A DNA stretch of 64,000 nucleotides from contig NZ_CP100445.1 of NCBI RefSeq assembly GCF_024227435.1, positions 310,001 to 374,000 on the forward strand, read 5' to 3'. This stretch comes from Natrinema caseinilyticum (GTDB lineage: Archaea > Halobacteriota > Halobacteria > Halobacteriales > Natrialbaceae). Made by a program: the position numbers and the translations under genes. Below, piece by piece: positions 1-64,000 of the stretch. Position 1 is the first letter of the stretch; each line of letters starts with the position of its first letter. Below the pieces are notes generated by a model. That model was given only the letters and a program-made list of their open reading frames with translations. It made no database searches and was not told the DNA's origin.

Positions 1-5
1 GAGGC

Positions 6-251
6 TTATATGTCGGACGGGTCGAACTGCTCGAGGCCTTCCCGCTCCTCGTCCAATAACTCGCCCTGCAAGTATCGTCGACCGACGCCGGTGATGTGGT
101 AGTACCCACCGGTCGCGTCTTTCTTCTCGATGAGTCCAGCGGCTTGCAAAATCCGGACGCGCTGCTGGATGGTCCCCTTGGTCGGATCCATGTTCCTGGC
201 GATGGTCGCGGGCGGGGCCTGAAAGCGAGCGGCTTCGAGAAAGAGATCCGG
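6..251 (-). pseudogene. 5'-truncated PhiH1-repressor-like winged-helix gene
   Basis: The frame encodes a DNA-binding winged helix followed by an acidic tail. It reads through residues such as APPATIARNM and the wing GYYHITGVGRRYL, typical of the small PhiH1-repressor-like haloarchaeal regulators. The only ATG (191) lies inside the helix-turn-helix. The frame is open further upstream with family-like sequence until the TGA that ends the neighbouring HTH-10 gene at 252-254, and no start codon lies between. The gene therefore seems to have lost its natural 5' end by deletion. A shortened 61-residue product from 191 is possible but would lack part of the fold. Confidence 0.5.
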
Positions 252-689
252 TCAACTGTCGAGGATCCCTTCGAGAAGCGCTTCCTCGCCGCGTCTGAGT
301 AGTTCGTTCGCCGTGCTCGGGGCGCAATCGAGTTCGTCCGCAATCTCTCTGTAGGATGCCTGTCGCGGCATCTCGTAAAATCCGAGTTCGTAAGCGACTT
401 CGAGGGTTTTTCGTTGTCGGGACGTCAGCCACTCGATTGCGTCGTGTTGCTCGGGGGTGTACTGTCCTACCCACTCGACGGAGAGCGGGATCCGTTCTGT
501 GACGTCGGTGAAGGCGGCCCGCAACGACTCGCTGGTGGCGATGACGGTGACGGCGACACCATCGTCGGTAATCGAGAGCGGTCGATCGAACAGGATTGCG
601 TATTTTTCGGCAATAGCAAGCACTTCAGAGAGGCGTTGGACGAGGTGCGCACGCCAGCCGGGCGTGCGCGGCTCGTGCGTCAGCAACAT
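252..689 (-). CDS. HTH-10 (bacterio-opsin activator type) regulator, N-terminally short
   Basis: The last 55-60 residues form an HTH-10 domain (LTSRQRKTLEVAYELGFYEMPRQ followed by SYREIADELDCAPSTANELLRR), the DNA-binding module of Bat-like haloarchaeal activators. Upstream is part of the usual sensory region (DRPLSITDDGVAVTVIATSES). At 145 residues it is clearly shorter than the roughly 210-220 residues I expect for stand-alone members, so the N-terminal segment appears missing. The start at 689 is simply the first ATG. An IS200/IS605-type hairpin lies about 130 bp upstream, consistent with truncation by a mobile element. Function after truncation is uncertain. Confidence 0.7.
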   Translation of the reverse strand: MLLTHEPRTPGWRAHLVQRLSEVLAIAEKYAILFDRPLSITDDGVAVTVIATSESLRAAFTDVTERIPLSVEWVGQYTPEQHDAIEWLTSRQRKTLEVAYELGFYEMPRQASYREIADELDCAPSTANELLRRGEEALLEGILDS

Positions 690-820
690 CCTCGTCGGAG
701 TGCAGCGACTTACTTGCCTGGTACTGGTATTACGCGTACGACGACTACCACAACGAGGAGTTCACTGCTGAGCCAGAGTATGTAGCGGTTGGTCAAAAGC
801 AGGGACAACTCAGTAAGCTA
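690..820. other. no supported gene; possible insertion-sequence debris
   Basis: The plus frame from about 708 is open and reads WYYAYDDYHNEEFTAEPEY into the hairpin at 821, which looks protein-like but has no start codon and is not recognised. It could be the 3' end of a lost transposon gene or chance. Confidence 0.3.
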
Positions 821-840
821 CCACGCCCTGAAGGGCGTGG
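821..840. mobile_element. solo IS200/IS605-type terminal hairpin
   Basis: CCACGCCCT-GA-AGGGCGTGG is a perfect 9-bp stem with a 2-nt loop. Hairpins of this kind mark the ends of haloarchaeal IS200/IS605 (IS1341-type, TnpB-only) elements. No tnpA or tnpB gene is present nearby, so this is a remnant or a solo end. It could alternatively be a simple terminator. Confidence 0.5.
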
Positions 841-864
841 CGTTCCGCGTGGACTTTCCGTCCT

Positions 865-1050
865 AACTATCGAGGCTGTCCAGCGCCGATATCTCGTCGA
901 CGGGGCAAGTCTCGCTGTCGAGCGTTTCGATCGCTTCTCCTTGGCGATAATGAACGTCTCGAGGAGGTCCTCTCACTTCGAGTCGGATGCATTCGCGCTC
1001 GAAGAATTCGATAGACAGGCTGGCGGTAGTCTCAGGAACGGAGCAGCAAT
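865..1050 (-). pseudogene. unidentified gene fragment without a start codon
   Basis: Read on the minus strand, the frame ending at TAG 865-867 encodes about 58 residues of protein-like sequence (for example LSIEFFERECIRLEVRGPP, then AIETLDSETCPVDEIS). The acidic composition and codon use look like a real haloarchaeal gene. No ATG, GTG or TTG start is present before the frame runs into the end of the luciferase-like gene at 1054. It is probably the 3' part of a gene whose 5' part was lost when this junction formed. The family is not recognised. Confidence 0.35.
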
Positions 1051-1053
1051 GAG

Positions 1054-2001
1054 TTACGATGTTGATGGGGCAAACTCCGGAATCACTTCCCGACGATAGA
1101 GTTCGAGTTGCCCGATGCGTTCAGACGTCGGTCCGACCGGCATCAGAACGAACTTGGTACACCCGGCGGCGACGTAGTTCTGAATCGTGTCAACGCACTC
1201 CGCGGGGGTCCCGAACGCCGTACATTCCTCGAACGTCTCCCTGGAAATACTGAGGTCTCGGCGCTCGAGAACTCGTTCTTGAACTCGACGGGCTCGGTCC
1301 GGGTCCCGATCCACGTGAGACAGCAGAATCACACCGGCTTCGTCACGATCGACCTCTCGTCCGGCCGCCTCACAGTACTCCATCAACCGCTCCAGTTTCG
1401 TACCGAACTCCTGTGGCGACATCAAAGCCGGGAACCAGCCGTCACCGTACTCGGCAACTCTGCGCAGGGCCGCGTCACTATTCCCTCCGATCCAGATGTC
1501 CAGCGCCCCTCGAGCCGGCTTTGGGTTTACCGTCGCACCGTCGAGGTGATAGTGCTCTCCGTCGTAATCGACGTCGTCCTCGGTCCAGAGGCGTCTCAGG
1601 AGTTCGATCGCCTCTCGGAGGTGTTCGGCTCGCTGCTCGGGTGAAATACCCACGACTTCGCAGAGTCGGGGGTCGGCCCCGAGACCGACTGCCATGATCA
1701 CCCGGTCACGCCCTCCCGTGAGATAGTCCAGATTCGCGTAGGTGTTCGCTACGTCGACCGGGTTTCGAGCCGGGAGCGTCAATACGCTGGGCCCCATTTT
1801 GATGTCCTGGGTTCGCGCAGCGATCGCGGACATCAGGACGGTGGGGTCCAGTGCTGGGTGCTCGGACAGAACGTGATCGGGCATCCAGAGTGAATCGATT
1901 CCTAACTCGTCGGCCCGCTCGACGTACCGAAACAGCTCCTCGGGTTCGGGGCATCCGTCGTGAAACTGCCCGAGACCAACGCCGATGGCGATATCGTCCA
2001 T
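1054..2001 (-). CDS. LLM-class (luciferase-like) flavin/F420-dependent oxidoreductase
   Basis: A bacterial-luciferase-fold TIM barrel of about 315 residues, of the type that in archaea usually uses coenzyme F420. Visible family features are IDSLWMPDHV near the N-terminus, the MAVGLGADPR strand, the RLWTEDDVDYDGEHYHLDGA segment and PKPARGALDIWIGGNSDAALRRVAEYGDGW. The substrate is unknown. The frame stays open upstream to 2283, but a TATA element at 2034-2039 places transcription start near 2010, so I chose the ATG at 2001 (2016 is the alternative). The divergent neighbour is an alpha/beta hydrolase. Confidence 0.85.
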   Translation of the reverse strand: MDDIAIGVGLGQFHDGCPEPEELFRYVERADELGIDSLWMPDHVLSEHPALDPTVLMSAIAARTQDIKMGPSVLTLPARNPVDVANTYANLDYLTGGRDRVIMAVGLGADPRLCEVVGISPEQRAEHLREAIELLRRLWTEDDVDYDGEHYHLDGATVNPKPARGALDIWIGGNSDAALRRVAEYGDGWFPALMSPQEFGTKLERLMEYCEAAGREVDRDEAGVILLSHVDRDPDRARRVQERVLERRDLSISRETFEECTAFGTPAECVDTIQNYVAAGCTKFVLMPVGPTSERIGQLELYRREVIPEFAPSTS

Positions 2002-2331
2002 GCCAACCACTAACATTGAATTGGGTGAGGTGGTATAAACGTTGGCTCGAAGACGACGCTGGATACCACCGAACGGGCGATGGGTCCACAGGATGCGTAG
2101 AATCGAAGCCGAAGATGAATACGACGCTCCACCGACGACTGTGGTGATCGATGGTGCGCTCACGCACCGGATCGAGTTCGGATCGATCGTCGAGGACGCT
2201 CGCGGTGAGTCCGAACCCGAGTCGATTCGAGCGGTCGCAGACGGGTCGGGGTTCGTCCGGCCAGTTTCCAGGGGGGTTGTCAACGTGAACCAAACTATAT
2301 GGTGCGTTGCGTGTAAAGCGTCGAGTCAGGA
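2002..2331. other. divergent promoter region
   Basis: Intergenic between the luciferase-like gene and the hydrolase. It contains TATA elements for both (minus strand 2034-2039; plus strand around 2292-2300, ACTATATGG). A plus frame of about 80 residues ends overlapping the hydrolase ATG but has no recognisable content. Confidence 0.5.
2034..2039 (-). promoter_or_regulatory. TATA box of the luciferase-like gene
   Basis: Reads TTTATA on the minus strand. About 26 bp downstream falls at position 2010, just before the ATG at 2001, supporting that start over the longer frame. Confidence 0.5.
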
Positions 2332-3096
2332 ATGACGAATTACGACTGCGTCACCGTCAACGACATCGATCTCTACTACCAGGATGTCGGCACCGGAAAA
2401 CCGGTCGTGTTCCTCCACGGTTTCGGGGGAAATCACCTGTCCTGGTTCCGTCAGATGCCGGCGTTCGCCGATCGCTATCGTTGTCTCGTCCCGGATCAGC
2501 GGATGTTTGGCCGGTCCGTCGACGCGCAAGACGGGCCCGGAGTCGCCTCGCACGTAGCCGATCTCACCGCGTTCCTCGATCACCTCGAGATCGACACCGT
2601 TGCGGTGGTCGGCCACTCGATGGGCGGTTGGCCCGCTGCGTCGTTTGCCACTCAGCACCCCGAGCGCACCGCCGCGCTGGTACTCTCCGGGACCCCTGGT
2701 GGTCTCCTCCCACCCGATGAGCATCGCGATCTGATCGAGAAAGCGGCGGACACACTCCCGACGGTCGATCCGCTCACCTCGGAATTGTCGTTTCTCTCGG
2801 ACGCTATCGACGCTCTGAATACCGATCGCCCGGCAGAATTCGCTGCCGTACGGCCACCGCTCGACGACCTACCGATCGATCCGAACAGTCTCGTCACGGC
2901 GGGGATTCCAACGTTCCTCATCGCGGGGGAGGCCGATCACTTCATGCCTCGATCGGCAGTCGAAGCGGTGACAGAGCGTCTCGAGGACGTTGACTCCGCC
3001 ATCGTGAACGGTGCTGGCCACTCGTCGAACTTCGAGCGTCCAACTGCGTTCAATCGACTGGTTGGTGACTTTCTCGAGGACCATCTCACAGCTTGA
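2332..3096 (+). CDS. alpha/beta-fold hydrolase
   Basis: A 254-residue alpha/beta hydrolase. It has the oxyanion-region HGFGGNHLSW, the nucleophile elbow GHSMGG with Ser96, a probable acid in GEADHFMP and the C-terminal catalytic His in GAGHSSNFERP. Length matches the esterase/epoxide hydrolase/haloperoxidase-like branch, whose substrates cannot be told apart from sequence. A TATA-like ACTATATGG about 35 bp upstream suggests a very short leader. It probably acts on a small ester or related substrate in the cytoplasm. Confidence 0.88.
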   Translation: MTNYDCVTVNDIDLYYQDVGTGKPVVFLHGFGGNHLSWFRQMPAFADRYRCLVPDQRMFGRSVDAQDGPGVASHVADLTAFLDHLEIDTVAVVGHSMGGWPAASFATQHPERTAALVLSGTPGGLLPPDEHRDLIEKAADTLPTVDPLTSELSFLSDAIDALNTDRPAEFAAVRPPLDDLPIDPNSLVTAGIPTFLIAGEADHFMPRSAVEAVTERLEDVDSAIVNGAGHSSNFERPTAFNRLVGDFLEDHLTA

Positions 3097-3256
3097 TCCG
3101 CCGGTGATACCGTGTCGAATGTCGAATTTCGATCGGACGACCCGGCTCCGTCGAATCGTCGATCGATGACGTCTCTCGGAATCGTGCCGAAGACGGAGCG
3201 CGATTGTGGCGCTCGGGGTTCTGTCAGCACGGCCTCGAACTGAGTCGTCTGGCCGT

Positions 3257-3442
3257 TCAGACCCGGTCCCGAGACGACTCGTCGCCTTCTACCGCTCGAA
3301 ATGAGGCCTCGGTACACGAGCAGGCGTTGTAGCCGCTCACCGATCGACAGGACCCGTCCGCCGAGAGCCACACGACGGCTGCCTTCCCACAGCCGTCACA
3401 GATGCCGATCGTCCGTTGCCGCTGTGCGTCTGATTCGGCCAT
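3257..3442 (-). CDS. small zinc-binding protein (CxxC...CxC)
   Basis: A 61-residue protein with CDGCG at the start of the core and ACSCTEASF later, four cysteines spaced as for one structural zinc site. Such one-domain zinc proteins are abundant and mostly uncharacterised in haloarchaea. The acidic C-terminus and codon use support coding. No operon partner. Confidence 0.6.
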   Translation of the reverse strand: MAESDAQRQRTIGICDGCGKAAVVWLSADGSCRSVSGYNACSCTEASFRAVEGDESSRDRV

Positions 3443-3800
3443 ATCGGATACTGTTTACGAGCAAACCGATAACTGTTTCTAAACGGCGCGAAACCGTCGC
3501 GACGGTGAATTCATCGTTCGAAGTATCGGAGACCGATTCGGCAGAGCGGATTTCTGATCTCGAGTAGGCGCTCTGTCGACCGTCTCGGGGTCACGCCCCG
3601 TGGCATCCGTCTCGACAACCTGTGAACCGAAATACGGGGGAGCGCGGACGGATTCGTCCGTATCAGTCCCGTCCGCACCGGCCGCGGTTCGTTCGTCCGA
3701 TAGACGGTCTCGAGGTGAACGCGTGGGACCGAGTCGGAATGCCGGCCTTCGTGAAAGCGAGGTGGTGTGGCGGTCCGCGGCGAAGGGATCGCGCGACGGA
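3443..3800. other. no gene recognised
   Basis: About 360 bp between two minus-strand genes. Open frames here are basic, arginine-rich shadows. The upstream 80 bp of AT-richer sequence should carry the promoter of the zinc protein. Confidence 0.5.
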
Positions 3801-4862
3801 TTATCTGGGCTCTGTCTCCGTTTCGGGCCGTTGAATTTCCGGAAGCAGGAACCGAACGATGTTTCCGCGGGGCGAATTCTCCTCGAAGACGAGTTCGCCC
3901 CCGAGCGAGTCGACACACCACTGCATGACCCAGAGACCGACGCCGGAGCCGTGATGCGTGGTACTCGCCGCGAAATGCTCCTTTAGAACGTCGGTCTCGA
4001 TGGTCGGGATCGTCGGGCCGGTATCGAGAACGCTGACCGCTCCTTGATTCGTGTTTGGCTCAGTATCGACTCGAACCACGACTGACGGGGCGTCGTCGTC
4101 GTTGTGAGTGATGGCGTTGTCGATGGCGTGAATAATCGCGTGACGCAGACCGTCGTCGGCATTTACCCAGACCTCCGCCCGAGTAGAGACGGTGAGATCC
4201 GCCGCTGGATACTCGGCCTCCAATTCCGTCACGATTTCCGTGACCAGTTTTCCGATGTCCGTCGGTGTCCGTTTCGCTGCGTCCGGTTTCGCGATTTCTT
4301 GGACCTGACGGATCGAATCGCTCAGCGTCCCGATCTCGGCGGCTATTTCGAGGATCATATCCACCTCCTCTTCGATCGTCTGTTCTTCGACGGCTCGTTT
4401 GAGTCGGTCGGCGTATCCGATGAGAACGTTCGTTTCGTTCCGAAGGTTGTGCCGAACGACCCGATTGAGAAGTCGGAGACGTCGCTCGCGAGCTTTGTAC
4501 TCGGTGATGTCTCGAATCTCGGCGACGACACACGTGGTGTCATCGAGCGTCGTCTTGTTGAGGCGAACACGAACCCAGATCAGTTCGCCGTTCGCTCGCT
4601 TGATCTGCCACTCGAACGTCTGCGGTTCGCCGGCGGCAGCCGATCGAATCCGCTCGATCGCTTCGTCCTGTGAAAATCTCGTCGAGGGGGCTGTATACTC
4701 CTCTATTTCCATCTCGAGGAGTTCGCTCCGAGAATAGCCATACAACCGTTCTACCTGATCGTTCGTGTCGAGCACCGCACCTGTCTCCGGGTCACGTAAG
4801 ACGATTCCCGTGTCGATGTCGTCGAATACCCCCGGCAAATCCGCGTTCCGATCCCCTTCCAT
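3801..4862 (-). CDS. PAS-domain sensor histidine kinase
   Basis: A cytoplasmic sensor kinase of about 353 residues. An N-terminal PAS domain (about residues 10-125, from FDDIDTGIVLRDPETGAVLD to VVAEIRDITEYKARERRL) is followed by a phosphoacceptor helix with LLNRVVRHNLRNE, where the His in VRHNLRN is the expected site. The ATPase domain has the N box (AIDNAITHND), G1 (VLDTGPTI) and G2 (HHGSGVGLWVM). There are no transmembrane segments and no receiver domain, as is common in haloarchaea. TATAAAAA at 4885-4892 lies 26 bp upstream of the ATG at 4862, so the gene is probably leaderless from there. No cognate regulator is adjacent. Confidence 0.9.
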   Translation of the reverse strand: MEGDRNADLPGVFDDIDTGIVLRDPETGAVLDTNDQVERLYGYSRSELLEMEIEEYTAPSTRFSQDEAIERIRSAAAGEPQTFEWQIKRANGELIWVRVRLNKTTLDDTTCVVAEIRDITEYKARERRLRLLNRVVRHNLRNETNVLIGYADRLKRAVEEQTIEEEVDMILEIAAEIGTLSDSIRQVQEIAKPDAAKRTPTDIGKLVTEIVTELEAEYPAADLTVSTRAEVWVNADDGLRHAIIHAIDNAITHNDDDAPSVVVRVDTEPNTNQGAVSVLDTGPTIPTIETDVLKEHFAASTTHHGSGVGLWVMQWCVDSLGGELVFEENSPRGNIVRFLLPEIQRPETETEPR

Positions 4863-4884
4863 GACAATAACCAAACAGAATAAC

Positions 4885-4892
4885 TATAAAAA
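4885..4892 (-). promoter_or_regulatory. TATA box of the histidine kinase gene
   Basis: TTTTTATA on the minus strand, centred 26 bp from the ATG at 4862. This is the standard distance for a leaderless haloarchaeal transcript and decides the start. Confidence 0.55.
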
Positions 4893-4950
4893 CCTACGAA
4901 CTGCGGAAACGATTACCACCGTCGGGGTAACCGTTAGTCGTCCGTCGAAT

Positions 4951-5060
4951 ATAGTAGTCGTTGAAAGTCAGTGCACACCCCGCTCGCGAAGTCGCGGCCA
5001 GCGAGACTTTGCTGGCCACTCCACTGCGAGCGGTGAGTAAATCGTTTCAACGACTACTAT
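4951..5060. mobile_element. 110-bp snap-back MITE, copy 1
   Basis: Perfect 16-bp terminal inverted repeats (ATAGTAGTCGTTGAAA at 4951-4966, its complement at 5045-5060) enclose two further nested inverted repeats: CCGCTCGC/GCGAGCGG (4980-4987/5026-5033) and GGCCAGC/GCTGGCC (4996-5002/5011-5017). The whole unit can fold into a long hairpin. A diverged copy in inverse orientation lies at 41944-42054. There is no transposase; it would be mobilised in trans. No clear target duplication is seen. Confidence 0.8.
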
Positions 5061-5516
5061 CGGTCCCCGTCCGTTCGGACACCGATGCCGCGTGACATAC
5101 GGTGACGAACTGCCCCGGAGGTCACCGATAGTGTCACCGAGTAGGCGCTCTCCTCTCTCGCGGTAGCTCTCGTCCGGTCGCCTGACGGACTTTCGATAGC
5201 GGTCCGTTTGACGAGATCGAGTCACCAGTGCCGTAACAACTAATAGTAATTGCCGAAAATAACCACCCGCCTCTGCTCCCCCATCCAGAGGCACGATCTT
5301 CCCCCGTCCCTTTCCGCGTTTCCGATAGGTTGCACACGGAAACTGTTCTCACGGTGAATTCACCGGTGGTGCGCTCTCAGACCTGGACTGGCGATACGAA
5401 TCGATATGGCGCGATTCACCCGATTCGATGGACCGCACCGGGCGACAGTACTACCACCGATCGGTTCTTCGGCCGCAGGTGACGCACCCGCGGGCGACGA
5501 CTGTGCGGGTCTCAGT
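5061..5516. other. no gene recognised
   Basis: About 450 bp between the MITE and the 3' end of the PhoD gene. Frames in both strands are short and arginine-rich. No RNA gene or repeat was noticed. Confidence 0.5.
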
Positions 5517-7274
5517 TCAGCCCTCGTCAGGCTGTCCGCTGGTTCGTTTCTCAGAGAGATCCGTCTCACGGTCGAGACACCGGTACTGCGCTACCTGCGT
5601 TCGGTCGGCCTCGCGAGAATTCGTGTCCTTGTCGACCTCGTAGACGGTATAGGTACAGTCCTCACGAGTGAACTCGACGACAGCATAGCCGTGCCGGTGC
5701 CAGTTGACGTATTCCAGGTGGTCGTTTTCTTTCGTGGCGATACCGGCGAGTGCTTCGTCGTCCCAGGTGCCGGGGAAGTCGATGACGTCGGCAGCGTTCA
5801 CGCTCGTGACCGAGGGCGTCATAAGTTCGATACCGACGCGGTCGTACGTTTCACCCGGTTCGATTTCGCCGTACCCTCCTTTCAAATAGCCGGCCACGGC
5901 CGCGTGGAGGTCGCCGGTAAGGACGACGAAGTTCTGTGGGTCCACATCGGCGACGTGTTGCATGAGTTCCCAGCGCTCGTACTGGAATCCGTCCCACGAA
6001 TCGAGGAACAGTTCGACTTGATTCCAGCCGTCGCCGATGGTCAGCGGCATCGTCAGTACTTCGTTTGCCCAGACCGTCCACGTCGCCTCCGACTGGCTCA
6101 CCCAGTTTTTCACGTATTCTTTCTGCTCGCTTCCGAGCATCGTCCGTCCGCGTGCTTCCTCGTTGGTACACGTGAGCCGTCGACCGTCGCCACACGGAGG
6201 GCCGTCGCGGTAGAGTCGTTCGTCGGTAACGGAGAGGTCGACGAGGTCTCCGAACTGGATATCTCGCCACAACCGGAGCTGGTCGTGGAGATGCGGTTCG
6301 CTCGGATCGAACTCGACTCGGGCGGGCATGTACTCGACCCAGGCCTGAATACCGTTCGCGGTGATTTCCATCGCCGTCTCCGGGTCGCCACCACCGTCCG
6401 TATCGGGAAGCACGGGTGCGTCGGTGGCGTAATCCCAGTATCGGTTGTTCCCGATTTCGTGATCATCCCAGCCGTGAATGAACGTATGCTGTTCGACTCC
6501 CTCCTGTAGCAGCGGATCACCCCTGTACGTTTTGTACAGGGTTCGGAAGTCGGCCAGCGACTCTGCCAGGTCGGCTCCACTGGGAAGTTCGATGTCCCGA
6601 CCGTCCGCAACACTCGTCGTCGGGGAGGTGTACGATCCATCGGAAGATTCGTAGATAAAATCCCCGAGATGGAGTACGAAATCGACGTCCTCATTCGCGA
6701 CGTGGTGGTACGCACCGTAGTATCCGTTCTGGTAATCCTGACACGTCAGGACTGCGTACGACAGCGAGTCCGGACTGGCGTCGGAGGCGGGAAGCGTTCG
6801 ACAGCGGCCGGTTCGCGTCGCGACCCCGTCGTAGACGAAGCGGTAGGAATAGCGTCGATTCGAGTTCAGTACTCCGTCGAGATCGACGGTGACGGTGTAG
6901 TCGTGAGCGGGCCGGATGCGATTGGCCGGGATCGTCCCCTCGTGGACGATCGTCTCGAAACTGTCGTCTGTCGCCACCTGGACACCCATCGGCTCCGCAG
7001 CGGCGTACGCGTCGGGGTCGATTCGAGTCCAGAGGATGACGCCGCTTTCGGTCGGCCCACCGCTTGCAACCGACTGGGGGAACGTTTCGTCCGGATCAGC
7101 ATTCTCGCCGCAGTCGAAGACGGTTCGGTCGGTGACCGTTCGCGCCGAGACTGTCTGAACGACGTCTCGCTCGGCGAGTATTGCAGCGAGACCGCCCGTG
7201 ACTGACGCGGTATTGATCCGCTCGAGAAAATCGCGCCGATTCGGCCGCCGTCGAGTTTTGTCCTGGTTGGACAT
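5517..7274 (-). CDS. phoD: PhoD-family alkaline phosphatase, Tat-exported
   Basis: A 585-residue secreted phosphodiesterase/phosphomonoesterase of the PhoD metallophosphatase family. The N-terminus has a twin-arginine motif (RRDFL, residues 13-17) and a weak hydrophobic stretch. The N-terminal PhoD domain has FPQSVASGGPTESGVILWTR. The catalytic core shows TCQDYQNGYYGAYHHVANED, LHLGDFIYE, HGWDDHEIGNNRYWD and VLTGDLHA, the metal-binding sets of the family. It should release phosphate from organic esters outside the cell. An AT-rich segment just upstream (7275-7330) is the probable promoter; Pho-type regulation is plausible but not shown. Confidence 0.9.
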   Translation of the reverse strand: MSNQDKTRRRPNRRDFLERINTASVTGGLAAILAERDVVQTVSARTVTDRTVFDCGENADPDETFPQSVASGGPTESGVILWTRIDPDAYAAAEPMGVQVATDDSFETIVHEGTIPANRIRPAHDYTVTVDLDGVLNSNRRYSYRFVYDGVATRTGRCRTLPASDASPDSLSYAVLTCQDYQNGYYGAYHHVANEDVDFVLHLGDFIYESSDGSYTSPTTSVADGRDIELPSGADLAESLADFRTLYKTYRGDPLLQEGVEQHTFIHGWDDHEIGNNRYWDYATDAPVLPDTDGGGDPETAMEITANGIQAWVEYMPARVEFDPSEPHLHDQLRLWRDIQFGDLVDLSVTDERLYRDGPPCGDGRRLTCTNEEARGRTMLGSEQKEYVKNWVSQSEATWTVWANEVLTMPLTIGDGWNQVELFLDSWDGFQYERWELMQHVADVDPQNFVVLTGDLHAAVAGYLKGGYGEIEPGETYDRVGIELMTPSVTSVNAADVIDFPGTWDDEALAGIATKENDHLEYVNWHRHGYAVVEFTREDCTYTVYEVDKDTNSREADRTQVAQYRCLDRETDLSEKRTSGQPDEG

Positions 7275-7790
7275 ATACGATAGTAATATTGAACGCTATT
7301 AGATTATTATAATTACTATACGTATTATTATGGGTGGGAAAGAAGCGGACGGTACGTATATACGACTACGTTTCCGATCGGGCGGCTCGAGTTGTCGGCA
7401 TCGCGGATAGTCGCGAACGGCGTGTGCTCCCGCATTCGGTAGTGTCCGTCGCACCACGGAGCACTCCTCGCACCGAACAGGGGGCTCGAGTGCACCCCGG
7501 CGATGTGTGGTGTGTGGTGTGTTCACCCAAGCGCGCGTGCGACGACGGTGGCACTCAGGGGTCCGACTCGTTCGTGCCGACGCCGGAGTCGCCGAACGAA
7601 ATTTAACGGGATGCGCCAAACGTCGTGCCAGCAGCAGGGACCGTGCTTGCCACAGTCCGTCAGTCGAGAGCGTGTGCCCGCCGATCGGTCGCTAACGATC
7701 GGACTCCCTATCGGGACGGCGGTTCCGAGGTCGATAGAGGTCACTCGTCCATCGTCCCGTCACGGCGAATAAAGGGGGAAACGCACCGAT
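7275..7790. other. intergenic, promoter plus no recognised gene
   Basis: The first 55 bp are very AT-rich (TAGTAATATTG, ATTATTATAATTACTATA) and carry the phoD promoter. The rest includes a GTGTGGTGTGTGGTGTGTTC simple repeat (about 7505-7524) and no convincing gene. Confidence 0.5.
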
Positions 7791-8021
7791 TCACCTGAGC
7801 ACTCGGAAGTCTTCGGATCCGCAGGAACACGAGTTCGTTCCGATCGGGCGAATACTTCCGTTTAGTAGCTCTTTCGCTGCGTACGCCGAGTTGCAGCATT
7901 CACACACGGCCACGATTCGATTGTGGTCGCGCACGGTGATCACCCCATCATCGAGAGTGTCTCGAGCCGCCTTTAATGCTTGGAATTCACGTTCTGTCGC
8001 CCATCGGTACGTGATTGTAAT
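7791..8021 (-). CDS. small zinc protein lacking a canonical start codon
   Basis: The minus frame ending at TGA 7791-7793 encodes clear protein: TYRWATEREFQALKAARDTL, then VCECCNSAYAAKELL and NSCSCGSEDFRVLR. It carries two cysteine pairs (CECC and CSCG) suited to a zinc site. Between the in-frame stop at about 8055 and the conserved-looking part there is no ATG, GTG or TTG; the best candidate is ATT at 8019-8021. An out-of-frame ATG (8055) reads only 23 residues. Either translation uses an unusual start or the 5' end has mutated. The family is not recognised. Confidence 0.5.
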   Translation of the reverse strand: MTITYRWATEREFQALKAARDTLDDGVITVRDHNRIVAVCECCNSAYAAKELLNGSIRPIGTNSCSCGSEDFRVLR

Positions 8022-8269
8022 CTTTAGGTACGTATATGCTGACGATAATGCACTTCATCGACGCGAGGTGACCGACCCCTTTCATCGATACTGGCCGGTC
8101 GATTGCGGCGTCCAGTGCCGTCCGAGCCTTCGACGACGGACGTCGGTCCGCCGGCCCCTGTTTCACTGCGGTCGAAGATTGCCAGGGGAGTAGCGAGGGC
8201 GAGATGGGGGTGGGTTGGCGAGCCAGCGGTACTGCGTCTCGAGGTGAGGTGGGCGATGACCGGCGACCG

Positions 8270-8521
8270 TCACATCGTCCGCTGATAGCCACACTCCGGA
8301 CAGTGTATTTCCCGTCGCCGAACGAGTAGTAGGCTCTCGCCGCATCGACAGGGTCCGCTGATCGACACTTCGCCCGTGTGCCGGACAACAGCGCGCAACG
8401 TGTTCTCGAGTCGCTGGACCCGGTCGCTCGTCTCCTCGAAGTCGGTGAGCGGTCGCTGAAAACGCGGCCGGCGGTGCCTCGTCCTGCTCGACCGCTCCCG
8501 GTATCCCATAGTCGTCCCCAC
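8270..8521 (-). CDS. small zinc-ribbon protein
   Basis: An 83-residue protein. An N-terminal basic region leads into a short helix (DRVQRLENTLRAVVRHTGEV), then a zinc ribbon CRCGESLLLVRRREIHCPECG (C-x-C ... C-x2-C). The ribbon sits at the extreme C-terminus. Typical of haloarchaeal orphan zinc proteins; the target is unknown. ATG at 8509 (fifth codon) is an alternative start. Confidence 0.65.
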   Translation of the reverse strand: MGTTMGYRERSSRTRHRRPRFQRPLTDFEETSDRVQRLENTLRAVVRHTGEVSISGPCRCGESLLLVRRREIHCPECGYQRTM

Positions 8522-8699
8522 CGTCGATGTAGAAACAAGCGTGTGGTGGTGCCTTGCAAGGGGATGAAGCGAGACGCGTCGGTGAGGGACCCGAGTCGTC
8601 CCGCTTCGGGAAACGGTGACGTCGAGTTACTGTGGTATCCGACGGGACCCGTCGTCTAGCTCACTCACGTGAATGGCCACCGTCCGTCCAGTGACAGTC

Positions 8700-8909
8700 T
8701 CAACTGCGGTCCGTGTCGATTGCCTCGAACTCGTACCAGATACCGATCAGTGTACCGACGAGAGGGAACACGAGGAGCGTCAGGCCGACGGTTTCGAGCC
8801 ATCCGCTAGTCCCCGCGACGATAAAGCCCCCGAACCACGCGAGGATCAGGGTCCCGAGGCTACCGAAAGCGATGAGCAGTAACAGGAGACGATCGGTGAG
8901 TTCACTCAC
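8700..8909 (-). CDS. small two-helix membrane protein
   Basis: A 69-residue protein with two hydrophobic spans (about residues 8-30 and 38-60), a short N-terminal polar start and an acidic C-terminus (EFEAIDTDRS). The family is not recognised. The hydrophobic pattern and clean start and stop support coding. It lies just left of the transposon insertion site at 9090. Confidence 0.6.
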   Translation of the reverse strand: MSELTDRLLLLLIAFGSLGTLILAWFGGFIVAGTSGWLETVGLTLLVFPLVGTLIGIWYEFEAIDTDRS

Positions 8910-9089
8910 GTGCGGGGAGTCGCCCCCCTTTCTGATAAGCGCCGAGCCTGAACTGGCCCGTCCACGGTCGTCTTCCGACCCAGCCCACGGGATCCGCTCG
9001 ATAGACCGGCAGCCGTCTCTCGCCGACCGGCCGCCGAGCGGTCTCCGGGTATGGAATCCAGGAACGGGGTACGACGTGACTCGGAAGCG

Positions 9090-9097
9090 ATCGGTTC
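9090..9097. repeat. target site duplication, left (ATCGGTTC)
   Basis: Eight bases identical to 11332-11339 on the other side of the 2.2-kb element. An 8-bp duplication is what the ISH1 group of IS5 makes. Confidence 0.75.
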
Positions 9098-9149
9098 GGC
9101 TCTGTTGAAATCCTCAGAGGGTTACACGTTCGCCCGATAGTTTGATCGG

Positions 9150-9971
9150 ATGCAGGCCCTCCCGAAATCGCGGTTACTCCAGTTCGTTGAGAAGGCGTAT
9201 CACTTGGCTCGTCGAGCTGTTGCTCGCTACTCTTCAAAGTTCTCGAAACAGCGGTACACACTTCACCAGCACATCGTCTTGCTCTGTCTCAAGGTACGAA
9301 AGAACACGACGTACCGGATGCTGATCGATGAACTCATCGAGATGCCCCGGGTTCGGAATGCCATCGGCCTTGAGGAACTCCCTTCACCCTCAACGCTTTG
9401 TAAAGCGTTCAGCCGACTCGATATGGCGGTTTGGCGCGTTCTACTCAACCTCTCGGTCACACTCCTCCCGACCAACGGTGTCGTTGGTATCGACGCCTCC
9501 GGCTTTGACCGCAGTCACGCCTCGAAACACTACACGAAGCGAACGGAGTTGACGATTCAACAGTTGAAAGTCACGCTCCTCGTAGACACGAGAGCGAATG
9601 TTATCCTCGATTTGCACGTAACGACGACACGAAAACACGATTCACAGATCGCACCGACGCTCGTCAAGCGGAATACCGCTGAAGTTGCGATTCTTCTTGG
9701 CGACAAGGGATACGACGACGAGAAGATTCGCACGGTAGCCCGTGAAAACGGTGTACGTCCGCTCATCAAGCACCGCGAGTTTTCGTCGCTTCACAAGGCG
9801 TGGAATGCTCGACTAGATGCCGACCTCTACGGTCTGCGGAGTCAGAACGAGACAGTGAACTCTCGACTCAAACGCAGGTATGGAGCATTCGTCCGCTCAC
9901 GACACTGGTGGAAGCAGTTCCGTGAACTCGTTGTCGGCTGTCTCACTCATAACATCGAGAAGGCACTCTAA
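9150..9971 (+). CDS. IS5-family (ISH1-like) DDE transposase
   Basis: A 273-residue transposase with the DDE triad visible: D in GVVGIDASGFDRSH, D in ILLGDKGYDDEKI, and E in RSQNETVNSRLKRRYG with the following R. The N-terminal helices (SSKFSKQRYTLHQHIVLLCL) are typical of the haloarchaeal IS5 branch. Length is full and no frameshift is seen, so it may be active. It sits 52 bp from the left terminal repeat. No right terminal repeat occurs close to its stop; the matching end is 1.36 kb away beyond two passenger genes. Confidence 0.9.
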   Translation: MQALPKSRLLQFVEKAYHLARRAVARYSSKFSKQRYTLHQHIVLLCLKVRKNTTYRMLIDELIEMPRVRNAIGLEELPSPSTLCKAFSRLDMAVWRVLLNLSVTLLPTNGVVGIDASGFDRSHASKHYTKRTELTIQQLKVTLLVDTRANVILDLHVTTTRKHDSQIAPTLVKRNTAEVAILLGDKGYDDEKIRTVARENGVRPLIKHREFSSLHKAWNARLDADLYGLRSQNETVNSRLKRRYGAFVRSRHWWKQFRELVVGCLTHNIEKAL

Positions 9972-9999
9972 ATAGAGAGATCATAGATCGAAGTCTCCC

Positions 10000-10340
10000 T
10001 TACAGCCAGCCCTCTGGCAGTTCGTCCTGATGCCGGTCGATCAATTCGAGGAGGGGGCGTAACTCATCGAATGCGGGGCCTCGTGTGACGACGTTCTTCT
10101 CGCGGTTCCATTCGATGAGGCCAAGTGACTCAAGTTTCGGGAGGTGGGTGTGCGTCATCGCCATGAGCATCTCCTCTAACTCCTCGTCATCCGTGGTCAG
10201 GTCGTCGGGGATCGCTGCCTCGTCTTCGGGATTGTGATCGAGGAGCGTCATCAGGAGCCGCCTCCGGTAGGGATTTTCCAACAGGCCAAACGCTTCCTCA
10301 GACGTGAGTGCTCCGACCGCTCTCTCTCTCTCTCTCTCAT
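10000..10340 (-). CDS. winged-helix regulator (DUF7344-like), currently out of frame with its start
   Basis: The frame encodes a haloarchaeal regulator domain (SEEAFGLLENPYRRRLLMTL, then THTHLPKLESLGLIEWNR), about 106 residues to a C-terminal EGWL. The best start, ATG 10338-10340, is preceded by GGAG and a TATTTAAA promoter, but is followed by (GA)9 and is one frame off. With (GA)8 it would read MRERERAVGALTSEEAF in frame. An in-frame ATG further up (10482, overlapping the upstream gene's stop as TAATG) would add a basic, unfamily-like segment that runs through the TATA box. Passenger gene of the transposon. Confidence 0.65.
10321..10338. repeat. (TC)9/(GA)9 dinucleotide tract at the regulator start
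   Basis: Nine perfect TC units directly abut the complement of the ATG at 10338-10340. The unit length of two means each slip shifts the frame. Loss of one unit would restore the regulator frame. Confidence 0.9.
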
Positions 10341-10481
10341 GATTCTTACTGGGGGCTCCTTTCGGGAAGTCCGTCCCTGTAGTACAACCGCTTTTTAAAT
10401 ACTCCGCCAGTTGTCGACGCTGACGGTGGACCGTGCGTTGGGAATCCCGATATCGGGGGCACGCGTGGAGGAGACTGGGCA

Positions 10482-11135
10482 TTAGTCGGGTTTCGCTGCG
10501 AGCGCTTGGTCGACGACGGTGTCGAGCGCACGGCGCATTCGTTGAGAGGCGGCGTTCGGACTGATGCCGATGAGATCGGCGATTTCGCCGAGTTCGATGT
10601 CGCGTGGGATGTGCCAATACCCCTTCGCGTGAGCAGTCGCCAGAATGTCGTACTGTTCGCTACTGAGTTCGCCTTCTTCGAGCGGCTCACTAGGGATCGT
10701 GGGATTGTACAGTGCCTGCAACTGGAACTGGATGTCATTGTCGTGGCAGCGTTGGCGGAAGTCACCGAGCATCGACCGGTTTGCGAACTGGAGGCGAAAG
10801 TTCCAGCGATTCGCACTCCCTTCGGCGATCAGGACTTCGGCACGGCTCTCGATCATCGGCTTGATGAGCGCATCGATTTCGGTGCTCCAGCGAATCTCGA
10901 AGAGATGCCGTCCGTCGGCCTCCGTGAGCAGGTTGACCTCCTCTGCCAGTGGATCGCCGCGAATCGTGGCCTCGACGTCATCGGGGTTTGCCCCGTCAAC
11001 CCAAAACAGGGGGATGATCCCGTCTCGAAGGGGGATGACACGGACGAGTTCGATCTCGATGTCGGAATACTGTTCGAGGAGTTTTCCGAGCGCGAACTGG
11101 TCAGCCGGTATCTCGATATCGGTAATAACGGTCAT
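10482..11135 (-). CDS. HTH-10 (Bat-type) transcription regulator, transposon passenger
   Basis: A 217-residue stand-alone HTH-10 regulator of normal length. The N-terminal part (MTVITDIEIPADQFALGKLL, DIEIELVRVIPLRDGIIPLFWV) is the usual ligand/sensory half. The C-terminal HTH-10 is LSSEQYDILATAHAKGYWHIP followed by IELGEIADLIGISPNAASQRMRRAL. Start chosen at 11135 because residues before it are unlike the family. It lies leftward inside the IS5-type element and its stop overlaps an ATG in frame with the next passenger regulator (TAATG), so the two could be co-transcribed. Targets are unknown. Confidence 0.85.
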   Translation of the reverse strand: MTVITDIEIPADQFALGKLLEQYSDIEIELVRVIPLRDGIIPLFWVDGANPDDVEATIRGDPLAEEVNLLTEADGRHLFEIRWSTEIDALIKPMIESRAEVLIAEGSANRWNFRLQFANRSMLGDFRQRCHDNDIQFQLQALYNPTIPSEPLEEGELSSEQYDILATAHAKGYWHIPRDIELGEIADLIGISPNAASQRMRRALDTVVDQALAAKPD

Positions 11136-11447
11136 ATCCGTACGTACGCTCCACACGGCATTATCGCTAGCCCTCGGAGTCAGTGAGGATCTACTGCCCG
11201 GTAGCTCTGAGGGCAACGTATTTAGGCGTCGGTGAACCGATCCAGGCGACCTCCCGAGGTAAACGTCGCCTCCTTACCATACGGCTGTTTCAGCGGGGAG
11301 ATTATCGAAATAATGGGATTTCAACAGTGCCATCGGTTCGGTTCGCACACCGGATCGCCGGTTCGTCGCCGAGTAACGTTTCACAAACATAACGGATATA
11401 GTACATTACCGATGGGATCAAATATGTGCGTAAACAATAGAGAGCGT
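11136..11447. other. transposon right end and promoter region
   Basis: Contains the promoter of the passenger HTH-10 gene, the right terminal repeat (11315-11331), the right target duplication and, beyond it, the promoter region of the SPW-repeat gene. No gene is seen. Confidence 0.6.
11332..11339. repeat. target site duplication, right (ATCGGTTC)
   Basis: Identical to 9090-9097 and directly adjacent to the right terminal inverted repeat. Confidence 0.75.
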
Positions 11448-11843
11448 ATGAGCCGAACAGAAACCGCGGACGATGCATCGGTGCTGGTCGAACGAACCGC
11501 CGGATTGACGGCGGTTCTCGGCGTGTTCGTCATGCTATCGGCGGTCGTTTTCACCATTACAGACTATATGGGGATTCACAACGTCGTCGTCGGTGCTGTA
11601 GTCGCGGTTATCGCCTCGTATCAGGCCTATCGGACCGGCGAAAAACGATCGCCGAGCGTCGTTATCGCCGGCGTACTCGCGTTGCTCGGAATCTGGATCG
11701 TGGCCTCCCCGTTCGTCTTCGGCATCGAGCGCGAACTGGTGATCGGGATCAACAGTCTCGCCGGGGCGATCATCGCGATACTGTCGCTCGTCGGTGCCTA
11801 CGGCAGCGTCCGAACGTCGAATACGACCGCCTCGAGGGCGTAA
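11448..11843 (+). CDS. SPW-repeat membrane protein
   Basis: A 131-residue protein with four hydrophobic spans. The segment GIWIVASPFVFG matches the SPW motif of small two-unit membrane proteins common in haloarchaea and actinobacteria. The start at 11448 gives a short polar N-terminus (MSRTETADDASVLVERTAG) before the first helix. Function is unknown. It lies just right of the transposon. Confidence 0.75.
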   Translation: MSRTETADDASVLVERTAGLTAVLGVFVMLSAVVFTITDYMGIHNVVVGAVVAVIASYQAYRTGEKRSPSVVIAGVLALLGIWIVASPFVFGIERELVIGINSLAGAIIAILSLVGAYGSVRTSNTTASRA

Positions 11844-12025
11844 GACAGCCACGGAATTTTCGCGGCGCAATATTTCGGACCGGAGTGTGGCGGCGGCCGA
11901 AGTGCGAGGAACCGAGTCGTCGGTTCGGCTTCGACTCACGGTTCGGAACGCGTCCGGTGCGTGGTTTTTCGGTGGAACCGTGACGGCAGTCCGCGATGAT
12001 GGTTTCGATGGTCGGTCGTGTGGAC

Positions 12026-13015
12026 TCAGGCGATGGAGAAGACACCGATCGTGACGAGGATGAACGCGGCTTTCAGACAGACGTTGACGACGACCACCTT
12101 CGTCCCGAACGCCGCCCCCCAGATGCCGAACTGAAACGGTATCGACCGCTTGACCGTTCCGATCGTCAACGAAACGAAGCTTCCCAGGAGAAGGGTGATC
12201 ACCGCTTCCTCGGGCGTCAGCGCGTCGCCGACGAGGGGGGCGACGGTGATCGCGCCGGTGGTCGGATCGACCAGCGAGACGAGGATCACCGGTATCGCTG
12301 CTCCCGGGAGCCCGAGCACCCCGGCCAGCGGTGCCACGACGGTGGTCGGATCGTCGAGACCGACCGCTTCGAACGCCGCGAGGATCCGATCGGCGTACTC
12401 GAGCGCGACGACGACGAGCGAGTACACAACCAGCAGTCGGGGGACGATCGAGCGCAGGCGCTCCAGAGTACTGACGCCCGCGTCGGAGAGCGTCTCGCGG
12501 ATCGTCTGGTCCCCTTCGTCGGGCGAATCGGGTTCGATGTCACTGCCATCGTACTCGTAGCCGCGCAAGAGGACGGCGCCGGCAACCAGACCGACGAGAG
12601 AAATTGCAAGCGAGATGCCGGCTCGCGCACCGACGTAGAGCAGCCCGACCCGTACGCCCAGAATCGGTACGAGAACCGGCCCGTAGTACGTGAAAATGTG
12701 CTGGACGAATCCGAAGAACGTGTTGGTGACGACTGCGATGAGGGTCGCCCGATCGTCGAGGAGTCCCTCCTCGCGGAACTCCGCGAGCATCCCGTAGCCC
12801 GCGGTCACCGAGACCGCGTTCGTGAGGATGGCGGTGCCGACTTCTCGGGGGAGGTTGGCCGGTTCCGTGAGGACGCGACCCGCGCGGGCGACGAACGCGA
12901 CCACTCCGAACTCCACCGCGACGTTCGCAAGCCCGACACCCGCGCCGATCAACAGCGAGATCGTCAGCACGCGCGGGAGGACGTCGCCGACCAACACGGA
13001 AACGAGCGATGGCAC
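12026..13015 (-). CDS. nucleoside-recognition-domain membrane protein
   Basis: A polytopic membrane protein of about 330 residues with paired gate-like domains (VARAGRVLTEPANLPREVGTAILTNAVSVTAGYGML ... FGFVQHIFTYYGPVL in the first half; VVAPLAGVLGLPGAAIPVILV in the second), as in archaeal nucleoside-recognition (SpmA/SpmB-like) proteins. The transported substrate is unknown. The frame extends upstream to 13150, over the divergent neighbour's start. GTG at 13015, just before the first hydrophobic segment, is the most sensible start. It shares a divergent promoter region with the FMN reductase. Confidence 0.7.
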   Translation of the reverse strand: MPSLVSVLVGDVLPRVLTISLLIGAGVGLANVAVEFGVVAFVARAGRVLTEPANLPREVGTAILTNAVSVTAGYGMLAEFREEGLLDDRATLIAVVTNTFFGFVQHIFTYYGPVLVPILGVRVGLLYVGARAGISLAISLVGLVAGAVLLRGYEYDGSDIEPDSPDEGDQTIRETLSDAGVSTLERLRSIVPRLLVVYSLVVVALEYADRILAAFEAVGLDDPTTVVAPLAGVLGLPGAAIPVILVSLVDPTTGAITVAPLVGDALTPEEAVITLLLGSFVSLTIGTVKRSIPFQFGIWGAAFGTKVVVVNVCLKAAFILVTIGVFSIA

Positions 13016-13133
13016 GCCGCTCAGTTCGAATTGGAACAGGAAATGGTCGTCGGATCGCACGCCGACGACTCCCGTCGTGTACGCGACTGCGACATTCCGG
13101 CAGCTTTTCTTGCTCCCCGACGTCCCCGTATCC

Positions 13134-13727
13134 ATGAGCGACAGCGACATCCACGTGGCCGCGATCTGTGGGAGTCTCCGGGACGGAAGTCACACTCGGG
13201 CCGCACTCGAGCACGCACTCTCGGCCGCAGAACGGGCCGGAGCGACCACTGAACTGCTCGACCTGCGGGAGTACGAACTGCCGATCTTCGACGCCGACCG
13301 CGACCGCGCGAACGCGGGCGACGCGGAGTTGCTGGCGACTCGCGTCCGCGAGGCCGATACGATCATTCTCGGGTCACCGATGTACCACGGTTCGTACGCC
13401 TCGCCGCTCAAAACCGCACTCGACTACTGCGGATTCGACGAGTTCGAGGACAAGACGGTCGGCTTGCTGGCGGTCTCGGGCGGTTCGTTCCCCGTGACGG
13501 CGCTCGAGCACATGCGGTCGGTTGCCCGAGCGCTGAACGCGTGGGTCATTCCGCACGAGGCGGCGATTCCGAGCGCGAACTCGGCGTTCCACGACGGCGA
13601 GTTCGTCGATTCGAGTCTCGAGACGCGCGTGACGACGCTGGGCCGACGGGCCGTCCAGTACGCGGCTATCGAGCCCGATCCGGATTCCTTCGAGAGCGAT
13701 CAGAACGTCGGCGCGGAAGGAAAATAA
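13134..13727 (+). CDS. NAD(P)H-dependent FMN reductase
   Basis: A 197-residue flavodoxin-fold reductase of the NADPH-dependent FMN reductase family. The FMN phosphate loop is GSLRDGSHTRAAL, followed by DLREYELPIFDAD, the conserved GSPMYHGSYASPLKTALD and LLAVSGGSFPVTALEHM. It reduces FMN or quinone/azo-type substrates in the cytoplasm. The start gives a normal N-terminus (MSDSDIHVAAICGSLR). It is divergent from the nucleoside-recognition protein; no functional link is evident. Confidence 0.9.
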   Translation: MSDSDIHVAAICGSLRDGSHTRAALEHALSAAERAGATTELLDLREYELPIFDADRDRANAGDAELLATRVREADTIILGSPMYHGSYASPLKTALDYCGFDEFEDKTVGLLAVSGGSFPVTALEHMRSVARALNAWVIPHEAAIPSANSAFHDGEFVDSSLETRVTTLGRRAVQYAAIEPDPDSFESDQNVGAEGK

Positions 13728-13754
13728 CCGTTCACCGGGCCTCGAGACGTCGTT

Positions 13755-14411
13755 TCAGGTGGCGAGGAGCCGTTGAAACCGGCGCTGGTGTGCGAGGAAC
13801 GCGAAGAGTCCGAAGACGAAGCCGCCGATTTGCAGGGCGACGATCCGGATGGAGACCGTCATACCGACCACCGTGATCGGTGGTGACGACAGGCTCCACG
13901 AGGTAAACCAGGCCGTAACGAGCAGTATCGACGCGCCTGTCGCCATCAGTAGCGCCGGCACCACGGGCGTGAACGACGTCCTGCAGTTCGATCGGAGCCG
14001 GAAGACGTGCCGTTCGAAAACGAACTGTGTGGTGAGGATACCGGTCAAGACGACCGTCCCGATGACGATTCCGAGACGGTCGCCGACCAACTCGGCCACG
14101 AGCAGCCAGAGGACCCATCCGGTGGTGAGAACGAGTGCTACACCGAGGCGGCGAGGTTCCAGCAGGTCGCCGAGGTCGCTCACTGTCGCACCGAAGACGC
14201 CTGAGCGGAGCAACGACCCACAGAAGAGCACACCGAGGCCTGCGAGCGCTGTCGACGTCGTCCGCGAGTCGACGACGAGGCCGAACCAGATACCGACAGC
14301 GAGCGTTTCGATGGACGCGGCCGAGAGGGCGGCGGTAACGCCGACGACGCGACGACGCGTCGTTTGACCGAGAACCTCAGGCTGGCGCAGAACGCTCATA
14401 CTCTGTCCCAT
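13755..14411 (-). CDS. polytopic membrane protein of unknown function
   Basis: About 218 residues with six or seven hydrophobic spans, arranged in pairs and ending in RRFQRLLAT. No motif is recognised. The start could be ATG 14411 (MGQSMSVL) or 14399; the frame runs further up to 14474. Hydrophobicity and codon use indicate a real gene. Confidence 0.6.
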   Translation of the reverse strand: MGQSMSVLRQPEVLGQTTRRRVVGVTAALSAASIETLAVGIWFGLVVDSRTTSTALAGLGVLFCGSLLRSGVFGATVSDLGDLLEPRRLGVALVLTTGWVLWLLVAELVGDRLGIVIGTVVLTGILTTQFVFERHVFRLRSNCRTSFTPVVPALLMATGASILLVTAWFTSWSLSSPPITVVGMTVSIRIVALQIGGFVFGLFAFLAHQRRFQRLLAT

Positions 14412-14474
14412 TGCGGAGGCATCCCTTTCGTTATGGTAGCCATTATGCCGTGATAGAGCAGAAATTGTGGCCAT

Positions 14475-14903
14475 TATCCCTCGCGGAACGGAAATCGCCG
14501 ATCGTGATGGCTTTACTGAATGAAACAGTTGCTGTAGACACTACTGATGTGACTTGAGCCGAAACAGTCTCAGTTGTCACCGTTTATCGATCCGACCGAG
14601 ACCGCGGTCGTATTTCGTCCCGGAGACGTTTCGGACCGGGGGAACGATCGCCACCGATCGGGTACGGCGCCGACGTGAAAACCGAGTTGAAACCGCCTTT
14701 TCGAGACCGTCACGCGATTCGTGACTCGCTGGTCGACGTTTCGAAGTCGTGTTCGACAGATCGATACTCGGCTTCGATCCGGGCTGTGACGAACAGTGTA
14801 ACCGTTTCCTGAACGATTAGCCGACGAATAATGCGGGGTCGAAAGCTCCCCACGTCGGAAACAGTGGATAGAACTATGTGCGGCGGTGTGGTCGTGGCGG
14901 ATT
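14475..14903. other. no gene recognised
   Basis: About 430 bp between divergent genes. It is AT-richer near 14500-14570 and again near 14820 (ACGAATAATG), consistent with promoters. No conserved frame or RNA is seen. Confidence 0.45.
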
Positions 14904-15470
14904 ATGCCTGAGACGGACCAACAGGACAAGACACTATCCGAGCTCATCGTCAAAGAGGCGGTCAACCAGGGGATGGATTCGCCGATGCGCGACTCTATTC
15001 TCGAGGCTGTCGAAGAAGCTGACGGCTCGAAGTCCGGCGGACGGATCCCGCTTGCGGGGGCGCTGGTGGGCCTGGGTGCGGCCGTCGGTTTTCTCGCGGG
15101 CCGACAATCGCACGAATTCGAAGGGACCCCGATCGAGGAGGTCGAGGAGCCCGATATCATCGAAGACGTCCGAGAGTCTGCCGAGGAGGCGGCCTCGTCC
15201 ACGGCGACACCCGACGAGGTCGAGGTAGAAGTCGAATCCGAATCGCGGCGGCTGCCGAAATTGTTGCTCGTGGTGGGTGTTCTGGCCGGGGCCGCGTTTC
15301 TCCGACGGCGGCTCTCCGGCGGCGAAGAAGAGGAGTGGGAACCGATCGAGGAGTTCGAACCGGCGACGGGCGGGGAAACGGAGGAAGAACGGGCCGAACC
15401 GACCGAGGAGAGCGTCGAGGAATCCGAGGAAACCGAAGGGGAGAAACTGGAGGACGAGACCGAAGAGTAG
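14904..15470 (+). CDS. acidic two-helix membrane protein, hypothetical
   Basis: A 188-residue protein. A soluble start (MPETDQQDKTLSELIVKEAV) leads to one short hydrophobic segment (PLAGALVGLGAAVGFLAG), a Glu-rich linker, a second (LPKLLLVVGVLAGAAFLRRR) and a very acidic tail of Glu and Thr. The arrangement suggests a membrane anchor with acidic loops. The family is not recognised; similar proteins are common in haloarchaea. ATG 14904 is chosen over the GTG or ATG at 14886. Confidence 0.7.
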   Translation: MPETDQQDKTLSELIVKEAVNQGMDSPMRDSILEAVEEADGSKSGGRIPLAGALVGLGAAVGFLAGRQSHEFEGTPIEEVEEPDIIEDVRESAEEAASSTATPDEVEVEVESESRRLPKLLLVVGVLAGAAFLRRRLSGGEEEEWEPIEEFEPATGGETEEERAEPTEESVEESEETEGEKLEDETEE

Positions 15471-15669
15471 GCGGCCGCAACCGGCCGAAGACGATTGACT
15501 CGGGAGCGTCCGAACGCTCTCGGACCCCGGACAGGGCCGGTAGTTCGTCGGGACCGGACTGCTTGTAACGCGTTCTACTGGCTCAGGATCACGTCGCGTT
15601 CGTGGATGATCGCTCGAGTCGTCGCGCTGACGAAGGAGCTAAGGGAGCGACGCCGACACTGTGAACGCA

Positions 15670-16722
15670 ATGGAGACGACCCACCGGGTGTTCGTCGGTG
15701 ACTCGCGCGATCTTTCGCAGGTAGCGGACGACTCCGTCGAACTCGTCGTGACGTCCCCCCCGTATCCGATGATCGAAATGTGGGACGACCTCTTTACCGA
15801 ACTCGATCCGGCGATCGGCGACGCGCTGGCGTCGGGAGACGGACGCGGGGCGTTCGATGCGATGCACGCCCAACTCGAGTGCGTCTGGGACGAACTCGAG
15901 CGGGTGCTGGTCGACGGGGGGATCGCCTGTATCAACGTGGGTGATGCGACGCGGTCGGTCGACGGAAGTTTTCGGGTCTACCCGAACCACGCCCGGATCC
16001 TCGGCGCGTTCGAGCGACGGGGATTCGAACCGCTGCCTGATATTCTCTGGCGGAAACCGGCCAACAGCGCGGCCAAGTTCATGGGCAGCGGGATGATCCC
16101 ACCGAACGCCTACGTCACCCTCGAACACGAGTACGTCCTGGTGTTCCGGAACGGCGAGACGAGCCGCGAGTTCGAGCCGCGAGCCGACCGACGGTACGAG
16201 GCGGCGTACTTCTGGGAGGAGCGCAACCGCTGGTTCTCCGACGTCTGGACCGACGTCACGGGCGAACTGCAGACGATCGACGAGGGGGACGAGAAACTCC
16301 GGGAACGCTCGGCGGCCTACCCGCTCGAGATCCCGTACCGTCTACTCTGTATGTACTCGACCTACGGCGACACCGTCCTCGATCCGTTCTGGGGAACCGG
16401 GACGACCACGCTGGCGGCGATGTGTGCCGGCCGACATTCGATCGGCTTGGAACTCGAGGAGGCGTTCCTCGAGGTATTCGACGAACGGGTCGATGACGTC
16501 CCCGCCCTGTCGCAGTCGATCGGCCGGACGCGCCTCGAGCGCCATCGGGCGTTCGTAGAGCGCCGCCGAGAGGAGGGCGAGCCGATTTCGTACGACGCCG
16601 AGTATTACGAGACTCCGGTCGTGACGAAAATGGAGCGCGGGATCAGACTTCGGAAGGCGCGAACGGTCGATCGGACCGAAGACGGCTATCGGGTCGAGCA
16701 CGCGCCACTCGGGGAGGAGTGA
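15670..16722 (+). CDS. zim: DNA methyltransferase, Zim-type CTAG methylase
   Basis: A 350-residue beta-class amino-methyltransferase: the catalytic motif TSPPY comes first (residues 28-32) and the S-adenosylmethionine motif DPFWGTGTT near the C-terminus (238-246). The central segments CINVGDATRSVDGSFRVYPNHARI and WRKPANSAAKFMGSGMIPPNAYVTLEHEYVLVF closely resemble, from memory, the widespread haloarchaeal orphan methylase Zim, which modifies CTAG at N4-cytosine. No restriction endonuclease gene is adjacent, as expected for an orphan enzyme. GTG 15661 is an alternative start three codons upstream. Confidence 0.85.
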   Translation: METTHRVFVGDSRDLSQVADDSVELVVTSPPYPMIEMWDDLFTELDPAIGDALASGDGRGAFDAMHAQLECVWDELERVLVDGGIACINVGDATRSVDGSFRVYPNHARILGAFERRGFEPLPDILWRKPANSAAKFMGSGMIPPNAYVTLEHEYVLVFRNGETSREFEPRADRRYEAAYFWEERNRWFSDVWTDVTGELQTIDEGDEKLRERSAAYPLEIPYRLLCMYSTYGDTVLDPFWGTGTTTLAAMCAGRHSIGLELEEAFLEVFDERVDDVPALSQSIGRTRLERHRAFVERRREEGEPISYDAEYYETPVVTKMERGIRLRKARTVDRTEDGYRVEHAPLGEE

Positions 16723-16882
16723 GGTCTCGTCCCGGAGGAGACGCGTTCGTGTCTGGTCGCGAGGCGTCCGCTGCTCCGGGAACGACGCAGCTGGTCGGTT
16801 CCGGATGTCGAGCCAGTATCGGCCCGGTTCGCGAACGTGAAACCGACGCGAAGTTTTTACCTCCGCCGACCTCAGCAGAAGT

Positions 16883-19800
16883 ATGGTTCGCGGTCTCGAG
16901 GAATCCGAGGCGATTCCCGTTCGCACGCTCGCCGTCGGCTCGTCCGAGTGGCTCCGGACGTCGACGGCGGGACTCGCGGACGAACCGGTCACGATAACGG
17001 GAACCGTCTCGTCCGCTTCCGAACTTTCGAACGAACTGCTCGACGGAACACACTGTATCCTGACCGACGATCGCGACGTTCTCGAAGCGATCGACGGGAG
17101 CTGTCCGATCGTTTACGCCGTCGATCCAGCAGCAAACGAGCCGATCGACAGGCTGGTTGCCGACGGTGCCGCCGAGGTGATCGCCAAGACGACCATTCAG
17201 GAGCCCCCGCTTTTGGCCCATCGACTCCGGCGGACGGTCGAATTCGCCTCGTCGGAGTTCGGCTCAGACCGCTCGGAAGAGTGGTACCGAAGGGTCATCG
17301 AGCAGTCGTCGGATCTGATCGTCGTCACCGACGAGGACGGGACGATCGGTTACGTCAGCCCCGGCGTCGAACGCGTCGGGGGGTTCGATCGAGACGAACT
17401 GCGCGGGTCACAGATTTTCGACTACGTTCACTCGGACGACACTCAGAAAGTGATCGACACGCTCGAGGCCGTGAGCGAGGCCGCCCCGGGATCGACACGG
17501 ACCGTCGAGTACACGTGTCAACACGCGGACGGCTCGTGGTTCGTTCACAAGGCTTCGCTCACGAACTGTCTGGGGGACGATCCCGTAGACGGCATCGTCG
17601 CGTCGATTCGGGACATTACGGAGTATCACCGTATCGAACGGGAGTTGAGCGAGTCCTTCAAGCGTGTGACCGATGCCTTCTACGCGCTGGACTCGGAGTG
17701 GCGCTTTAGCTACGTCAACGAGCGTACGCTCGAGTTGATCGATCACGAGCGTACCGACTTGCTCGGACGGAGGATTCTCGACGTCTTTCCGGACATGGAG
17801 GGAACGGATTTTCAGTCCGCTGCAATCGAGGCGATGGACACACAGGAGCCACAAACCGTCGAAGCCTACTTCGAACCCTACGACGCGTGGATCGAGGCGC
17901 GCATCTATCCGTCCCCATCGGGCATCTCCGTCTACTGGCGTGACGTAAGCGATCGTATCGAGCGCGAGCAGAACCTTGCCGAACGGACGGAGCGATTACA
18001 GACGCTCGTCGAGAACGCCCCGGTCGTCCTGTTCGTCATCGAGGACGATGGCTCCTTCACGCTCTCGGAGGGTCGCGGCCTCGAGAACCTCGGGTTCGAC
18101 TCCGAGGAGATCGTCGGAACGCCCTATTCAGACCTGCTCGAAGAGTACCCTACCGTCCGTGACGACGCGCGTGAGGCCCTCGAAGGCGAAACAGTTCACT
18201 CGCGGAGGGAACTCGGCGACCGCGTCTTCGAAATGTGGTACCGACCGATCAGGGCCGACGATGGCGTCGACCGCGTGATCGGCGTCGCAAGCGACGTCAC
18301 CGAACGGGTTCGGTATCAGAACGCGCTCAGCGCCCTTCACGAAGCGACGAGCCATCTCCTGGCCGTCGAATCGACCCAGGCGGCCTGTGAGTACATCGTG
18401 GACGTCGCCAACGACGTTCTCGACCTCGACAGCGCGGTTTACCGGTTCGACGACCGGAAAAACGAACTCGTCCCGGCGGCGGCCGCCTCGGCGTTCGAGT
18501 CGACGTTCGGCTCGCCACCGCGGCTCCAGCCAAACGACAGCATCGCCTGGGAGACGTTCGTCTCCGGCGAGCCGACCGTTTACGACGACGTCAGAACCGC
18601 CGATATCGTTCACGACGAGGCGACCGATGCACGGAGCGGCCTGTACGTTCCGCTCGGCGAACACGGGGTTCTCGTCGCGCTCTCGGAAACCGCTGGGGAG
18701 TACGATACCAACGCCGTGGAGCTCGCGAAGTTGTTCGCGACCGCGGCAGAGGCCGCACTCGATCGGATCGGCCGAGCGCGCCGATTGCAAGAACGCGAGC
18801 GAGAACTGAAACAGCAGAACGAACACCTCGAGCGGCTCAACGAGGCCAACGACGTTCGCCAGGAAATCGAACAGCTCCTGTTGATGGCCGACTCCAGAAC
18901 GGATATCGAGCGCGGCATTCCCGAACGGCTCGTCGACCTCGAGACGTGTTCGCTGGCCTGGATTGGTGAGCCCGATCCAAGCGGCAACGAGCTCAGACCG
19001 TGGTCACACGACGGGCTCGAGCGGGGGTATCTCGATGCCGTAACTGTGACCGCAGTCGACGATACGGCCGCCGAACCGGCGGGACGAGCGGCCCGGACGC
19101 AGGAGGAAATCTACGTCGACAACGTCGCGGAGTCGGTCCACGACGGCGAGTGGCGGGTCGCCGCGCTGTCCCGAAACTTTCAATCCGTGTACGCGGTCCC
19201 GCTCGTGTACGACGATTTCCTCTACGGCGTCCTTTCGATTTACAGCGAGGAACGGGACGGGTTCGACGAGACACTTCGATCGACGCTGTCGGAACTCGGA
19301 GAGACGATCGCCTACGCGATCGACGCCGTCAAACGGAAGAAAGCGTTGCTGGGCGACAACCGCACGGAAGTGGAACTCGAGGTTGCAGCGGATGCCACGC
19401 TGTCCCAGCTCGCAGGGCAGCTCGGTGAACCGGTTACGTACGAAGGTGCGACGGCACGGACCGACGGAACGCAGATCGTGTTCGCCGCCATCGAAGGGTC
19501 GATCGACGACCTCGCGGACGCCGTCGATTGTACGTCGCTCGAGGGAATCAGCGAGGTTTCGATTATCGCAGAACACGACGGCGGAACGTTACTCCAGCTA
19601 CAGTTCACCGAGCCGTTTTTGGGAACGATCGCCGATACGAACGGGGCGCGGTTACGGGAGTTCGTCGCGGAGGAATCGAGTGGCCGTGCGATCGTGGACG
19701 TTCCCGACGGAGTCGAGATTCGAGAAGTGTTGTCGGGGATCAACCGGAGCGGTCCGTCAGTCTGGCTGATCGCCCGACGCGAACAGACAACCGACGACCT

Positions 19801-20047
19801 GTCGACGCTCAGCGGCCCCGCACGCAACACGCTCCTCTCTACGTTCACGGATCGCCAGCGAGAGGTCGTACAGACCGCCTACCACGGCGGCTTTTTCGAC
19901 TGGCCCCGCCAGGCGACCGGCGAGGAGATCGCGACGTCGCTCGACATTTCTTCGCCAGCGTTCCACAAACACGTCCGATCCGCCGAACGAAAGTTGTTCG
20001 CATCACTTTTCGACGGGCCCGCGACGACCGGTGGGTTAACTGATTAA
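16883..20047 (+). CDS. multi-PAS/GAF sensor and HTH-10 transcription regulator (Bat-like)
   Basis: A 1,054-residue one-protein sensor-regulator. Order: receiver-like N-terminal domain (about 10-120), PAS 1 (IEQSSDLIVVTDEDGTIGYV), PAS 2 (AFYALDSEWRFSYVNERTLE), PAS 3 (NAPVVLFVIEDDGSFTLSEG), two GAF domains (about 480-640 and 660-810), a Bat-type domain (about 820-980) and a C-terminal HTH-10 (FTDRQREVVQTAYHGGFFDW, EEIATSLDISSPAFHKHVRS). It probably senses light, redox or a small ligand and directly activates genes. HalOD1 downstream is a frequent companion. It ends with TGA-free TAA before an intergenic of 105 bp. Confidence 0.92.
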   Translation: MVRGLEESEAIPVRTLAVGSSEWLRTSTAGLADEPVTITGTVSSASELSNELLDGTHCILTDDRDVLEAIDGSCPIVYAVDPAANEPIDRLVADGAAEVIAKTTIQEPPLLAHRLRRTVEFASSEFGSDRSEEWYRRVIEQSSDLIVVTDEDGTIGYVSPGVERVGGFDRDELRGSQIFDYVHSDDTQKVIDTLEAVSEAAPGSTRTVEYTCQHADGSWFVHKASLTNCLGDDPVDGIVASIRDITEYHRIERELSESFKRVTDAFYALDSEWRFSYVNERTLELIDHERTDLLGRRILDVFPDMEGTDFQSAAIEAMDTQEPQTVEAYFEPYDAWIEARIYPSPSGISVYWRDVSDRIEREQNLAERTERLQTLVENAPVVLFVIEDDGSFTLSEGRGLENLGFDSEEIVGTPYSDLLEEYPTVRDDAREALEGETVHSRRELGDRVFEMWYRPIRADDGVDRVIGVASDVTERVRYQNALSALHEATSHLLAVESTQAACEYIVDVANDVLDLDSAVYRFDDRKNELVPAAAASAFESTFGSPPRLQPNDSIAWETFVSGEPTVYDDVRTADIVHDEATDARSGLYVPLGEHGVLVALSETAGEYDTNAVELAKLFATAAEAALDRIGRARRLQERERELKQQNEHLERLNEANDVRQEIEQLLLMADSRTDIERGIPERLVDLETCSLAWIGEPDPSGNELRPWSHDGLERGYLDAVTVTAVDDTAAEPAGRAARTQEEIYVDNVAESVHDGEWRVAALSRNFQSVYAVPLVYDDFLYGVLSIYSEERDGFDETLRSTLSELGETIAYAIDAVKRKKALLGDNRTEVELEVAADATLSQLAGQLGEPVTYEGATARTDGTQIVFAAIEGSIDDLADAVDCTSLEGISEVSIIAEHDGGTLLQLQFTEPFLGTIADTNGARLREFVAEESSGRAIVDVPDGVEIREVLSGINRSGPSVWLIARREQTTDDLSTLSGPARNTLLSTFTDRQREVVQTAYHGGFFDWPRQATGEEIATSLDISSPAFHKHVRSAERKLFASLFDGPATTGGLTD

Positions 20048-20152
20048 CCCTCTTCCGAGGCGGCTATTACACAGTTAACGATCAGGTTCTTTGCAACAAA
20101 TCGAGAACGAAGTGATGACTTCCCATTGACGTACTGGGGGTACGTACAAACT

Positions 20153-20452
20153 ATGACCGAGATGAGTTCACGATCACCGTCGACTACGATGGGGGATCAC
20201 CATTCAGTGCAGTACGACCGACTCGACGACCAGCCGCTCAGCGTTGCCGTAGCGGAGGCCGTCGCAACATTTCGTAACGAGGATGTAACCGAACTCGACC
20301 CGCTCCACTACTCGATCAACGCAGATGCGCTCGAGCGGCTGTTCGAACCGCGTGCCGACGGACTCCGCTCGAGCGGATCGGTCACGTTCGAGTATTGCGA
20401 TTGTCTGGTGTCGATCACGGCTGACGGGGAAATACGCGTCGAGTCGGTCTAG
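20153..20452 (+). CDS. HalOD1 output-domain protein
   Basis: A 99-residue single-domain protein. SVAVAEAVATFRNEDVTELDPLHYSINADALERLF and VTFEYCDCLVSITADGEIRV match the HalOD1 domain, predicted as an output module in haloarchaeal signalling. It follows the large PAS/GAF/HTH-10 gene on the same strand, so it may act with it. ATG 20153 is preferred to a TTG at 20126. Confidence 0.85.
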   Translation: MTEMSSRSPSTTMGDHHSVQYDRLDDQPLSVAVAEAVATFRNEDVTELDPLHYSINADALERLFEPRADGLRSSGSVTFEYCDCLVSITADGEIRVESV

Positions 20453-20665
20453 CGCTCGATTCTGTCCGGGCCGGCGCGGCGTCTCGTGTTTTTTTTGTCG
20501 CGTTCGTCGAGAGCGACAGCGCTGTTCTTCCGGCGTTTTACCTAAACCGAGGCGCTGATCCAGCGGTCCCGGCCCGAGTAATTCGACGGCCGCGCCACCG
20601 GCGGGAGCGCAGGTTACGACCCATTATCCCACAAGGGTAAGCGGATCGACGTCGAACGCTGGGGC

Positions 20666-21550
20666 ATGTCCACTCGAATCCTCGTTCCGATAGACGGGAG
20701 CGACCCCGCGAACGCCGCCCTCGAACACGCGCTTGCCATCGCCGCCGAACGGGGAGCGACGGTCCACCTGCTCAACGTCGCCGACACGAACCAGCCGAGT
20801 CTCACGCGCCTCGGCGGCGACGTCGTCGACGTTCTCGAGCAGGAAGGCGCCGAAATCGTGTCGGACGCCGTCGAGATGGCCGAACGACGGGGTGTGTCCG
20901 TCCTGACGGACGTCGTACAGGGCGACCCGCGGTCCGTCATCGTCGAATACGCGTCCACCGACGAGTTCGATTTCGTCGTGATGGGTGCGCACGGACGGCG
21001 CGGACTCGGGGAGTACGTACTCGGGAGCACGACCGATTACGTCGTCAACCGAAGCGAAGTTCCGGTATTGACGGTTCGTTCGGCCGACGACGCGACGCCG
21101 ACCTACCCCTACACGGATATCCTCGTTCCAACTGACGGGAGCGATCACGCGACGGAAGCGTTGGAACTGGCGGCGGCGTTCGCGGAGCAAACTGGCGCGC
21201 GACTCCACCTCCTTTCGGTCGTCGACGAGATACCCGAAGTGATCGACGCCGGGACCGCAGAACTCCCCGCCCAACTCGAGGAGAACGTCCAGGACGTCCT
21301 CGACGAGGCGAGAGCGGCCGCCGAAGGGACCGGCATCGAGGACGTGACGACGACCCTCGAAACCGGATCGATGCCGCGCGAGGTCACGGCTTACGCCGAT
21401 TCGGAGGGGATCGATCTCGTCGTGATGGGGACCCACGGACACACCGGTCTCGACCGACACCTCCTCGGCAGTTTCACCGAACGGGTCATTCGAACGTCCT
21501 CGGTGCCCGTTCTCACGACGAGGCGAGGCGAGACGGACGAGAGCGATTGA
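20666..21550 (+). CDS. tandem universal stress protein (UspA)
   Basis: A 294-residue protein with two complete Usp domains (about 1-142 and 150-290). Each begins with an RILVPIDGS / DILVPTDGS strand-loop and ends with an ATP-type G-x2-G-x9-G-S/T loop (VMGAHGRRGLGEYVLGSTTDYVV; VMGTHGHTGLDRHLLGSFTERVI). It probably binds nucleotide and acts in general stress. Single gene, no partner. Confidence 0.92.
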   Translation: MSTRILVPIDGSDPANAALEHALAIAAERGATVHLLNVADTNQPSLTRLGGDVVDVLEQEGAEIVSDAVEMAERRGVSVLTDVVQGDPRSVIVEYASTDEFDFVVMGAHGRRGLGEYVLGSTTDYVVNRSEVPVLTVRSADDATPTYPYTDILVPTDGSDHATEALELAAAFAEQTGARLHLLSVVDEIPEVIDAGTAELPAQLEENVQDVLDEARAAAEGTGIEDVTTTLETGSMPREVTAYADSEGIDLVVMGTHGHTGLDRHLLGSFTERVIRTSSVPVLTTRRGETDESD

Positions 21551-21680
21551 AACCCATTGGCTAACTGAATTGTATGAATCTGCTCGATGTATCTAGAAAA
21601 AGTACAAATAGCTCGATTTTAAATCGTCAAGGGATGGTACCACAGACGGCGATCGAGTATTCGATGGTGGTGATGGACCG

Positions 21681-23108
21681 GTGAATGCGCAATCGATTCC
21701 CTCGCGTGCTCGCGTCCGGTCGGAGATTACGAGAAATCGGCTCCGAGTCGCGCTCGCCGTGCTCATCCTCGTCTCGGCGGCGGCCGTCGCCGCCAACGCA
21801 TCGGCGGGCGGAATTTCGACGGCCTCGAAAGAGAGCGTTCCGAACGCCCCGGCGACGGACAATCATACCGTCGTCACCGAATCGGGACGTGCGGGGACCA
21901 TTACCGCGTACGCACCCGACGGTGAGGTCGTCTATTACAACAACACGCGGACGAAGTACTTCGACGTCGATCCGGTCGACGGCGATCCGCTGACCATCGA
22001 GTACGCCGCGACGGACACGATCCACACGGAAGGACCGACCTGTGGTGATCCGCCGTGTACCAGAAACGTCATCGAGCGTGCCGACCTCGAGACCGGCGAC
22101 GTCGAGGTCGTCTACGAACGTTACGACTACAAGGAGTACGCCGGCGAGTGGCACGACATCGATCGTATCAACGAGACGCACATCGTCGTCGCCGACATGG
22201 TCTCGGACCAGGTCTTCGTCGTCGACACGGAGACGGAGGTCGTCGAGTGGCTCTGGGACGCCCAGAGCGACTTCCCGCTCGACGGTGGCCACTCGTGGCC
22301 CCGAGACTGGGCCCACATCAACGACGTCGAGTACATCGAGAGCGGCCAGATGGAGGGCCGTATCATGGCCAGCCTGCGGAACCAGGATCAAGTGGTTTTC
22401 CTCGACCGGCAAGAGGGGCTGCTGGGCAACTGGACGCTCGGTGGCGAGAACGAACACGATATCCTCCACGAGCAGCACAACCCCGATTTCATCCCCGAAA
22501 GTGACGGCGGCCCGGCCGTCGTCGTCGCCGACTCCGAGAACGGCCAGATCAAGGAATTCCAGCGCGAAAACGGCGAGTGGAACCGAACCTGGCTGTGGGA
22601 GGACGACCGCATCCAGTGGCCGCGGGACGCCGATCGACTCCCGAACGGGAACACCTTGATTACCGACACTCACGGCAACCGCGTGATGGAAGTCAACGAG
22701 TCCGGCGGAATCGTGTGGGAGGTCGGATCGACGCTCCCCTACGAAGCCGAACGCCTCGAGACCGGTGACGAGAGCGAGGGCGGCCAGAGCGCGGCGGCCC
22801 TCGGCCTCGAGTCCAGAACGCCCGACGAGTCCGGCAGCGGCGGCGGGGGCGGTGGCGACGGTGGTGAGGGCATGCTCTCGTTCGAACCCCTGGAGTACCT
22901 CGGCGGCGTCGTCGAGTGGGCGCTGCCACACCGGATCTACAACGCCCTGCTCTTCGCGAGCCCGGTCTGGATGGGCTCGTCGGACTTCGCCGCGATCGGA
23001 ATCGTGCTTCTGACCGGACTGACGTGGGCCGGCCTCGAGGTCAAGTGGCAACTCCACGACGCGGGTGTCAGGTTCCGTCTCCCGATGTACCGACAGGGAG
23101 GCGAGTAA
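21681..23108 (+). CDS. arylsulfotransferase (ASST)-family membrane-anchored protein
   Basis: A 475-residue protein with an N-terminal hydrophobic segment (VALAVLILVSAAAVAANASA), a large beta-propeller-like extracellular domain with ASST-type repeats (HNPDFIP, GPAVVVADSENGQIKEFQRE, WPRDADRLPNGNTLITDTHG) and a C-terminal hydrophobic segment after a Gly-rich linker. Family members transfer sulfate between aromatic donors and acceptors, but members of this archaeal branch are not characterised. A paralogue is at 49338-50708. The start is GTG; a near ATG is absent. First gene of the surface/glycan island. Confidence 0.75.
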   Translation: MNAQSIPSRARVRSEITRNRLRVALAVLILVSAAAVAANASAGGISTASKESVPNAPATDNHTVVTESGRAGTITAYAPDGEVVYYNNTRTKYFDVDPVDGDPLTIEYAATDTIHTEGPTCGDPPCTRNVIERADLETGDVEVVYERYDYKEYAGEWHDIDRINETHIVVADMVSDQVFVVDTETEVVEWLWDAQSDFPLDGGHSWPRDWAHINDVEYIESGQMEGRIMASLRNQDQVVFLDRQEGLLGNWTLGGENEHDILHEQHNPDFIPESDGGPAVVVADSENGQIKEFQRENGEWNRTWLWEDDRIQWPRDADRLPNGNTLITDTHGNRVMEVNESGGIVWEVGSTLPYEAERLETGDESEGGQSAAALGLESRTPDESGSGGGGGGDGGEGMLSFEPLEYLGGVVEWALPHRIYNALLFASPVWMGSSDFAAIGIVLLTGLTWAGLEVKWQLHDAGVRFRLPMYRQGGE

Positions 23109-23165
23109 ACTCCGGCGTCGGTTTCGCCGTCACGGACGCTCGAGCGGCGGACTGACGCGTCCACG

Positions 23166-23687
23166 TCAGGCGAGCAGGTGACCGCCGAACAGGTAGAGAC
23201 TAGCGAGAATCGTCTGGAAGGACAGCGACCCCGCGGCGGACAGCACGACGAACGACCGTCCGTCCATTTCCGACAGGCCGGCGGGAACGGTGAGCAATCC
23301 GCGGACGAACAACATCGTGTTACTCACCGGAACGGCGAGCGCCCCCCACCGGTCGAACCAGCCGTCGAATCGGTCGAGTTTGGATTCCGTGATCGGGAAC
23401 CAGCGCTTCTGCAGGACGTAGTCGCGCCCGCCGCGACGGACCAGACAGAAGAGACAGAACTGGCCGATCGTCGTCCCGACGACCGCGAGTACGACGATCG
23501 CGATCGCCTGCGAGATCGTCGAACCGATCAGCGCGAGCGCAGCAGGCACGACGAGTTCACTCGGCATGAACCGCAGGAGCATCGCCCCCTCGAGGATACA
23601 GATCCCGAAGAACACGGCGAGCCCGATCTCCGACGTAAACATCGACTCGAGCCAGGACGGCGACTCCTCGAGTTGTAGCGGATGCAT
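23166..23687 (-). CDS. DedA-family membrane protein
   Basis: A 173-residue DedA/SNARE-associated protein, shorter than typical (about 200). It has FFGICILEGAMLLRFMPSELVVPAALAL, the GTTIGQFCLFCLVRRGGRDYVL segment, RFDGWFDRWGALAVPVSNTMLFVRGLLTVPAGLSEM and a terminal helix. DedA proteins move phospholipids or polyprenyl-phosphate carriers across membranes, which fits this glycan island. ATG 23687 chosen; the frame continues upstream into a tandem repeat array. Confidence 0.8.
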   Translation of the reverse strand: MHPLQLEESPSWLESMFTSEIGLAVFFGICILEGAMLLRFMPSELVVPAALALIGSTISQAIAIVVLAVVGTTIGQFCLFCLVRRGGRDYVLQKRWFPITESKLDRFDGWFDRWGALAVPVSNTMLFVRGLLTVPAGLSEMDGRSFVVLSAAGSLSFQTILASLYLFGGHLLA

Positions 23688-23712
23688 AATTCGTGCGTAA
23701 TCGGTCCCGAAT

Positions 23713-23898
23713 GTAAGCATTGTCGATTCCGTGATGCCGATCGGTGCCATTGTCGATCCGTGATGTCGGTCAGTGCCATCGTCGGTCCGTGATGCCGATC
23801 GGTGCCATTGTCGATCCGTGATGTCGGTCAGTGCCATCGTCGGTCCGTGTTGCTGGTCAGTGCCGTTGTCGATCCGTGTTGCCGGTCGGTGCGTCTCC
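23713..23898. repeat. 29-bp tandem repeat array, 5 full units
   Basis: Five contiguous 29-bp units begin at 23744 (first seven bases GTGCCAT in the first four units, GTGCCGT in the fifth), with partial or diverged units at both edges. Units alternate in two variants (CATTGTCGATCCGTG / CATCGTCGGTCCGTG), giving a 58-bp higher-order period. The unit is not a multiple of three, so it is not coding. It lies between the divergent DedA and DUF457 genes. Confidence 0.9.
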
Positions 23899-23961
23899 AG
23901 TATTAGATGCGGCGGCCGTCGATCATAAACTATGTGATGGCGCCGTACGAACAGCGGGTCG

Positions 23962-24414
23962 ATGGAGATTGGACGAGTGCTCTTTCTCGGGGGCGCCTTC
24001 CTGACACACGCGTTCGTGGGGTACGCACTCGTTCGCGGATTCACGGACGCCGATCCGCGCATCGGCATCGTCTTCGGGCTCCTTCCGGACGCGGACTTTT
24101 GCTTTCCGGCGGCCTGGGGGTGGCCGCTCGTTCATCGGGGGGTGACCCATACGCCCCTGTTTGCACTGACGGTCGTCGCCGGAAGTTACGCGATCAGTCG
24201 GTACCGAGAGACCGCGGTCGCCGTCGGACTGGCGATCGGATCGCACCTGCTGATCGATTCGCTCTCGCCGAAGGGAATCGACTGGTTGTTCCCCCTCGAG
24301 ACCACGTGGAGTCCGGGACTTCCGGTTCACAGTCCGACCGCGACGGTCCTGCTCTGGGCCGTCTCGATTGGTCTCCTCCGCTGGCGAGCGACCGACGGTC
24401 GCACGATCGATTAA
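23962..24414 (+). CDS. DUF457/YdjM-type membrane-bound hydrolase
   Basis: A 150-residue polytopic membrane protein. It has DPRIGIVFGLLPDADF, HRGVTHTPLFAL and GSHLLIDSLSPKGIDWLFPL, the metal-ligand-like motifs (D-x-D, HRG-x-TH, H-x3-D) of the YdjM/LexA-regulated membrane-bound metal-dependent hydrolase family. Enzyme activity is unproven. Two relatives are in this window (24527 and 42177). Confidence 0.85.
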   Translation: MEIGRVLFLGGAFLTHAFVGYALVRGFTDADPRIGIVFGLLPDADFCFPAAWGWPLVHRGVTHTPLFALTVVAGSYAISRYRETAVAVGLAIGSHLLIDSLSPKGIDWLFPLETTWSPGLPVHSPTATVLLWAVSIGLLRWRATDGRTID

Positions 24415-24526
24415 CGATCGCCTCGAGGCGGATTCGTCTCGGCGTTCGCCTCCGACTGGGTCGATTCTCCGGATTCGTTCCGGTTCACCGGAACGGATCG
24501 GTGTCGGGCGGGTGATTTCGGCCCAT

Positions 24527-25024
24527 TCAGCCGGTCGGGAGGACCAAGCCCCGATACGCGACCGTCAGGCCGAGAGACCCGAACAACGCCATCGTTCCCA
24601 GGAGCAACACGGTCCGATTGATGCGGCTGTTTTTCGACTTGAACCAGTCGAGCGTAACGTGAGCGTTCCAGACGGGAGCGAACGGTGTGATTCCCATCGG
24701 CGTTACGACGTCGCCCGCGAGATGAGCGACGATGCCACCGGTACCGATGACGAAGCCGAACTGAAAGGCCTGCGGTATCGAGGGTTCGACGGCGGCGAGT
24801 CCGGTGCCGGCGACCAGTCCGACGACGACGGCGAACCAGATCGTGTGCGTGGGTCCCCGATGGCGGATCCGCGGCAACGGTTGATCGAGATCCGGAAGGT
24901 TCGCGACGCCGACGGCGAGCAACGCCCCGAGCAACGCCAGTTCGAGCGACCAGCGGCTGGTCACCAGCGGCAGAAACGGTGCGTACAGTAAGGCGTTGAA
25001 TCCGGAGTGCCCTTCCTGGTACAT
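24527..25024 (-). CDS. DUF457/YdjM-type membrane-bound hydrolase
   Basis: A 165-residue relative of the convergent neighbour. Motifs: MYQEGHSGFNALLYAPF, NLPDLDQ, IRHRGPTHTIWFAVVVG and HLAGDVVTPMGITPFAP. The tail contains an extra helix. The start at 25024 gives the family N-terminus; the frame is open much further upstream but only as a shadow of the next gene. Confidence 0.85.
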   Translation of the reverse strand: MYQEGHSGFNALLYAPFLPLVTSRWSLELALLGALLAVGVANLPDLDQPLPRIRHRGPTHTIWFAVVVGLVAGTGLAAVEPSIPQAFQFGFVIGTGGIVAHLAGDVVTPMGITPFAPVWNAHVTLDWFKSKNSRINRTVLLLGTMALFGSLGLTVAYRGLVLPTG

Positions 25025-25092
25025 GGCGGATGACTGGCCGAGTCTCGGGACCGGACGGAAATCAACTGCACGGTCGGCCCAGCATCGGGCGC

Positions 25093-26106
25093 TCACCGAA
25101 GCGCCCGAACGCCGAATGTCGACACCGACAGGCCGCCGATCAGGACCGGCATCCAGTAGATCGCACCCCGGAAGATGAGAACGGCCGCGGTGACCGCAGA
25201 CGCCGGGACGCCGGTCGTCGGGACCAGGAGCGTGACGAACGCGGCTTCGATACCACCGAGTCCACCCGGGAGCGGTGCCGCTCCCGCGAGGTTCGCAAGC
25301 GGGATCACGAACAGCAGAACGTACGCCGGGACGTCGTACCCCAACGCCGCGAACGCGACCGTGAGCGCGGCCGTTTGGAAGAGCCAGCCGCACAGCGACA
25401 GCCCGATGACCGCGGCGAGACGCCACCGGTCGGTCGCCACGCGCTCGATGTTCTCGAAGAACCGCCCCATTCGATCCGCGATATCTTCCTCGAGCGTCTC
25501 TGAATCGAATCGATCCAATCGGCCCAGTCTGGGGGCGATGACCGAAGGGAGTCGCTCGACGATCGTGGTGTGATACCGCCAGACGATCACCATGACGATC
25601 ACGATACCGCCGATCAACGCGACCGCCGAGCCGACTGCCGTCTCGAGGCGACTGCCCAGGGCGGCGGTGGTCGCGTAGTACGCGACGCCGACGAGGATGA
25701 GCGAAATCGAGGGGACGACGTTGATGACGTCGACGCTTGCAATCCCGACGAGGCCGCTTTCGTAACGAGCGTCCGAGACTTTCGAGATGAGCAAGGCGGC
25801 GATCGGTTCGCCGCCGGCCTGGCCGAACGGTGTCACGTTGTTGGCGAAGACGGCGCCGGCATAGACGAGAAACGACTTGCCGATCGGGATGTCGACACCC
25901 AGCGTGGCGAGGACGGTTCGGAGCATGAGGCTCCACGCCGCGAGCCAGCAGAGCGCGAGACCGAACGTCCCGGCGACCAGCGACGGCTCGGCCGACAGCA
26001 GCGAGTCGACGACACCGCGCGCACCGACGAAGAAGAACAGTACGGCGAAGACCGCGACCGTCCCGACGGCCCCAATAATAAACGCACGCCGATTTCGCTC
26101 GTCCAT
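25093..26106 (-). CDS. AglD/LPG-synthase-like (UPF0104) membrane protein
   Basis: A 337-residue protein with eight or so transmembrane helices of the lysylphosphatidylglycerol synthase/UPF0104 family. Conserved segments: YAGAVFANNVTPFGQAGGEP, NVVPSISLILVGV and LPGGLGGIEAAFVTLL. Haloarchaeal members include the membrane part of AglD-type dolichol-phosphate enzymes and are thought to flip or act on polyprenol-linked sugars. ATG 26106 is used rather than TTG 26118. Divergent from the phosphatase-superfamily gene; fits the glycan island. Confidence 0.82.
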   Translation of the reverse strand: MDERNRRAFIIGAVGTVAVFAVLFFFVGARGVVDSLLSAEPSLVAGTFGLALCWLAAWSLMLRTVLATLGVDIPIGKSFLVYAGAVFANNVTPFGQAGGEPIAALLISKVSDARYESGLVGIASVDVINVVPSISLILVGVAYYATTAALGSRLETAVGSAVALIGGIVIVMVIVWRYHTTIVERLPSVIAPRLGRLDRFDSETLEEDIADRMGRFFENIERVATDRWRLAAVIGLSLCGWLFQTAALTVAFAALGYDVPAYVLLFVIPLANLAGAAPLPGGLGGIEAAFVTLLVPTTGVPASAVTAAVLIFRGAIYWMPVLIGGLSVSTFGVRALR

Positions 26107-26230
26107 GCCTGGTATCAATCGTCAGCAAACTTGAAACGTCTGATCGATGCTGAGGACCGGATCGATCCGGAAGAGCCGCTGCTGTCGCGCTTCAATCGAT
26201 TTATTTGCGTGGAGCCGAGTGCCACCAGTA

Positions 26231-27805
26231 ATGGACAGGACTCGTTCGTCGAACGTCCTCTTCGTCGTTCTCGATACGGTCCGGAAGGATCACCTCGGAC
26301 CATACGGCTACGAACGGGAGACGACGCCAGCACTCTCGCGGTTCGCCGAGGAGGCGACCGTGTTCGAATCGGCGATCGCTCCTGCACCGTGGACACTGCC
26401 CGTTCACGCCTCGTTGTTCACCGGGCTCTATCCGAGCCAGCACGGGGCCGACCAGGGGAGCCCGTACTTAGACGGCGTGACGACGCTCGCAACCGTTCTG
26501 TCGTCGGCCGGCTACGACACCGCGTGTTACTCTTCGAACGCCTGGATCACGCCCTATACCAGCCTCACCGACGGCTTCGACGACCACGATTCGTTCTTCG
26601 AGGTCCTTCCTCGAGACGTTCTCTCTGGCCCGCTGGCCAGCGCGTGGCAGGCAGTCAACGACAACGACTACCTCCGCGAGTTGGCGTCGAAGCTCGTCAG
26701 GCTCGGTGCGATGGCACACGCCAAACTCGCAAGCGGCGAGGGCGCCGACTCGAAGACGCCCTCGGTTATCGACCGGACGAAGTCGTTCATCGACGAGAGC
26801 GACAGCGATGCGGGCTGGTTCGCGTTCGTCAATCTGATGGACGCCCACCTCCCGTATTACCCACCCGAGGAACACCGCGAGCGCTTCGCTCCCGGTGTCG
26901 ACCCCGACGACGTCTGCCAGAATTCCAAGGAGTACAACTCCGGGGCTCGAGCGATCGACGACGACGAGTGGGAGGCTATCCGTGGGCTCTACGACGCCGA
27001 AATCAGCCACATGGACGCCGAACTCGGCCGGATATTCGACTGGTTGCGCGAGACCGGCCAGTGGGAGGAGACCACCGTCATCGTCTGTGCTGACCACGGC
27101 GAACTCCACGGCGAACACGACCTGTACGGCCACGAGTTCGCCCTCTACGACCAGCTGATAAACGTCCCGTTACTGGTGAAACACCCCGAACTCGGCGCCG
27201 AGCGCCGCGACGATCTCGTCGAATTGCTGGACCTCTATCACACGACGCTGGATGCCCTGCACGTCGACCCGGCCGACCTGGGCGAAACGACCGGCGACGA
27301 AGCGGCCGTCGCACGCGATCCGACGCGCTCGCTCCTCTCGAGCGATTACCGCCGGTTCGACGGCGCGGCCGAGACGGATCCCGGACAGCGGGCTGTACTC
27401 GAGGGCGACGATGGCGATTACGCCTTCGTCGAGTACGCCCAACCGGTTATCGAACTCCATCACCTGGAGGAGAAAGCCAGCGAGGCGGGCATCGACCTGT
27501 CGGACGATCATCGGGCGTATTCGCGTCTCCGGGCCGCCCGATCCACCGATGCGAAGTACGTGCGTGCAGATCGTATCCCCGACGAAGGATACCGATTGGA
27601 CGACGATCCGGCCGAGGAATCGCCCGTCGGCCCGGCCGACGACGAAATCGTCGACGCGACCGAACGCGCGCTCGCACGGTTCGAAGAGGCGGTCGGCGGT
27701 GCGTGGGACGACCCCGACGAACGGGTCGCAGACGACCGTGACGCGCTGGCGGACGCCGACGAGGAAACGCGGGACCGGCTCAGAGAACTCGGCTATCTCG
27801 AGTGA
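26231..27805 (+). CDS. sulfatase-fold alkaline phosphatase superfamily protein without FGly cysteine
   Basis: A 524-residue protein with the sulfatase/alkaline-phosphatase fold: metal Asp in VVLDTVRKDHLGPYGY, the nucleophile loop WTLPVHASLFTGLYPSQHG, AFVNLMDAHLPY and the metal motif CADHGELHGEHD. True sulfatases carry C/S-x-P-x-R for formylglycine; here the same place reads T55-L-P-V-H. A Thr nucleophile is usual in phosphoethanolamine or phosphoglycerol transferases and phosphatases of this superfamily. Tagged sulfatase by most pipelines. There is no signal peptide, so it may be cytoplasmic or act at the inner face. Leads a possible operon with the next gene. Confidence 0.82.
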   Translation: MDRTRSSNVLFVVLDTVRKDHLGPYGYERETTPALSRFAEEATVFESAIAPAPWTLPVHASLFTGLYPSQHGADQGSPYLDGVTTLATVLSSAGYDTACYSSNAWITPYTSLTDGFDDHDSFFEVLPRDVLSGPLASAWQAVNDNDYLRELASKLVRLGAMAHAKLASGEGADSKTPSVIDRTKSFIDESDSDAGWFAFVNLMDAHLPYYPPEEHRERFAPGVDPDDVCQNSKEYNSGARAIDDDEWEAIRGLYDAEISHMDAELGRIFDWLRETGQWEETTVIVCADHGELHGEHDLYGHEFALYDQLINVPLLVKHPELGAERRDDLVELLDLYHTTLDALHVDPADLGETTGDEAAVARDPTRSLLSSDYRRFDGAAETDPGQRAVLEGDDGDYAFVEYAQPVIELHHLEEKASEAGIDLSDDHRAYSRLRAARSTDAKYVRADRIPDEGYRLDDDPAEESPVGPADDEIVDATERALARFEEAVGGAWDDPDERVADDRDALADADEETRDRLRELGYLE

Positions 27806-27955
27806 GACGGACCGACCGGCACCCATCCCGGATCGGACTGTTTCATCGATCGGTATCGGCTGCATCGATCGGTATCGACGCGATAAGGCCGGTCGCGGTG
27901 ACTTTCTCGGAACCAATAAGAATACGTAGGTCGACTCGAAAGGTAGCCGCAACTA

Positions 27956-28816
27956 ATGGAGGACCAGCACTTCCTCGAATCGGACTGGGACTACTGCCTG
28001 GTGCTGGATGCGTGCCGGTACGACGTGTTCAGCGAGGTCTACGACGACTACCTCGACGGATCGTTGGAAAAGCGCTGGAGTACCGGGTCGTCCACGCCAG
28101 AGTGGGCCTATCGGACGTTCACGGACGAACACGATCTCGCGTATTTCTCCGGAAACCCCTTTATCAACGATCTGGGAATCCCGCTAAACGAACTCAAGTG
28201 GGGGGCGAGCTGTGACTACGAGTGGTCGGCTTCGGACCACATCAGCAACGTCTTCGACGTCTGGAAGACCGGGTGGGACGACGATCTCGGCACGGTGCCG
28301 CCGGACAGTCTGGCGGAGGCGTTCCACGATAATCGCGCGGCCGTCGACCGGGCCGATCGGGCTGTCGTTCACTACATGCAGCCACACGCGCCCTACCTCT
28401 CCCGCGGCAAAGGGCAAAAGCTCAAACAGATCCAGAAGGGGATCCGAAAGCAGGAGGAAGCGGAAAAGGAACCGGACGGTGGGAGCGGCGCACTGTCGTC
28501 GCTCGGCGACACGATCCGCCCGAAAGTCGAGACCAAACTCGAGGGAAGCGAACTCGCCCAAAAGGCCGGTCTCTGGCTCGAACTCGATCCGGCGGACCTC
28601 GTCAAAAACGGAACCCGAGAGGCTGCGATGGCACTCTACGAGGAGAACCTTCGAATTGCTCTCGAGTCCGTCGCCGACCTGATCCCGCAACTGGACGGGA
28701 AAGTCATCGTGACGGCAGACCACGGGGAGGCGTTCGGCGAGGAGGGCGTCTGGGAACACCACATCGAAACCCACATCCCGGCGCTCATGGAGGTGCCGTG
28801 GCTCGAAGTCGAGTAA
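27956..28816 (+). CDS. alkaline phosphatase superfamily protein (sulfatase-like)
   Basis: A 286-residue compact relative. The N-terminus has LVLDACRYDVF (metal Asp18), then RWSTGSSTPEW at the nucleophile loop (S46-T-P), HYMQPHAPYL, and the C-terminal metal motif TADHGEAFGEEGVWEHH. It has no formylglycine cysteine and no export signal. Haloarchaeal genes of this type lie beside glycosyltransferases, as here, which suggests a role in modifying a lipid-linked or surface glycan with a charged group. The exact reaction is unknown. Confidence 0.75.
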   Translation: MEDQHFLESDWDYCLVLDACRYDVFSEVYDDYLDGSLEKRWSTGSSTPEWAYRTFTDEHDLAYFSGNPFINDLGIPLNELKWGASCDYEWSASDHISNVFDVWKTGWDDDLGTVPPDSLAEAFHDNRAAVDRADRAVVHYMQPHAPYLSRGKGQKLKQIQKGIRKQEEAEKEPDGGSGALSSLGDTIRPKVETKLEGSELAQKAGLWLELDPADLVKNGTREAAMALYEENLRIALESVADLIPQLDGKVIVTADHGEAFGEEGVWEHHIETHIPALMEVPWLEVE

Positions 28817-28899
28817 GATACCGTTCGAACGAAATCGGGACCACCGATCGCCGCATTCCGTCGGCGATCGCGATTATCTGACCGGCAGCGGGGGCAGCT

Positions 28900-29883
28900 A
28901 TGAAGATCAGCCACTACTTCGAACTCGAGGACCACGTCACCGGCGGTATCAAGGAGTCCGTCGTCCACCAGCGAAAGATGCTGGACCACCTCGAGCTCTC
29001 GTACACGACGGACCCGTCGCTCGACGCCGATCTGATTCACTGTAACCTGATGGGTCCCCGCTCCGTCTGGTACGCGAAGCGAGCGCAGCGCCGGAACGTC
29101 CCCGTCATCGCGAACGCGCACGTGACGGCCGAGGATTTCGGCGACAGTTTTCGATTTACGAACGCGCTTGCGAAACCGCTTCGACCCTACCTCGAACGGG
29201 CCTACGGATTGGCCGATGCGCTGGTCTGCCCATCCGAGTACAATCGGCGGCTGATAGAAACCTATACCGACGTGCCGACGACCGTCATCTCGAACGGCGT
29301 GGACCGGGAGAAACTCGACGGGTTCGAATCGTTCGAGTCGGAGTACCGAGAGCGATACGACCTCAGCCCGCCCGTCGTGTTCCTCGTCGGTCACGTCATC
29401 AAGCGCAAAGGTCTCGAGACGTTCGTCGAACTGGCCCGTCGGAAGCCCGAACTCGATTTTGCGTGGTTCGGTCACCTGGATCTCTCGCTCAAGGGACGGG
29501 AGACGACGGCGTTGATCGAAAACGCGCCGGACAACTGTACCTTTACTGGATTCGTCGACGACGTTCGCGGTGCGTTTGCGGCGGGCGACATCTTCTGTTT
29601 CCCGACGCACGAAGAAAACGAAGGGATCGCACTCCTCGAGGCGATGGCCGCCGGAAAACCGGTTCTCGTCAGGGATATCGAGACGTTCTCGTGGCTCGAG
29701 GACGGCGAGGACTGCCTGAAGGTATCGGAATCGGGTGTCGACGGATTCGTGGAGGCGCTGGAACGGCTCGCGGACCCGGCGGAACGAGACCGCCTCGGAT
29801 CGAACGCGGCCAGGCGAAGTGAGGCGTTTTCGCTCGAGTCGGTCGCGAACCAGTATCAGTCGCTATACGAAGAGGTGGCCTAG
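28900..29883 (+). CDS. GT4 family glycosyltransferase
   Basis: A 327-residue GT-B glycosyltransferase. The N-terminal acceptor domain ends near PTTVISNGVDREKL; the donor domain has VVFLVGHVIKRKGLETFVEL, the CTFTGFVDDVRGAFAAGDIF turn and the E-x7-E nucleotide-sugar motif HEENEGIALLEAMAAGKPVL. It should transfer a sugar from an NDP-sugar to a lipid or glycan acceptor at the cytoplasmic membrane face. Its stop directly abuts the ATG of a second GT4 gene. Confidence 0.9.
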   Translation: MKISHYFELEDHVTGGIKESVVHQRKMLDHLELSYTTDPSLDADLIHCNLMGPRSVWYAKRAQRRNVPVIANAHVTAEDFGDSFRFTNALAKPLRPYLERAYGLADALVCPSEYNRRLIETYTDVPTTVISNGVDREKLDGFESFESEYRERYDLSPPVVFLVGHVIKRKGLETFVELARRKPELDFAWFGHLDLSLKGRETTALIENAPDNCTFTGFVDDVRGAFAAGDIFCFPTHEENEGIALLEAMAAGKPVLVRDIETFSWLEDGEDCLKVSESGVDGFVEALERLADPAERDRLGSNAARRSEAFSLESVANQYQSLYEEVA

Positions 29884-30981
29884 ATGAAAATCGGATTTTT
29901 CACCGACAGTTACTTTCCCGAGATCGACGGCGTAACGTACACGATCAAGCTTTGGCGCGAAGAGCTCGAACGGAAGGGACACGAGGTGTACGTCGTCTAC
30001 CCGGACGGCGATTACGAGCCCGGTGAGCGAGAAATTCCGGTCAGATCGCTCCCGAATCCGTTCTACGCCGGCTACAGGATTCCACTGACGAAACGACCGT
30101 CGTCCCTCCCCGACCTCGACGTCGTTCACTGTCACGGGCCCGCTCCGATCGGCGTTCTCGGTCGCTACTACGCCTGGAAAAACGACCTGCCGACGATATA
30201 CACCCACCACACGCCGCTCGAAGAGTATTTTCACCAGAGCGTCAAACTGGAGTCGGTTGCAGGCGCCCTTTCGAAAGGGTACGTCCCCCTGGAGAACGCA
30301 TTTCTCGAGAGTTTCGACGTCGTCACGGCGTCGACCGAACGGATCGAGCGATCCGTCGAACACGTCCAGCTCCCCGTCGGAATCGATATGGACTTCTTCC
30401 AGCCGACGGAGGCGGACTGGTATCCAGACCGGACCGTGATCGGCTACAGCGGTCGGCTCAGTATGGAGAAGAACGTACACGAGATTTTGCGAGCCGCCGA
30501 GGAACGGACGGAGTACGACTTCGTTATCGTCGGCGAAGGCCCCTATCGCGATTGTCTCGAGCGAAACGCGCCGGACAACGTCGAGATTCGCTCGTTTCTC
30601 CCCCGCGAGGAATTACCGATCTTCTACTCGTCGATCGATATCTTTCTGACCGCGTCGACCGCGGACACGCTCGGCCTTTCGACGCTCGAGGCCAACGCCT
30701 GTGGGACGCCCGTCGCAGCGGCCGACGTGCCCCCGTTCGATCGAACGATCGGAGCTGATAACGGTGAGCGGTTCGAATACGGAACCCTCGAATCCATGGT
30801 CGACGCCATCGAAACCTGTCTGGCGACCGACCGCGAGACCAGAGCGGCCGTCGAACGCTACTCGGTCGGCTACACCATGGACCACCTCGAGCAGTTGTAT
30901 CACAACGTGCCCCTCGCCAGGGACGACGCACACGTCGAGACCGAGAGCCCGTGGCGCTTCTCCGAAGAAGAGCGGAGTTGA
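29884..30981 (+). CDS. GT4 family glycosyltransferase (diacylglycerol-type)
   Basis: A 365-residue GT4 enzyme starting one base after the previous gene. It opens with MKIGFFTDSYFPEIDGVTYTI, the typical start of PimB/diacylglycerol-glucosyltransferase relatives, has HCHGPAPIGVLGRYYA, the donor-domain YSGRLSMEKNVHEILRAAEE and the E-x7-E region DTLGLSTLEANACGTPVAAA (first Glu replaced by Asp-Thr). A glycolipid acceptor is plausible. Coupled with the preceding GT4. Confidence 0.9.
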   Translation: MKIGFFTDSYFPEIDGVTYTIKLWREELERKGHEVYVVYPDGDYEPGEREIPVRSLPNPFYAGYRIPLTKRPSSLPDLDVVHCHGPAPIGVLGRYYAWKNDLPTIYTHHTPLEEYFHQSVKLESVAGALSKGYVPLENAFLESFDVVTASTERIERSVEHVQLPVGIDMDFFQPTEADWYPDRTVIGYSGRLSMEKNVHEILRAAEERTEYDFVIVGEGPYRDCLERNAPDNVEIRSFLPREELPIFYSSIDIFLTASTADTLGLSTLEANACGTPVAAADVPPFDRTIGADNGERFEYGTLESMVDAIETCLATDRETRAAVERYSVGYTMDHLEQLYHNVPLARDDAHVETESPWRFSEEERS

Positions 30982-31093
30982 CCCGCGTTTCGTTCCGGGT
31001 CACCACGCCCTCGTTCTGGTCGAGCGATCCTTCCGGAGCGGAGCCCACACCCGACGTCTCGATCCGGAGTTGTGACGCCGGTCGGCCGGTCCC

Positions 31094-31300
31094 GTGCCGA
31101 TTGTGAAGAACCCGAGCGGTCACCGGGTGGTCGTCGATACAGAGGGAACCCGGTATCCGGAATCACACTTCTGGCTCACTAATTTTCGTAGATTCATATG
31201 GGAAAATATTGGGCCCGTGTGGCGGTATATCATGACAATAGTGTCGGAACCGACCCGGCAGTTCAATGCCGGGGAACTCCCCGACGGCTACGGGAAATGA
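31094..31300 (+). CDS. short hypothetical protein upstream of the GH16 gene
   Basis: A 68-residue frame from GTG, ending 6 bp before the next ATG. It reads as protein (SHFWLTNFRRFIWENIGPVW) but with more A/T at third positions than its neighbours. The family is unknown. It could be a real coupled leader gene or chance. Confidence 0.4.
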   Translation: MPIVKNPSGHRVVVDTEGTRYPESHFWLTNFRRFIWENIGPVWRYIMTIVSEPTRQFNAGELPDGYGK

Positions 31301-31306
31301 CTCAGG

Positions 31307-32692
31307 ATGTACGAGGACAATCGTTCAGACCGGACGGACGAATCGACAGACAATCGACTGAAACGGCGGTCCTTCCTGACCACGGCGACGGCTGCCGCCG
31401 GGACGGGGGTGTTCGGCTCGAGCGCCGCTGCGACGCCGTACGACGGATCACGCCACGCGATCCCGGGCCGAATCGAGGCCGAAGACTACGATACCGACGG
31501 CTCCTTCTGGGCGTTTCGAGATTCCACGGCGGGCAACGCGGGCGGCGCCTATCGGTCGGACGATGTGGACATCGAGTACGGAGGCGATAACTTCAACATC
31601 GGGTGGACGGAGTCGGAGGAGTGGCTCAATTACTCCGCGACAGTCGAGTCGTCGGGGACGTACGAGGTCACTGCGCACGTGGCATCGAACGATGGCGGCG
31701 GGACGTTTACGCTCTTACAGGATCAGCGAGGCCTGACGACGTTCGACGTTCCCGACACCGGCGGCTGGCAATCCTGGACGACGGTGACCGCCCGCGACGT
31801 CTCGTTCTCGAGCGGAACCCAGGTGATCCGAATCTACGTCGAGGAGGGTGGCTTCAACCTCGACTGGCTCGAGGCCGGGAGCGGCGGCGACGGGCCGCCC
31901 GAAGATGGCGGCGGAACGGACAACTATCCGAATCTCGATGGCGACGGCTGGGAACTCGTCTGGAGCGACGAGTTCGACCGGGGTTCGATCGATGCCTCGA
32001 AGTGGAGCTTCGCGACCGGCGGCGGCTGCGGCCGGAACGGCCGGTTGAACACCGACTGTTCCTGGGGCAACCAGGAAGAGCAGTACTACACGGACGGCGA
32101 CAACGCCTGGGTCGAGAACGATCGGCTGATAATCGAAGCTCGGGAAGAACTGGCTCCGAACGGCCAGAACCCCTACACCTCAGCCCGGCTGGTCTCGGAG
32201 CACACGTTCGAGAAACAGTTCGGGCGCGTCGAGGTGCGCGCCAGGTTGCCCGCAACGCAGGCTCTGTGGCCCGCCATCTGGATGCTCGGGCAGGACATCT
32301 CCAGCGTGAGCTGGCCGGACTGCGGTGAAATCGACATTATGGAGCTGACGGGCGACGACACGGACACCGTCCACCAGACGATCCACGGCCCCGGCTACTC
32401 CGGTGGCGGTGGCATTTCCGCGGACTACAGCATTTCGGGAGACTTCACGCGGGAGTTCCACGACTTCCAGCTCACGTGGTACGACGACATGGTGAAGTTC
32501 TGGGTCGACGGCACCCACGTCAATACGCTCACTCCCGCGGACGTCGGTGGCAACCAGTGGGTGTTCAACGACCAGTTCTTCCTCCTGCTCAACGTCGCGG
32601 TCGGCGGCATCATGCCCGGCTATCCCGACGAACGCACCCAGCTACCCCAGCGCATGGAGGTCGAATACGTGCGGGTGTACGACCCGATCTGA
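31307..32692 (+). CDS. secreted GH16 beta-1,3-glucanase with CBM6
   Basis: A 461-residue enzyme. The twin-arginine signal KRRSFLTTATAAAG (about 19-32) directs folded export. A CBM6-like sugar-binding domain (about 54-190, IEAEDYDTDGSFWAF ... DWLEAG) is followed by a Gly-rich linker and a GH16 domain (about 214-461). The catalytic signature EIDIME is at 341-346; GRVEVRARLPATQALWPAIWML and the C-terminal MEVEYVRVYDPI are typical. It should hydrolyse laminarin-type beta-1,3-glucan outside the cell. Near glycosyltransferases, but its role is probably nutrient use. Confidence 0.92.
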   Translation: MYEDNRSDRTDESTDNRLKRRSFLTTATAAAGTGVFGSSAAATPYDGSRHAIPGRIEAEDYDTDGSFWAFRDSTAGNAGGAYRSDDVDIEYGGDNFNIGWTESEEWLNYSATVESSGTYEVTAHVASNDGGGTFTLLQDQRGLTTFDVPDTGGWQSWTTVTARDVSFSSGTQVIRIYVEEGGFNLDWLEAGSGGDGPPEDGGGTDNYPNLDGDGWELVWSDEFDRGSIDASKWSFATGGGCGRNGRLNTDCSWGNQEEQYYTDGDNAWVENDRLIIEAREELAPNGQNPYTSARLVSEHTFEKQFGRVEVRARLPATQALWPAIWMLGQDISSVSWPDCGEIDIMELTGDDTDTVHQTIHGPGYSGGGGISADYSISGDFTREFHDFQLTWYDDMVKFWVDGTHVNTLTPADVGGNQWVFNDQFFLLLNVAVGGIMPGYPDERTQLPQRMEVEYVRVYDPI

Positions 32693-32957
32693 GGGTTCCC
32701 CGTACCGTCTTCCGCCGCTGCTCGCTCCACGGATAGAATCGGCTCGATACCGGCCCTGAACTCGAGGCGGTCCACCATCGCCTGCCCCTCGGGCTCTATT
32801 CGGTCGCCGGACCGCCAGGAGACGCAGTTCCGGGCATCCACCTGCGGCCCAACCGGTCCCGTTCGTGATCCAATCCGAGACGGACCGCCGCGATATGCAT
32901 ATTACTCGCGAACAATTCGAGATATGCAGTTATAGAGCGCCGGGAGAAACGGCAGTT

Positions 32958-33275
32958 ATGACCCTCGTACTCGCGGGAGCCGTCCTTTCGCTCTGCCTTC
33001 TTCCGTCACTCCTGTTCGTCGGATTCTGGTACGGCCTGGGACGCATGCAACGAAGTCCACTGGTTGTTCGCTCTCGCAAAAGGGCAGGCACCACTGATCC
33101 GGCAGTCACGTGGAACGATGTGGTTACCGCGTACGCTGATCCACAGACTGCGCTCCTCTCCAACTCATCTGCAATACGGTCGACGCCGACTCGTGACGAT
33201 CGGTGTTCGGTGTGTGGCGCTGAGAACGATTCGTTCGCGTCGTTCTGCCGTATCTGCCTTCAGAAACGCAAGTGA
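32958..33275 (+). CDS. one-helix membrane protein with C-terminal zinc ribbon
   Basis: A 105-residue protein. The start (MTLVLAGAVLSLCLLPSLLF) is a hydrophobic helix; the C-terminus has a zinc finger, CSVCGAENDSFASFCRICLQKRK (C-x2-C ... C-x2-C). The middle is polar. Similar haloarchaeal proteins (DUF7577-like) join a membrane anchor to a short zinc ribbon. Start chosen at 32958; the frame opens at 32865. Confidence 0.7.
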   Translation: MTLVLAGAVLSLCLLPSLLFVGFWYGLGRMQRSPLVVRSRKRAGTTDPAVTWNDVVTAYADPQTALLSNSSAIRSTPTRDDRCSVCGAENDSFASFCRICLQKRK

Positions 33276-33439
33276 GACGAACTGTGGATTCGTTCCTCGC
33301 CGGCACTTTAGTTCCACATTATTCTTTTATAATATATATTTAATAGAGACAGCAATAAATATGTTGTGATGGATCGAACGGTTCCGTGATCAAGGCTATA
33401 AAACAATGGTTTTCGCGATACTGATGGCCAATCACTGCA

Positions 33440-33649
33440 CCTTACGACTTTGGGGATAGTGGAGACCTCGATTTCAACTTGATCGTCATCGCCGGCGCAA
33501 CCCTGCCGTTCGACTGGGTCTATGACGGAGAACTCTTCGAGAGGCCACGCGAGTGCGACCAGGAGTCGCTTTCGCGTCTTTTGCGCTCTTATTCAAAGCA
33601 CAGGATTGACCCCATAGTAGGCAGTCGACGACGATTTCGAGGTAAATAA
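33440..33649 (+). pseudogene. unidentified gene fragment
   Basis: A plus frame without a start encodes protein-like sequence (DFGDSGDLDFNLIVIAGA, LPFDWVYDGELFERPREC) and stops at TAA 33647-33649. It overlaps the 3' part of the opposite-strand truncated gene. Upstream is an AT-rich stretch (33305-33370). It may be the remnant of a mobile gene; the family is not recognised. Confidence 0.35.
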
Positions 33650-33929
33650 CCTCGAGTATCTGCTTCCAGAACGCGAGCGTCGTCTGAACTATCCCGTTAC
33701 CGACTGGGTAGACCAACGGTTCGAACTCCCCACCAATGAATCGTACACCCTGGTCGGTCTCGAGACACTGAATCCGCTCGTCGACGAGGGTGTCGATCGG
33801 TGCTGTGAACACACCATCGCGAACTTTCGATATCAGCACCGGACACTCGTATTGTCGAGTTGCAACTGCCAGTCGAGCAAGCGCCGACACGACCATCCGC
33901 TCTGACTCGTCGTCGAGGTCGTCGTGCAC
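33486..33929 (-). pseudogene. C-terminal fragment of a RecA-like family gene, 3' end replaced
   Basis: From a GTG two bases after the fic stop, the frame encodes DDESERMVVSALARLAVATR, CPVLISKVRDGVFTAP, then EPLVYPVGNGIVQTTLAFW, which resembles the C-terminal part of a family of haloarchaeal RecA/KaiC-like proteins. Beyond about 33640 the sequence becomes basic and unlike a protein C-terminus. Both ends of the original gene seem lost. It could be transcribed with fic. Confidence 0.45.
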
Positions 33930-33930
33930 A

Positions 33931-35076
33931 CTATTCGAGAATGTCGAACACATCCACGGCTTTGTACTCTTTCCCGCGTTCCTTTCCAGTGACTTCTTCG
34001 AGGAGGCCATCTTCTTCGAGATCGTCAACAACTTTGTAGGCGGTCCGACGGGAGACATCGAGATACTCCATCAGATCTGGTGCCGTGAAATACGGATACT
34101 CGAGCAACTGACGAGCGAATTGGTCCGTGTTCGTCTCGTCCGGGTACTCGTTTTCGTATCGTTCCTGGAGTTCACGGAGTTCGTGTGTTCGACTGTATGA
34201 CGTCTCGGCCTGACTTCGGAGGCCCTCGAGGAAGAACGCGAGCCAGTCGTCCCACGCACCGTCTTCACTCACTGCCCGCATTTTCTCGACGTACTCGACT
34301 TTGTGCCGATTGAAGTACGCACTCGGGTAGATGTATGGGCTCTCGAGATACCCCTCACTCGCCAAGTAGAGGATAATCAGAAGCCGACCCAGCCGTCCGT
34401 TTCCGTCCGAAAACGGATGGACCGTCTCGAAGAAATAGTGAATGATGGCAGCATCAATGAGCGGATGATATTGACCGCCCATCAGGAGGTACGACTCAAG
34501 CGACTGCATGAGGCCATTGACCTCTTCCGGGGCCGGGGGGACAAACGGACGTTGTCCAGTTCGCGGACTTGGCAACTGAACCATCTGGTCGCGGAAATCA
34601 CCGACCACGTCACCCTCGTTACGCACACCTTCGAGCAGCATTGAGTGGAGCTTTTTCATGAGCGAGAGCGTTATCGAATCCTCACTTTCGATTCTGTCGA
34701 GTCCGTCGGTGAGCGCGTCCTCGTAATTGAGGGCTTCTTTCAGGTCTTTCTCGATTTGCGTGTCTGTTTCACCCGAGGGGTGGTGTGTGTGATACGCCTC
34801 GACGTCCCGATATTCCACTTCTGCACCTTCAATGCGAGCTGATTCAACGGCCTCGATACGGATGAGAGACGTGTAGAGGACTGTGGAGAAGTCCACCGTG
34901 GAGCTAACTCCGTCGACACGACCGATCTGATACGCGGTATCGGATACGAGGTCACGAGTTCGATCCGAAATCTCGAGCTTCGGTTCTACTGGGAGTGGCT
35001 CAGGTGAATAGTACGGATTTGGATGGTATGGCACGTACTTTCCTGGTGCACTGTCACGAAGCTCTCGCGTGGGCAT
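33931..35076 (-). CDS. Fic/DOC family protein adenylyltransferase with winged helix
   Basis: A 381-residue class II Fic protein. Fic_N region, then an inhibitory-helix motif SARIEG (79-84, fits S/T-x3-E-G/N), the catalytic loop HPFSDGNGRLGR (220-231) with the catalytic His, and a C-terminal winged helix (LLEYPYFTAPDLMEYLDVSR). It should transfer AMP to target proteins and be auto-inhibited. ATG 35076 chosen over 35097. A TGGTATA palindrome lies over the promoter, suggesting autorepression by the winged helix. No separate antitoxin gene is present. Confidence 0.9.
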   Translation of the reverse strand: MPTRELRDSAPGKYVPYHPNPYYSPEPLPVEPKLEISDRTRDLVSDTAYQIGRVDGVSSTVDFSTVLYTSLIRIEAVESARIEGAEVEYRDVEAYHTHHPSGETDTQIEKDLKEALNYEDALTDGLDRIESEDSITLSLMKKLHSMLLEGVRNEGDVVGDFRDQMVQLPSPRTGQRPFVPPAPEEVNGLMQSLESYLLMGGQYHPLIDAAIIHYFFETVHPFSDGNGRLGRLLIILYLASEGYLESPYIYPSAYFNRHKVEYVEKMRAVSEDGAWDDWLAFFLEGLRSQAETSYSRTHELRELQERYENEYPDETNTDQFARQLLEYPYFTAPDLMEYLDVSRRTAYKVVDDLEEDGLLEEVTGKERGKEYKAVDVFDILE

Positions 35077-35097
35077 TTCTGTAGTCCCATTTCTCAC

Positions 35098-35418
35098 CCA
35101 GTGGTATAGGTGTTTTTATACCAAGTATACGTATGGGGCGATATAGAACTCGCGTGTGAGAACGAACGTGAGAAGTATACGTGATCAGTTCGCCACCGCA
35201 TCTCTGTGTAGAGAGTATAATAAGCACCTGCACCATCACTTTCACTTCACGACGGCGGAGTCCCGGTAAGACCGACGGCCGATCACGGTGCAGCACCTCC
35301 GTTGGCCAGCTCCATCGGAGGGTATAGGTCGTTGACTACAGCATTCGCTTGGTTAGAATTGGGCCGCCCACGCCTTTGATAGGGTCTTTTTACGTGGGCA
35401 TGTAAAGAATTTGATAAG
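35098..35418. other. fic promoter region; no gene
   Basis: About 320 bp of AT-rich DNA with the fic operator palindrome and two copies of AGTATACGT (about 35124-35132 and 35173-35181). No frame is convincing. A TTTTTACGTGGG segment precedes the tRNA 3' end. Confidence 0.5.
35102..35123. promoter_or_regulatory. operator-like palindrome over the fic promoter
   Basis: TGGTATA and its complement TATACCA are separated by 8 bp, right upstream of fic; the TTTTTATA inside is also a TATA-like element on the minus strand. A repressor bound here would block the start. Confidence 0.5.
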
Positions 35419-35569
35419 TGCCCGGGGAGGGCTCCGAACCCTCGATCTCCGCATGTCCCAGGTTCGAGGCTCGGCAGTCCTCGAGGGACACGGAGGCTTC
35501 CAAGGCGAAACCGCACCGAATCTCTGAACCCTATGAGTGCGGCGCTATGTCCAGCTAAGCCACCCGGGC
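35419..35569 (-). tRNA. elongator tRNA-Met(CAT), with a 77-nt intron
   Basis: On the minus strand: acceptor GCCCGGG pairs with CCCGGGC, D-arm GCTTAGCTGGACATAGC, anticodon stem CCGCA/TGCGG with loop CTCATAA, T-arm GAGGG-TTCGGAG-CCCTC, discriminator A. The intron is 35455-35531, placed after the base next to the anticodon, the usual site for haloarchaeal elongator tRNA-Met introns, excised through a bulge-helix-bulge. The isotype follows from CAT plus the intron; the initiator tRNA lacks it. Confidence 0.92.
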
Positions 35570-35638
35570 TCGATTACCGATAGTGCGGTCCGTTTCTTTA
35601 ACCTTCCCATTCGGCATCGCTGTGTAACGTGGACCCAC

Positions 35639-35840
35639 GGCACTGTCTAGATGAGCGGATTTCCCCGAGTTCGTATCTCTACTCAGACATACTGTGACTG
35701 GTGAGGACCGTGAAACGAATTCGAGAGAATACAGCGTGCTCTGCAGTGGCTGGACCGATTTGTGTCGTCGGTCAAGACCGCAATCGTCACGGTCGCTCAA
35801 ACTGCTGAAATTTGCTGATCTGGCTCAACTAGACAGTGCC
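35639..35840. mobile_element. 202-bp IS6-type MITE
   Basis: Ends GGCACTGTCTAGATGAGC (35639-35656) and the complement of GGCACTGTCTAGTTGAGC (35823-35840) differ at one base. GGCACTGT is the terminal signature of IS6-family elements such as IS26. It is flanked by the 8-bp direct repeat GGACCCAC (35631-35638 and 35841-35848), the expected IS6 duplication size. No transposase gene is inside, so it depends on one elsewhere. Confidence 0.85.
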
Positions 35841-35881
35841 GGACCCACGGATTTATCATACGGTATTACAAACGACAGTGC

Positions 35882-37033
35882 ATGAGCGTTCCCGGCATCG
35901 TCCACTCTACTCTCGATGGCGAGGAGATCGCGGCGCGGGTCTCTCTCGGCAGTGACGACGAGATTTTCATTACGCCAACCCGAACCATCGTCTACCGTGC
36001 AGACGGTCTTCTGAGCGACGAATCGGCAGACGAATTCCCGCACGACGCAGACCGGCTGACCCTCTCGGAGGGTCGGCGGAAAACGAAGTTTACCCTCGAG
36101 TACGCAATCGACGGCGATCGATCGTTCGCAGTTCCGGCGGGGAAAACCGACGACGTCCTCCATCCCGTCCTGGCGGGGGTGTTAAACGGCAACGAAATCA
36201 CCGATCCCGGCGAGACGGTCGTCAAGACGTATCGGTTCAGCGAACTGACGCTGATCATCACGAGCGATCGACTCGTCAAGCACATCGGCGGTGCGGTCTG
36301 GGACGAGGACTACGAGGAGTACCACTTCGACGACGTGACGAAACTCGCGTTCGAGGACGGAAGCGTGGCGATCCAGATCGTCCTCACGGTCGACGGACGT
36401 CCCCAGCGGATCAAGGCGCCAAACGAGGAGGCAAACGACATCCGAGAACGTCTCCAGCGAGCCCTGTTCGACTATCACGGCGTGAGTTCGCTCGCGGAAC
36501 TCAACAGCGTCGTCGGCGACGCCGTCGACGAGGAGCCCAGTACCGGCGGGTCGGTCGATTTCGGCGGCGGTGTCGATCCACTCGATGCGAACCCTCCGGA
36601 ACCAGACACCAACGGGAACGGTGAGTCGCCGACCGATGCAGGGAACTCCCGACCGGCCGATCCGCTCGCCGGCGGCGGAACGGGCGACGGTCAGATGGCC
36701 GACTCGGAACCGTCGAGGGCCGCCGACAACGAGACCGGGGTCGCCCAGTCGCCAGGAGCGTCCGCCGCGCCAAATCAGGGTCGAAGCGGTGAGGACTTCG
36801 CGGAGACTGCGTCCTTCCTCGGGGAGGCGACCAACGTTGACGCGACGCTCGCGGACGAGGCGTTCGGTGGCGAATCCGGGCCCGAGTCCGGCTCTGGGGC
36901 GCCGGAAACGGATCCGGAACTCTTAGAACGACTCGAGGCGCTCGAGGCCGCTGTCGAGCGCCAAAGCGAGATTATCGAGCGACAACAGGGGACGATCAAC
37001 AAGCTAATCGTGGAACTCCGGCAGGGTCGTTAG
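35882..37033 (+). CDS. DUF7115-like haloarchaeal protein
   Basis: A 383-residue protein. The N-terminal half (residues 1-205) is a compact two-part domain (GEEIAARVSLGSDDEIFITP, RTIVYRADGLLSDE; TVVKTYRFSELTLIITSDRL), as in DUF7115, resembling a PH-like or short-repeat fold. A long low-complexity Gly/Asp/Ser linker leads to a C-terminal coiled coil (LLERLEALEAAVERQSEIIE). Function is unknown. ATG 35882 lies 26 bp from a TTTATC element (35852-35858), so it is leaderless. The IS6-type MITE ends 11 bp upstream of that box. Confidence 0.75.
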   Translation: MSVPGIVHSTLDGEEIAARVSLGSDDEIFITPTRTIVYRADGLLSDESADEFPHDADRLTLSEGRRKTKFTLEYAIDGDRSFAVPAGKTDDVLHPVLAGVLNGNEITDPGETVVKTYRFSELTLIITSDRLVKHIGGAVWDEDYEEYHFDDVTKLAFEDGSVAIQIVLTVDGRPQRIKAPNEEANDIRERLQRALFDYHGVSSLAELNSVVGDAVDEEPSTGGSVDFGGGVDPLDANPPEPDTNGNGESPTDAGNSRPADPLAGGGTGDGQMADSEPSRAADNETGVAQSPGASAAPNQGRSGEDFAETASFLGEATNVDATLADEAFGGESGPESGSGAPETDPELLERLEALEAAVERQSEIIERQQGTINKLIVELRQGR

Positions 37034-37494
37034 TCGTCCCGGCCGGTCACTTTTCGGATACACGAGGAACCGAACGGGCCGAGTTCCCCCGCGTCGAGAT
37101 CGACGAAGTAGCCGGTCGTCAGCCCCGACCCACAGCGCTGACAGGAGAACTCCCCTTCCTTCGTGACGACGTCTCGTTCGAATCGAACGTACTGGCGGCT
37201 TTTCGGGCGGACGATGCCGTCGTCCCGTTCGATGAGGCCCCGGAGTTCGGCTTGGTCGAGGATCGATCGCGTAACCGTCGGGTCGGTCGTAATCGTCTCG
37301 ATTCGGTCGACGGTGTCGGCGAGCGATATCGTTTCGTGCTCGAGTCTGGCGAGTAGCGCCAGCCCGAGTTCGACACGGTCGTCGTCCGCTTCGAAGGATG
37401 GGTCGAGCGAATCGGCGTCGCTGTCGGCGTCATCCTCGAACGGGTCGGCGTCGTCGTCAGGTCCGTTTTCGGGCCGGTTGTCGTCTCGATCCAT
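37030..37494 (-). CDS. DUF5830-family protein
   Basis: A 154-residue protein that overlaps the previous gene's stop by 4 bp in convergent orientation. After an acidic N-terminus, ELGLALLARLEHETISLADTVDRIETITT forms a helical or winged-helix-like unit, followed by a zinc-binding part EFSCQRCGSGLTTGYFVDL and GPFGSSCIRKVTG. This matches, from memory, DUF5830. It is probably a DNA- or RNA-associated regulator; unproven. Confidence 0.7.
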   Translation of the reverse strand: MDRDDNRPENGPDDDADPFEDDADSDADSLDPSFEADDDRVELGLALLARLEHETISLADTVDRIETITTDPTVTRSILDQAELRGLIERDDGIVRPKSRQYVRFERDVVTKEGEFSCQRCGSGLTTGYFVDLDAGELGPFGSSCIRKVTGRDD

Positions 37495-37688
37495 CTATCG
37501 ATGATCGTGACTCGGTGCGAATAAACGTTGTCGCAACGGGATGCAACGGCCGGTCACCGGATAGTGAAGAACGAAGACGACGGTTCTCAGCGGATGGGAA
37601 TCCGCCTGTCGTTGATACTGTCGGTGTGTTGAATATCAAGCTGGAACAGGACGCGACCGGGACACGAGATTCCGGCGCCTACCAACCA

Positions 37689-38669
37689 ATGACTCGAACG
37701 ATCGTCGACACGGCTGAAAAAGGAGCGACCGGAAACCAGACACGAGAGACCGCACCGACGCTCGAGCGACAGCGGTCGGAGTGTCCGGAGTGTACGGGCC
37801 GGATCCAGCACGACGAGGAACACGGCGAACGAACGTGTACCGAGTGTGGCCTCGTTCTCGATGCGGACGAGATCGATTACGGGCCCGAATGGCGGACGTT
37901 CGATGACGCCACGGAAGACGAATGCCGCGTCGGGGCTCCAATAACGCCGTTGAGACACGACAAAGGTCTCAGTACGACGATCGGGTGGCGGAACGAGGAC
38001 GCCTACGGGAACGCGATTTCGGCGCGAAAGCGATCGCAGCTGCAGCGATTGCGGACCTGGAACGAACGGTTCACCTCGAAGAACGCCCGGGAACGGAATC
38101 TGAAGCAGGCCCTCGGCGAGATCGAGCGCATGGCATCGGCCCTCGGATTGCCGGACTCGTGTCGCGAGACCGCCGGCGTGATGTATCGCCGGGCCGTCGA
38201 CGACGGGTTGCTTCCGGGTCGATCGATCGAGGCGATGACGACTGCCTGCCTCTACGCGGCGGCACGGCAACACTGCACGCCGCGGACGTTAGTCGCGTTT
38301 GCGTCGGTCAGTCGAGTCGAAAAACTTCCGATTCAACGCGCGTATCGGTATCTCTCGACAGAACTCGGGTTGCAAATCGAGCCGGCCGATCCCGTCCACT
38401 ACCTGCCGCAATACGCCTCGGAACTCGGGGTAACCGACGATGCCGAGCACCTGGCTCGGGAGATCATCGACGCGGCGAAGGCTCGCGATCTTCACAGCGG
38501 CCGGAGCCCGGCCGGGTTGGCGGCTGCGGCGATTTACGGGGCGGCTCAACTGACGAACGACCGGCTCACCCAGGCGACGGTCGGCGAAGAAACCGGTGTG
38601 AGCGCGGTGACGGTCCGGAATCGATACCGAGAGTTACTGGCGGCCTACGACGAGGCGCGTGATCGATAG
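37689..38669 (+). CDS. tfb: transcription initiation factor TFB
   Basis: A 326-residue TFB. Zinc ribbon C32-x2-C35 ... C50-x2-C53 (CPECTGRIQ / CTECGLVLD), B-reader and B-linker (YGPEWRTFDD, GLSTTIGWRNEDAYGN), then two cyclin folds (about 120-215 and 225-320; ACLYAAARQHCTPRTLVAFA and AAIYGAAQLTNDRLTQATVG). It recruits RNA polymerase to TATA/BRE promoters. Haloarchaea encode several TFBs; this one looks divergent. ATG 37689 is the first start giving a TFB N-terminus. Its stop abuts the next ATG. Confidence 0.93.
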   Translation: MTRTIVDTAEKGATGNQTRETAPTLERQRSECPECTGRIQHDEEHGERTCTECGLVLDADEIDYGPEWRTFDDATEDECRVGAPITPLRHDKGLSTTIGWRNEDAYGNAISARKRSQLQRLRTWNERFTSKNARERNLKQALGEIERMASALGLPDSCRETAGVMYRRAVDDGLLPGRSIEAMTTACLYAAARQHCTPRTLVAFASVSRVEKLPIQRAYRYLSTELGLQIEPADPVHYLPQYASELGVTDDAEHLAREIIDAAKARDLHSGRSPAGLAAAAIYGAAQLTNDRLTQATVGEETGVSAVTVRNRYRELLAAYDEARDR

Positions 38670-38933
38670 ATGTCGCGAAGACAACTCGAGCGGACGATTC
38701 TCGATTCGCTTGCCGATTCGGGACCCCTTTACGTCGTGGATCTGGCAGCGGCGGTCGACGAACACCCGCTGACGATCGAACAGGCCTGCGAGCGACTGCA
38801 CGACGCAGCGGACATCCGGCCGATCGGCTGTCGCCGGTACGACATCACCGCGACCGGCCACCGACGGCTCAGCGATGTGAAACCCATGTCCAGCGGATCG
38901 GACGTGCAGACGAGAACTGAAGGACGGAGCTAA
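38670..38933 (+). CDS. small winged-helix protein coupled to TFB
   Basis: An 87-residue protein starting at the base after the tfb stop (TAG-ATG). SRRQLERTILDSLADSGPLYVVDLAAAVDEHPLTIEQACERL and DIRPIGCRRYDITATG form a helix-turn-helix with wing. Direct coupling suggests the two are translated together and that this protein may modulate TFB-dependent transcription. The specific family is unknown. Confidence 0.7.
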   Translation: MSRRQLERTILDSLADSGPLYVVDLAAAVDEHPLTIEQACERLHDAADIRPIGCRRYDITATGHRRLSDVKPMSSGSDVQTRTEGRS

Positions 38934-39224
38934 CGCGGTCCTGGAACCGTCAGGAACCCGAGTCGGTCTCCAACCGGTCGCTTTTTGCATCCGAATTTCC
39001 TCCTGCTCTCGGGAGTGGCCGTGGGGGTCCACGCCGCGACGACGATCGCGTGGCGTCCCGCGGGCGCGATGTCGTGACGTTCGTACCGGGGGCTTCGAGT
39101 CTCCGGTCTCCTCGTCGCATCGCCCGCGGAGTCGTCCGGTCCGCCAATGACGGGATGAGGGTACGGGGGTCCGCCGAGGAACTGGTACTCGAGCCACGCG
39201 TCGGTGCGTGTGTGCTGCGTTTCG

Positions 39225-40586
39225 TTACTCGACCCAGACCGTTTTCCTGTTGACGAACTCGAGCATACCTTCGCGCGCGAGTTCGCGGCCGTACCCCGAC
39301 TCCTTGATGCCGCCGAACGGGACGCGCGGATCGGATTTCACGAGCTGGTTCACGTAGACGCAGCCGGCGTCGATTTCGCGGGCGAGGCGTCGGCCGCGTT
39401 CGCGGTCGGTCGTCCAGACGCTGGCTCCGAGTCCGAATTCGGTGTCGTTGGCCTTCCGGACGAGTTCGTCCTCGTCGTCGATTTCGTAGACGGCGGCGAC
39501 GGGACCGAACGTCTCTTCGCTGTCGGCCGGACACCCCTCGGGGACGTCGGCAAGGACCGTCGGCGGGTAGTAGGCGCCCTCACGATCCATCGGTTCTCCG
39601 CCGGTGAGGACTCGCGCGCCGGCCTCCACGCTCGCTTCGACCTGCTCGTGGAGTTCCTCCATGAGATCAGTGCGGGCTTGCGGGCCGACGTCGGTGTCCT
39701 CGTCCATCGGATCGCCGATCGTAAGCGACTCGACTTCGTCGACGAACCGGTCTACGAATTCGTCGTACACGGCCGTGTGAACGAGGAACCGCTTCGCGGC
39801 GATGCAAGACTGCCCGCCGTTTTGATTGCGCGCCCACGCGGCCGTCTCGACCGTGTCCGCCAGGTCGGCGTCGTCGAGGACGACGAACGGGTCGCTCCCG
39901 CCGAGTTCGAGGACAGATTTCTTGAGTTGCTCTCCAGCGGTCGACGCGACGGCACGCCCGGCCGGTCCGCTGCCGGTCACGGTCGCGGCTTTGACGCGCT
40001 CGTCCTCGATAACGTCGTCGACCAGATCCGACGGAATCAGCAACGTCTGGAAAACGTCCGCCGGGTAGCCCGCCTCTCGGAACACGTCTTCGATCGCCTG
40101 TGCACAACCGGGGACGTTCGAGGCGTGCTTCAGCAGACCGACGTTCCCCGAGGTGAGGTGCGGAGCCGCGAATCGAAATACCTGCCAGAACGGGAAATTC
40201 CACGGCATCACCGCGAGGATCGGTCCGAGCGGATCGTAAACCGTTTCGACGGCCGAACCCGGCGGACTCGGATGGGCATCGGCTTCGAGGTAGGCGCTGC
40301 CGTGTTGCGCGTAGTGATCGCAAACCCACGCGCACTTCTCTACCTCTGCGAGTCCCTGGCCGATCGGCTTGCCCATCTCTCTGGCCATCGTTTCGGCGTA
40401 CTCGCGTTTGTTCTCGCGAAGGACGTCACCGGCGTCCGCGAGCAACTCCTCGCGCTCGCGGATCGGCCGTTCGCGCCACTCCGCGTAGGCCTCGGTCGCC
40501 CGCTCGAGTGCGGCCTCGACGTCCGATTCCGTGTGTTCTTCGACCGTCTCTTCTCGTTCGCCGGTGGCCGGATTGATTATCTCCAT
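39225..40586 (-). CDS. NAD(P)-dependent (succinate-semi)aldehyde dehydrogenase
   Basis: A 453-residue aldehyde dehydrogenase. N-terminus MEIINPATGEREE, cofactor-loop MPWNFPFWQVFR, catalytic Glu in ELGGSDPFVVLDDADL (E227), nucleophile Cys261 in NGGQSCIAAKRF, and the C-terminal PFGGIKESGYGRELAREG. Length and sequence fit the succinate-semialdehyde dehydrogenase branch, so it would oxidise succinic or related semialdehydes. A 15-bp perfect palindrome AAACGTT-A-AACGTTT sits 21-35 bp upstream of the ATG. Confidence 0.9.
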   Translation of the reverse strand: MEIINPATGEREETVEEHTESDVEAALERATEAYAEWRERPIREREELLADAGDVLRENKREYAETMAREMGKPIGQGLAEVEKCAWVCDHYAQHGSAYLEADAHPSPPGSAVETVYDPLGPILAVMPWNFPFWQVFRFAAPHLTSGNVGLLKHASNVPGCAQAIEDVFREAGYPADVFQTLLIPSDLVDDVIEDERVKAATVTGSGPAGRAVASTAGEQLKKSVLELGGSDPFVVLDDADLADTVETAAWARNQNGGQSCIAAKRFLVHTAVYDEFVDRFVDEVESLTIGDPMDEDTDVGPQARTDLMEELHEQVEASVEAGARVLTGGEPMDREGAYYPPTVLADVPEGCPADSEETFGPVAAVYEIDDEDELVRKANDTEFGLGASVWTTDRERGRRLAREIDAGCVYVNQLVKSDPRVPFGGIKESGYGRELAREGMLEFVNRKTVWVE

Positions 40587-40606
40587 GGGGGAAGTGTGTA
40601 CGGTGA

Positions 40607-40621
40607 AAACGTTAAACGTTT
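40607..40621. promoter_or_regulatory. palindromic operator upstream of the aldehyde dehydrogenase
   Basis: Seven-base arms around a single A, within the core promoter distance of the minus-strand gene starting at 40586. A repressor or activator dimer site is likely; the factor is unknown. Confidence 0.45.
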
Positions 40622-40831
40622 ACATAATTCGGTCGACTGGTCGGGCCTGTGGTCGCCTGCGGCCGGCGCTTTCGAGCGACGGTACCAGCCCACCGCCCGT
40701 GTAGATTCGCACGGCAAACGCAGGTCGAGGGTCGTTTTCGGAGCCAGGTGTGCGCCGGTGACGCTCGATCCCGCCCCCGCTCGAACCGGTTGGTCAGGAC
40801 CTTCAAGTACGTGAGACTAGACGCTTTACGT

Positions 40832-41137
40832 ATGCCCGACGTCACAGCACTCGATTCCCTCGAGGAGACGACCCACGCGGAGGTATTCGACGGCGGATCG
40901 CCCCGAACCGTCCGCCTCCGCCTGGAAGCTGACGAGCGCGTCCCGGCACACCGTCATCCCGATTCGAACGTGGTCTTACTCGTACTCTCCGGTCGCCTCG
41001 AACTCGCGCTCGGCGACGAGACGTACGCTCTCGGGCCGGACGACGTCGTTCGGTTCGACGGCGATCAGGACATTTCACCGCGCGCGGTCGAACCCAGTAC
41101 GGCGCTTATCGTGTTCGCTCCGAAACGCGACCCGTAA
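40832..41137 (+). CDS. cupin-domain protein
   Basis: A 101-residue single cupin. Motif 1 reads VPAHRHPDSNVVLLVLSGRL and motif 2 ALGPDDVVRFDGDQDISPRAV; the usual metal residues H-x-H and a later position are partly present (the second-motif His is not evident). The role could be a metal-dependent isomerase or a small-molecule sensor. TATA-like sequence upstream (ACGCTTTACGTATG) supports the start. Confidence 0.8.
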   Translation: MPDVTALDSLEETTHAEVFDGGSPRTVRLRLEADERVPAHRHPDSNVVLLVLSGRLELALGDETYALGPDDVVRFDGDQDISPRAVEPSTALIVFAPKRDP

Positions 41138-41163
41138 GGTCGGATCCGTTTCATACGGACTAC

Positions 41164-41223
41164 TGTAAGTCATTGCCGGTGCAACCGCGACCGTCCTGCG
41201 GTTGCACCGGTACATCGTTACAG
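41164..41223. terminator. long interrupted palindrome between convergent genes
   Basis: A perfect 13-bp stem CCGGTGCAACCGC/GCGGTTGCACCGG (41176-41188/41198-41210) is flanked symmetrically by CTGTAA and TTACAG (41164-41169/41218-41223) at equal 6-7 bp distances. It lies between the convergent cupin and UDG-superfamily genes, where a bidirectional terminator is expected. It lacks a T-tract, so a mobile palindromic element is another option. Confidence 0.5.
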
Positions 41224-41232
41224 CAGACCGTC

Positions 41233-41865
41233 TCAGCCGACCGTCGTCGCCACGCCTTTGGTCTGTCGGTAATCGCTCGCGAGCAGGGACTGCAGCCGGG
41301 ATTCGATCGCTTCGTCGTCGCCGTCGACCCACGAGGCTGGTTCCCTGATCGGCACGACCAGGAACCCGCGCCCTCGAATTTCCGTCGCGTGGAGTCTCGC
41401 CATGTCGAGATCGAGTCGGTGACGTTGGGCCGTGTACTCGCGAAGCACGCGATCGGTCGCGTGCTCCCCGACCGGCAGGAGGACATGCGCGTTGATCGCC
41501 CGCAACTCGGCGTCGAAGAAGCGTTCCAGGTCGGCGTAGTCGGCCACGGTCGGTGCCTCGCCGTCCGGGAGGCTACACATGTGGACGTAGCTCGCAAAGC
41601 AGTTCTCTAGGGTGGGATGCGTCCACGACCCGCTCGCGAATTCGACGTCGCGAAGCAGTTGCTGGATCGCGAGTCCGCTCTCGGTTTCGGTAAAGGGAAC
41701 GCCCGTGGATTCACCGCCGTGAACGCCGGGATAGTCGCCGATGACGTGGAAGTCGGCGTTGGCGTCACTGTAGCCGAAGACTGCGGTCCGATCGTCCGGA
41801 TCGGAGCGGTCGAACGGCGGTCGGAATCCGAACGGATTGCTCGTCCTGTCGGTGACGTTGCGCAC
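41233..41865 (-). CDS. uracil-DNA glycosylase superfamily protein
   Basis: A 210-residue protein. VIGDYPGVHGGESTGVPFT is the substrate/catalytic loop of UDG superfamily enzymes (G-x-x-P-G), followed by NCFASYVHMCSLPDGE and LLPVGEHATDRVLREY, where the C-terminal family motif has been altered. The usual HPS motif is not obvious, so specific activity is uncertain. A role in base-excision repair is inferred. Confidence 0.7.
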   Translation of the reverse strand: MRNVTDRTSNPFGFRPPFDRSDPDDRTAVFGYSDANADFHVIGDYPGVHGGESTGVPFTETESGLAIQQLLRDVEFASGSWTHPTLENCFASYVHMCSLPDGEAPTVADYADLERFFDAELRAINAHVLLPVGEHATDRVLREYTAQRHRLDLDMARLHATEIRGRGFLVVPIREPASWVDGDDEAIESRLQSLLASDYRQTKGVATTVG

Positions 41866-41943
41866 AGTACATCGAAACGTAGCGACCGCTCAAAACGCCG
41901 GCGATCGCGGCAGTACGGGACTTCATCCGATGATTCACGGCCT

Positions 41944-42054
41944 ATCGTAGTCGTCGAAACGAGGTACTCTCCGCTCGCAGTGGGGCGGCCAGCAAAGGCT
42001 CGTTGGCTGCGACATCGCGAGCGGGGGTGTGTACCGACGTTCGACGACTACGAT
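41944..42054. mobile_element. 111-bp snap-back MITE, copy 2 (inverted)
   Basis: Terminal repeats ATCGTAGTCGTCGAA (left, 41944) and its complement at 42040-42054. Aligns along its full length with the reverse complement of copy 1 (4951-5060) at roughly four in five bases, including the internal CCGCTCGC/GCGAGCGG and GGCCAGC arms. The arms differ by compensated and uncompensated changes, so the copy is old. No transposase. Confidence 0.8.
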
Positions 42055-42176
42055 ACTCGACCGATGGCCATCGAACGGCCGGCACCTCGAGTCACCCGAT
42101 GGCCGGTCGCTGGCGGTCCGGAGCCGGTTTCGGATGACGGTGGGTTTATAATTCAGACGCGCATTTCGTTCTGTAA

Positions 42177-42668
42177 ATGCATCAGATGGGCCATTACGGC
42201 TGTGCGCTGCTTTCGTACGCGCCGCTCGGTACCATCGTCGCATTCGGGGGGTACGGGGACGTCGCGATCGTCGGCGGTCTCGTCTGTGTGGCGCTGTCGA
42301 CGCTGCCGGACTACGATCACCGTGTCCCGCTGATCTCCCATCGGGGACCCACTCATTCGATCCCGTTCGCGCTACTTGTCGGTGCGGGCCTCGCCGCCGT
42401 GACTGGCTTCCTTGTCGACTCCTCGTCGGCGTTCACTGATGCGAGCGTCGTCGCCTTTGCCTTCCTCGTCGGCGTCGTCTCGATCGGTTCGCATCTCCTC
42501 GCAGACGCGTTGACACCGATGGGAATCAGCCCGTTCTGGCCGTTCTCGAGCCGTCGGTATTCACTCGAGGTGACGACCGCCGCGAATCCGATCGCTAACT
42601 ACGGGTTGTTCGGTCTCGGTGTCGGTGCGGTCCTCTCCGGCATTTCGATTATCGTCGTTCTCGGCTGA
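42177..42668 (+). CDS. DUF457/YdjM-type membrane-bound hydrolase
   Basis: A 163-residue member of the same family as the genes at 23962 and 24527. Motifs MGHYGCALLSYAPLG, STLPDYDHRVPLISHRGPTHSIPFALL and GSHLLADALTPMGISPFWPF. Four or five membrane helices. ATG 42186 (fourth codon, MGHYG) is an alternative. Convergent with ctaA. Confidence 0.85.
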   Translation: MHQMGHYGCALLSYAPLGTIVAFGGYGDVAIVGGLVCVALSTLPDYDHRVPLISHRGPTHSIPFALLVGAGLAAVTGFLVDSSSAFTDASVVAFAFLVGVVSIGSHLLADALTPMGISPFWPFSSRRYSLEVTTAANPIANYGLFGLGVGAVLSGISIIVVLG

Positions 42669-42723
42669 GTTCCGTCAAAACGCTCTTCGAGGGGACAGAT
42701 CTACAGGCGGATCAGGCCGAGTG

Positions 42724-42744
42724 CCTCGGGGCTTGACCCCGAGG
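42724..42744. terminator. hairpin between convergent genes
   Basis: CCTCGGGG and CCCCGAGG pair around a 5-nt loop (CTTGA), 4 bp from the end of ctaA on the minus strand and 55 bp after the plus-strand DUF457 gene. A terminator shared by both is likely. Confidence 0.45.
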
Positions 42745-42748
42745 TGGT

Positions 42749-43627
42749 TCACGGCGAGAGTGCAGTCGAGTTCTCGTCCGAGGGCACTTCGCGTCGGCTC
42801 CACACCATCGCGACGGCGAACGTCGAGAGGAGGGCCACGACGGCGACGAGGTACGGGGCCTCGAGGGCGGGGTTTACCGCCCGCCGGCCGAAGAAGAGGA
42901 CGACGACGACCAGCGGCGGCCCTGCGAGCAGCGCGGTGACGGCACGCCCCGAAAACCGGCGGCGACCGACCATCGCGGCGACGATTGCCGCACCGAGCAA
43001 CGTGAGAGTGACGGCGTACTGGGTCAGTTGCATCGTCGGCGAGTACGTCGCGATCCCGGCGTCGACCGCTGGACTGAGGACCACGTGGGCCGGCACGGCG
43101 GCGATACCGAGTGCGAGCGAACCGAGGACGTGAGGCTTCGAGAGCCGCGGTGCCCAGACGCTGACGGTGGCGACCAGAAACAGCGTGAAGATCGTGACGG
43201 CCGTCCAGAAGTGCAGCGAGAGGATGTCCATCGTGTACTGCTTCACCGTCTCCCGGCCGAGAGCGACTTGTACCGGCGTCAGCACCATTCCGAGGACGAC
43301 CAACGCGGTCACTCGCCGGTCGACGTCGGGGAGTCGCCAGGCTGCCAGTGCGGAGCCGACGATCGCAAAGCCCGCGAACATCGCGACGAAGCGGTGGAAC
43401 CACTCGTAGAAACTCGGCAGGTTCGCCGGCAAGAGATTGAATGGCCCGCCGTCGCACCGGGGCCAGTTAGCCTCACAGGCCAGTCCGGAGCCTGTCGCCT
43501 TCGCCGCGACGCCAAGCAGGATCGTCGCCGCGACCAGTGTGAGCGTGGCGGTCAGCAGGTGCGGATAGCCGAACCGATCGATCAGCGACCGAAGTCTCGA
43601 GTCGGGCGTGTGATTATCGTACGACAC
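42749..43627 (-). CDS. ctaA: heme A synthase (COX15/CtaA family)
   Basis: A 292-residue polytopic protein. The signature VAAKATGSGLACEANWPRCDGG is the conserved substrate-binding loop with paired cysteines; YEWFHRFVAMFAGFAIVG and LSLHFWTAVTIFTLFLVAT carry heme-ligand His residues; TMQLTQYAVTLTLLGAAIVA forms the second half. It oxidises heme O to heme A for terminal oxidases. There is no ctaB or cox gene alongside in this window. Confidence 0.9.
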   Translation of the reverse strand: MSYDNHTPDSRLRSLIDRFGYPHLLTATLTLVAATILLGVAAKATGSGLACEANWPRCDGGPFNLLPANLPSFYEWFHRFVAMFAGFAIVGSALAAWRLPDVDRRVTALVVLGMVLTPVQVALGRETVKQYTMDILSLHFWTAVTIFTLFLVATVSVWAPRLSKPHVLGSLALGIAAVPAHVVLSPAVDAGIATYSPTMQLTQYAVTLTLLGAAIVAAMVGRRRFSGRAVTALLAGPPLVVVVLFFGRRAVNPALEAPYLVAVVALLSTFAVAMVWSRREVPSDENSTALSP

Positions 43628-43993
43628 GGGCGTTCTGTCGAGGATTGGAACGGGCCGTACTTAGGTTGCCCGAGTCGTCCGGTTCCGCGGGAACACGAAT
43701 CGGGCGTTCACTGCGGCCCTTCGGGCCGACGTTCACCCCGGGTCCCCTCCCAGTGTGTACAGTCAGAAATCACCGCTACGCGTCGTACTACCGGCCCACA
43801 ACCGCGGTCCGGTGGTTTCCAGATCGACCGAGGTGGCGGCTGTGCTGGTGGCGCGTTCGGAGGCCGATAGTGACGTCGTGGGCCGCTGGTATCCGTGCAA
43901 AATGTGGATGGCCGCTCCGAGACGAAACACGCTCACGCCGATCGACGACTCGACGTTCGTCGGATTCAAGGACCGTCCTCGCCAGCACCAGAC
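43628..43993. other. no gene recognised
   Basis: About 365 bp between divergent genes. Includes a small GC hairpin (GCGGCCCTTCGGGCCG around 43717) and no convincing frame; both promoters should lie here. Confidence 0.45.
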
Positions 43994-45136
43994 ATGGACA
44001 AACGCGAACGGCTCGACGCCTACCTCGAGTCCCACGACCTCGAGTCGGTCTGGTTCGCCCGACCGAACTCGTTTGCGTGGCTGACCGGCGGACGCAACGT
44101 CGTCGACCGCGAAACCGAAGCCGGCGTTGCGGCGATCGGATACGACAGAAACGACCTGACCCTGGTCGTAGACAACATCGAATCCGATCGTATCGTGGCC
44201 GAGGAACTACCGGACAGAGAGGAGAGCGAGATCTCGATCGAACGATTCCCCTGGCACGCGTCCTCGCTTTCCGACGCGATCGCCGAGTGCGCGACGACGA
44301 ATGGACGTGCGGCGTCCGACATTGCGGTTCCCGGACTCGAGCGCGTCGACCCGTCGCCGCTTCGCCAGCCGCTCACCGAGCGCGATCGCGACCGTTACCG
44401 CGAACTCGGCAGGGAGACGGCAGCAGCCGTCGAATCGGTCTGTCGGCAGGTGCGATCCGACGACACGGAAATCGAAGTGGCGTCGGCCCTGCGCGTCGCA
44501 CTCTCGGCTCGAGAGATCGAAGTGCCGGTCGTCCTCGTCGGTGGGGCCGAGCGGGCACGGAAGTACCGCCATTACACGCCCACGCAGGCCCACCTTGGGG
44601 ACTACGCGCTCGTCTCCGTGACGGCCGAGCGGGCCGGTCTTCACGCGAGCTGTACCCGAACCGTCGCCTTCGATCGGCCCGAGTGGCTCACAGACCACCA
44701 CGCCGCCGCCGCTCGCGTCGAGGTAACGGCACTGGCGGAGACACGGGCGATGGCTGGCACCGACGAGGCCGCGGTTGATCCCGCCGCCGATTCCGGCGGA
44801 GCCGGAACGGCTGGCGACGTGTTTCGCGCGATTCAGAACGCCTATGCTGCCGTCGGGCACGAGGGTGAGTGGAAGAATCACCATCAGGGAGGCGCCGCCG
44901 GCTTCGCCGGCCGGGAGTGGATCGCCACGCCGGGCCACGAGGCACCCATCGTAGCTCCGATGGCCTACGCGTGGAATCCGACCGTTCGGGGCGCGAAAAG
45001 TGAAGACACTGCGCTCGTTACCGACGACGGAATCGAACCCCTGACGACGACCGGTTCGTGGCCGACTTCGACCGTCGCGGCGGTCGATCGAGACGTCGAA
45101 CTCGAGCGGCCAGCAATCCTCGAACGCGAGGAGTGA
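43994..45136 (+). CDS. M24-fold (Xaa-Pro peptidase-like) protein with degenerate metal site
   Basis: A 380-residue two-domain protein of the creatinase/prolidase fold: N-terminal domain (about 1-135, LDAYLESHDLESVWFARPNS) and C-terminal pita-bread domain (about 136-380). In active M24 enzymes two Asp lie in D-x-G and D-x-T-R-T strands; here they read YALVSVTAERAG and LHASCTRTVAF, with Ser and Ala at those places. A His (KNHHQGGAAGF) and one Glu (GAKSEDT) remain. It is likely not a standard metallopeptidase; a binding or altered role is inferred. Confidence 0.75.
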   Translation: MDKRERLDAYLESHDLESVWFARPNSFAWLTGGRNVVDRETEAGVAAIGYDRNDLTLVVDNIESDRIVAEELPDREESEISIERFPWHASSLSDAIAECATTNGRAASDIAVPGLERVDPSPLRQPLTERDRDRYRELGRETAAAVESVCRQVRSDDTEIEVASALRVALSAREIEVPVVLVGGAERARKYRHYTPTQAHLGDYALVSVTAERAGLHASCTRTVAFDRPEWLTDHHAAAARVEVTALAETRAMAGTDEAAVDPAADSGGAGTAGDVFRAIQNAYAAVGHEGEWKNHHQGGAAGFAGREWIATPGHEAPIVAPMAYAWNPTVRGAKSEDTALVTDDGIEPLTTTGSWPTSTVAAVDRDVELERPAILEREE

Positions 45137-45250
45137 CGACGAGCGGGAAGGTCGATCACCGGGTCGACGCGTGCTGATGCGACGTCTCGGGACGAATCCG
45201 GTATTGATGCGCCGGTGGCTACTTCGAGTCGTCGGTGCGGAGTCGAGGTG

Positions 45251-45910
45251 TCATTCCGCGGTCTCGTGATCGTCGGCGTCGTCGCGCTCGGTCGTCCCCG
45301 TATCTGTCGTCTCGACCTCCGCGTCGTCCTCGAATTCGACGACGTCGCCGTCCGGACCGGGTTCGTCGGCCGCGGTCGGTGTCGTGTCGTCGACGGTGAT
45401 CGTGACTGGTTCCATCGCTTCCTCGAGGTCGGCTTCGGATTCCCGGCCGCCGTCCCGGTCGAGAACGCGATCCAGCGTGAAGATGGTGTTCAGTTCCCGC
45501 TGGACTTGATCGACGACGCCGCCGACGAGTTCGCTCGGGTGAATCGCCGTGTACTCGTACGGGTTGTTTCCGGCACCCTCGCTCGCTCGCTTCTCTCTCG
45601 TGACGCGGTCCTCGTCGTGAAGTTCCGCGAGCGCCTCGCGGACCGTGCTCGGATAGAGGCCGGTCCCTTTCGCGACTTCTTCGGAGGTGCTCCCGGGAGT
45701 CGCGAGGAGGTACACGTAGATCTTCGCGCGGGTCTCGGTGTCCAGGATCCACGAAAGCAGGTCGACGATCCGCTGATCGAGCTCCTCGACGGCCGCGTTT
45801 CGGCCGGGTCCGTCCGCGTCGGTCTCGACGAAATCGGCCGGTTGCTCGAGCGATTCGTCTCTCTCGTCCGCGGCATCGACCGGTTGCTCGTCAGTGTCGT
45901 CGGAACTCAT
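45251..45910 (-). CDS. TrmB/winged-helix-type regulator
   Basis: A 219-residue acidic protein. A central winged helix (about 50-120: LDTETRAKIYVYLLATPGSTSEEVAKGTGLYPSTVREALAELHDE) with wing residues VTREKRASEGAG is followed by a helical region and a long disordered acidic tail. Located upstream of gshA on the same strand but transcribed after it; it may regulate neighbouring genes. No ligand is evident. Confidence 0.75.
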   Translation of the reverse strand: MSSDDTDEQPVDAADERDESLEQPADFVETDADGPGRNAAVEELDQRIVDLLSWILDTETRAKIYVYLLATPGSTSEEVAKGTGLYPSTVREALAELHDEDRVTREKRASEGAGNNPYEYTAIHPSELVGGVVDQVQRELNTIFTLDRVLDRDGGRESEADLEEAMEPVTITVDDTTPTAADEPGPDGDVVEFEDDAEVETTDTGTTERDDADDHETAE

Positions 45911-45965
45911 GTGTTCACTCGTACAGGACGAAGTCTCGCGCGGAGTTAAACCTTTGCGGGGGTGT

Positions 45966-47048
45966 TCACTCGGTGTTCAGAAGAAGGGATTCGCACAGCG
46001 CGTCGGGGCCCTCCGCTTCGAACAACTGACGCTGTCGGTCCGCGCCGCTCTCGCGCTCGTAGACGCGTTTGATGCCGTCGATTCCGAGCCGCTCACACTC
46101 CCGGTCGACGAGTTCGCCGAGGCCGACGGTCCCGTCGAGGTCGCGGTCGATGAACGACGCGTCCTGTCCGTACCGGATGGCCCGCCACTTGTTTTCGTCG
46201 AGCAGTTCCCGTCGGTGTCGGTGACCGCTCGCTCCGTCTTCGTACTCCGCTGCCAACGCCTCGACGAGCGCGTGGGCGTACTCGACGAACGCCAGGACGG
46301 TGTCGGGGTCGGCTTGACTGTCCGGCGTCCGAATTTCGACGGTCCCGTGGGCGGTGTGCGGTCGAACGTCGTACCAGAGTTCGCCCCGATCGTTGATCGA
46401 TTCGGTTTCGAGCATCACGCGTTCGAACCGGTCGAACGCCTCGAAATCCGCGAAGTGGGTCGGCATGCCGGTATTCGGCAGCGCCTCGAAAATTTTCGCA
46501 CGCGCGGACTGGAGCCCCGTGTCGAAGCCGTTCCAGAACGGCGAATTCGCCGACAGCGCGAGCATGATGGGCACGAACCACCGCAGTTCGTTCGCGATCC
46601 AGACCGCCTTATCCGCGTCGTCGACCCCGACGTGAACGTGGACCCCGGCAGTCGTGTTCCGGTGCTGTGGATACTGGATTCGGTCGAGTTGTGCCCGGTA
46701 CCGGGGTTTTTCGGCGTGCTCGAGTTCTCGCCACTTCGCGAGGGGATGGAGGCCGGCGGCGGCGATCTCGTAGCCGTGTGCGTGCGCGTGGTCGACCAGC
46801 GCCCGTCGGATAGCGAGCAGCGACTCGCGCGCGTCCGCCGGGTCCTCGATCAACGGGGTCTGTGTCTCGATGACGAACTTGAACAGTTCGTGATCGAGTC
46901 GCCCCTCGAGAATTTCGGGCGGGTCGTGTTCGTAGACGAGTTCGTCGGTCCCGCTCGTGGGACGGCCGTCCTCGTCGACGACGAAGTACTCCTCTTCGAT
47001 CCCCAGCGTCCCCATGTGCGTAAACGATTCTCGCGACCCGCGTTCCAT
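45966..47048 (-). CDS. gshA: gamma-glutamylcysteine ligase (GCS2-type)
   Basis: A 360-residue glutamate-cysteine ligase. The N-terminal [20 protein letters not shown] is the Glu/ATP-metal motif; [20 protein letters not shown] and [20 protein letters not shown] follow. Haloarchaea use gamma-glutamylcysteine as their main low-molecular thiol, and this enzyme makes it from Glu and Cys. ATG 47048 preferred to 47060. A HTH gene follows. The CGYS glutaredoxin at 59954 may use the product. Confidence 0.9.
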
Positions 47049-47147
47049 CGTATCGTGCATTCGTCGCCGATAATAAATACAATTTGGAGTCGGTTCGTAC
47101 GGCCGGAACCTCGAGCCCGATCGAACTGGCTCTCGATCGTCGGCAGT

Positions 47148-48743
47148 TCAGGACGACACCGTTTCGGTTTCGGGTTCGACGTCCGACTCGTCGCCGCGGA
47201 GTTTGAACTTCTGAACTTTGCCGCTCGGGTTCTTCGGAAGTTCGTCGACGAAGTAGTACGTTCGCGGTCGCTTGAAGTCAGCGAGGTGATCGCTCTCGAG
47301 CGCGAACGCATCGAGGTCCCCCGCGGTGACGTCGGCGGTGGAGACGACGTACGCGACGACCGTTTCGCCCCACTCCTCGTCCGGTTCGCCGAGGACGGCG
47401 GCTTCTTCGACGGCGTCGTGCGTGAACAGGACGTCTTCGACTTCGGTCGGATAGATGTTTTCGCCGCCGGAAACGATCATGTCGTCTTTCCGGTCGACGA
47501 CGTAGAGGTAGCCGTCGTCGTCTTGATAGCCGAGGTCGCCGGTGTAGTACCACGTCGTCCCGTCGGCTTCGCGCAGCGACTCCGCGGTCGCCTCGGGGCG
47601 GTTCCAGTACTCGCGCATCGTACACGGGCTCGCGATCACTATCTCCCCGACCTCGCCCCGCTCGACTTCCCGGTCCGGGTCCGCGTCGGGCTCGACGATG
47701 CGGATGCGGTGATTGAGCCCCGGCAGTCCGGCCGAACCCTGTTTCGAGAGCTGATCTTCCGGGGGCTGAAAGACGCCGGCGGGGCCGATTTCGGTCATCC
47801 CATACGCCTGCAGGTAGTCGTCACAGAGGTACTCCCGACAGTTCTCGAGGACCTGTTCGGGCATCGGCGCTGCGCCGTACAGTCCGAGCCGGAGCGACGA
47901 CGTGTCGACGTCCATTTCGGCGGCCGTCAGCGAGAGCGCGTTCCAGGCGGTCGGTGCGGCAAACAGGAGCGTTACGTCGTGGTCTGCGATCGCCTCGAGG
48001 ACCGCGTCCGGTTCGAACTCGTGGTGGATCACGTTCGCCGCGCCGCGGTGGACTCTCGGGAAGAGATTACAGTGAAGTTCGGCGCAGTGGTACAGCGGCA
48101 TCATCGAGAGGCCGACGTCGTCGCGGGTGAGGTTCGACTCCGCGATGCACAGCAGATTGTGTTCCACCATATCCCGGTGTTCGTGGACGACACCCTTCGG
48201 GCGGCCCGTCGTTCCCGACGTGTAAATGAACGCGTACACGTCGGTTTCGTCGACGCGGACGTCGGGCCGATCGGTCGATTCCGACTCGAGCAGGTCGTAG
48301 AAGCCGGTCGCGTCCGCCGGGACCTCCTCGCTGTCGTCGTCGATGAACACGTACTCCTCGACCGTTTCCAGAGACGGTCGGGCACCCTCGACCGCTTCCC
48401 GCGTCGCGGATTCGAAGAGGACCATCTCAGCCTCGGCGTCGTTGACGATGTATTCGATTTCGCCCGCCGGCAAGCGGAAATTCAGGGGGGTGAAGACGGC
48501 ACCGATCTTCGAACACGCGTACACCGTAAGCGCCATCTCCGATCCGTTGTAGAGCACGGTCGCAACTCTGTCTCCCTTCTCGATTCCAGCCTCGAGCAAC
48601 GCGTTCGCCAGCCGATTGACGCGGTCGTCGAACTCGGCGTAGGTCCACCGCTGGTCCTTACGCGGATAGACGATCGCGTCACGATCCGGATGGCGCTCGA
48701 CCGTCCCCTCGAGCGTGTCGCCTAATGTGGGATGCTCAGACAT
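47148..48743 (-). CDS. AMP-dependent acyl-CoA synthetase
   Basis: A 531-residue ANL-family enzyme. Motifs: YTSGTTGRPKGVVHEHRDMV (ATP loop), the aromatic-adjacent LLFAAPTAWNAL, AYGMTEIGPAGVF, YYTGDLGYQDDDGYLYVVDRKDDMIVSGGENIYPTEVEDVL and the C-terminal Lys in LPKNPSGKVQKFKLRG. It activates a medium- or long-chain acyl or related acid as CoA thioester. Start chosen at 48743 (MSEHPTLGDTLEGTVERHPD) with a TATA-like GAATATAAGG upstream; the frame extends further but without family sequence. Confidence 0.92.
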   Translation of the reverse strand: MSEHPTLGDTLEGTVERHPDRDAIVYPRKDQRWTYAEFDDRVNRLANALLEAGIEKGDRVATVLYNGSEMALTVYACSKIGAVFTPLNFRLPAGEIEYIVNDAEAEMVLFESATREAVEGARPSLETVEEYVFIDDDSEEVPADATGFYDLLESESTDRPDVRVDETDVYAFIYTSGTTGRPKGVVHEHRDMVEHNLLCIAESNLTRDDVGLSMMPLYHCAELHCNLFPRVHRGAANVIHHEFEPDAVLEAIADHDVTLLFAAPTAWNALSLTAAEMDVDTSSLRLGLYGAAPMPEQVLENCREYLCDDYLQAYGMTEIGPAGVFQPPEDQLSKQGSAGLPGLNHRIRIVEPDADPDREVERGEVGEIVIASPCTMREYWNRPEATAESLREADGTTWYYTGDLGYQDDDGYLYVVDRKDDMIVSGGENIYPTEVEDVLFTHDAVEEAAVLGEPDEEWGETVVAYVVSTADVTAGDLDAFALESDHLADFKRPRTYYFVDELPKNPSGKVQKFKLRGDESDVEPETETVSS

Positions 48744-49045
48744 ACCACGAAATGTACGAGGATCGACCTTATATTCTTTATTGAGGTTTAATTGGTTCTG
48801 CGGGACGGGCGACCCCCTGTCGCTCGCCACCGCTGTCGTTCTCGACCTCGCAGTCGGTACGGGAGCGTCGTTGCTCGATGGAACGCCGTCGACGATCGAC
48901 GAACCCTCGAGATGGCACCGCTTCAGGAGTCCGTGTCGCGTCGGTCCTGACCCACGAACACGGTCGGATTCGGGTTCGGTGACGGGGCGAATGCGGACAC
49001 TCTCGTGGTCGGTCTCGAGTTCGGAAACCGAGACGCGCCGCGACG
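48744..49045. other. no gene recognised
   Basis: About 300 bp upstream of the acyl-CoA synthetase. Promoter of that gene near 48765-48780 (TTATATTCTTTATTG on the plus strand). The rest has no supported frame. Confidence 0.5.
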
Positions 49046-49138
49046 TTAGTCGCGACAGCAGGTCTGTGCACCGTAGGGGTGCTCGTGTTGCTCGTGACAG
49101 TGTTTGCACTCGAATTTCGTGATGTAATTTCGATGCAT
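49046..49138 (-). CDS. 30-residue zinc-finger-like protein
   Basis: A 30-residue protein, MHRNYITKFECKHCHEQHEH followed by PYGAQTCCRD: C-x2-C-H-x2-H-x-H plus a CC pair near the end. A TATA-like AGATATATG lies just upstream on the minus strand. Too short to be certain, but the cysteine/histidine spacing is unlike random sequence. Confidence 0.5.
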   Translation of the reverse strand: MHRNYITKFECKHCHEQHEHPYGAQTCCRD

Positions 49139-49171
49139 ATATCTCTCAGAGCGGAACCGATCCTTTGGAAT

Positions 49172-49211
49172 AGACACCAGACAGGACGATGAGACACCAG
49201 ACAGGACGATG
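49172..49211. repeat. 20-bp direct tandem duplication
   Basis: Two exact adjacent copies of AGACACCAGACAGGACGATG (49172-49191 and 49192-49211), upstream of the arylsulfotransferase-like gene. Confidence 0.9.
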
Positions 49212-49337
49212 GTAGACAGGTAACCAGGACCCACACGATGGAAACACGTGACTTCTCCCGGGCACGTCGATGGAGAAGCGACTGAAGGAATCGGAAACGA
49301 CAGGAACGGTCGGCAGGGATAGTGGTCTGTACCCACG

Positions 49338-50708
49338 ATGCAACGACGCAATATCTTCCGCGGTCTGCTGCTGGCCGTCATGGTCGTCTCTGCCGGCAAC
49401 CTTGCGGTCGCATGGCTCGGCGCCCCAACTGACGCTATCGCCGCCGCGGCGAACCAGACCGACAGACCGCTCGAAGAGCGAACTCCCGTCGTCGATGACC
49501 GCCACGGGGCGACCGTCATCACGACCGATCCGCCGGGAGGGAACGACGGCCTCGGAGCCATCGTCGCTTTCGGTGCCGACGGCCGGCCGCTCTACCACAA
49601 CGACACGTACGGCAACTACTTCGACGTCGATCCCGACCCTCCCGGTTCGAAGACCGTCCTCTACGTCGCGGGAAGCCGGTACGATCCGTGCCCCGACGCC
49701 CTCAAAGCGCGGACGAACGCCTCCGTCGGCGACGGCTGTGCAGCGGTCGCAATCGAGCGCGTCAACCTCACCACAGGGGCGACCGAACGGCTACATACCG
49801 CTGTTACGGGCTGGGACATCTGGCACGACGTCGACCGGATCGACAAACACCGACTGCTCGTGGCCGATATCGCTCGTGATCGCGTGTTCACGCTGAACAC
49901 CACTTCCGACGAGGTGACGTGGGAGTGGCGCGCCGAGGAGGATCTCGACCCCGACAACGGTGGGAACCCGGGCGATTGGACACACGTAAACGACGTCGAA
50001 CTCCTCGACGACGGCCGGGTGATGGTCAGCCTCCGTAACCACGACCGGGTCGTCTTTCTCGACCCGGGTGAGGGCATCCAGCGCGACTGGACGCTCGGCG
50101 CCGAGGACGCCTACGGGATCCTCTACGAACAGCACAATCCGGACTACATCCCGCCCGCCCGCGGCGGCCCGGCGATCGTCGTCTCCGACTCGGAGAACAA
50201 CCGCGTCCTCGAGTATCAGCGCGAAAACGCCACGTGGACTCGAACCTGGGAGTGGCAAGACGAGCGACTCCGGTGGCCACGCGACGCCGACCGACTCCCC
50301 GGAGGCCATACGCTCGTGACTGACTCGCACGGAAATCGCGTGATCGAACTCTCCGAGAGCGACGACGTCGTGTGGAGCGTGAGTATCTCGACACCGTACG
50401 AAGCCGAGCGCCTCGGGACCGGAGACGAGAGCGCAGCGGGAAAGAGCACGGTCGCATTCGCGAACCGATCCGTCAGCGCGGAAGCCGCCGGCACGGACCG
50501 AACCTCGAAGACCGGCTTCTCGTGGCTCGTCGCCTTCGTCACCGGCCCGGCGATCAACGGCGTACTCCACGTGGCACCGACGTGGATGACTATCGGAGAT
50601 CTGGTGGTCGCGTGCGTGTTCGTCGCCACAGCAGCGACGGCCGGCATCGTGGAGGCGTACTGGTCGGGCGTCGGGCAGCGATTACGGCAGTGGCGGGGAT
50701 CGCGATGA
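49338..50708 (+). CDS. arylsulfotransferase (ASST)-family membrane-anchored protein, second copy
   Basis: A 456-residue paralogue of 21681-23108. The N-terminal segment (RGLLLAVMVVSAGNLAVAWL) is a membrane anchor; the propeller part keeps HDVDRIDKHRLLVADIARDR, NDVELLDDGRVMVSLRNHDR, EQHNPDYIP and WPRDADRLPGGHTLVTDSHG; the C-terminus has a second hydrophobic span (WMTIGDLVVACVFVATAATA). The Gly-rich linker of the first copy is absent. Enzymatic activity is inferred from the family only. The same order of domains in both implies duplication. Confidence 0.75.
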   Translation: MQRRNIFRGLLLAVMVVSAGNLAVAWLGAPTDAIAAAANQTDRPLEERTPVVDDRHGATVITTDPPGGNDGLGAIVAFGADGRPLYHNDTYGNYFDVDPDPPGSKTVLYVAGSRYDPCPDALKARTNASVGDGCAAVAIERVNLTTGATERLHTAVTGWDIWHDVDRIDKHRLLVADIARDRVFTLNTTSDEVTWEWRAEEDLDPDNGGNPGDWTHVNDVELLDDGRVMVSLRNHDRVVFLDPGEGIQRDWTLGAEDAYGILYEQHNPDYIPPARGGPAIVVSDSENNRVLEYQRENATWTRTWEWQDERLRWPRDADRLPGGHTLVTDSHGNRVIELSESDDVVWSVSISTPYEAERLGTGDESAAGKSTVAFANRSVSAEAAGTDRTSKTGFSWLVAFVTGPAINGVLHVAPTWMTIGDLVVACVFVATAATAGIVEAYWSGVGQRLRQWRGSR

Positions 50709-50727
50709 CCGACGTCCTCGACAGGTG

Positions 50728-51117
50728 TTAGATGAGCTCTTGTGGCTGCTTTGCGCCATGCTCTCCTAATTCGCTATCGAACGAGACAAGTGTCGCGTCG
50801 ACAGCGTCGGCCGCTGCGAGCACGAGGGCGTCCATCGGGTACAGAAGCGTCTCCTCTTGGAGGCGATTGGCCGCAACGATGTCAGAGGCGTCGAGGAACG
50901 TGATAGTCGTCCGAGAACTGACCCGCTGTTCTATTTTCTCGACGCGGTCGCGTTCAAACTGCTTCTTTTTCGTGAGAACCGTTCGAAGCTCCATGAGATT
51001 CAGCACGGACGTATTCGTCTCTTCGAAGGCGTTGAGTGCACGAATTGCGGCCGCTGATCGGTCAGTGTCTTTGGTAACTGCAGCGACGATAACGTTTGTA
51101 TCGAGAAAGAGTTTCAT
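50728..51117 (-). CDS. PIN-domain ribonuclease toxin (VapC-like)
   Basis: A 129-residue PIN protein. Acidic residues for the metal site: D6 in MKLFLDTNVIVAA, E43 in LNLMELRTVL, D in LYPMDALVLAAADA and D in VSFDSELGEHG. VapC-type toxins cleave tRNA or other RNA. It overlaps the upstream small gene by 4 bp (ATGA), a usual antitoxin-toxin coupling. Confidence 0.88.
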   Translation of the reverse strand: MKLFLDTNVIVAAVTKDTDRSAAAIRALNAFEETNTSVLNLMELRTVLTKKKQFERDRVEKIEQRVSSRTTITFLDASDIVAANRLQEETLLYPMDALVLAAADAVDATLVSFDSELGEHGAKQPQELI

Positions 51118-51266
51118 ATGTGTTCGCGGACGTCACGGACCGCATCGACAGCATCCGTATCGACATCGACGGCGAGGTCTGCGAGCGCGTCACCGAGGGG
51201 GACTTCCGCGTCGTCTTCGGGATCATCTGCCATGAATTCGGTGAAGTCGTCGGTGGTGAGGCTCAT
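51114..51266 (-). CDS. VapB-like antitoxin partner
   Basis: A 50-residue very acidic protein (MSLTTDDFTEFMADDPEDDA, then LADLAVDVDTDAVDAVRD), just upstream of and overlapping the PIN gene. No DNA-binding fold is visible, as in several haloarchaeal VapB partners. ATG 51266 chosen; earlier starts give unrelated sequence. Confidence 0.65.
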   Translation of the reverse strand: MSLTTDDFTEFMADDPEDDAEVPLGDALADLAVDVDTDAVDAVRDVREHI

Positions 51267-51439
51267 ACATAACGATACCAGTGCCGTTTGCAAAAACCTG
51301 CTGGTGAATTGACTCCTGTCGATCGGGGCCTCTCGCGCCCGGTCGATCAAATCAACTCCTGATCGCATCGAACGGTGTGCCGGTCGATCAGGATCGGCGA
51401 TGGAGGCCAGCGAATGAGTCATAATCCCGAACCGAGGAT

Positions 51440-51607
51440 TCACGTATACGAGCCAGTGCCGGCCGAATACGTGATCCGTTTTCCGTCGGCCTCGAGTGCG
51501 AGTCCGCATTCGTCACAGAGCCACCAGCCGATCAACGGGTCGCGTTCGTCGATCACCGAGCGACAGTTCGGACACTGCAGCGGACCGTTGTTTCGAGGCC
51601 CGATCAT
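51440..51607 (-). CDS. small zinc-ribbon protein
   Basis: A 55-residue protein with CPNCRSVIDERDPLIGWWLCDECG (C-x2-C ... C-x2-C) and a short tail. Its ATG overlaps the stop of the upstream PadR-like gene (ATGA), so the two form an operon. Role unknown; likely an accessory to the regulator. Confidence 0.7.
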   Translation of the reverse strand: MIGPRNNGPLQCPNCRSVIDERDPLIGWWLCDECGLALEADGKRITYSAGTGSYT

Positions 51608-52050
51608 TCGGCCACCTCGTCCACTCCTCGAGCGCGCTCCCGCTCCGTCTCGGCGTCGCCGTGCGCGGTGGTCCACATCCCACAGGCGTCAGCGAAGCGT
51701 TCGACGCGTTGCAACAGGAGGGCGCGGCCCTCGTCAGTCAACCGGTACTCGGTCGCGCGTTCGGCCGGGCGCTCGCGTCTCGAGAGGAGGCCGCGACCGA
51801 CGAGGATTGTCAGATTCGGATACAGCCAGGTGCGGTCGATCAGGGGATAGACGCGCCCGAGTGTATGCGCGATGCCGCGCTCGTCGCACAGTCTGCCGTC
51901 TCGCTTGCGCCGGGCGATTGCCTCCAGGCAGTCGCGCTGGAAGGCGGTGAGGGCGGTCCAGGTGGTTCTGCCGTCGGATCGTGGTCGGTCGTGGGGTGAT
52001 GCGTCTGCTCGAGCGGGGCTTTCAAGGCCTCGCGAATCGTGGTCTTCCAT
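51604..52050 (-). CDS. PadR-like winged-helix regulator
   Basis: A 148-residue regulator. The core is WTALTAFQRDCLEAIARRKRDG, then YPLIDRTWLYPNLTILVGRGLLSRRERPAERATEYRLTDEGRAL, as in PadR-family proteins, followed by a C-terminal dimerisation helix. The N-terminal 30 residues are polar and may not be structured. It is divergent from a winged-helix gene, with AT-rich operator-like DNA between them. Confidence 0.75.
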   Translation of the reverse strand: MEDHDSRGLESPARADASPHDRPRSDGRTTWTALTAFQRDCLEAIARRKRDGRLCDERGIAHTLGRVYPLIDRTWLYPNLTILVGRGLLSRRERPAERATEYRLTDEGRALLLQRVERFADACGMWTTAHGDAETERERARGVDEVAE

Positions 52051-52161
52051 GGCTTCCAGAGGGTTGTATTGGGAGCTCCGTGCGGTCTCGGTGTCTCGAG
52101 CACCGGGCCGCTATTTACAGACCTGAGCGGCAGGTCGAAGTGGCGCTCCGTTCCAATTTTT

Positions 52162-52227
52162 CATGGACCAATATTTAATCATTGTCAAATGATTAGTCAT
52201 GGTACAATGATTAATGTCCGGTCCATG
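52162..52227. promoter_or_regulatory. AT-rich region with inverted repeat CATGGACC/GGTCCATG
   Basis: CATGGACC (52162-52169) and GGTCCATG (52220-52227) enclose a 50-bp AT-rich segment with repeated ATGATTA/TAATCAT units (AATCATTG, AATGATTAG, CAATGATTA). It lies in the divergent region between two winged-helix regulators, so it is a good candidate for a shared operator and promoter. Confidence 0.5.
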
Positions 52228-52254
52228 ACAATTTAATACCGTCTACGTCACAGT

Positions 52255-52488
52255 ATGGATATGGCTGGCCGGCCTCCCGACGTGACTGACGAGGAAATTC
52301 TCGACCTTTTCGAGGCCGCAGATGGGAATCAACTGACAACATCTGACATAAAACAGCAACTCGGCTATACGCAATCCGGCGCGTATCGGCGTCTCCGAAC
52401 ACTGGAGGAAGCAGGATATCTGCGAAGCAGGAGTATCGGCAACAACACACTCTGGCGATTGAGTGATGAGTATCTCACTTCCGAATAA
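52255..52488 (+). CDS. small winged-helix regulator
   Basis: A 77-residue one-domain protein: VTDEEILDLFEAADGNQLTTSDIKQQLGYTQSGAYRRLRTLEEAGYLRSRSIGNNTLWRLS is a complete winged helix, ending in YLTSE. TTTAATA at 52232-52238 suggests a leaderless transcript from 52255 or ATG 52261. Divergent from a PadR-like gene. Target unknown. Confidence 0.75.
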   Translation: MDMAGRPPDVTDEEILDLFEAADGNQLTTSDIKQQLGYTQSGAYRRLRTLEEAGYLRSRSIGNNTLWRLSDEYLTSE

Positions 52489-52520
52489 GCGTGAGAAATA
52501 GCTATTCTACCTGAATGAAA

Positions 52521-53156
52521 TCATCGCGGCCGCGCCACGATTCCGAGGTGATCCGTGTGATACTCCTCGAGTCTCTTCTCCTCTAATGTCTCGTACCCGT
52601 CCGACAACTCTTCCCGGACGTCTGCGAAAACGGCCGCCGGCTCTCGAGTCACGTCCTCACTTCGAGCCTTCACGGCCAACAGCAGTCGCCCATCGTCGGC
52701 CAGAAATCGCTGGTTCTCGAGCGCCACCCGCGCCTGCCCCCGCGTCGCGACGTCCTGGACGATCACGTCCACGTCCGACTCCACGACGTGGGCGTACGTC
52801 TCCGGCTTCCGCGCGTCCTTCAGCAACGGAAAGAGCCGGTCACGCGTTTCCGCGGCCTCGAGCAGATCGCGCGCCGGTCGCGCGGCGAACTCGACGGCGT
52901 AGGTGGGGCCCGCAAAATCGGCGACGTGGCTCACGGTCGTCCCGCTCGCGGCACCAAGGTAGAGGACGGTCTCGCCCCCCTCGAGTCCCGTGTCCATCCC
53001 CAGCTCGAGCATCGCACCGAGTTTCGATCGGGTCGGGTTCCAGGCCCGCCACTCGCCGTCGGTCGGCTCGCCGTAGACAGGCTCTCCGCGGGTCGCGAGG
53101 CGCTCGCGGCCATCGAACGCGCGGCGCTCGACGCCCGCCGGGAGGGCCTCACGCAT
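52521..53156 (-). CDS. flpA: fibrillarin-like rRNA/tRNA 2'-O-methyltransferase
   Basis: A 211-residue fibrillarin. LPAGVERRAFDGRERLATRG is the family N-terminus; VYGEPTDGEWRAWNPTRSKL, VLYLGAASGTTVSHVADF (S-adenosylmethionine loop) and LLLAVKARSEDV follow. It is the catalytic subunit of archaeal C/D RNPs that methylate rRNA and tRNA under guide-RNA direction. Start taken at 53156, overlapping the NOP5 stop by 8 bp; 53186 or 53192 are possible. Operon with NOP5. Confidence 0.92.
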   Translation of the reverse strand: MREALPAGVERRAFDGRERLATRGEPVYGEPTDGEWRAWNPTRSKLGAMLELGMDTGLEGGETVLYLGAASGTTVSHVADFAGPTYAVEFAARPARDLLEAAETRDRLFPLLKDARKPETYAHVVESDVDVIVQDVATRGQARVALENQRFLADDGRLLLAVKARSEDVTREPAAVFADVREELSDGYETLEEKRLEEYHTDHLGIVARPR

Positions 53157-54036
53157 CGTCTCCACCTCCGTGGGGCGCGTCGTCATCGCCACCCGCGTTC
53201 TCCTCCGCCGCTCGCGCCTGAATCGTCTCGATCCGGTCGGCCAGTTCCGCCTCGAGTTCGGGGCGCAACTCGCCCGAGTAGTGATCGACGCGGGCCGCGA
53301 TGGCGAGTTTGCCGGCTACCGCGCGGGCCGCGGACCCTCGGTCGTCGGGACGCGTGCCGCGGACCGCGTCGTGCGTGTAGATGATCCCGTGCTTCGGCGA
53401 CGGCGCGTGCCCCCGCAGGTGGGCGAACAGCGCGTCCTCCGCACCTAACACCTGTATCGTGCCGCTCGGTTTCTTCGCCAGTTCCTCGAGCCCGCCGGCC
53501 AGCGACACGAGTCGCGCGGCGAGGACGGGCTCGGCGAGCGCGGAGAGGTTCGGCGCGACGGCGGGCGTCCGGCGTTCGATGAACGCGCGCAGGTCGTCTG
53601 CCTCGTCGGCCAGGTCGGCGATTCGCTCGGCGAGCGACCGGATCGCGGGCTCCTCGAGGGCGTCGGCTTCGCCCGCCGCGACCGCTCTCGCGTACTCGAC
53701 GCCGGTCCCAGCCTCTGGATCGACCGTCCCCGCCCACTCGGCCAGTCGCTCGGCCAGTTCGTTCGCCGTCCGCGCACAGTCGTCCATCGCCCGCACCGCG
53801 TGGACGAGCTGGCGGTCGTCGGCCCGCTCTCGTTCGGCTACCGCGGCTCTGGTCGCGTCCGTCGTCGCCTCGCGTACGGCGTCGTAATACTCGTCTTCGT
53901 CGTTCGCGAACCCCGCCTCGAGCGCGAGGGCGGGCCACTCGCGCGGTTCGTCCGCGCTCCCCTCGCGAATCGCGGCCGCCATCGCGTCGGGGTCGTCCGG
54001 ATCGACGTCCGCGAACCACCCGTCCGTGTCGGTCAT
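53149..54036 (-). CDS. nop5: NOP5/NOP56-family C/D RNP core protein
   Basis: A 295-residue archaeal NOP5, shorter than eukaryal relatives. A coiled region (DDCARTANELAERLAEWAGT) leads to the Nop domain (PNLSALAEPVLAARLVSLAGGLEELAKKPSGTIQVLGAEDALFAHLRG, then SPKHGIIYTHDAVRGT). It binds box C/D RNA with L7Ae and recruits fibrillarin. The acidic C-terminus is Asp/Gly-rich. It precedes flpA with an overlap, the usual archaeal order. Confidence 0.92.
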   Translation of the reverse strand: MTDTDGWFADVDPDDPDAMAAAIREGSADEPREWPALALEAGFANDEDEYYDAVREATTDATRAAVAERERADDRQLVHAVRAMDDCARTANELAERLAEWAGTVDPEAGTGVEYARAVAAGEADALEEPAIRSLAERIADLADEADDLRAFIERRTPAVAPNLSALAEPVLAARLVSLAGGLEELAKKPSGTIQVLGAEDALFAHLRGHAPSPKHGIIYTHDAVRGTRPDDRGSAARAVAGKLAIAARVDHYSGELRPELEAELADRIETIQARAAEENAGGDDDAPHGGGDDA

Positions 54037-54171
54037 GGTCGCTCGTTCCCGCCCGGAGCGATTAAAGCCCCCGTTCGCGGGATCGAGTTCGGGAGTTCCT
54101 GGAACGGACGGCGCGTGTCGGATTCGCTCGAATACGCTACGAGGAGAAACGAGAACTCGAGTCAGACCGGT

Positions 54172-55299
54172 TCAGACTCCGAACGTCGCTCGCAGCATGT
54201 CTCGGGTCCCCGGGCCGAGGCCGACGGCGACGACGGTGATCATGAGCAAGACGGCGTAGCGAGGATTCTCCTCGAACACGGTGTCGTCGAAGATCCAGAT
54301 GATGAACACGGCGGCGGCGATCTTCACGAACAGGAAGGGCCAGGCCGAACCCGTTACCGAGACGACGTCTGCGGGAAGGACGTCGGCCGTCGTGTTGGCG
54401 ATCGCACGGTTGATCGGGTGCTTCGGAACGAGGTTGGCCGGGAGTCCGAGCGTCGTCGCCCAGTCGAGGCCGACGACGTTCGCGACGCCGTCGACCGCGT
54501 GAGCCCAGATGACGACGATCCCCATGTACTGCGTCCCACGGTTTAATTCGGGAGCGAACTGCTCGATAGCCACCCAGGTAATCCCGGTCGTGAGGGTCGC
54601 GCCCACGAGGATCACGACCGGGATCAGGGGATAGAATTCAGCGTAGGGTTCCGTCGCCGCCGTATACGCGAGATACCCGACCGCGGCCGTCAGCAGGGCC
54701 GTTCCGATACCGATCAGCGGGTACTCGTAGCCGGAGACGTAGTCGTTGCGCTCGAGCCAGACGGAACTGACGACCGCGATCAGGGCGATGAAGAAGACGG
54801 TGAAGTAGATGAGCGGGCTGATGATGAACCCCGACCACGGTAACTGGATGGCCATATCGCCGGTCGCCTCGAACGAGGCCGCGTTCGCGTCTTCGACCAC
54901 GCGGAGCGCGCCCCCGAAGAGCATGAACGGAAACAGGGCGAAAAAGCCCGCGCGATAGCGTTCGATCCCGAGGCGGCGGACGATGAAGATAACCCCGATA
55001 AGCAACAGGACCAGTGTCGGGATGTATCCGGCGTAGGAAACGAACGTGTAGCCGGGTTCGGCGGTCGGCCCGGCGTCGGGGGGTGCCTGGTCGCAGGCTA
55101 CCTGTTGGCCGTCGGCCCACGCGACGCAATTCCAGCTGTGAGCGTCCGCCACCACCGGCCCCCAGAAGTACTGCCAGATGATATCGACGTACACCCGCTG
55201 AGGGAAGAGAACGGCGCCGAGGACCACGATGATCGCGAGACTCGCGACGGTCGCGGCCCAGACGCGTTCGGCCCCGAACCGATCGATGAAGTCGTCCAT
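54172..55299 (-). CDS. DUF63 membrane protein
   Basis: A 375-residue protein with eight or nine transmembrane helices. DUF63 features: [36 protein letters not shown] and [16 protein letters not shown], with conserved acidic residues inside helices. Probably an archaeal membrane transporter or enzyme; no function established. It lies near the C/D RNP genes without evident link. Confidence 0.88.
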
Positions 55300-55395
55300 A
55301 CCCGAATGCCCTAGTCGGAGCGCTTACCGTTTCCGATTTCAGCGCGCGTGACTGTTACCGGTCCGCAAGTGCCCCGCCGGGACGCGACGACCGAC

Positions 55396-56199
55396 TTACC
55401 CGTCGATTTCGCGCGCTGCCGCGAGCAGGTCGTCGTGAATCGCGCCGTTCGAGGCCACCAGGCCCGTACTATCGTGGCGCCAGCGCTCCCCCTCGAGATC
55501 CGTGACGACGCCGCCGGCCTGACGGATCAACTGCACGCCGGCGACGGTGTCCCACGGGTTGGCCCGCAGGTTGGTCAGGGCTCCCTCGAGCGCGCCCGAG
55601 GCGACCAGCGCCAGTTCGAACTGGGCGCAGCCGAACCGGCGCATGTCGCCGAACCGATGGACGACCTCGCGACACGCGGCATCGTACTGATCGCGTCGAT
55701 CGAAGTCCCACCAGAAGGTCGGACAGACGGTCGCCGCCTCGGGGTCGTCGCAGTCGCTGACCGACAGCGCCTCATCGTTGCGAAACGCGCCCGCGGGCCC
55801 GACGCGGTAGGTATCGGAGAGGGCCGGACAGACGGTCGCGGCGCCGACCGGTTCGCCGTCGTCGACGGCTGCGACGGCGGTCCCGAACGCGCGGATGCCG
55901 CCGACGTAATTGTTCGTCCCGTCGATCGGGTCGACGATCCACGCCGGACCCGATTCCGGGACCTCCTTCAACGCGTCGTCTTCTTCGCCGACGATCGGAT
56001 CGTCCGGGCGGGCGTTCCGAATCGTCTCGATGACGGCCGCCTGTGCATCTCGGTCGACCTGCGTTACGACGTCCGTTTTGGTTCCCTTGTTTTCGACCGC
56101 GAGGTCGGTTCGGAACGAGTCGGCCGCGATGGCAGCACCCTCGGCTGCCGCGCGAACTGCGACCCTCGCGCGGTCGGAATCGGCTTCGGCGTCGCTCAT
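55396..56199 (-). CDS. inositol monophosphatase-family protein
   Basis: A 267-residue lithium-sensitive phosphatase-fold protein. Metal-site motifs: DPIVGEEDD, WIVDPIDGTNNYVGGIRAF and ANPWDTVAGVQLIRQAGG. In archaea such enzymes dephosphorylate inositol-1-phosphate and/or fructose-1,6-bisphosphate. ATG 56199 gives MSDAEADSDRARVAVRAA. No partner. Confidence 0.9.
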   Translation of the reverse strand: MSDAEADSDRARVAVRAAAEGAAIAADSFRTDLAVENKGTKTDVVTQVDRDAQAAVIETIRNARPDDPIVGEEDDALKEVPESGPAWIVDPIDGTNNYVGGIRAFGTAVAAVDDGEPVGAATVCPALSDTYRVGPAGAFRNDEALSVSDCDDPEAATVCPTFWWDFDRRDQYDAACREVVHRFGDMRRFGCAQFELALVASGALEGALTNLRANPWDTVAGVQLIRQAGGVVTDLEGERWRHDSTGLVASNGAIHDDLLAAAREIDG

Positions 56200-56262
56200 G
56201 GCACACCATCTGCGACCGGGGGACAAAAGTGATCGTACTATCGGTTCTCCTTCCTGTGGCCG

Positions 56263-56853
56263 TTACCAGTCTTCCTCGGGTACGTACGGGTAGCTCCAGA
56301 GGGTTACCTGCAGTACGATCGACTTGAACCAGGCGTGGTACATTCGGTCGATCTCTTCGTCGGTGTGATCGCTGTTCGCGAGGAAATCGCGGATCGTCGC
56401 CGTGATCGGGAAAATAAACGCCACGAGGTATCGCATGTGGATGTGATCGACCGCGTCCGCGTCGTCGACCTGATTTTTCTTCTCGCGGGTGTGTCGACGT
56501 CCGATTTCGAACTGATAGTTCAGCCAATCCTCGTCGTACGGGGTGGTACAGGTATCGCGGATCCACTGCCCGAACCGCTCGCGAACCCGCTCCAAGTACT
56601 CCTCGTCCGGCGTCCCCTCGCCGTCGGTAAAGTAGTACATCAGGAAGTCGTGGTCGCCGACGAAGTCGTACCACAACTCGAGGACGTCGTCTATCTGTCC
56701 CTCGAGGACGTCGCCGGCCTGGCGAAGAGCGTCCTCGTCGTCGTCGTCGAACAGCACCGTCTGTTTCAACCGGTCGAACTCCTCCACGGTGATCGGTGCG
56801 TCAGGAACCTCGTCCGTTCCGTACGTGTATCCTGGAATCTGGTCGCTGCTCAT
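56263..56853 (-). CDS. protoglobin-like heme protein
   Basis: A 196-residue single-domain globin of the protoglobin/globin-coupled group. It starts IPGYTYGTDEVPDAPITVEEFDRLKQTVLF, with the extended N-terminus of protoglobins, then VLELWYDFVGDHDFLMYYF, EIGRRHTREKKNQVDD (probable proximal His) and a long C-terminal helix WFKSIVLQVTLWSY. It would bind O2, NO or CO. ATG 56853 starts it. Confidence 0.85.
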   Translation of the reverse strand: MSSDQIPGYTYGTDEVPDAPITVEEFDRLKQTVLFDDDDEDALRQAGDVLEGQIDDVLELWYDFVGDHDFLMYYFTDGEGTPDEEYLERVRERFGQWIRDTCTTPYDEDWLNYQFEIGRRHTREKKNQVDDADAVDHIHMRYLVAFIFPITATIRDFLANSDHTDEEIDRMYHAWFKSIVLQVTLWSYPYVPEEDW

Positions 56854-57066
56854 CGCGGGGAACGCTCCCACCGTTCGTGCTATAAATGTGGGCCCCTCCG
56901 TCCCCGAATCGAACCGGTCGGGACGACGACGTTTCACCTCGCCGGATCCGACTCGAGCGTCGAGTCGAACGACGACGCGACGGCCGGTCTACCCGATAGT
57001 ATCCGACATCTTCGGCAGAAGTTTGCGAGGGAAGATCGCTCCGTTGGGATCTTCCGCATCTTACGA

Positions 57067-57149
57067 TGCGAGGGGAGGGAATCGAACCCACGAACTCCTA
57101 CGAGAGCGGATCTTGAGTCCGCCGCCGTTGACCGCTTGGCTACCCTCGC
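57067..57149 (-). tRNA. tRNA-Leu(CAA)
   Basis: On the minus strand: acceptor GCGAGGG/CCCTCGC, D-arm AGCCAAGCGGTCAACGGC, anticodon stem GCGGA/TCCGC with loop CTCAAGA (anticodon CAA), a long variable arm (TCTCGTAGGAGTTC), T-arm GTGGG-TTCGATT-CCCTC with one mismatch and discriminator A. No intron. Class II form fits Leu. Confidence 0.9.
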
Positions 57150-57392
57150 ACGCATCTCTCTCTGAAGCCCTCCCCGAGGTTAAATCGTCCGATTCGCGTT
57201 CGACGACGTGTTGGCGACACCGACGAACGGCCCCTACTCGAGGAGAGGACACCGGTCGAACGCGGTCGGTAGTCGACGGTCGGACAGCGATTGACGACCC
57301 GCGGCTACGGCTATCGGGACGCGGACCGGGAACTCGACGGGCAACGGCGCGGAACGCGTCGTACCACGACGTGCTCCAGCCGTGGGATCCGC

Positions 57393-57506
57393 TCACTGTT
57401 CGAGTTCCGCAACGCGCTTGTCGCAGTTCAGACACTGGTATCCCCCCTCGATATGGGAGTAGAGGCGCTCCCCGCAGTGCTGACACCGACCGTAGGGCTG
57501 GATCAT
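57393..57506 (-). CDS. 37-residue zinc-ribbon protein
   Basis: Minus-strand ATG 57504-57506 to TGA 57393-57395. The protein MIQPYGRCQHCGERLYSHIE continues GGYQCLNCDKRVAELEQ: CxxC ... CxxC spaced 15 apart, a complete zinc ribbon. A TTTATTC element lies about 27 bp upstream. Such tiny zinc proteins are often missed by gene callers. Confidence 0.75.
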   Translation of the reverse strand: MIQPYGRCQHCGERLYSHIEGGYQCLNCDKRVAELEQ

Positions 57507-57783
57507 TCAGTCAATGTAGGGTGGCGTAACCGAATAAAGGGGGTGCTTACACATTCAACTCGATGACTGATCGACGGCGGGACGCCTCTTCGCTTTGTAT
57601 TCGTTTCTCGTGTCTGTACTGATCGCTGAAACGGCGCCAGATCGGACTGGAGACGCGGACGGGGTCCCTCGGATCGACCACCGACGAGACCGACCGAATC
57701 TCGTGTCGACCGCGAGAGTACACCCGTCGAGTACGACGGTTCGTGGACAAGAGATACGACGCTGAACGCCCTACCGGGACGCG

Positions 57784-58281
57784 ATGAGTGACCACACTCG
57801 AGACAATACCGTCGCGCCGCCGATTTCGGGGAGTCCGACCGGGTGGAACGAGGGGCGTAGCACGTCGAACGGGTGGGAACATGGCACTCTTCGACGCGCC
57901 GTGATCCACGGGATCGCTCTCTATAACGCACACGAGTTCCACGAATCGCACGACTGCTTCGAAGCGGAATGGTATAATTACGGCCGCGGTACCACCGAAA
58001 GTGCGTTTTTGCACGGAATGGTGCAAGTCGCAGCGGGCGCGTACAAGCACTTCGATTTCGAGAACGACGCCGGCATGCGACGTCTCTTCGACACGGCGCT
58101 GCAGTACCTCCGGGATGTACCGGACGACTACTACGGTATCGACCTCCACGATGTGAAAACGACTCTCGAAGACGCGCTGACGGATCCGAACGCAGTACAC
58201 GGCTGGCAGATCGAACTCGACGGTGCGTGTCCGGAAGCGACACCGACGGATTTCGAGTACGTAGCCGGGCTCGAGGGATAG
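57784..58281 (+). CDS. DUF309 domain protein
   Basis: A 165-residue protein. The core is [26 protein letters not shown] and [30 protein letters not shown], the paired helices of DUF309 with their conserved E-x2-E-x-W pattern. The N-terminal 30 residues are polar. Function unknown. Confidence 0.85.
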
Positions 58282-58943
58282 GAACACGGCTCGGACCGCG
58301 AGAAGAACCCGAGTGACGACGACGAGAAACGGGGATCGAGATGGCGCTCGGCGATCGGCCGGTGCCCGAAGATCGGTTGTCGCTCCTGTTGCGGGAGGCC
58401 GAACGGGTTTGCGTCGTGGGCTTTCCCACCGGCCACGTTCACACCGCTGTCGGTTCCCCTCGTCGGTTCGCGTGACACGATCTTTGTCTGGTGAGACGGA
58501 TCGCCGAATCCGCGTCCGGTGTGATTCCGGGACCGGATGTCACGAAATCGGCGAGCGACAGCCGTCGGCGTCGATCGTACACGTCAACCGCGTGGATCGT
58601 TTCGCCGGTCTTACACTCTCGACGTGTCACTGGCTCTCGTTGCGATCGGTGTACGCACCGGCTAGAGCGGTGCCGACTCTCGTCCTTCGAACACCGCACG
58701 GCGTCGTATCGGTGAAGAATGTGGACGGCAGTTTCAAACCCAGCGTCGCGAGCCACCACAAGCGCGCGTTCCGCGGCCTCTTCCGATTCCGGTTCGGCTC
58801 GCAACACCCGGTACGTACCCCGACGCAACGAGCGTCCCGACTGCTAGCGTCCCAACTGCTCGTGCTCGTCGCCTGCAGCCATCGTTCGATCGGGACTGCG
58901 GCGGATCGAATCGCATTTGCCGTCGCAGTCGAATAGACCGATA
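58282..58943. other. weakly coding region
   Basis: A 660-bp gap between two good plus-strand genes. One minus-strand frame (58439-58828) looks partly real. A plus frame from 58341 (MALGDRPVPEDRLSLLLREA, ending at 58473) is protein-like for 44 residues and may be a fragment. Nothing else is seen. Confidence 0.4.
58439..58828 (-). CDS. hypothetical protein, weakly supported
   Basis: From a TTG start, the first 45 residues read like a real short haloarchaeal protein (TYRVLRAEPESEEAAERALV, then ARDAGFETAVHILHRYDAVR) with strong G/C third positions. Later residues are basic and low in this quality, so the gene may end early by frameshift or be decayed. The family is not recognised. Confidence 0.35.
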   Translation of the reverse strand: MRRGTYRVLRAEPESEEAAERALVVARDAGFETAVHILHRYDAVRCSKDESRHRSSRCVHRSQREPVTRRECKTGETIHAVDVYDRRRRLSLADFVTSGPGITPDADSAIRLTRQRSCHANRRGEPTAV

Positions 58944-59741
58944 ATGAGAGTCGCACAGCTTGGGTCGGGGACACCTGAAGTTGCAGTCGTTGCGGGTATC
59001 CACGGAGACGAACCCTGTGGCGTGAGGGCCATCGAACGACTGCTCGACGAACGGCCCACCGTCAAACGGCCGGTCAAACTCATCGTCGCGAACGAGGCGG
59101 CGCTGGAGCGACAGATTCGGTTCGTCGACGAAGACCTGAACCGCGCGTTTCCCGGCGATCCCGACGCGGAGACACACGAAGGCAAACTCGCGTCCGATCT
59201 CGTCTCCGAACTCGAGGGCTGTCTCGCTTTCTCGATGCATTCGACGCAGAGTCACGCCGAACCGTTCGCCATCGTCAACGGCGTCGGCGAGACCGCGACG
59301 GACGTCGTCCCGCAACTCCCCGTCACGGCGATGGTCGAAACGAGCACCTTCGCGGAGGGCCGACTCTTTTCGGCGGTCGAGACGATCGAGGTCGAGTGCG
59401 GCCTGCAGGGCTCCGAGACGGCCGCCGAAAATGCAGATCGTCTCACACGTGCGTTTCTCACCGCGGTGGACGTGTTGCCCGGCGATACGGTTCGCCGGGA
59501 CCTCCCCGTCTACCGGCTCGTCGATGTCATCCGCAAGGATCGGGCTGACACGTACGAGGTGTTCGTCGACAACTTCACCGAAGTCGAACCGGGCGCTCCG
59601 TTCGCCGCGGCCGACGGCGAAGAGCAGATCGCAGAGGAGTCGTTCTATCCGGTATTGATGTCATCGAACGGCTACGAGGACGTCTTCGGGTACACCGCCG
59701 AAAAAATAGACGTCATCGAGACGAAAGCGACGGCGGAGTAG
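58944..59741 (+). CDS. succinylglutamate desuccinylase/aspartoacylase-family zinc hydrolase
   Basis: A 265-residue metallocarboxypeptidase-like protein. Zinc motif H20-G-D-E23 (VVAGIHGDEPCGVRA), substrate-arginine region VDEDLNRAFPGDPD, the third zinc ligand in AFSMHSTQSHAEPFA, and the catalytic Glu in IEVECGLQGS. It should hydrolyse an N-acyl amino acid. The C-terminal beta domain (RADTYEVFVDNFTEVEPGAP) is complete. Confidence 0.87.
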   Translation: MRVAQLGSGTPEVAVVAGIHGDEPCGVRAIERLLDERPTVKRPVKLIVANEAALERQIRFVDEDLNRAFPGDPDAETHEGKLASDLVSELEGCLAFSMHSTQSHAEPFAIVNGVGETATDVVPQLPVTAMVETSTFAEGRLFSAVETIEVECGLQGSETAAENADRLTRAFLTAVDVLPGDTVRRDLPVYRLVDVIRKDRADTYEVFVDNFTEVEPGAPFAAADGEEQIAEESFYPVLMSSNGYEDVFGYTAEKIDVIETKATAE

Positions 59742-59953
59742 CGAGACCGAAGACGCAGTCGCGGAGTCGTACCGTACCCGACGGCGCAATCGACCACGTC
59801 TCCTCGCGTGGGGCGTTTTCCACTTTCCTGGAGCGGATCGATCTCGCCTGCTCGTGCCCTTTCGGTAGTCTCACCACGTCGGGTGGCTTCGAACGCGGTT
59901 GCGTGGGTACCGATGACGCAAGGCATATCCCCCTCACTACCGTACCGGGCGAT

Positions 59954-60307
59954 ATGGAGTTTCCGCCGAACCAGGGTCTCGACCAGGAGGAGGTCAACGA
60001 GCACGTCGCCGACGCGATCGAAGAGAACGAAGTCGTCCTCTTCATGAAGGGGACGGAACTGATGCCCCAGTGTGGGTACTCCCGCAAAGCCCTCGGTCTG
60101 ATCAGCCATCATCGCGACGAGTACGAGACGGTGGACGTTCTCGAGTCGCTCGACGAGTATCGACAGGCACTATCGGACCGAAGCGGTTGGGAGACGATTC
60201 CACAGACGTTCGTCGACGGAGAGTTCGTGGGCGGGTCCGACATTCTCGAGGAACTCGAAGAGCGCGGCGAACTCGCGGACACGCTCGACGGGTCGAACCA
60301 ATCGTGA
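59954..60307 (+). CDS. monothiol-type glutaredoxin (CGYS)
   Basis: A 117-residue Grx4-like protein. ENEVVLFMKGTELMPQCGYS holds the active site C40-G-Y-S, one change from the usual CGFS, followed by SGWETIPQTFVDGEFVGGSDILEEL, the thiol-binding loop. Monothiol glutaredoxins carry iron-sulfur clusters. In haloarchaea the thiol ligand would be gamma-glutamylcysteine rather than glutathione (inferred). Start 59954 gives the typical length. Confidence 0.88.
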   Translation: MEFPPNQGLDQEEVNEHVADAIEENEVVLFMKGTELMPQCGYSRKALGLISHHRDEYETVDVLESLDEYRQALSDRSGWETIPQTFVDGEFVGGSDILEELEERGELADTLDGSNQS

Positions 60308-60418
60308 GCGCGACCATACATTAATCAATCCTGATATTTCACGGATCTAATAGCAGGTCATATAAGTCACGCCCTCGTACTAGAACATCACGACTGTCGT
60401 CGCACACACCTTCCCACT

Positions 60419-61000
60419 ATGTCAACAGAGGAATCCAGACACGTTTATCGACTCCACTCGACCCTCGAACTGCCCCTCGAAGAACTTCGCGAACACATCG
60501 ACGACGCAACGTTCCCCGATGGAATCGACGACGTCGAAATAACGCGACGCAACAATACGCTCATTTTGAAAGCCGTTGCGGAGGACCAATCGGTCAGTAA
60601 GTACACTCCAACGGCCCAACTCAAAGCCAGCGTCACTGAGAATCGGGTCTACGAGGAGGACCCCGACGAGCGGCGACAATCCTTCCGCTGGGACGAAGAA
60701 GAGGAAGAAGAAATCGAATCTGAGCTCGTCGAGTTCGCCGCCTTCAAAGGCGATAGAGAAACTGTCCTCCAGAATTCACTGCTCCAGTACGAGATGTTTC
60801 TCGTCCTCTGTGAAATCGCCGAAGCCGCTGAAAAAGGAACGCTGACGGCGATTTCGGAGCGCGACGGCGACCTCGAGGCGACCCGAATCGTCGACGGCGA
60901 GCCACGTCCGGCCGATATCGAAGTCGTCGAAGGCCCGCGGGATCGCGGATCCGGACAGGGCGGCGTCAACTGGCGGGACAACAAATTCATCAGCGATTGA
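60419..61000 (+). CDS. DUF7110-family protein
   Basis: A 193-residue acidic protein. RHVYRLHSTLELPLEELREHIDD, DVEITRRNNTLILKAVAED and EIESELVEFAAFKGDRETVLQN are the recognisable segments, then LLQYEMFLVLCEIAEAAEKG. The tail is polar. Family (haloarchaeal DUF7110) from memory; function unknown. A TATA region is just upstream (TTAATCAATCC). Confidence 0.75.
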   Translation: MSTEESRHVYRLHSTLELPLEELREHIDDATFPDGIDDVEITRRNNTLILKAVAEDQSVSKYTPTAQLKASVTENRVYEEDPDERRQSFRWDEEEEEEIESELVEFAAFKGDRETVLQNSLLQYEMFLVLCEIAEAAEKGTLTAISERDGDLEATRIVDGEPRPADIEVVEGPRDRGSGQGGVNWRDNKFISD

Positions 61001-61149
61001 GCACCTGGAAGGGGCGGATACGAAATAGACAGGATCGGTTGACCGTCTCGAAGTCGGGAGCGACTGCGACGAGCCGGACCGAGTAGCGACGTTCGTTTCG
61101 CGGATCCCACCCCCTATCACTAAGCCGAGATACGTCGACAGAGTCATCC

Positions 61150-62139
61150 ATGAGTCACGGTTCCAACGCCGGTACTCCAAGCCGCGTTGCGATCGCCTGT
61201 CAGGGTGGTGGCAGCCATACTGCGTTCACCGCGGGCGTCCTCAAACGCCTCCTCAGAGAGTGCGATACGCAATCGTACGACCTCGTCGGATTGAGCGGAA
61301 CCTCCGGCGGAGCCGTCTGTGCAACCGCCGCCTGGTACGGGTTAGCCGAACGGGGGACCGACTACGCGATCGAGACGCTCGATGCGATCTGGCGTGACTT
61401 TTCCGCCCGATCGCTGCCCGATATGATCGCCAACGAGTGGGTGGTCCAGCTGGCGCAGTTCGCCGCCCACGGCGGGCCGTTGCCTCTGTTCAGCCCGTAC
61501 GAACTCCCGTATACCGACGTCGGTCGCGAACGGTTTCTCGACACGCTCGAGTCGCACATCGATTTCGGCCGCGTTCCCTCCCTCGCCGCCGACACGTCGA
61601 TCGATCTGATTCTGGGCGCGGCGGACGTCACCGAAGGGGAATTCGAAACGTTTCGCAACGAGGCGGTCACCGCGGAGACGGTCCTCGCCTCGGCAGCGAT
61701 TCCGACGCTGTTCGAAGCGGTGGGGATCGACGACCACTGGTACTGGGATGGGCTGTTCTCTCAGAACCCGCCGATCCGCGACTTTCTTACGGTGCCACGG
61801 GACGCGGCGGCAAAGCCTGACGAAATCTGGATCGTTCAGATCAATCCGAAACACCGCGAGGAGGTTCCCGAGTCGGTGGAAGACATCGCGGACCGGCGCA
61901 ACGAACTCGCGGGTAACCTCTCCCTGTACCAGGAAGTGTCTTTCATCGAAACGATAAACGAGTTGATCGAGAGCGGGAGTCTTCCGGAGGAGTACAAACC
62001 CGTCACTATCGAGTTCATCGATCTGGGGAGCGATCTGACCGCGCCGTCGAAAGTCGATCGGGACCCGACGTTCGTCGATCGGTTGATGAAGCGGGGAACT
62101 CGGCGCGCCGAGCGTTTTCTCCGGGAACAGCGCGATTGA
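61150..62139 (+). CDS. patatin-like phospholipase
   Basis: A 329-residue serine lipase of the patatin family. Oxyanion loop ACQGGGSHTAFTAGVLKRLL, nucleophile in LVGLSGTSGGAVCATAAWYG (S52 in G-x-S-G-G) and the catalytic dyad Asp in YWDGLFSQNPPI. It should hydrolyse an ester lipid, although haloarchaeal membrane lipids are ethers, so the substrate may be a dietary or signalling ester. The C-terminus is basic. Confidence 0.88.
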   Translation: MSHGSNAGTPSRVAIACQGGGSHTAFTAGVLKRLLRECDTQSYDLVGLSGTSGGAVCATAAWYGLAERGTDYAIETLDAIWRDFSARSLPDMIANEWVVQLAQFAAHGGPLPLFSPYELPYTDVGRERFLDTLESHIDFGRVPSLAADTSIDLILGAADVTEGEFETFRNEAVTAETVLASAAIPTLFEAVGIDDHWYWDGLFSQNPPIRDFLTVPRDAAAKPDEIWIVQINPKHREEVPESVEDIADRRNELAGNLSLYQEVSFIETINELIESGSLPEEYKPVTIEFIDLGSDLTAPSKVDRDPTFVDRLMKRGTRRAERFLREQRD

Positions 62140-62354
62140 TTTGCTCGTTCCCGCGACGATACTCCGAAGGGGTACTCAGTTTGCGGCGGATACTGATGCC
62201 GAAACGGACAGATTCGACCCCGGTCAACGGCGACCGACGATCGGCAGGTGTGGGCTCCAGTTGACCTGTTGCGTTCGCCGACAGTACGCGGCATGTAACG
62301 TTCAGTATCTCTCGAAGAGGCGTATTTCTGTCTCGAGACTGTACGAATCCCTCC

Positions 62355-63635
62355 ATGGCGCCTCACATCAGTCGACGACGATTCCTGACGGTTGCAACCG
62401 TGGGAGCGACGACGGGAAGTGCCGGATTTGCGGTACGAGGGTCCGCTACGCCTCCGGGCCCGGACGAACGGACGAACGCGATCGATCGAGTTCCGAATTC
62501 GGTCGGACTCGAGACGCTCGCCGACGGGGTAGCGATGCCGGTGGCGGTCGAATTTGCGCCGGAGGCCGACCGACGGTACATCGCCCAGCGCGACGGCCGC
62601 GTCGTCGTCCACGAGTCGGACGGGATCCGCGAGGAACCGTTTCTCGATCTGAGCGAGACAGTCATCACCGGGGGCGAACGAGGACTCCTGGGGATGACGC
62701 TTCATCCGGAGTTCGCGGAAAACCGGCGGCTGTTCGTCCATTACAGTACGTCGTCTCGGCCCGGGACGCCACAGGAGTTCGACCACACGGGCGTCATCGC
62801 CGAATTCGAGGCGACCGACGAGGGAACCCGGGCGAGGCGGAAGACCGAACGAGTCGTGCTCGAAGTGCCCCAGCCGGCGAATTTCCACAACGGTGGTGAT
62901 CTCGCGTTCGGCCCGGACGAGTATTTCTACGCCGGTATCGGGGCGGGCGGTGGCGGAGGCGGTGGCGGACAGGATGTAACGACCGACTTCCTGGGCAGCG
63001 TACTGCGCATCGACGTCGACGACCGGGCGGCGGATCGGGGGTACACGATCCCCGACGACAACCCGCTGGTGGGCCGCGAGGGTCTCGACGAGTATTACGC
63101 GTGGGGCTTTCGGAACCCCTGGCGTCTGTCGTTCGACGACGACGATTTCTTCGTCGCGGACGTCGGCGAGAGCGACTACGAAGAGGTGAACCTCGTCGAG
63201 AAGGGCGGCAACTACGGCTGGAATATCATGGAAGGCACGCATTGTTACCGGGACGACGACTGTCCGGACGAGCCGCCCGTCGACGGCGGCGGTGGCGAAT
63301 CGTTCCGCGATCCAATAATCGAGTATCCGCACGGAGAGGACGCCTCGAGCGTGACCGGCGTCTCGGTTATCGGCGGCTACGTGTACGACGGTTCGACGAT
63401 GCCGGCGTTAGAAGGCGCGTACGTTTTCGGGGACTTCCTGGCCTCGGGACGGTTGTTCGCAGCGACGCGCCCCGAGGACGAGGGGGACGTGTGGCCGACC
63501 ACCGTCGTCGACGTTTCGAACGGTCCGACCATAGAGCGCATCCTCTCGTTCGGTCGCGACGACAGCGGTGAGGTGTACGTTCTCGGGATCGGACCCGACG
63601 GGGGCGGCCTTTATCGCGTCGTTCCAGCGGCGTGA
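62355..63635 (+). CDS. Tat-exported PQQ-type sugar dehydrogenase
   Basis: A 426-residue soluble six-blade propeller of the glucose/sorbosone dehydrogenase family. Signal SRRRFLTVATVGATTGSAG (twin arginine), then ERGLLGMTLHPEFAENRRLF, FHNGGDLAFGPDEYFYAGIG, WGFRNPWRLSFDDDDFFVAD, EKGGNYGWNIMEGTHCYRDD and IGGYVYDGSTMPAL, the conserved blade motifs (His and Arg of the active site included). It oxidises an extracellular sugar or sugar alcohol; PQQ synthesis genes are not in this window, so the cofactor is inferred. Confidence 0.9.
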   Translation: MAPHISRRRFLTVATVGATTGSAGFAVRGSATPPGPDERTNAIDRVPNSVGLETLADGVAMPVAVEFAPEADRRYIAQRDGRVVVHESDGIREEPFLDLSETVITGGERGLLGMTLHPEFAENRRLFVHYSTSSRPGTPQEFDHTGVIAEFEATDEGTRARRKTERVVLEVPQPANFHNGGDLAFGPDEYFYAGIGAGGGGGGGGQDVTTDFLGSVLRIDVDDRAADRGYTIPDDNPLVGREGLDEYYAWGFRNPWRLSFDDDDFFVADVGESDYEEVNLVEKGGNYGWNIMEGTHCYRDDDCPDEPPVDGGGGESFRDPIIEYPHGEDASSVTGVSVIGGYVYDGSTMPALEGAYVFGDFLASGRLFAATRPEDEGDVWPTTVVDVSNGPTIERILSFGRDDSGEVYVLGIGPDGGGLYRVVPAA

Positions 63636-63768
63636 TCGGACCCGAACGCGACGATGCTCGAGGCGTCGCGGGGGAGATCGTGGTCCGTTACAACGGAAGC
63701 GTTCGCCGCGGACCGCGAACGGGACGATCGCACGGTGACATCGACGTCGACGCGAGGGGCCAGGGACC

Positions 63769-64000
63769 CTACGCGTCGTACATGGTAAACTCGCGCCAGT
63801 GCCGGAGCGACCACATACCGAGCGCGGTACAGATCAACCCGGCGGACAGCGGGGTGCCACGGTGATCCGGCGAGTGAACGCGACGAAATCGCGTCGAAAT
63901 GGCCGTCGCCCGAAACTGCGACGAAATGGCGGCCGAGCGGTCCGGTGGCGCGATGAAACGAGGAACACCTCCAGATAACGGCGACCCGACCGGGCGCTAA
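63769..64000 (-). CDS. partial gene, C-terminal end of a membrane protein
   Basis: The minus frame ending at TAG 63769-63771 reads GTPLSAGLICTALGMWSLRH then WREFTMYDA, a likely last transmembrane helix with a conserved-looking end, after about 45 polar residues. No start codon is seen before the window edge at 64000. It may run off the window or start at a non-obvious codon. Family not recognised. Confidence 0.4.

Follow-up and report, generated by a model that had tools for sequence, protein, structure and literature searches.

Insertion sequences are usually regarded as carrying a transposase gene and nothing else. The window analyzed here (64,000 nucleotides of the Natrinema caseinilyticum contig NZ_CP100445.1, positions 310,001 to 374,000) contains a locus where an IS5-type transposase gene and two regulator genes share one pair of ends, raising the question of whether the whole is a single transposon and how the regulators came to be inside it. 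We delimit the transposon as 9098-11331 (2,234 bp). Its terminal inverted repeats, GGCTCTGTTGAAATCC at 9098-9113 (forward strand) and GGATTTCAACAGTGCC at 11316-11331 (reverse strand, where it reads GGCACTGTTGAAATCC), are complementary at 15 of 16 positions, and the left copy of the 8-bp target duplication ATCGGTTC (9090-9097) is matched exactly by the right copy (11332-11339); both features had been claimed in a preliminary description of this DNA and both are present. The same left end is present in almost all relatives. The right terminal repeat belongs to a conserved block of about 66 bp (11266-11331, reverse strand), which forms the right border of a cargo slot, and the spacer between the transposase stop codon and the cargo (9972-9999, forward strand) is the region of its left border. 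In the relatives this left border is marked by a conserved block (about 16 bp from the stop codon) with TAYAG as its end; the block has diverged in the window element.

The transposase gene (9150-9971, forward strand) is intact and encodes a 273-aa DDE transposase of the IS5 family (DDE_Tnp_1, 4e-15; NCBIfam NF033579 transpos_IS5_2, 216 bits with a cutoff of 140). Among 50 intact family members, at least 98% retain D115, D185, and E234, likely the catalytic triad. The DDE transposase, the inverted repeats, and the fixed-length target duplication agree with the IS5 family, whereas the 2,234-bp unit with two extra genes departs from the compact transposase-only architecture that the preliminary description took as normal for haloarchaeal IS5/ISH1 elements. 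For this element, a putative ISH1-group member in that description, the nearest named records that we found are ISHla2 of Halorubrum lacusprofundi and ISHxa2 of Halopiger xanaduensis, which have the same ends and transposases 81% and 78% identical to that of the window. The ISHxa2 locus also has the same cargo architecture (2,490 bp, exact duplication), but public annotation of both records names transposases only, and we found no description of their cargo in the open literature. In the plasmid collection, the transposase also matches 111 Acinetobacter plasmid records (counted by organism); the matches that rank below the haloarchaeal ones mostly have less than 60% identity.

Joined at the duplication, the flanks of the element match one continuous stretch in another species of the same genus (G023), with 83% identity over 578 bp. 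The site in that species, gaagcgATCGTCTCggttcgc, holds one copy of the target (ATCGTCTC, differing from the window duplication at two of eight bases) and neither an IS nor the regulators, supplying the empty site that the preliminary description had proposed to seek in relatives. Because the site is uninterrupted, the whole unit is an insertion relative to G023, and the regulators came with the element. One could suppose instead that the regulator pair is resident and has stayed in place, and that a transposase-only IS and an unrelated right end have come to lie on either side of it by chance. This would fit the outcome of the search for other complete copies of the exact 2,234-bp unit, also proposed in the preliminary description, which found none in the same genome, in 199 relatives, or in plasmids; the case for recent mobility of this copy therefore rests on the duplication and the empty site. 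Chance juxtaposition leaves the exact outer duplication unexplained, could hold only if G023 had lost the regulators by a precise deletion, and is at odds with a pattern that holds across the family (see below). We consider it very improbable, and the regulators were not found at this locus in relatives without the ends.

The transporter IS concept describes IS ends enclosing genes unrelated to transposition (PMC3129680, PMC7986276). Here, genes for an HTH_10/BAT and a DUF7344 protein lie inside the ends and both are absent from the empty site; movement of the unit with its passengers is indicated indirectly by the duplication, the empty site, and cargo-bearing relatives at different sites. 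Taken jointly with the whole explanation developed below, we are confident that the unit is a transporter IS of the IS5-family group to which ISHla2 and ISHxa2 also belong.

The first cargo gene (10482-11135, reverse strand) encodes a 217-aa HTH_10/BAT-domain regulator similar to bacterio-opsin activators, and the second (10000-10482, reverse strand) is a 160-aa ORF for a DUF7344 winged-helix regulator; the domain matches bear out the two leftward regulators read earlier from the sequence as HTH-10 and winged-helix proteins. The TAATG overlap of the two genes, also noted earlier, exists in the sequence. However, in native homologues about 150 bp separate the first gene from the start of the second, so the 160-aa reading is probably too long, and translational coupling through the overlap is doubtful. 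The native start probably lies near 10340. The putative native ATG (10338-10340) lies one repeat unit out of frame. It is directly followed by a (CT)n tract (10320-10338) that reads AG on the coding strand and sits where the DUF7344 reading frame begins, so that changes in repeat length could switch the gene on or off. A TATA-box-like TATTTAAAA, read from the sequence, lies upstream of DUF7344 at 10393-10401 (reverse strand).

HTH_10 genes are abundant across the order, occurring in 289 of 293 genomes. The closest native pair (in G201) is 75% identical for HTH_10 and 74% for DUF7344 and has the same gene order and strand, with no transposase or IS ends nearby; similar HTH_10/DUF7344 pairs are found at four further loci (L139, L146, L152, L155). 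Since an IS-free pair occurs in other haloarchaea, the cargo here is a native host operon captured by the element. On a Haloarcula pelagica plasmid (L138, 3755-4651), an HTH_10 homologue is 84% identical to the cargo gene, and a solo right end of the same IS group lies 246 bp upstream of its start.

Two further units of the family reside in the same genome, one with a membrane protein as cargo (L158, contig C1) and one of 2,900 bp (L156, contig C3) with an exact ATCTAGCC duplication and genes for HTH_10, DUF7344, and HalOD1 proteins. The latter, a sister of the window unit, is full length in Halogeometricum limi (96.6% identity) and is found in G194 (97-98%) in pieces, interrupted by an insertion. 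These copies sit at unrelated sites, with no recognizable duplication around either of them. The empty site in a congener and the sister unit, full length in two other genera, uphold the proposal of a single mobile unit carrying a regulator pair. Regulator pairs are recurrent cargo, since they are found in this sister unit and again in L076; single members occur in L046, L050, and L079.

Relatives of the transposase were found in 134 of the 199 relatives and in many named genera. We screened 123 distinct instances, gathered with one transposase and with ends sought within 4-5 kb. A single script, which demanded both ends and a duplication matching at 7 or more of 8 positions, delimited 56 units, and the addition of ISHxa2 brought the set to 57 elements from more than 20 haloarchaeal genera. 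The duplication is exact (8/8) in 54 of the 56 scripted units, or 55 of 57 with ISHxa2. Among the 101 eligible instances in the panel of 123, 54 have an exact 8/8 duplication outside matching ends; when left flanks were shuffled among loci, exact duplications averaged 0.58 with a maximum of 3. Units are 1,160 to 3,695 bp long and have 289 to 2,824 bp of DNA after the transposase gene (median about 796), with the slot at the same position in every unit. The premise that such elements normally carry only a transposase gene is thus wrong for the subgroup in the window: all 57 delimited units hold extra DNA, and neither a unit without an insert nor a compact unit with a duplication is among them. 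In instances that have a right end but no recognized duplication, the right ends are likewise at least 291 bp downstream, except in Halorubellus salinus (L040, approximately 3949-4898), where a degenerate right end without a duplication lies 79 bp after the transposase gene. This only near-cargo-free member that we saw is probably a deletion derivative. The transposase reading frame is broken in 7 of the 57 units.

The slot carries a wide range of genes. By Pfam and NCBIfam, the cargo includes methyltransferases, a threonine synthase-like PLP enzyme, an alpha/beta hydrolase, RibD_C, a maltose acetyltransferase-like protein, a formate/nitrite transporter with a TrkA_C protein, a PAS-GAF histidine kinase, regulators (HTH_10/BAT, DUF7344, HalOD1), and SnoaL-like, DUF1801, thioredoxin, redoxin, and DUF2270 proteins. 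Many further cargo proteins are small membrane proteins or lipoproteins that were assigned to no family. In 42 of 55 units the slot is filled, to a median 78%, by a single complete ORF, which faces the transposase in 29 of those 42; the counts are approximate because ORFs were picked by a simple composition score. A scan of one third of the cargo proteins for defense genes gave two mad2-like matches only, which we attribute to general methyltransferase similarity.

Comparisons between units suggest that this cargo is exchanged rapidly. The clearest case is the pair from Haloferax larsenii (L071) and a Halorussus halophilus plasmid (L176): their transposases are 99.8% identical, the first 939 bp have two differences, the last approximately 60 bp are identical, and the cargo is unrelated. 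In these two units the cargo is flanked by a 17-bp inverted repeat (GGGASTGCTGAATACAG) that is not general in the family. The reverse arrangement is seen in L077 and L172, where the shared cargo is 93-96% identical within backbones that differ by 10-22% (transposase windows 78-90% identical, the right end lower), and also in L212 and L203, which share cargo in more divergent backbones. A third arrangement is that of L194 and L208, which share redoxin cargo with similar identity in the transposase (95.6%) and the insert (94.5%) and have different flanking duplications (7/8 in L208), a case of whole units that moved together with their cargo. In most of the 118 pairs whose transposases are at least 92% identical the cargo differs, and cargo can change before the transposase diverges by 1-3%. 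Similarity in most of these pairs breaks off 13-25 bp past the last transposase codon (positions are from an ungapped comparison, where small indels give zero values). On the other side of the slot, about half of the informative pairs share some 50-70 bp of the right end; the others share the terminal repeat only.

The ends, the duplication, and the empty site show that the transposase moves all DNA between the two 16-bp ends, generating the 8-bp target duplication. A left module (left end, transposase gene, and short post-stop block) and a right-end module of 60-70 bp enclose a slot whose content varies in almost every copy, in the window a captured host operon with the HTH_10/BAT regulator gene first and the DUF7344 winged-helix regulator gene second. 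Replacement of the cargo appears to be fast and to take two routes: the mosaic pairs suggest that elements exchange cargo with one another, and internal right-end fossils suggest that an element can adopt a more distant right end and trap the intervening DNA. The delivered regulators would presumably act in a new host from their own promoters, and could in that way rewire host gene expression as the preliminary description suggested.

How far each route accounts for the cargo is a matter of weighing. If the right end of an element is damaged, the transposase could use that of a neighboring, often decayed element as the partner of the left end and so trap the gene in between, after which the old right end decays or is deleted. 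The ISHxa2 locus (L221, Halopiger xanaduensis pHALXA01, 2949-5438) looks like a record of such steps, with three successive right ends (two of them decayed), one gene behind the first and another behind the second, and a duplication, CACCGTCT, that matches the outermost. Similarly, the Halorubrum laminariae unit L049 (3949-6200) holds the entire Halogranum rubrum unit L051, with a 100% identical transposase; the L051 right end inside it is 6 bp short, a second IS in inverted orientation comes next, and an exact duplication brackets the outer ends of L049. Internal right ends also occur in L166, L177, and L203. Where near-identical transposases go with different cargo, about half of the pairs have right ends of different types. 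However, L071 and L176 kept their right end while their cargo differs, and in many units the cargo stops 5-30 bp inside the left border, so that a fossil would not fit. Fossils are found in no more than about 10 of the 57 units, and several units have no space for one beside the cargo, so adoption of a new right end is not the source of all cargo; we rate its probability as slightly below even.

Cargo might instead be swapped at the slot between elements whose backbones stay unchanged, either through homologous recombination in the transposase and right-end blocks that the elements share or through a site-specific event at the slot borders. The unchanged backbone with different cargo in L071/L176, the same cargo in more divergent backbones in L077/L172 and L212/L203, the sharp borders common in the family, and a weak inverted repeat between the borders (clear in L071/L176 only) all speak for such swapping. 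On the other hand, we found no recombinase and no consistent recombination site, the inverted repeat is not general, and purifying selection on two adjacent functional blocks can also give sharp borders, which alone are no proof of site-specific recombination. Swapping at the slot is thus a tentative reading, somewhat short of an even chance, and the two processes may both operate. A dedicated archaeal cassette-exchange system, in which the post-stop block and the inner right end are recognition sites for precise exchange of single genes, seems unlikely; if it were true, a 1-kb IS would be a one-slot gene vehicle for haloarchaea.

Several candidate signals at the slot were set aside. Inverted repeats at the slot borders score 9.4 in a unit's own pairs and 8.4 in mismatched pairs, a difference driven by few units, and we make no claim from it. 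Direct repeats TGACCGATAC..GTATGCAGCACG around subgroup B cargo, considered as a recombinase site, are present in few units and not general, and can also be explained as right-end remnants. A GTTRRRY core resembling that of integrons, seen at the left border, was taken as coincidence, as conservation runs on past the core. A decayed right end just after the transposase gene shows no excess over other windows as a general rule and applies to particular units only.

Integron cassettes, Tn7-like transposons, and plant Pack-MULEs likewise combine a fixed mobility module with changing genes; by comparison, the module here spans about 1 kb and has a single transposase, and the cargo is usually one complete gene. 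No integrase was found among the cargo or element genes by Pfam, and no attC-like site or general slot-border repeat was seen. In composite transposons, two elements can mobilize the intervening DNA through their outer ends, as in L049, whereas the typical unit of this family has one IS backbone without a second complete copy. Cargo is reported to be present in 96% of Tn7-like transposons (PMC8649781). In the IS6 family a passenger is known in a single member only (PMC7986276), whereas every delimited member of the window group carries one, cargo differs in almost each member, and turnover is fast. One case of a haloarchaeal passenger gene has been described, in H. lacusprofundi (PMC10544981). 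We found no description in the open literature of varying cargo at a fixed slot as in this family; what is new here is a hypervariable form of the already known transporter IS.

All delimited copies of this widespread haloarchaeal IS group bring extra DNA with them, mostly one ordinary gene, making the family a concrete route of gene exchange among haloarchaea. This accounts for many of the neighboring 'IS5 transposase' and 'hypothetical protein' genes in annotation. The family amounts to a natural gene-delivery vehicle, and gene capture by a minimal transposon becomes testable in genetically tractable archaea.

Follow-up and report, generated by a model that had tools for sequence, protein, structure and literature searches.

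A perfect AG repeat directly behind the start codon of a DUF7344 regulator gene in the haloarchaeon Natrinema caseinilyticum: a candidate slippage-prone frame switch

The nearest precedent for the locus described here is the MmyCI mod gene of Mycoplasma mycoides subsp. capri, which has an (AG)12 tract in the OFF state and an (AG)10 tract in the ON state (PMC3498834). As at our locus, the repeated AG unit lies in the coding region, the tract is of similar length, the sequenced allele is out of frame and ends early, and another number of units restores the frame. The mod gene, however, encodes a methyltransferase of a bacterium for which a clone with the other tract length is known and activity was shown to be lost and gained, whereas our locus is a single allele of a regulator gene in an archaeon. 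The bacterial contingency loci based on simple sequence repeats, as outlined in a 2025 review on phase variation (PMC11868660), likewise pair an intact gene with a short, perfect repeat at its 5' end and a frame that is set by the number of units. In those bacteria one finds a set of such loci, in contrast to the single tract reported here, which moreover resides in a polyploid archaeal host and is known from one sequenced allele. According to the same review, the spread of phase variation across the archaea is still to be mapped. A survey of homopolymeric tracts near gene starts (PMC2831843) also concerns 5' repeats at which slips abolish the protein, but the tracts are short A/T homopolymers and not a long dinucleotide tract, and in the sections available the 18 archaeal genomes covered yield no archaeal switch. 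In our literature search, which comprised mostly titles and the beginnings of abstracts, no archaeal gene with simple-repeat phase variation was found.

The window, by which we mean the whole stretch of 64,000 nucleotides that was analysed (contig NZ_CP100445.1, positions 310,001 to 374,000), contains a gene for a winged-helix regulator of the DUF7344 family on its minus strand (Table 1). The ATG at 10340 is directly followed by (AG)9 and then by CGGTCGGAGC; Tandem Repeats Finder describes the tract as 9.5 copies of CT with 100% match (10320-10338). The frame opened by this ATG reads M-RERERE-RSEHSRLRKRLACWKIPTGGGS and then meets a stop, after 29 codons in total. The DUF7344 frame, VGALTSEEAFGLLENPYRRRLL...ELPEGWL, is open over 105 codons to the stop at 10002-10000, but at the tract it is displaced by one frame from that of ATG 10340. 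Eight AG units (and also five or eleven) join the two frames, the removal of one unit giving M-RERERAVGA-LTSEEAF, whereas the nine units of the sequenced allele are out of frame. Two claims of an earlier sequence-only reading are thereby confirmed, namely that the ATG abuts (GA)9 out of frame with the winged-helix gene and that one unit less restores the frame. Its proposal that slips turn the gene on or off holds in part: the ATG at the tract is very probably the true start and the sequenced allele would be OFF.

Table 1. Features of the DUF7344 locus and its surroundings (positions within the window)
Feature	Position	Strand	Basis or remark
IS5-family insertion sequence (transposase 9150-9971)	9098..9972	+	PF01609; matches to IS5 family transposases
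Intact DUF7344 winged-helix domain (10003-10317) and stop codon	10000..10317	-	PF24035; alignment with 21 homologues
29-aa frame of the nine-unit state (OFF product)	10251..10340	-	Frame listing
Perfect (AG)9 directly 3' of the ATG	10320..10337	-	Tandem Repeats Finder; frame reading
Start codon ATG of the DUF7344 gene (probable true start)	10338..10340	-	Promoter spacing and starts of homologues
Non-coding spacer between the HTH_10 gene and the ATG	10341..10481	-	Low coding score; 3 acidic and 9 basic residues if read
TATTTAAA, probable TATA box	10394..10401	-	Lies in the core that matches L081
In-frame ATG, proposed alternative start, overlapping the HTH_10 stop (TAATG)	10480..10482	-	Disfavoured
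Tandem upstream gene, regulator of the bacterio-opsin-activator type (BAT + HTH_10), 217 aa	10482..11135	-	PF04967, PF15915

We propose that (AG)9 is a slippage-prone translational on/off switch of the frame of the DUF7344 regulator, seen here in its OFF state, the likeliest of the readings considered, at about even odds. Two properties of slipped-strand switching are directly visible: a perfect simple repeat at the start of the coding sequence that is longer than expected by chance, and a number of units that decides the frame and so defines ON and OFF states on paper. A tract, a frame break, a conserved start and an intact domain can all be read from the sequences, and the switch is supported by the fact that the repeat is uninterrupted, is unique in the genome, stands at a start codon that comparison validates and is followed by an unbroken domain.

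Apart from the tract, GA/CT runs of at least seven units are absent from the 4.77 Mb genome (three overlapping matches, all within the tract). Since under Markov models of the window, of first to fifth order, between 0.0005 and 0.00004 runs of 18 nt would be expected in a genome, (AG)9 lies far beyond what composition would produce. The genome-wide dinucleotide search covered the GA/CT and AC/GT types, and one long run of the latter type was found, (CA)13 at about 92462-92487 of G000:C1 (L141), apparently intergenic; a run of nine G or C does not occur in the genome. GA runs of eight or more units are present in 41 of the 125 genomes of the family, and runs of nine or more units in 39 of the 391 genomes of the class. 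Among haloarchaea a GA microsatellite is thus no rarity in itself; what is unusual is its placement. An ATG directly followed by (AG)6.5 or more was found in only one of the 391 class genomes, namely the present one. A possible second start of this kind (L110) was rejected, its frame being antisense to an open frame of 473 aa.

We inspected 48 distinct haloarchaeal tracts of eight or more units at 47 loci, 30 from the family search and 17 from the class search (13 further loci of the class search were repeats and were dropped). Judged approximately, by codon model and by eye, the great majority of them look intergenic, and at most four seem to be part of a coding sequence (those of the window, L056, L063 and L070). 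In L056 (G049:C2, about 1178-1962, minus strand) a (GA)12 run is located where two open frames meet, with 171 aa before and 100 aa after it in different frames, which one unit fewer would join. The neighbour is a TupA-like ATP-grasp gene (PF14305), and of the two halves only the second has homologues on plasmids. This locus is a second candidate for a repeat switch, its two halves being only putatively one gene. In L063 (G070:C15, about 1210-2002, minus strand) (GA)11 separates an N-terminal frame of the RR...C type (lipobox-like, by eye) from the frame that follows downstream; six C in a row are found close by, and the locus possibly represents a broken or switching surface lipoprotein. L070 (G077:C3, about 1478-1540, plus strand) shows a possible start, MMSDD, followed by (TC)8 in frame as Ser-Leu repeats, and is putatively coding. 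Pfam contained nothing for either half of L056, nor for the frames tested in L063 and L070. The genus g11 is rich in GA runs: each of its five species (G057-G061; L058-L062) has 28 to 224 overlapping 16-mer matches, and the runs, which reach 21 units in the loci inspected, are apparently mostly intergenic.

The protein encoded behind the tract matches PF24035 with 36.7 bits, against a curated cut-off of 27.8, over profile positions 3-76 of 76, and is thus a member of the DUF7344 family over the whole domain. Neither a stop nor a frameshift interrupts its 105 codons. The 21 aligned homologues have the same length and motifs; what distinguishes the gene from other haloarchaeal DUF7344 regulators is the repeat, which the homologues examined lack at their start. 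The closest homologue, L081 (genome G367), encodes a protein that is 76% identical, with a dN/dS of 0.087. Pairwise dN values between the proteins of the window, L081 and L082 are 0.157, 0.199 and 0.256, which split by branch into 0.05 for the window (the smallest), 0.11 for L081 and 0.15 for L082. The window branch thus appears to carry no excess of amino-acid change and shows no sign of long decay. As slipped-strand switching would have it, the rest of the gene is intact and under selection, with which a very recent loss is still compatible. Because the gene is otherwise unbroken and amino-acid change is low (dN/dS about 0.09), any loss of function would be recent or reversible.

NCBIfam has no model for either the DUF7344 or the HTH_10 gene, and a search of PDB sequences returned weak winged-helix matches only (HlyU, E 0.4). 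An AlphaFold model built on an alignment of two rows was of poor quality (mean pLDDT 52.9), with an order of helices that fits a winged helix and with residues 1-5 unstructured. No relative of the DUF7344 protein was found in viral contigs, and a scan of genome contigs yielded a single locus, in Halorussus aquaticus. The DUF7344 copy on the plasmid of this species (L038/L127) ends about ten codons early, after LELIHNH; L082 (G403), by eye otherwise the same protein, continues to DELPDDWL.

Upstream of L081 lies an HTH_10 gene with 75% identity over 215 residues, the spacer to the DUF7344 gene being 126 nt there versus 141 nt here. In 3 of the 14 loci searched a DUF7344 gene follows an HTH_10 gene on the same strand (L129, which is the place of L081, L128 of Halocatena marina, and L135). 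Within the genus the best relative of the HTH_10 protein is only 47% identical; on a Haloarcula pelagica plasmid a relative at 84% is found, there followed by a HalOD1 gene. So patchy a locus suggests horizontal acquisition. The IS5 element is a neighbour and no part of the proposed switch, and close copies of this element (84-87% identical) occur on many haloarchaeal plasmids.

The main rival to a frame switch is that a microsatellite has recently, and neutrally, knocked the gene out. The GA repeat would have expanded in the N-terminal tail, a dispensable part of one regulator among its paralogues, and then slipped by one unit, and any reversal would be a matter of chance without a role. We consider this possible, though on the doubtful side. 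Haloarchaea have many GA runs, mostly between genes, hence growth by slippage would need no selection, and such positions are more in keeping with neutral microsatellites than with a system of switches. The homologues point in the same direction. Tract length in homologues had been suggested as a check, and the tract is absent from all five of the nearest ones in which the start is readable (L081, L082, L009, L128 and L135), which counts against the switch. Preservation of the tract at the same place in relatives, a supportive and not a defining property, is therefore not seen, and since the homologues lack it the tract is, as far as the sequences compared go, a lineage-specific microsatellite. 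There are 15 DUF7344-like matches in the genome, and the loss of one of so many paralogues may be tolerable, which again speaks against a switch. So do the two MutS homologues of the genome, which would repair most two-base slips. An IS5 element inserted 28 bp beyond the stop codon is a further point in favour of neutral loss. On the other hand, the sole lesion of the gene sits at the one place where it can revert, the promoter and the neighbouring gene are intact, and the window branch has no excess of amino-acid change, although a very young knock-out would be compatible with all of this.

An error of one unit in sequencing, PCR or assembly, the true allele having eight units and the gene being on, we regard as improbable. 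Polymerase-based library steps do stutter at dinucleotide runs, but the genome is assembled in three contigs with a completeness of 99.83%, and a rough and insensitive scan over 61 coding segments in the window, which left the DUF7344 gene itself unflagged, revealed no further clear break of a frame. Weak expression of the nine-unit allele through ribosomes that shift frame on the AGA/GAG repeats, the tract setting a level and not a strict off, is very improbable: AGA is a rare codon in a GC-rich genome and slippery codons recur along the tract, which would make some loss of frame plausible, but a -1 or +2 shift would be required, an unusual direction at rare arginine codons.

Everything depends on whether translation begins at ATG 10340. 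By comparison of sequences this ATG is very probably the real start of the DUF7344 gene, so that the number of units would determine if the cell makes the regulator, and the sequenced allele, with nine units out of frame, would be OFF. A promoter core of 22 nt, TATTTAAAAAGCGGTTGTACTA (10380-10401), begins 61 nt before the ATG, and the best match to this core within 3.3 kb of L081 (16 of 22) has precisely the same offset from the ATG there. The shared HTH_10 neighbour of L081, with its spacer of similar length, agrees with this start. No convincing counterpart of the core was present near the start of L009, L082 or L038. Transcription is predicted to begin at about 10371; a scan for sigma-70 promoters and terminators, which does not cover archaeal promoters, gave nothing. 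Of the promoter and GGAG that the sequence-only reading had placed before the ATG, the former stands, its spacing being kept in L081, whereas the latter is unconvincing: at 15 nt before the ATG it is too far away for a convincing Shine-Dalgarno site. In L129, L128 and L135 in-frame stops are found 30, 48 and 15 nt upstream of the first aligned codon, respectively. These proteins must therefore start at the domain, probably with MEPEPASS, MDVGDALQL and MEVTCVE, and the homologue starts fall at the place equivalent to ATG 10340.

The same evidence speaks against the in-frame ATG at 10482, which had been named as an alternative. It does exist, its overlap with the HTH_10 stop is an arrangement typical of coupled genes, and an open frame runs from before it through the tract to the stop; by termination and reinitiation the nine units would then be in frame and encode Glu-Arg repeats inside a protein of 160 aa. 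Nevertheless, as a start it is highly unlikely. The 48 residues from this ATG to the tract include 3 acidic and 9 basic ones with a GC3 of 0.56, versus 25 acidic and 9 basic residues and a GC3 of 0.74 for the domain. The coding score, for which 32 of the window's genes served to train a codon model, is -0.19 before the tract and 0.34 after it (the 5th percentile of real genes being 0.125), and since the DNA before the tract thus scores as non-coding, a start at 10482 is not to be expected. The conserved promoter would moreover lie inside the extension, and in the three tandem homologues such an extension is impossible. A coupled start at this ATG was consequently rejected, the extension having neither coding character nor conservation in the tandem homologues.

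In the proposed frame switch, the gene would be transcribed from the TATTTAAA promoter and translated from ATG 10340. With eight units (or five or eleven) the ribosome would read MRERERAVGA into the domain and the regulator would be made; with the nine units of the sequenced allele, or with seven, it would leave the frame and soon meet a stop, after about 29 codons in the case of nine units. Each unit gained or lost at replication would toggle the gene, and the length change would have to be frequent, to occur in both directions and to matter to the cell. Slippage in vitro has been reported for PolB and PolD, the replicative polymerases of the euryarchaeon P. abyssi, and in the same study PCNA inhibited it, a point against the switch (PMC4134008). 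In Haloferax volcanii gene conversion equalises the genome copies in the absence of selection, and heterozygous cells can be selected for (PMC4056108), which suggests to us that switching in a polyploid should pass through mixed states. In a polyploid haloarchaeon such as this one, a slip would accordingly be expected to give a mixed cell first and to become fixed by gene conversion afterwards. That haloarchaea in general employ frame switching by simple repeats in the bacterial style, with polyploidy resulting in mixed gene copies and a graded instead of an all-or-none response, is a tentative suggestion that we hold to be rather doubtful.

A regulator gene whose start codon abuts a slippable tract offers a clean and cheap test case for phase variation in archaea. 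If both lengths were present in one culture, it would mean a bet-hedging switch of the bacterial type in archaea, and it would raise the question of how such a switch operates where cells are polyploid and gene conversion takes place. If the length were fixed, the locus would still teach how genes in the GC-rich genomes of haloarchaea are broken by microsatellites.
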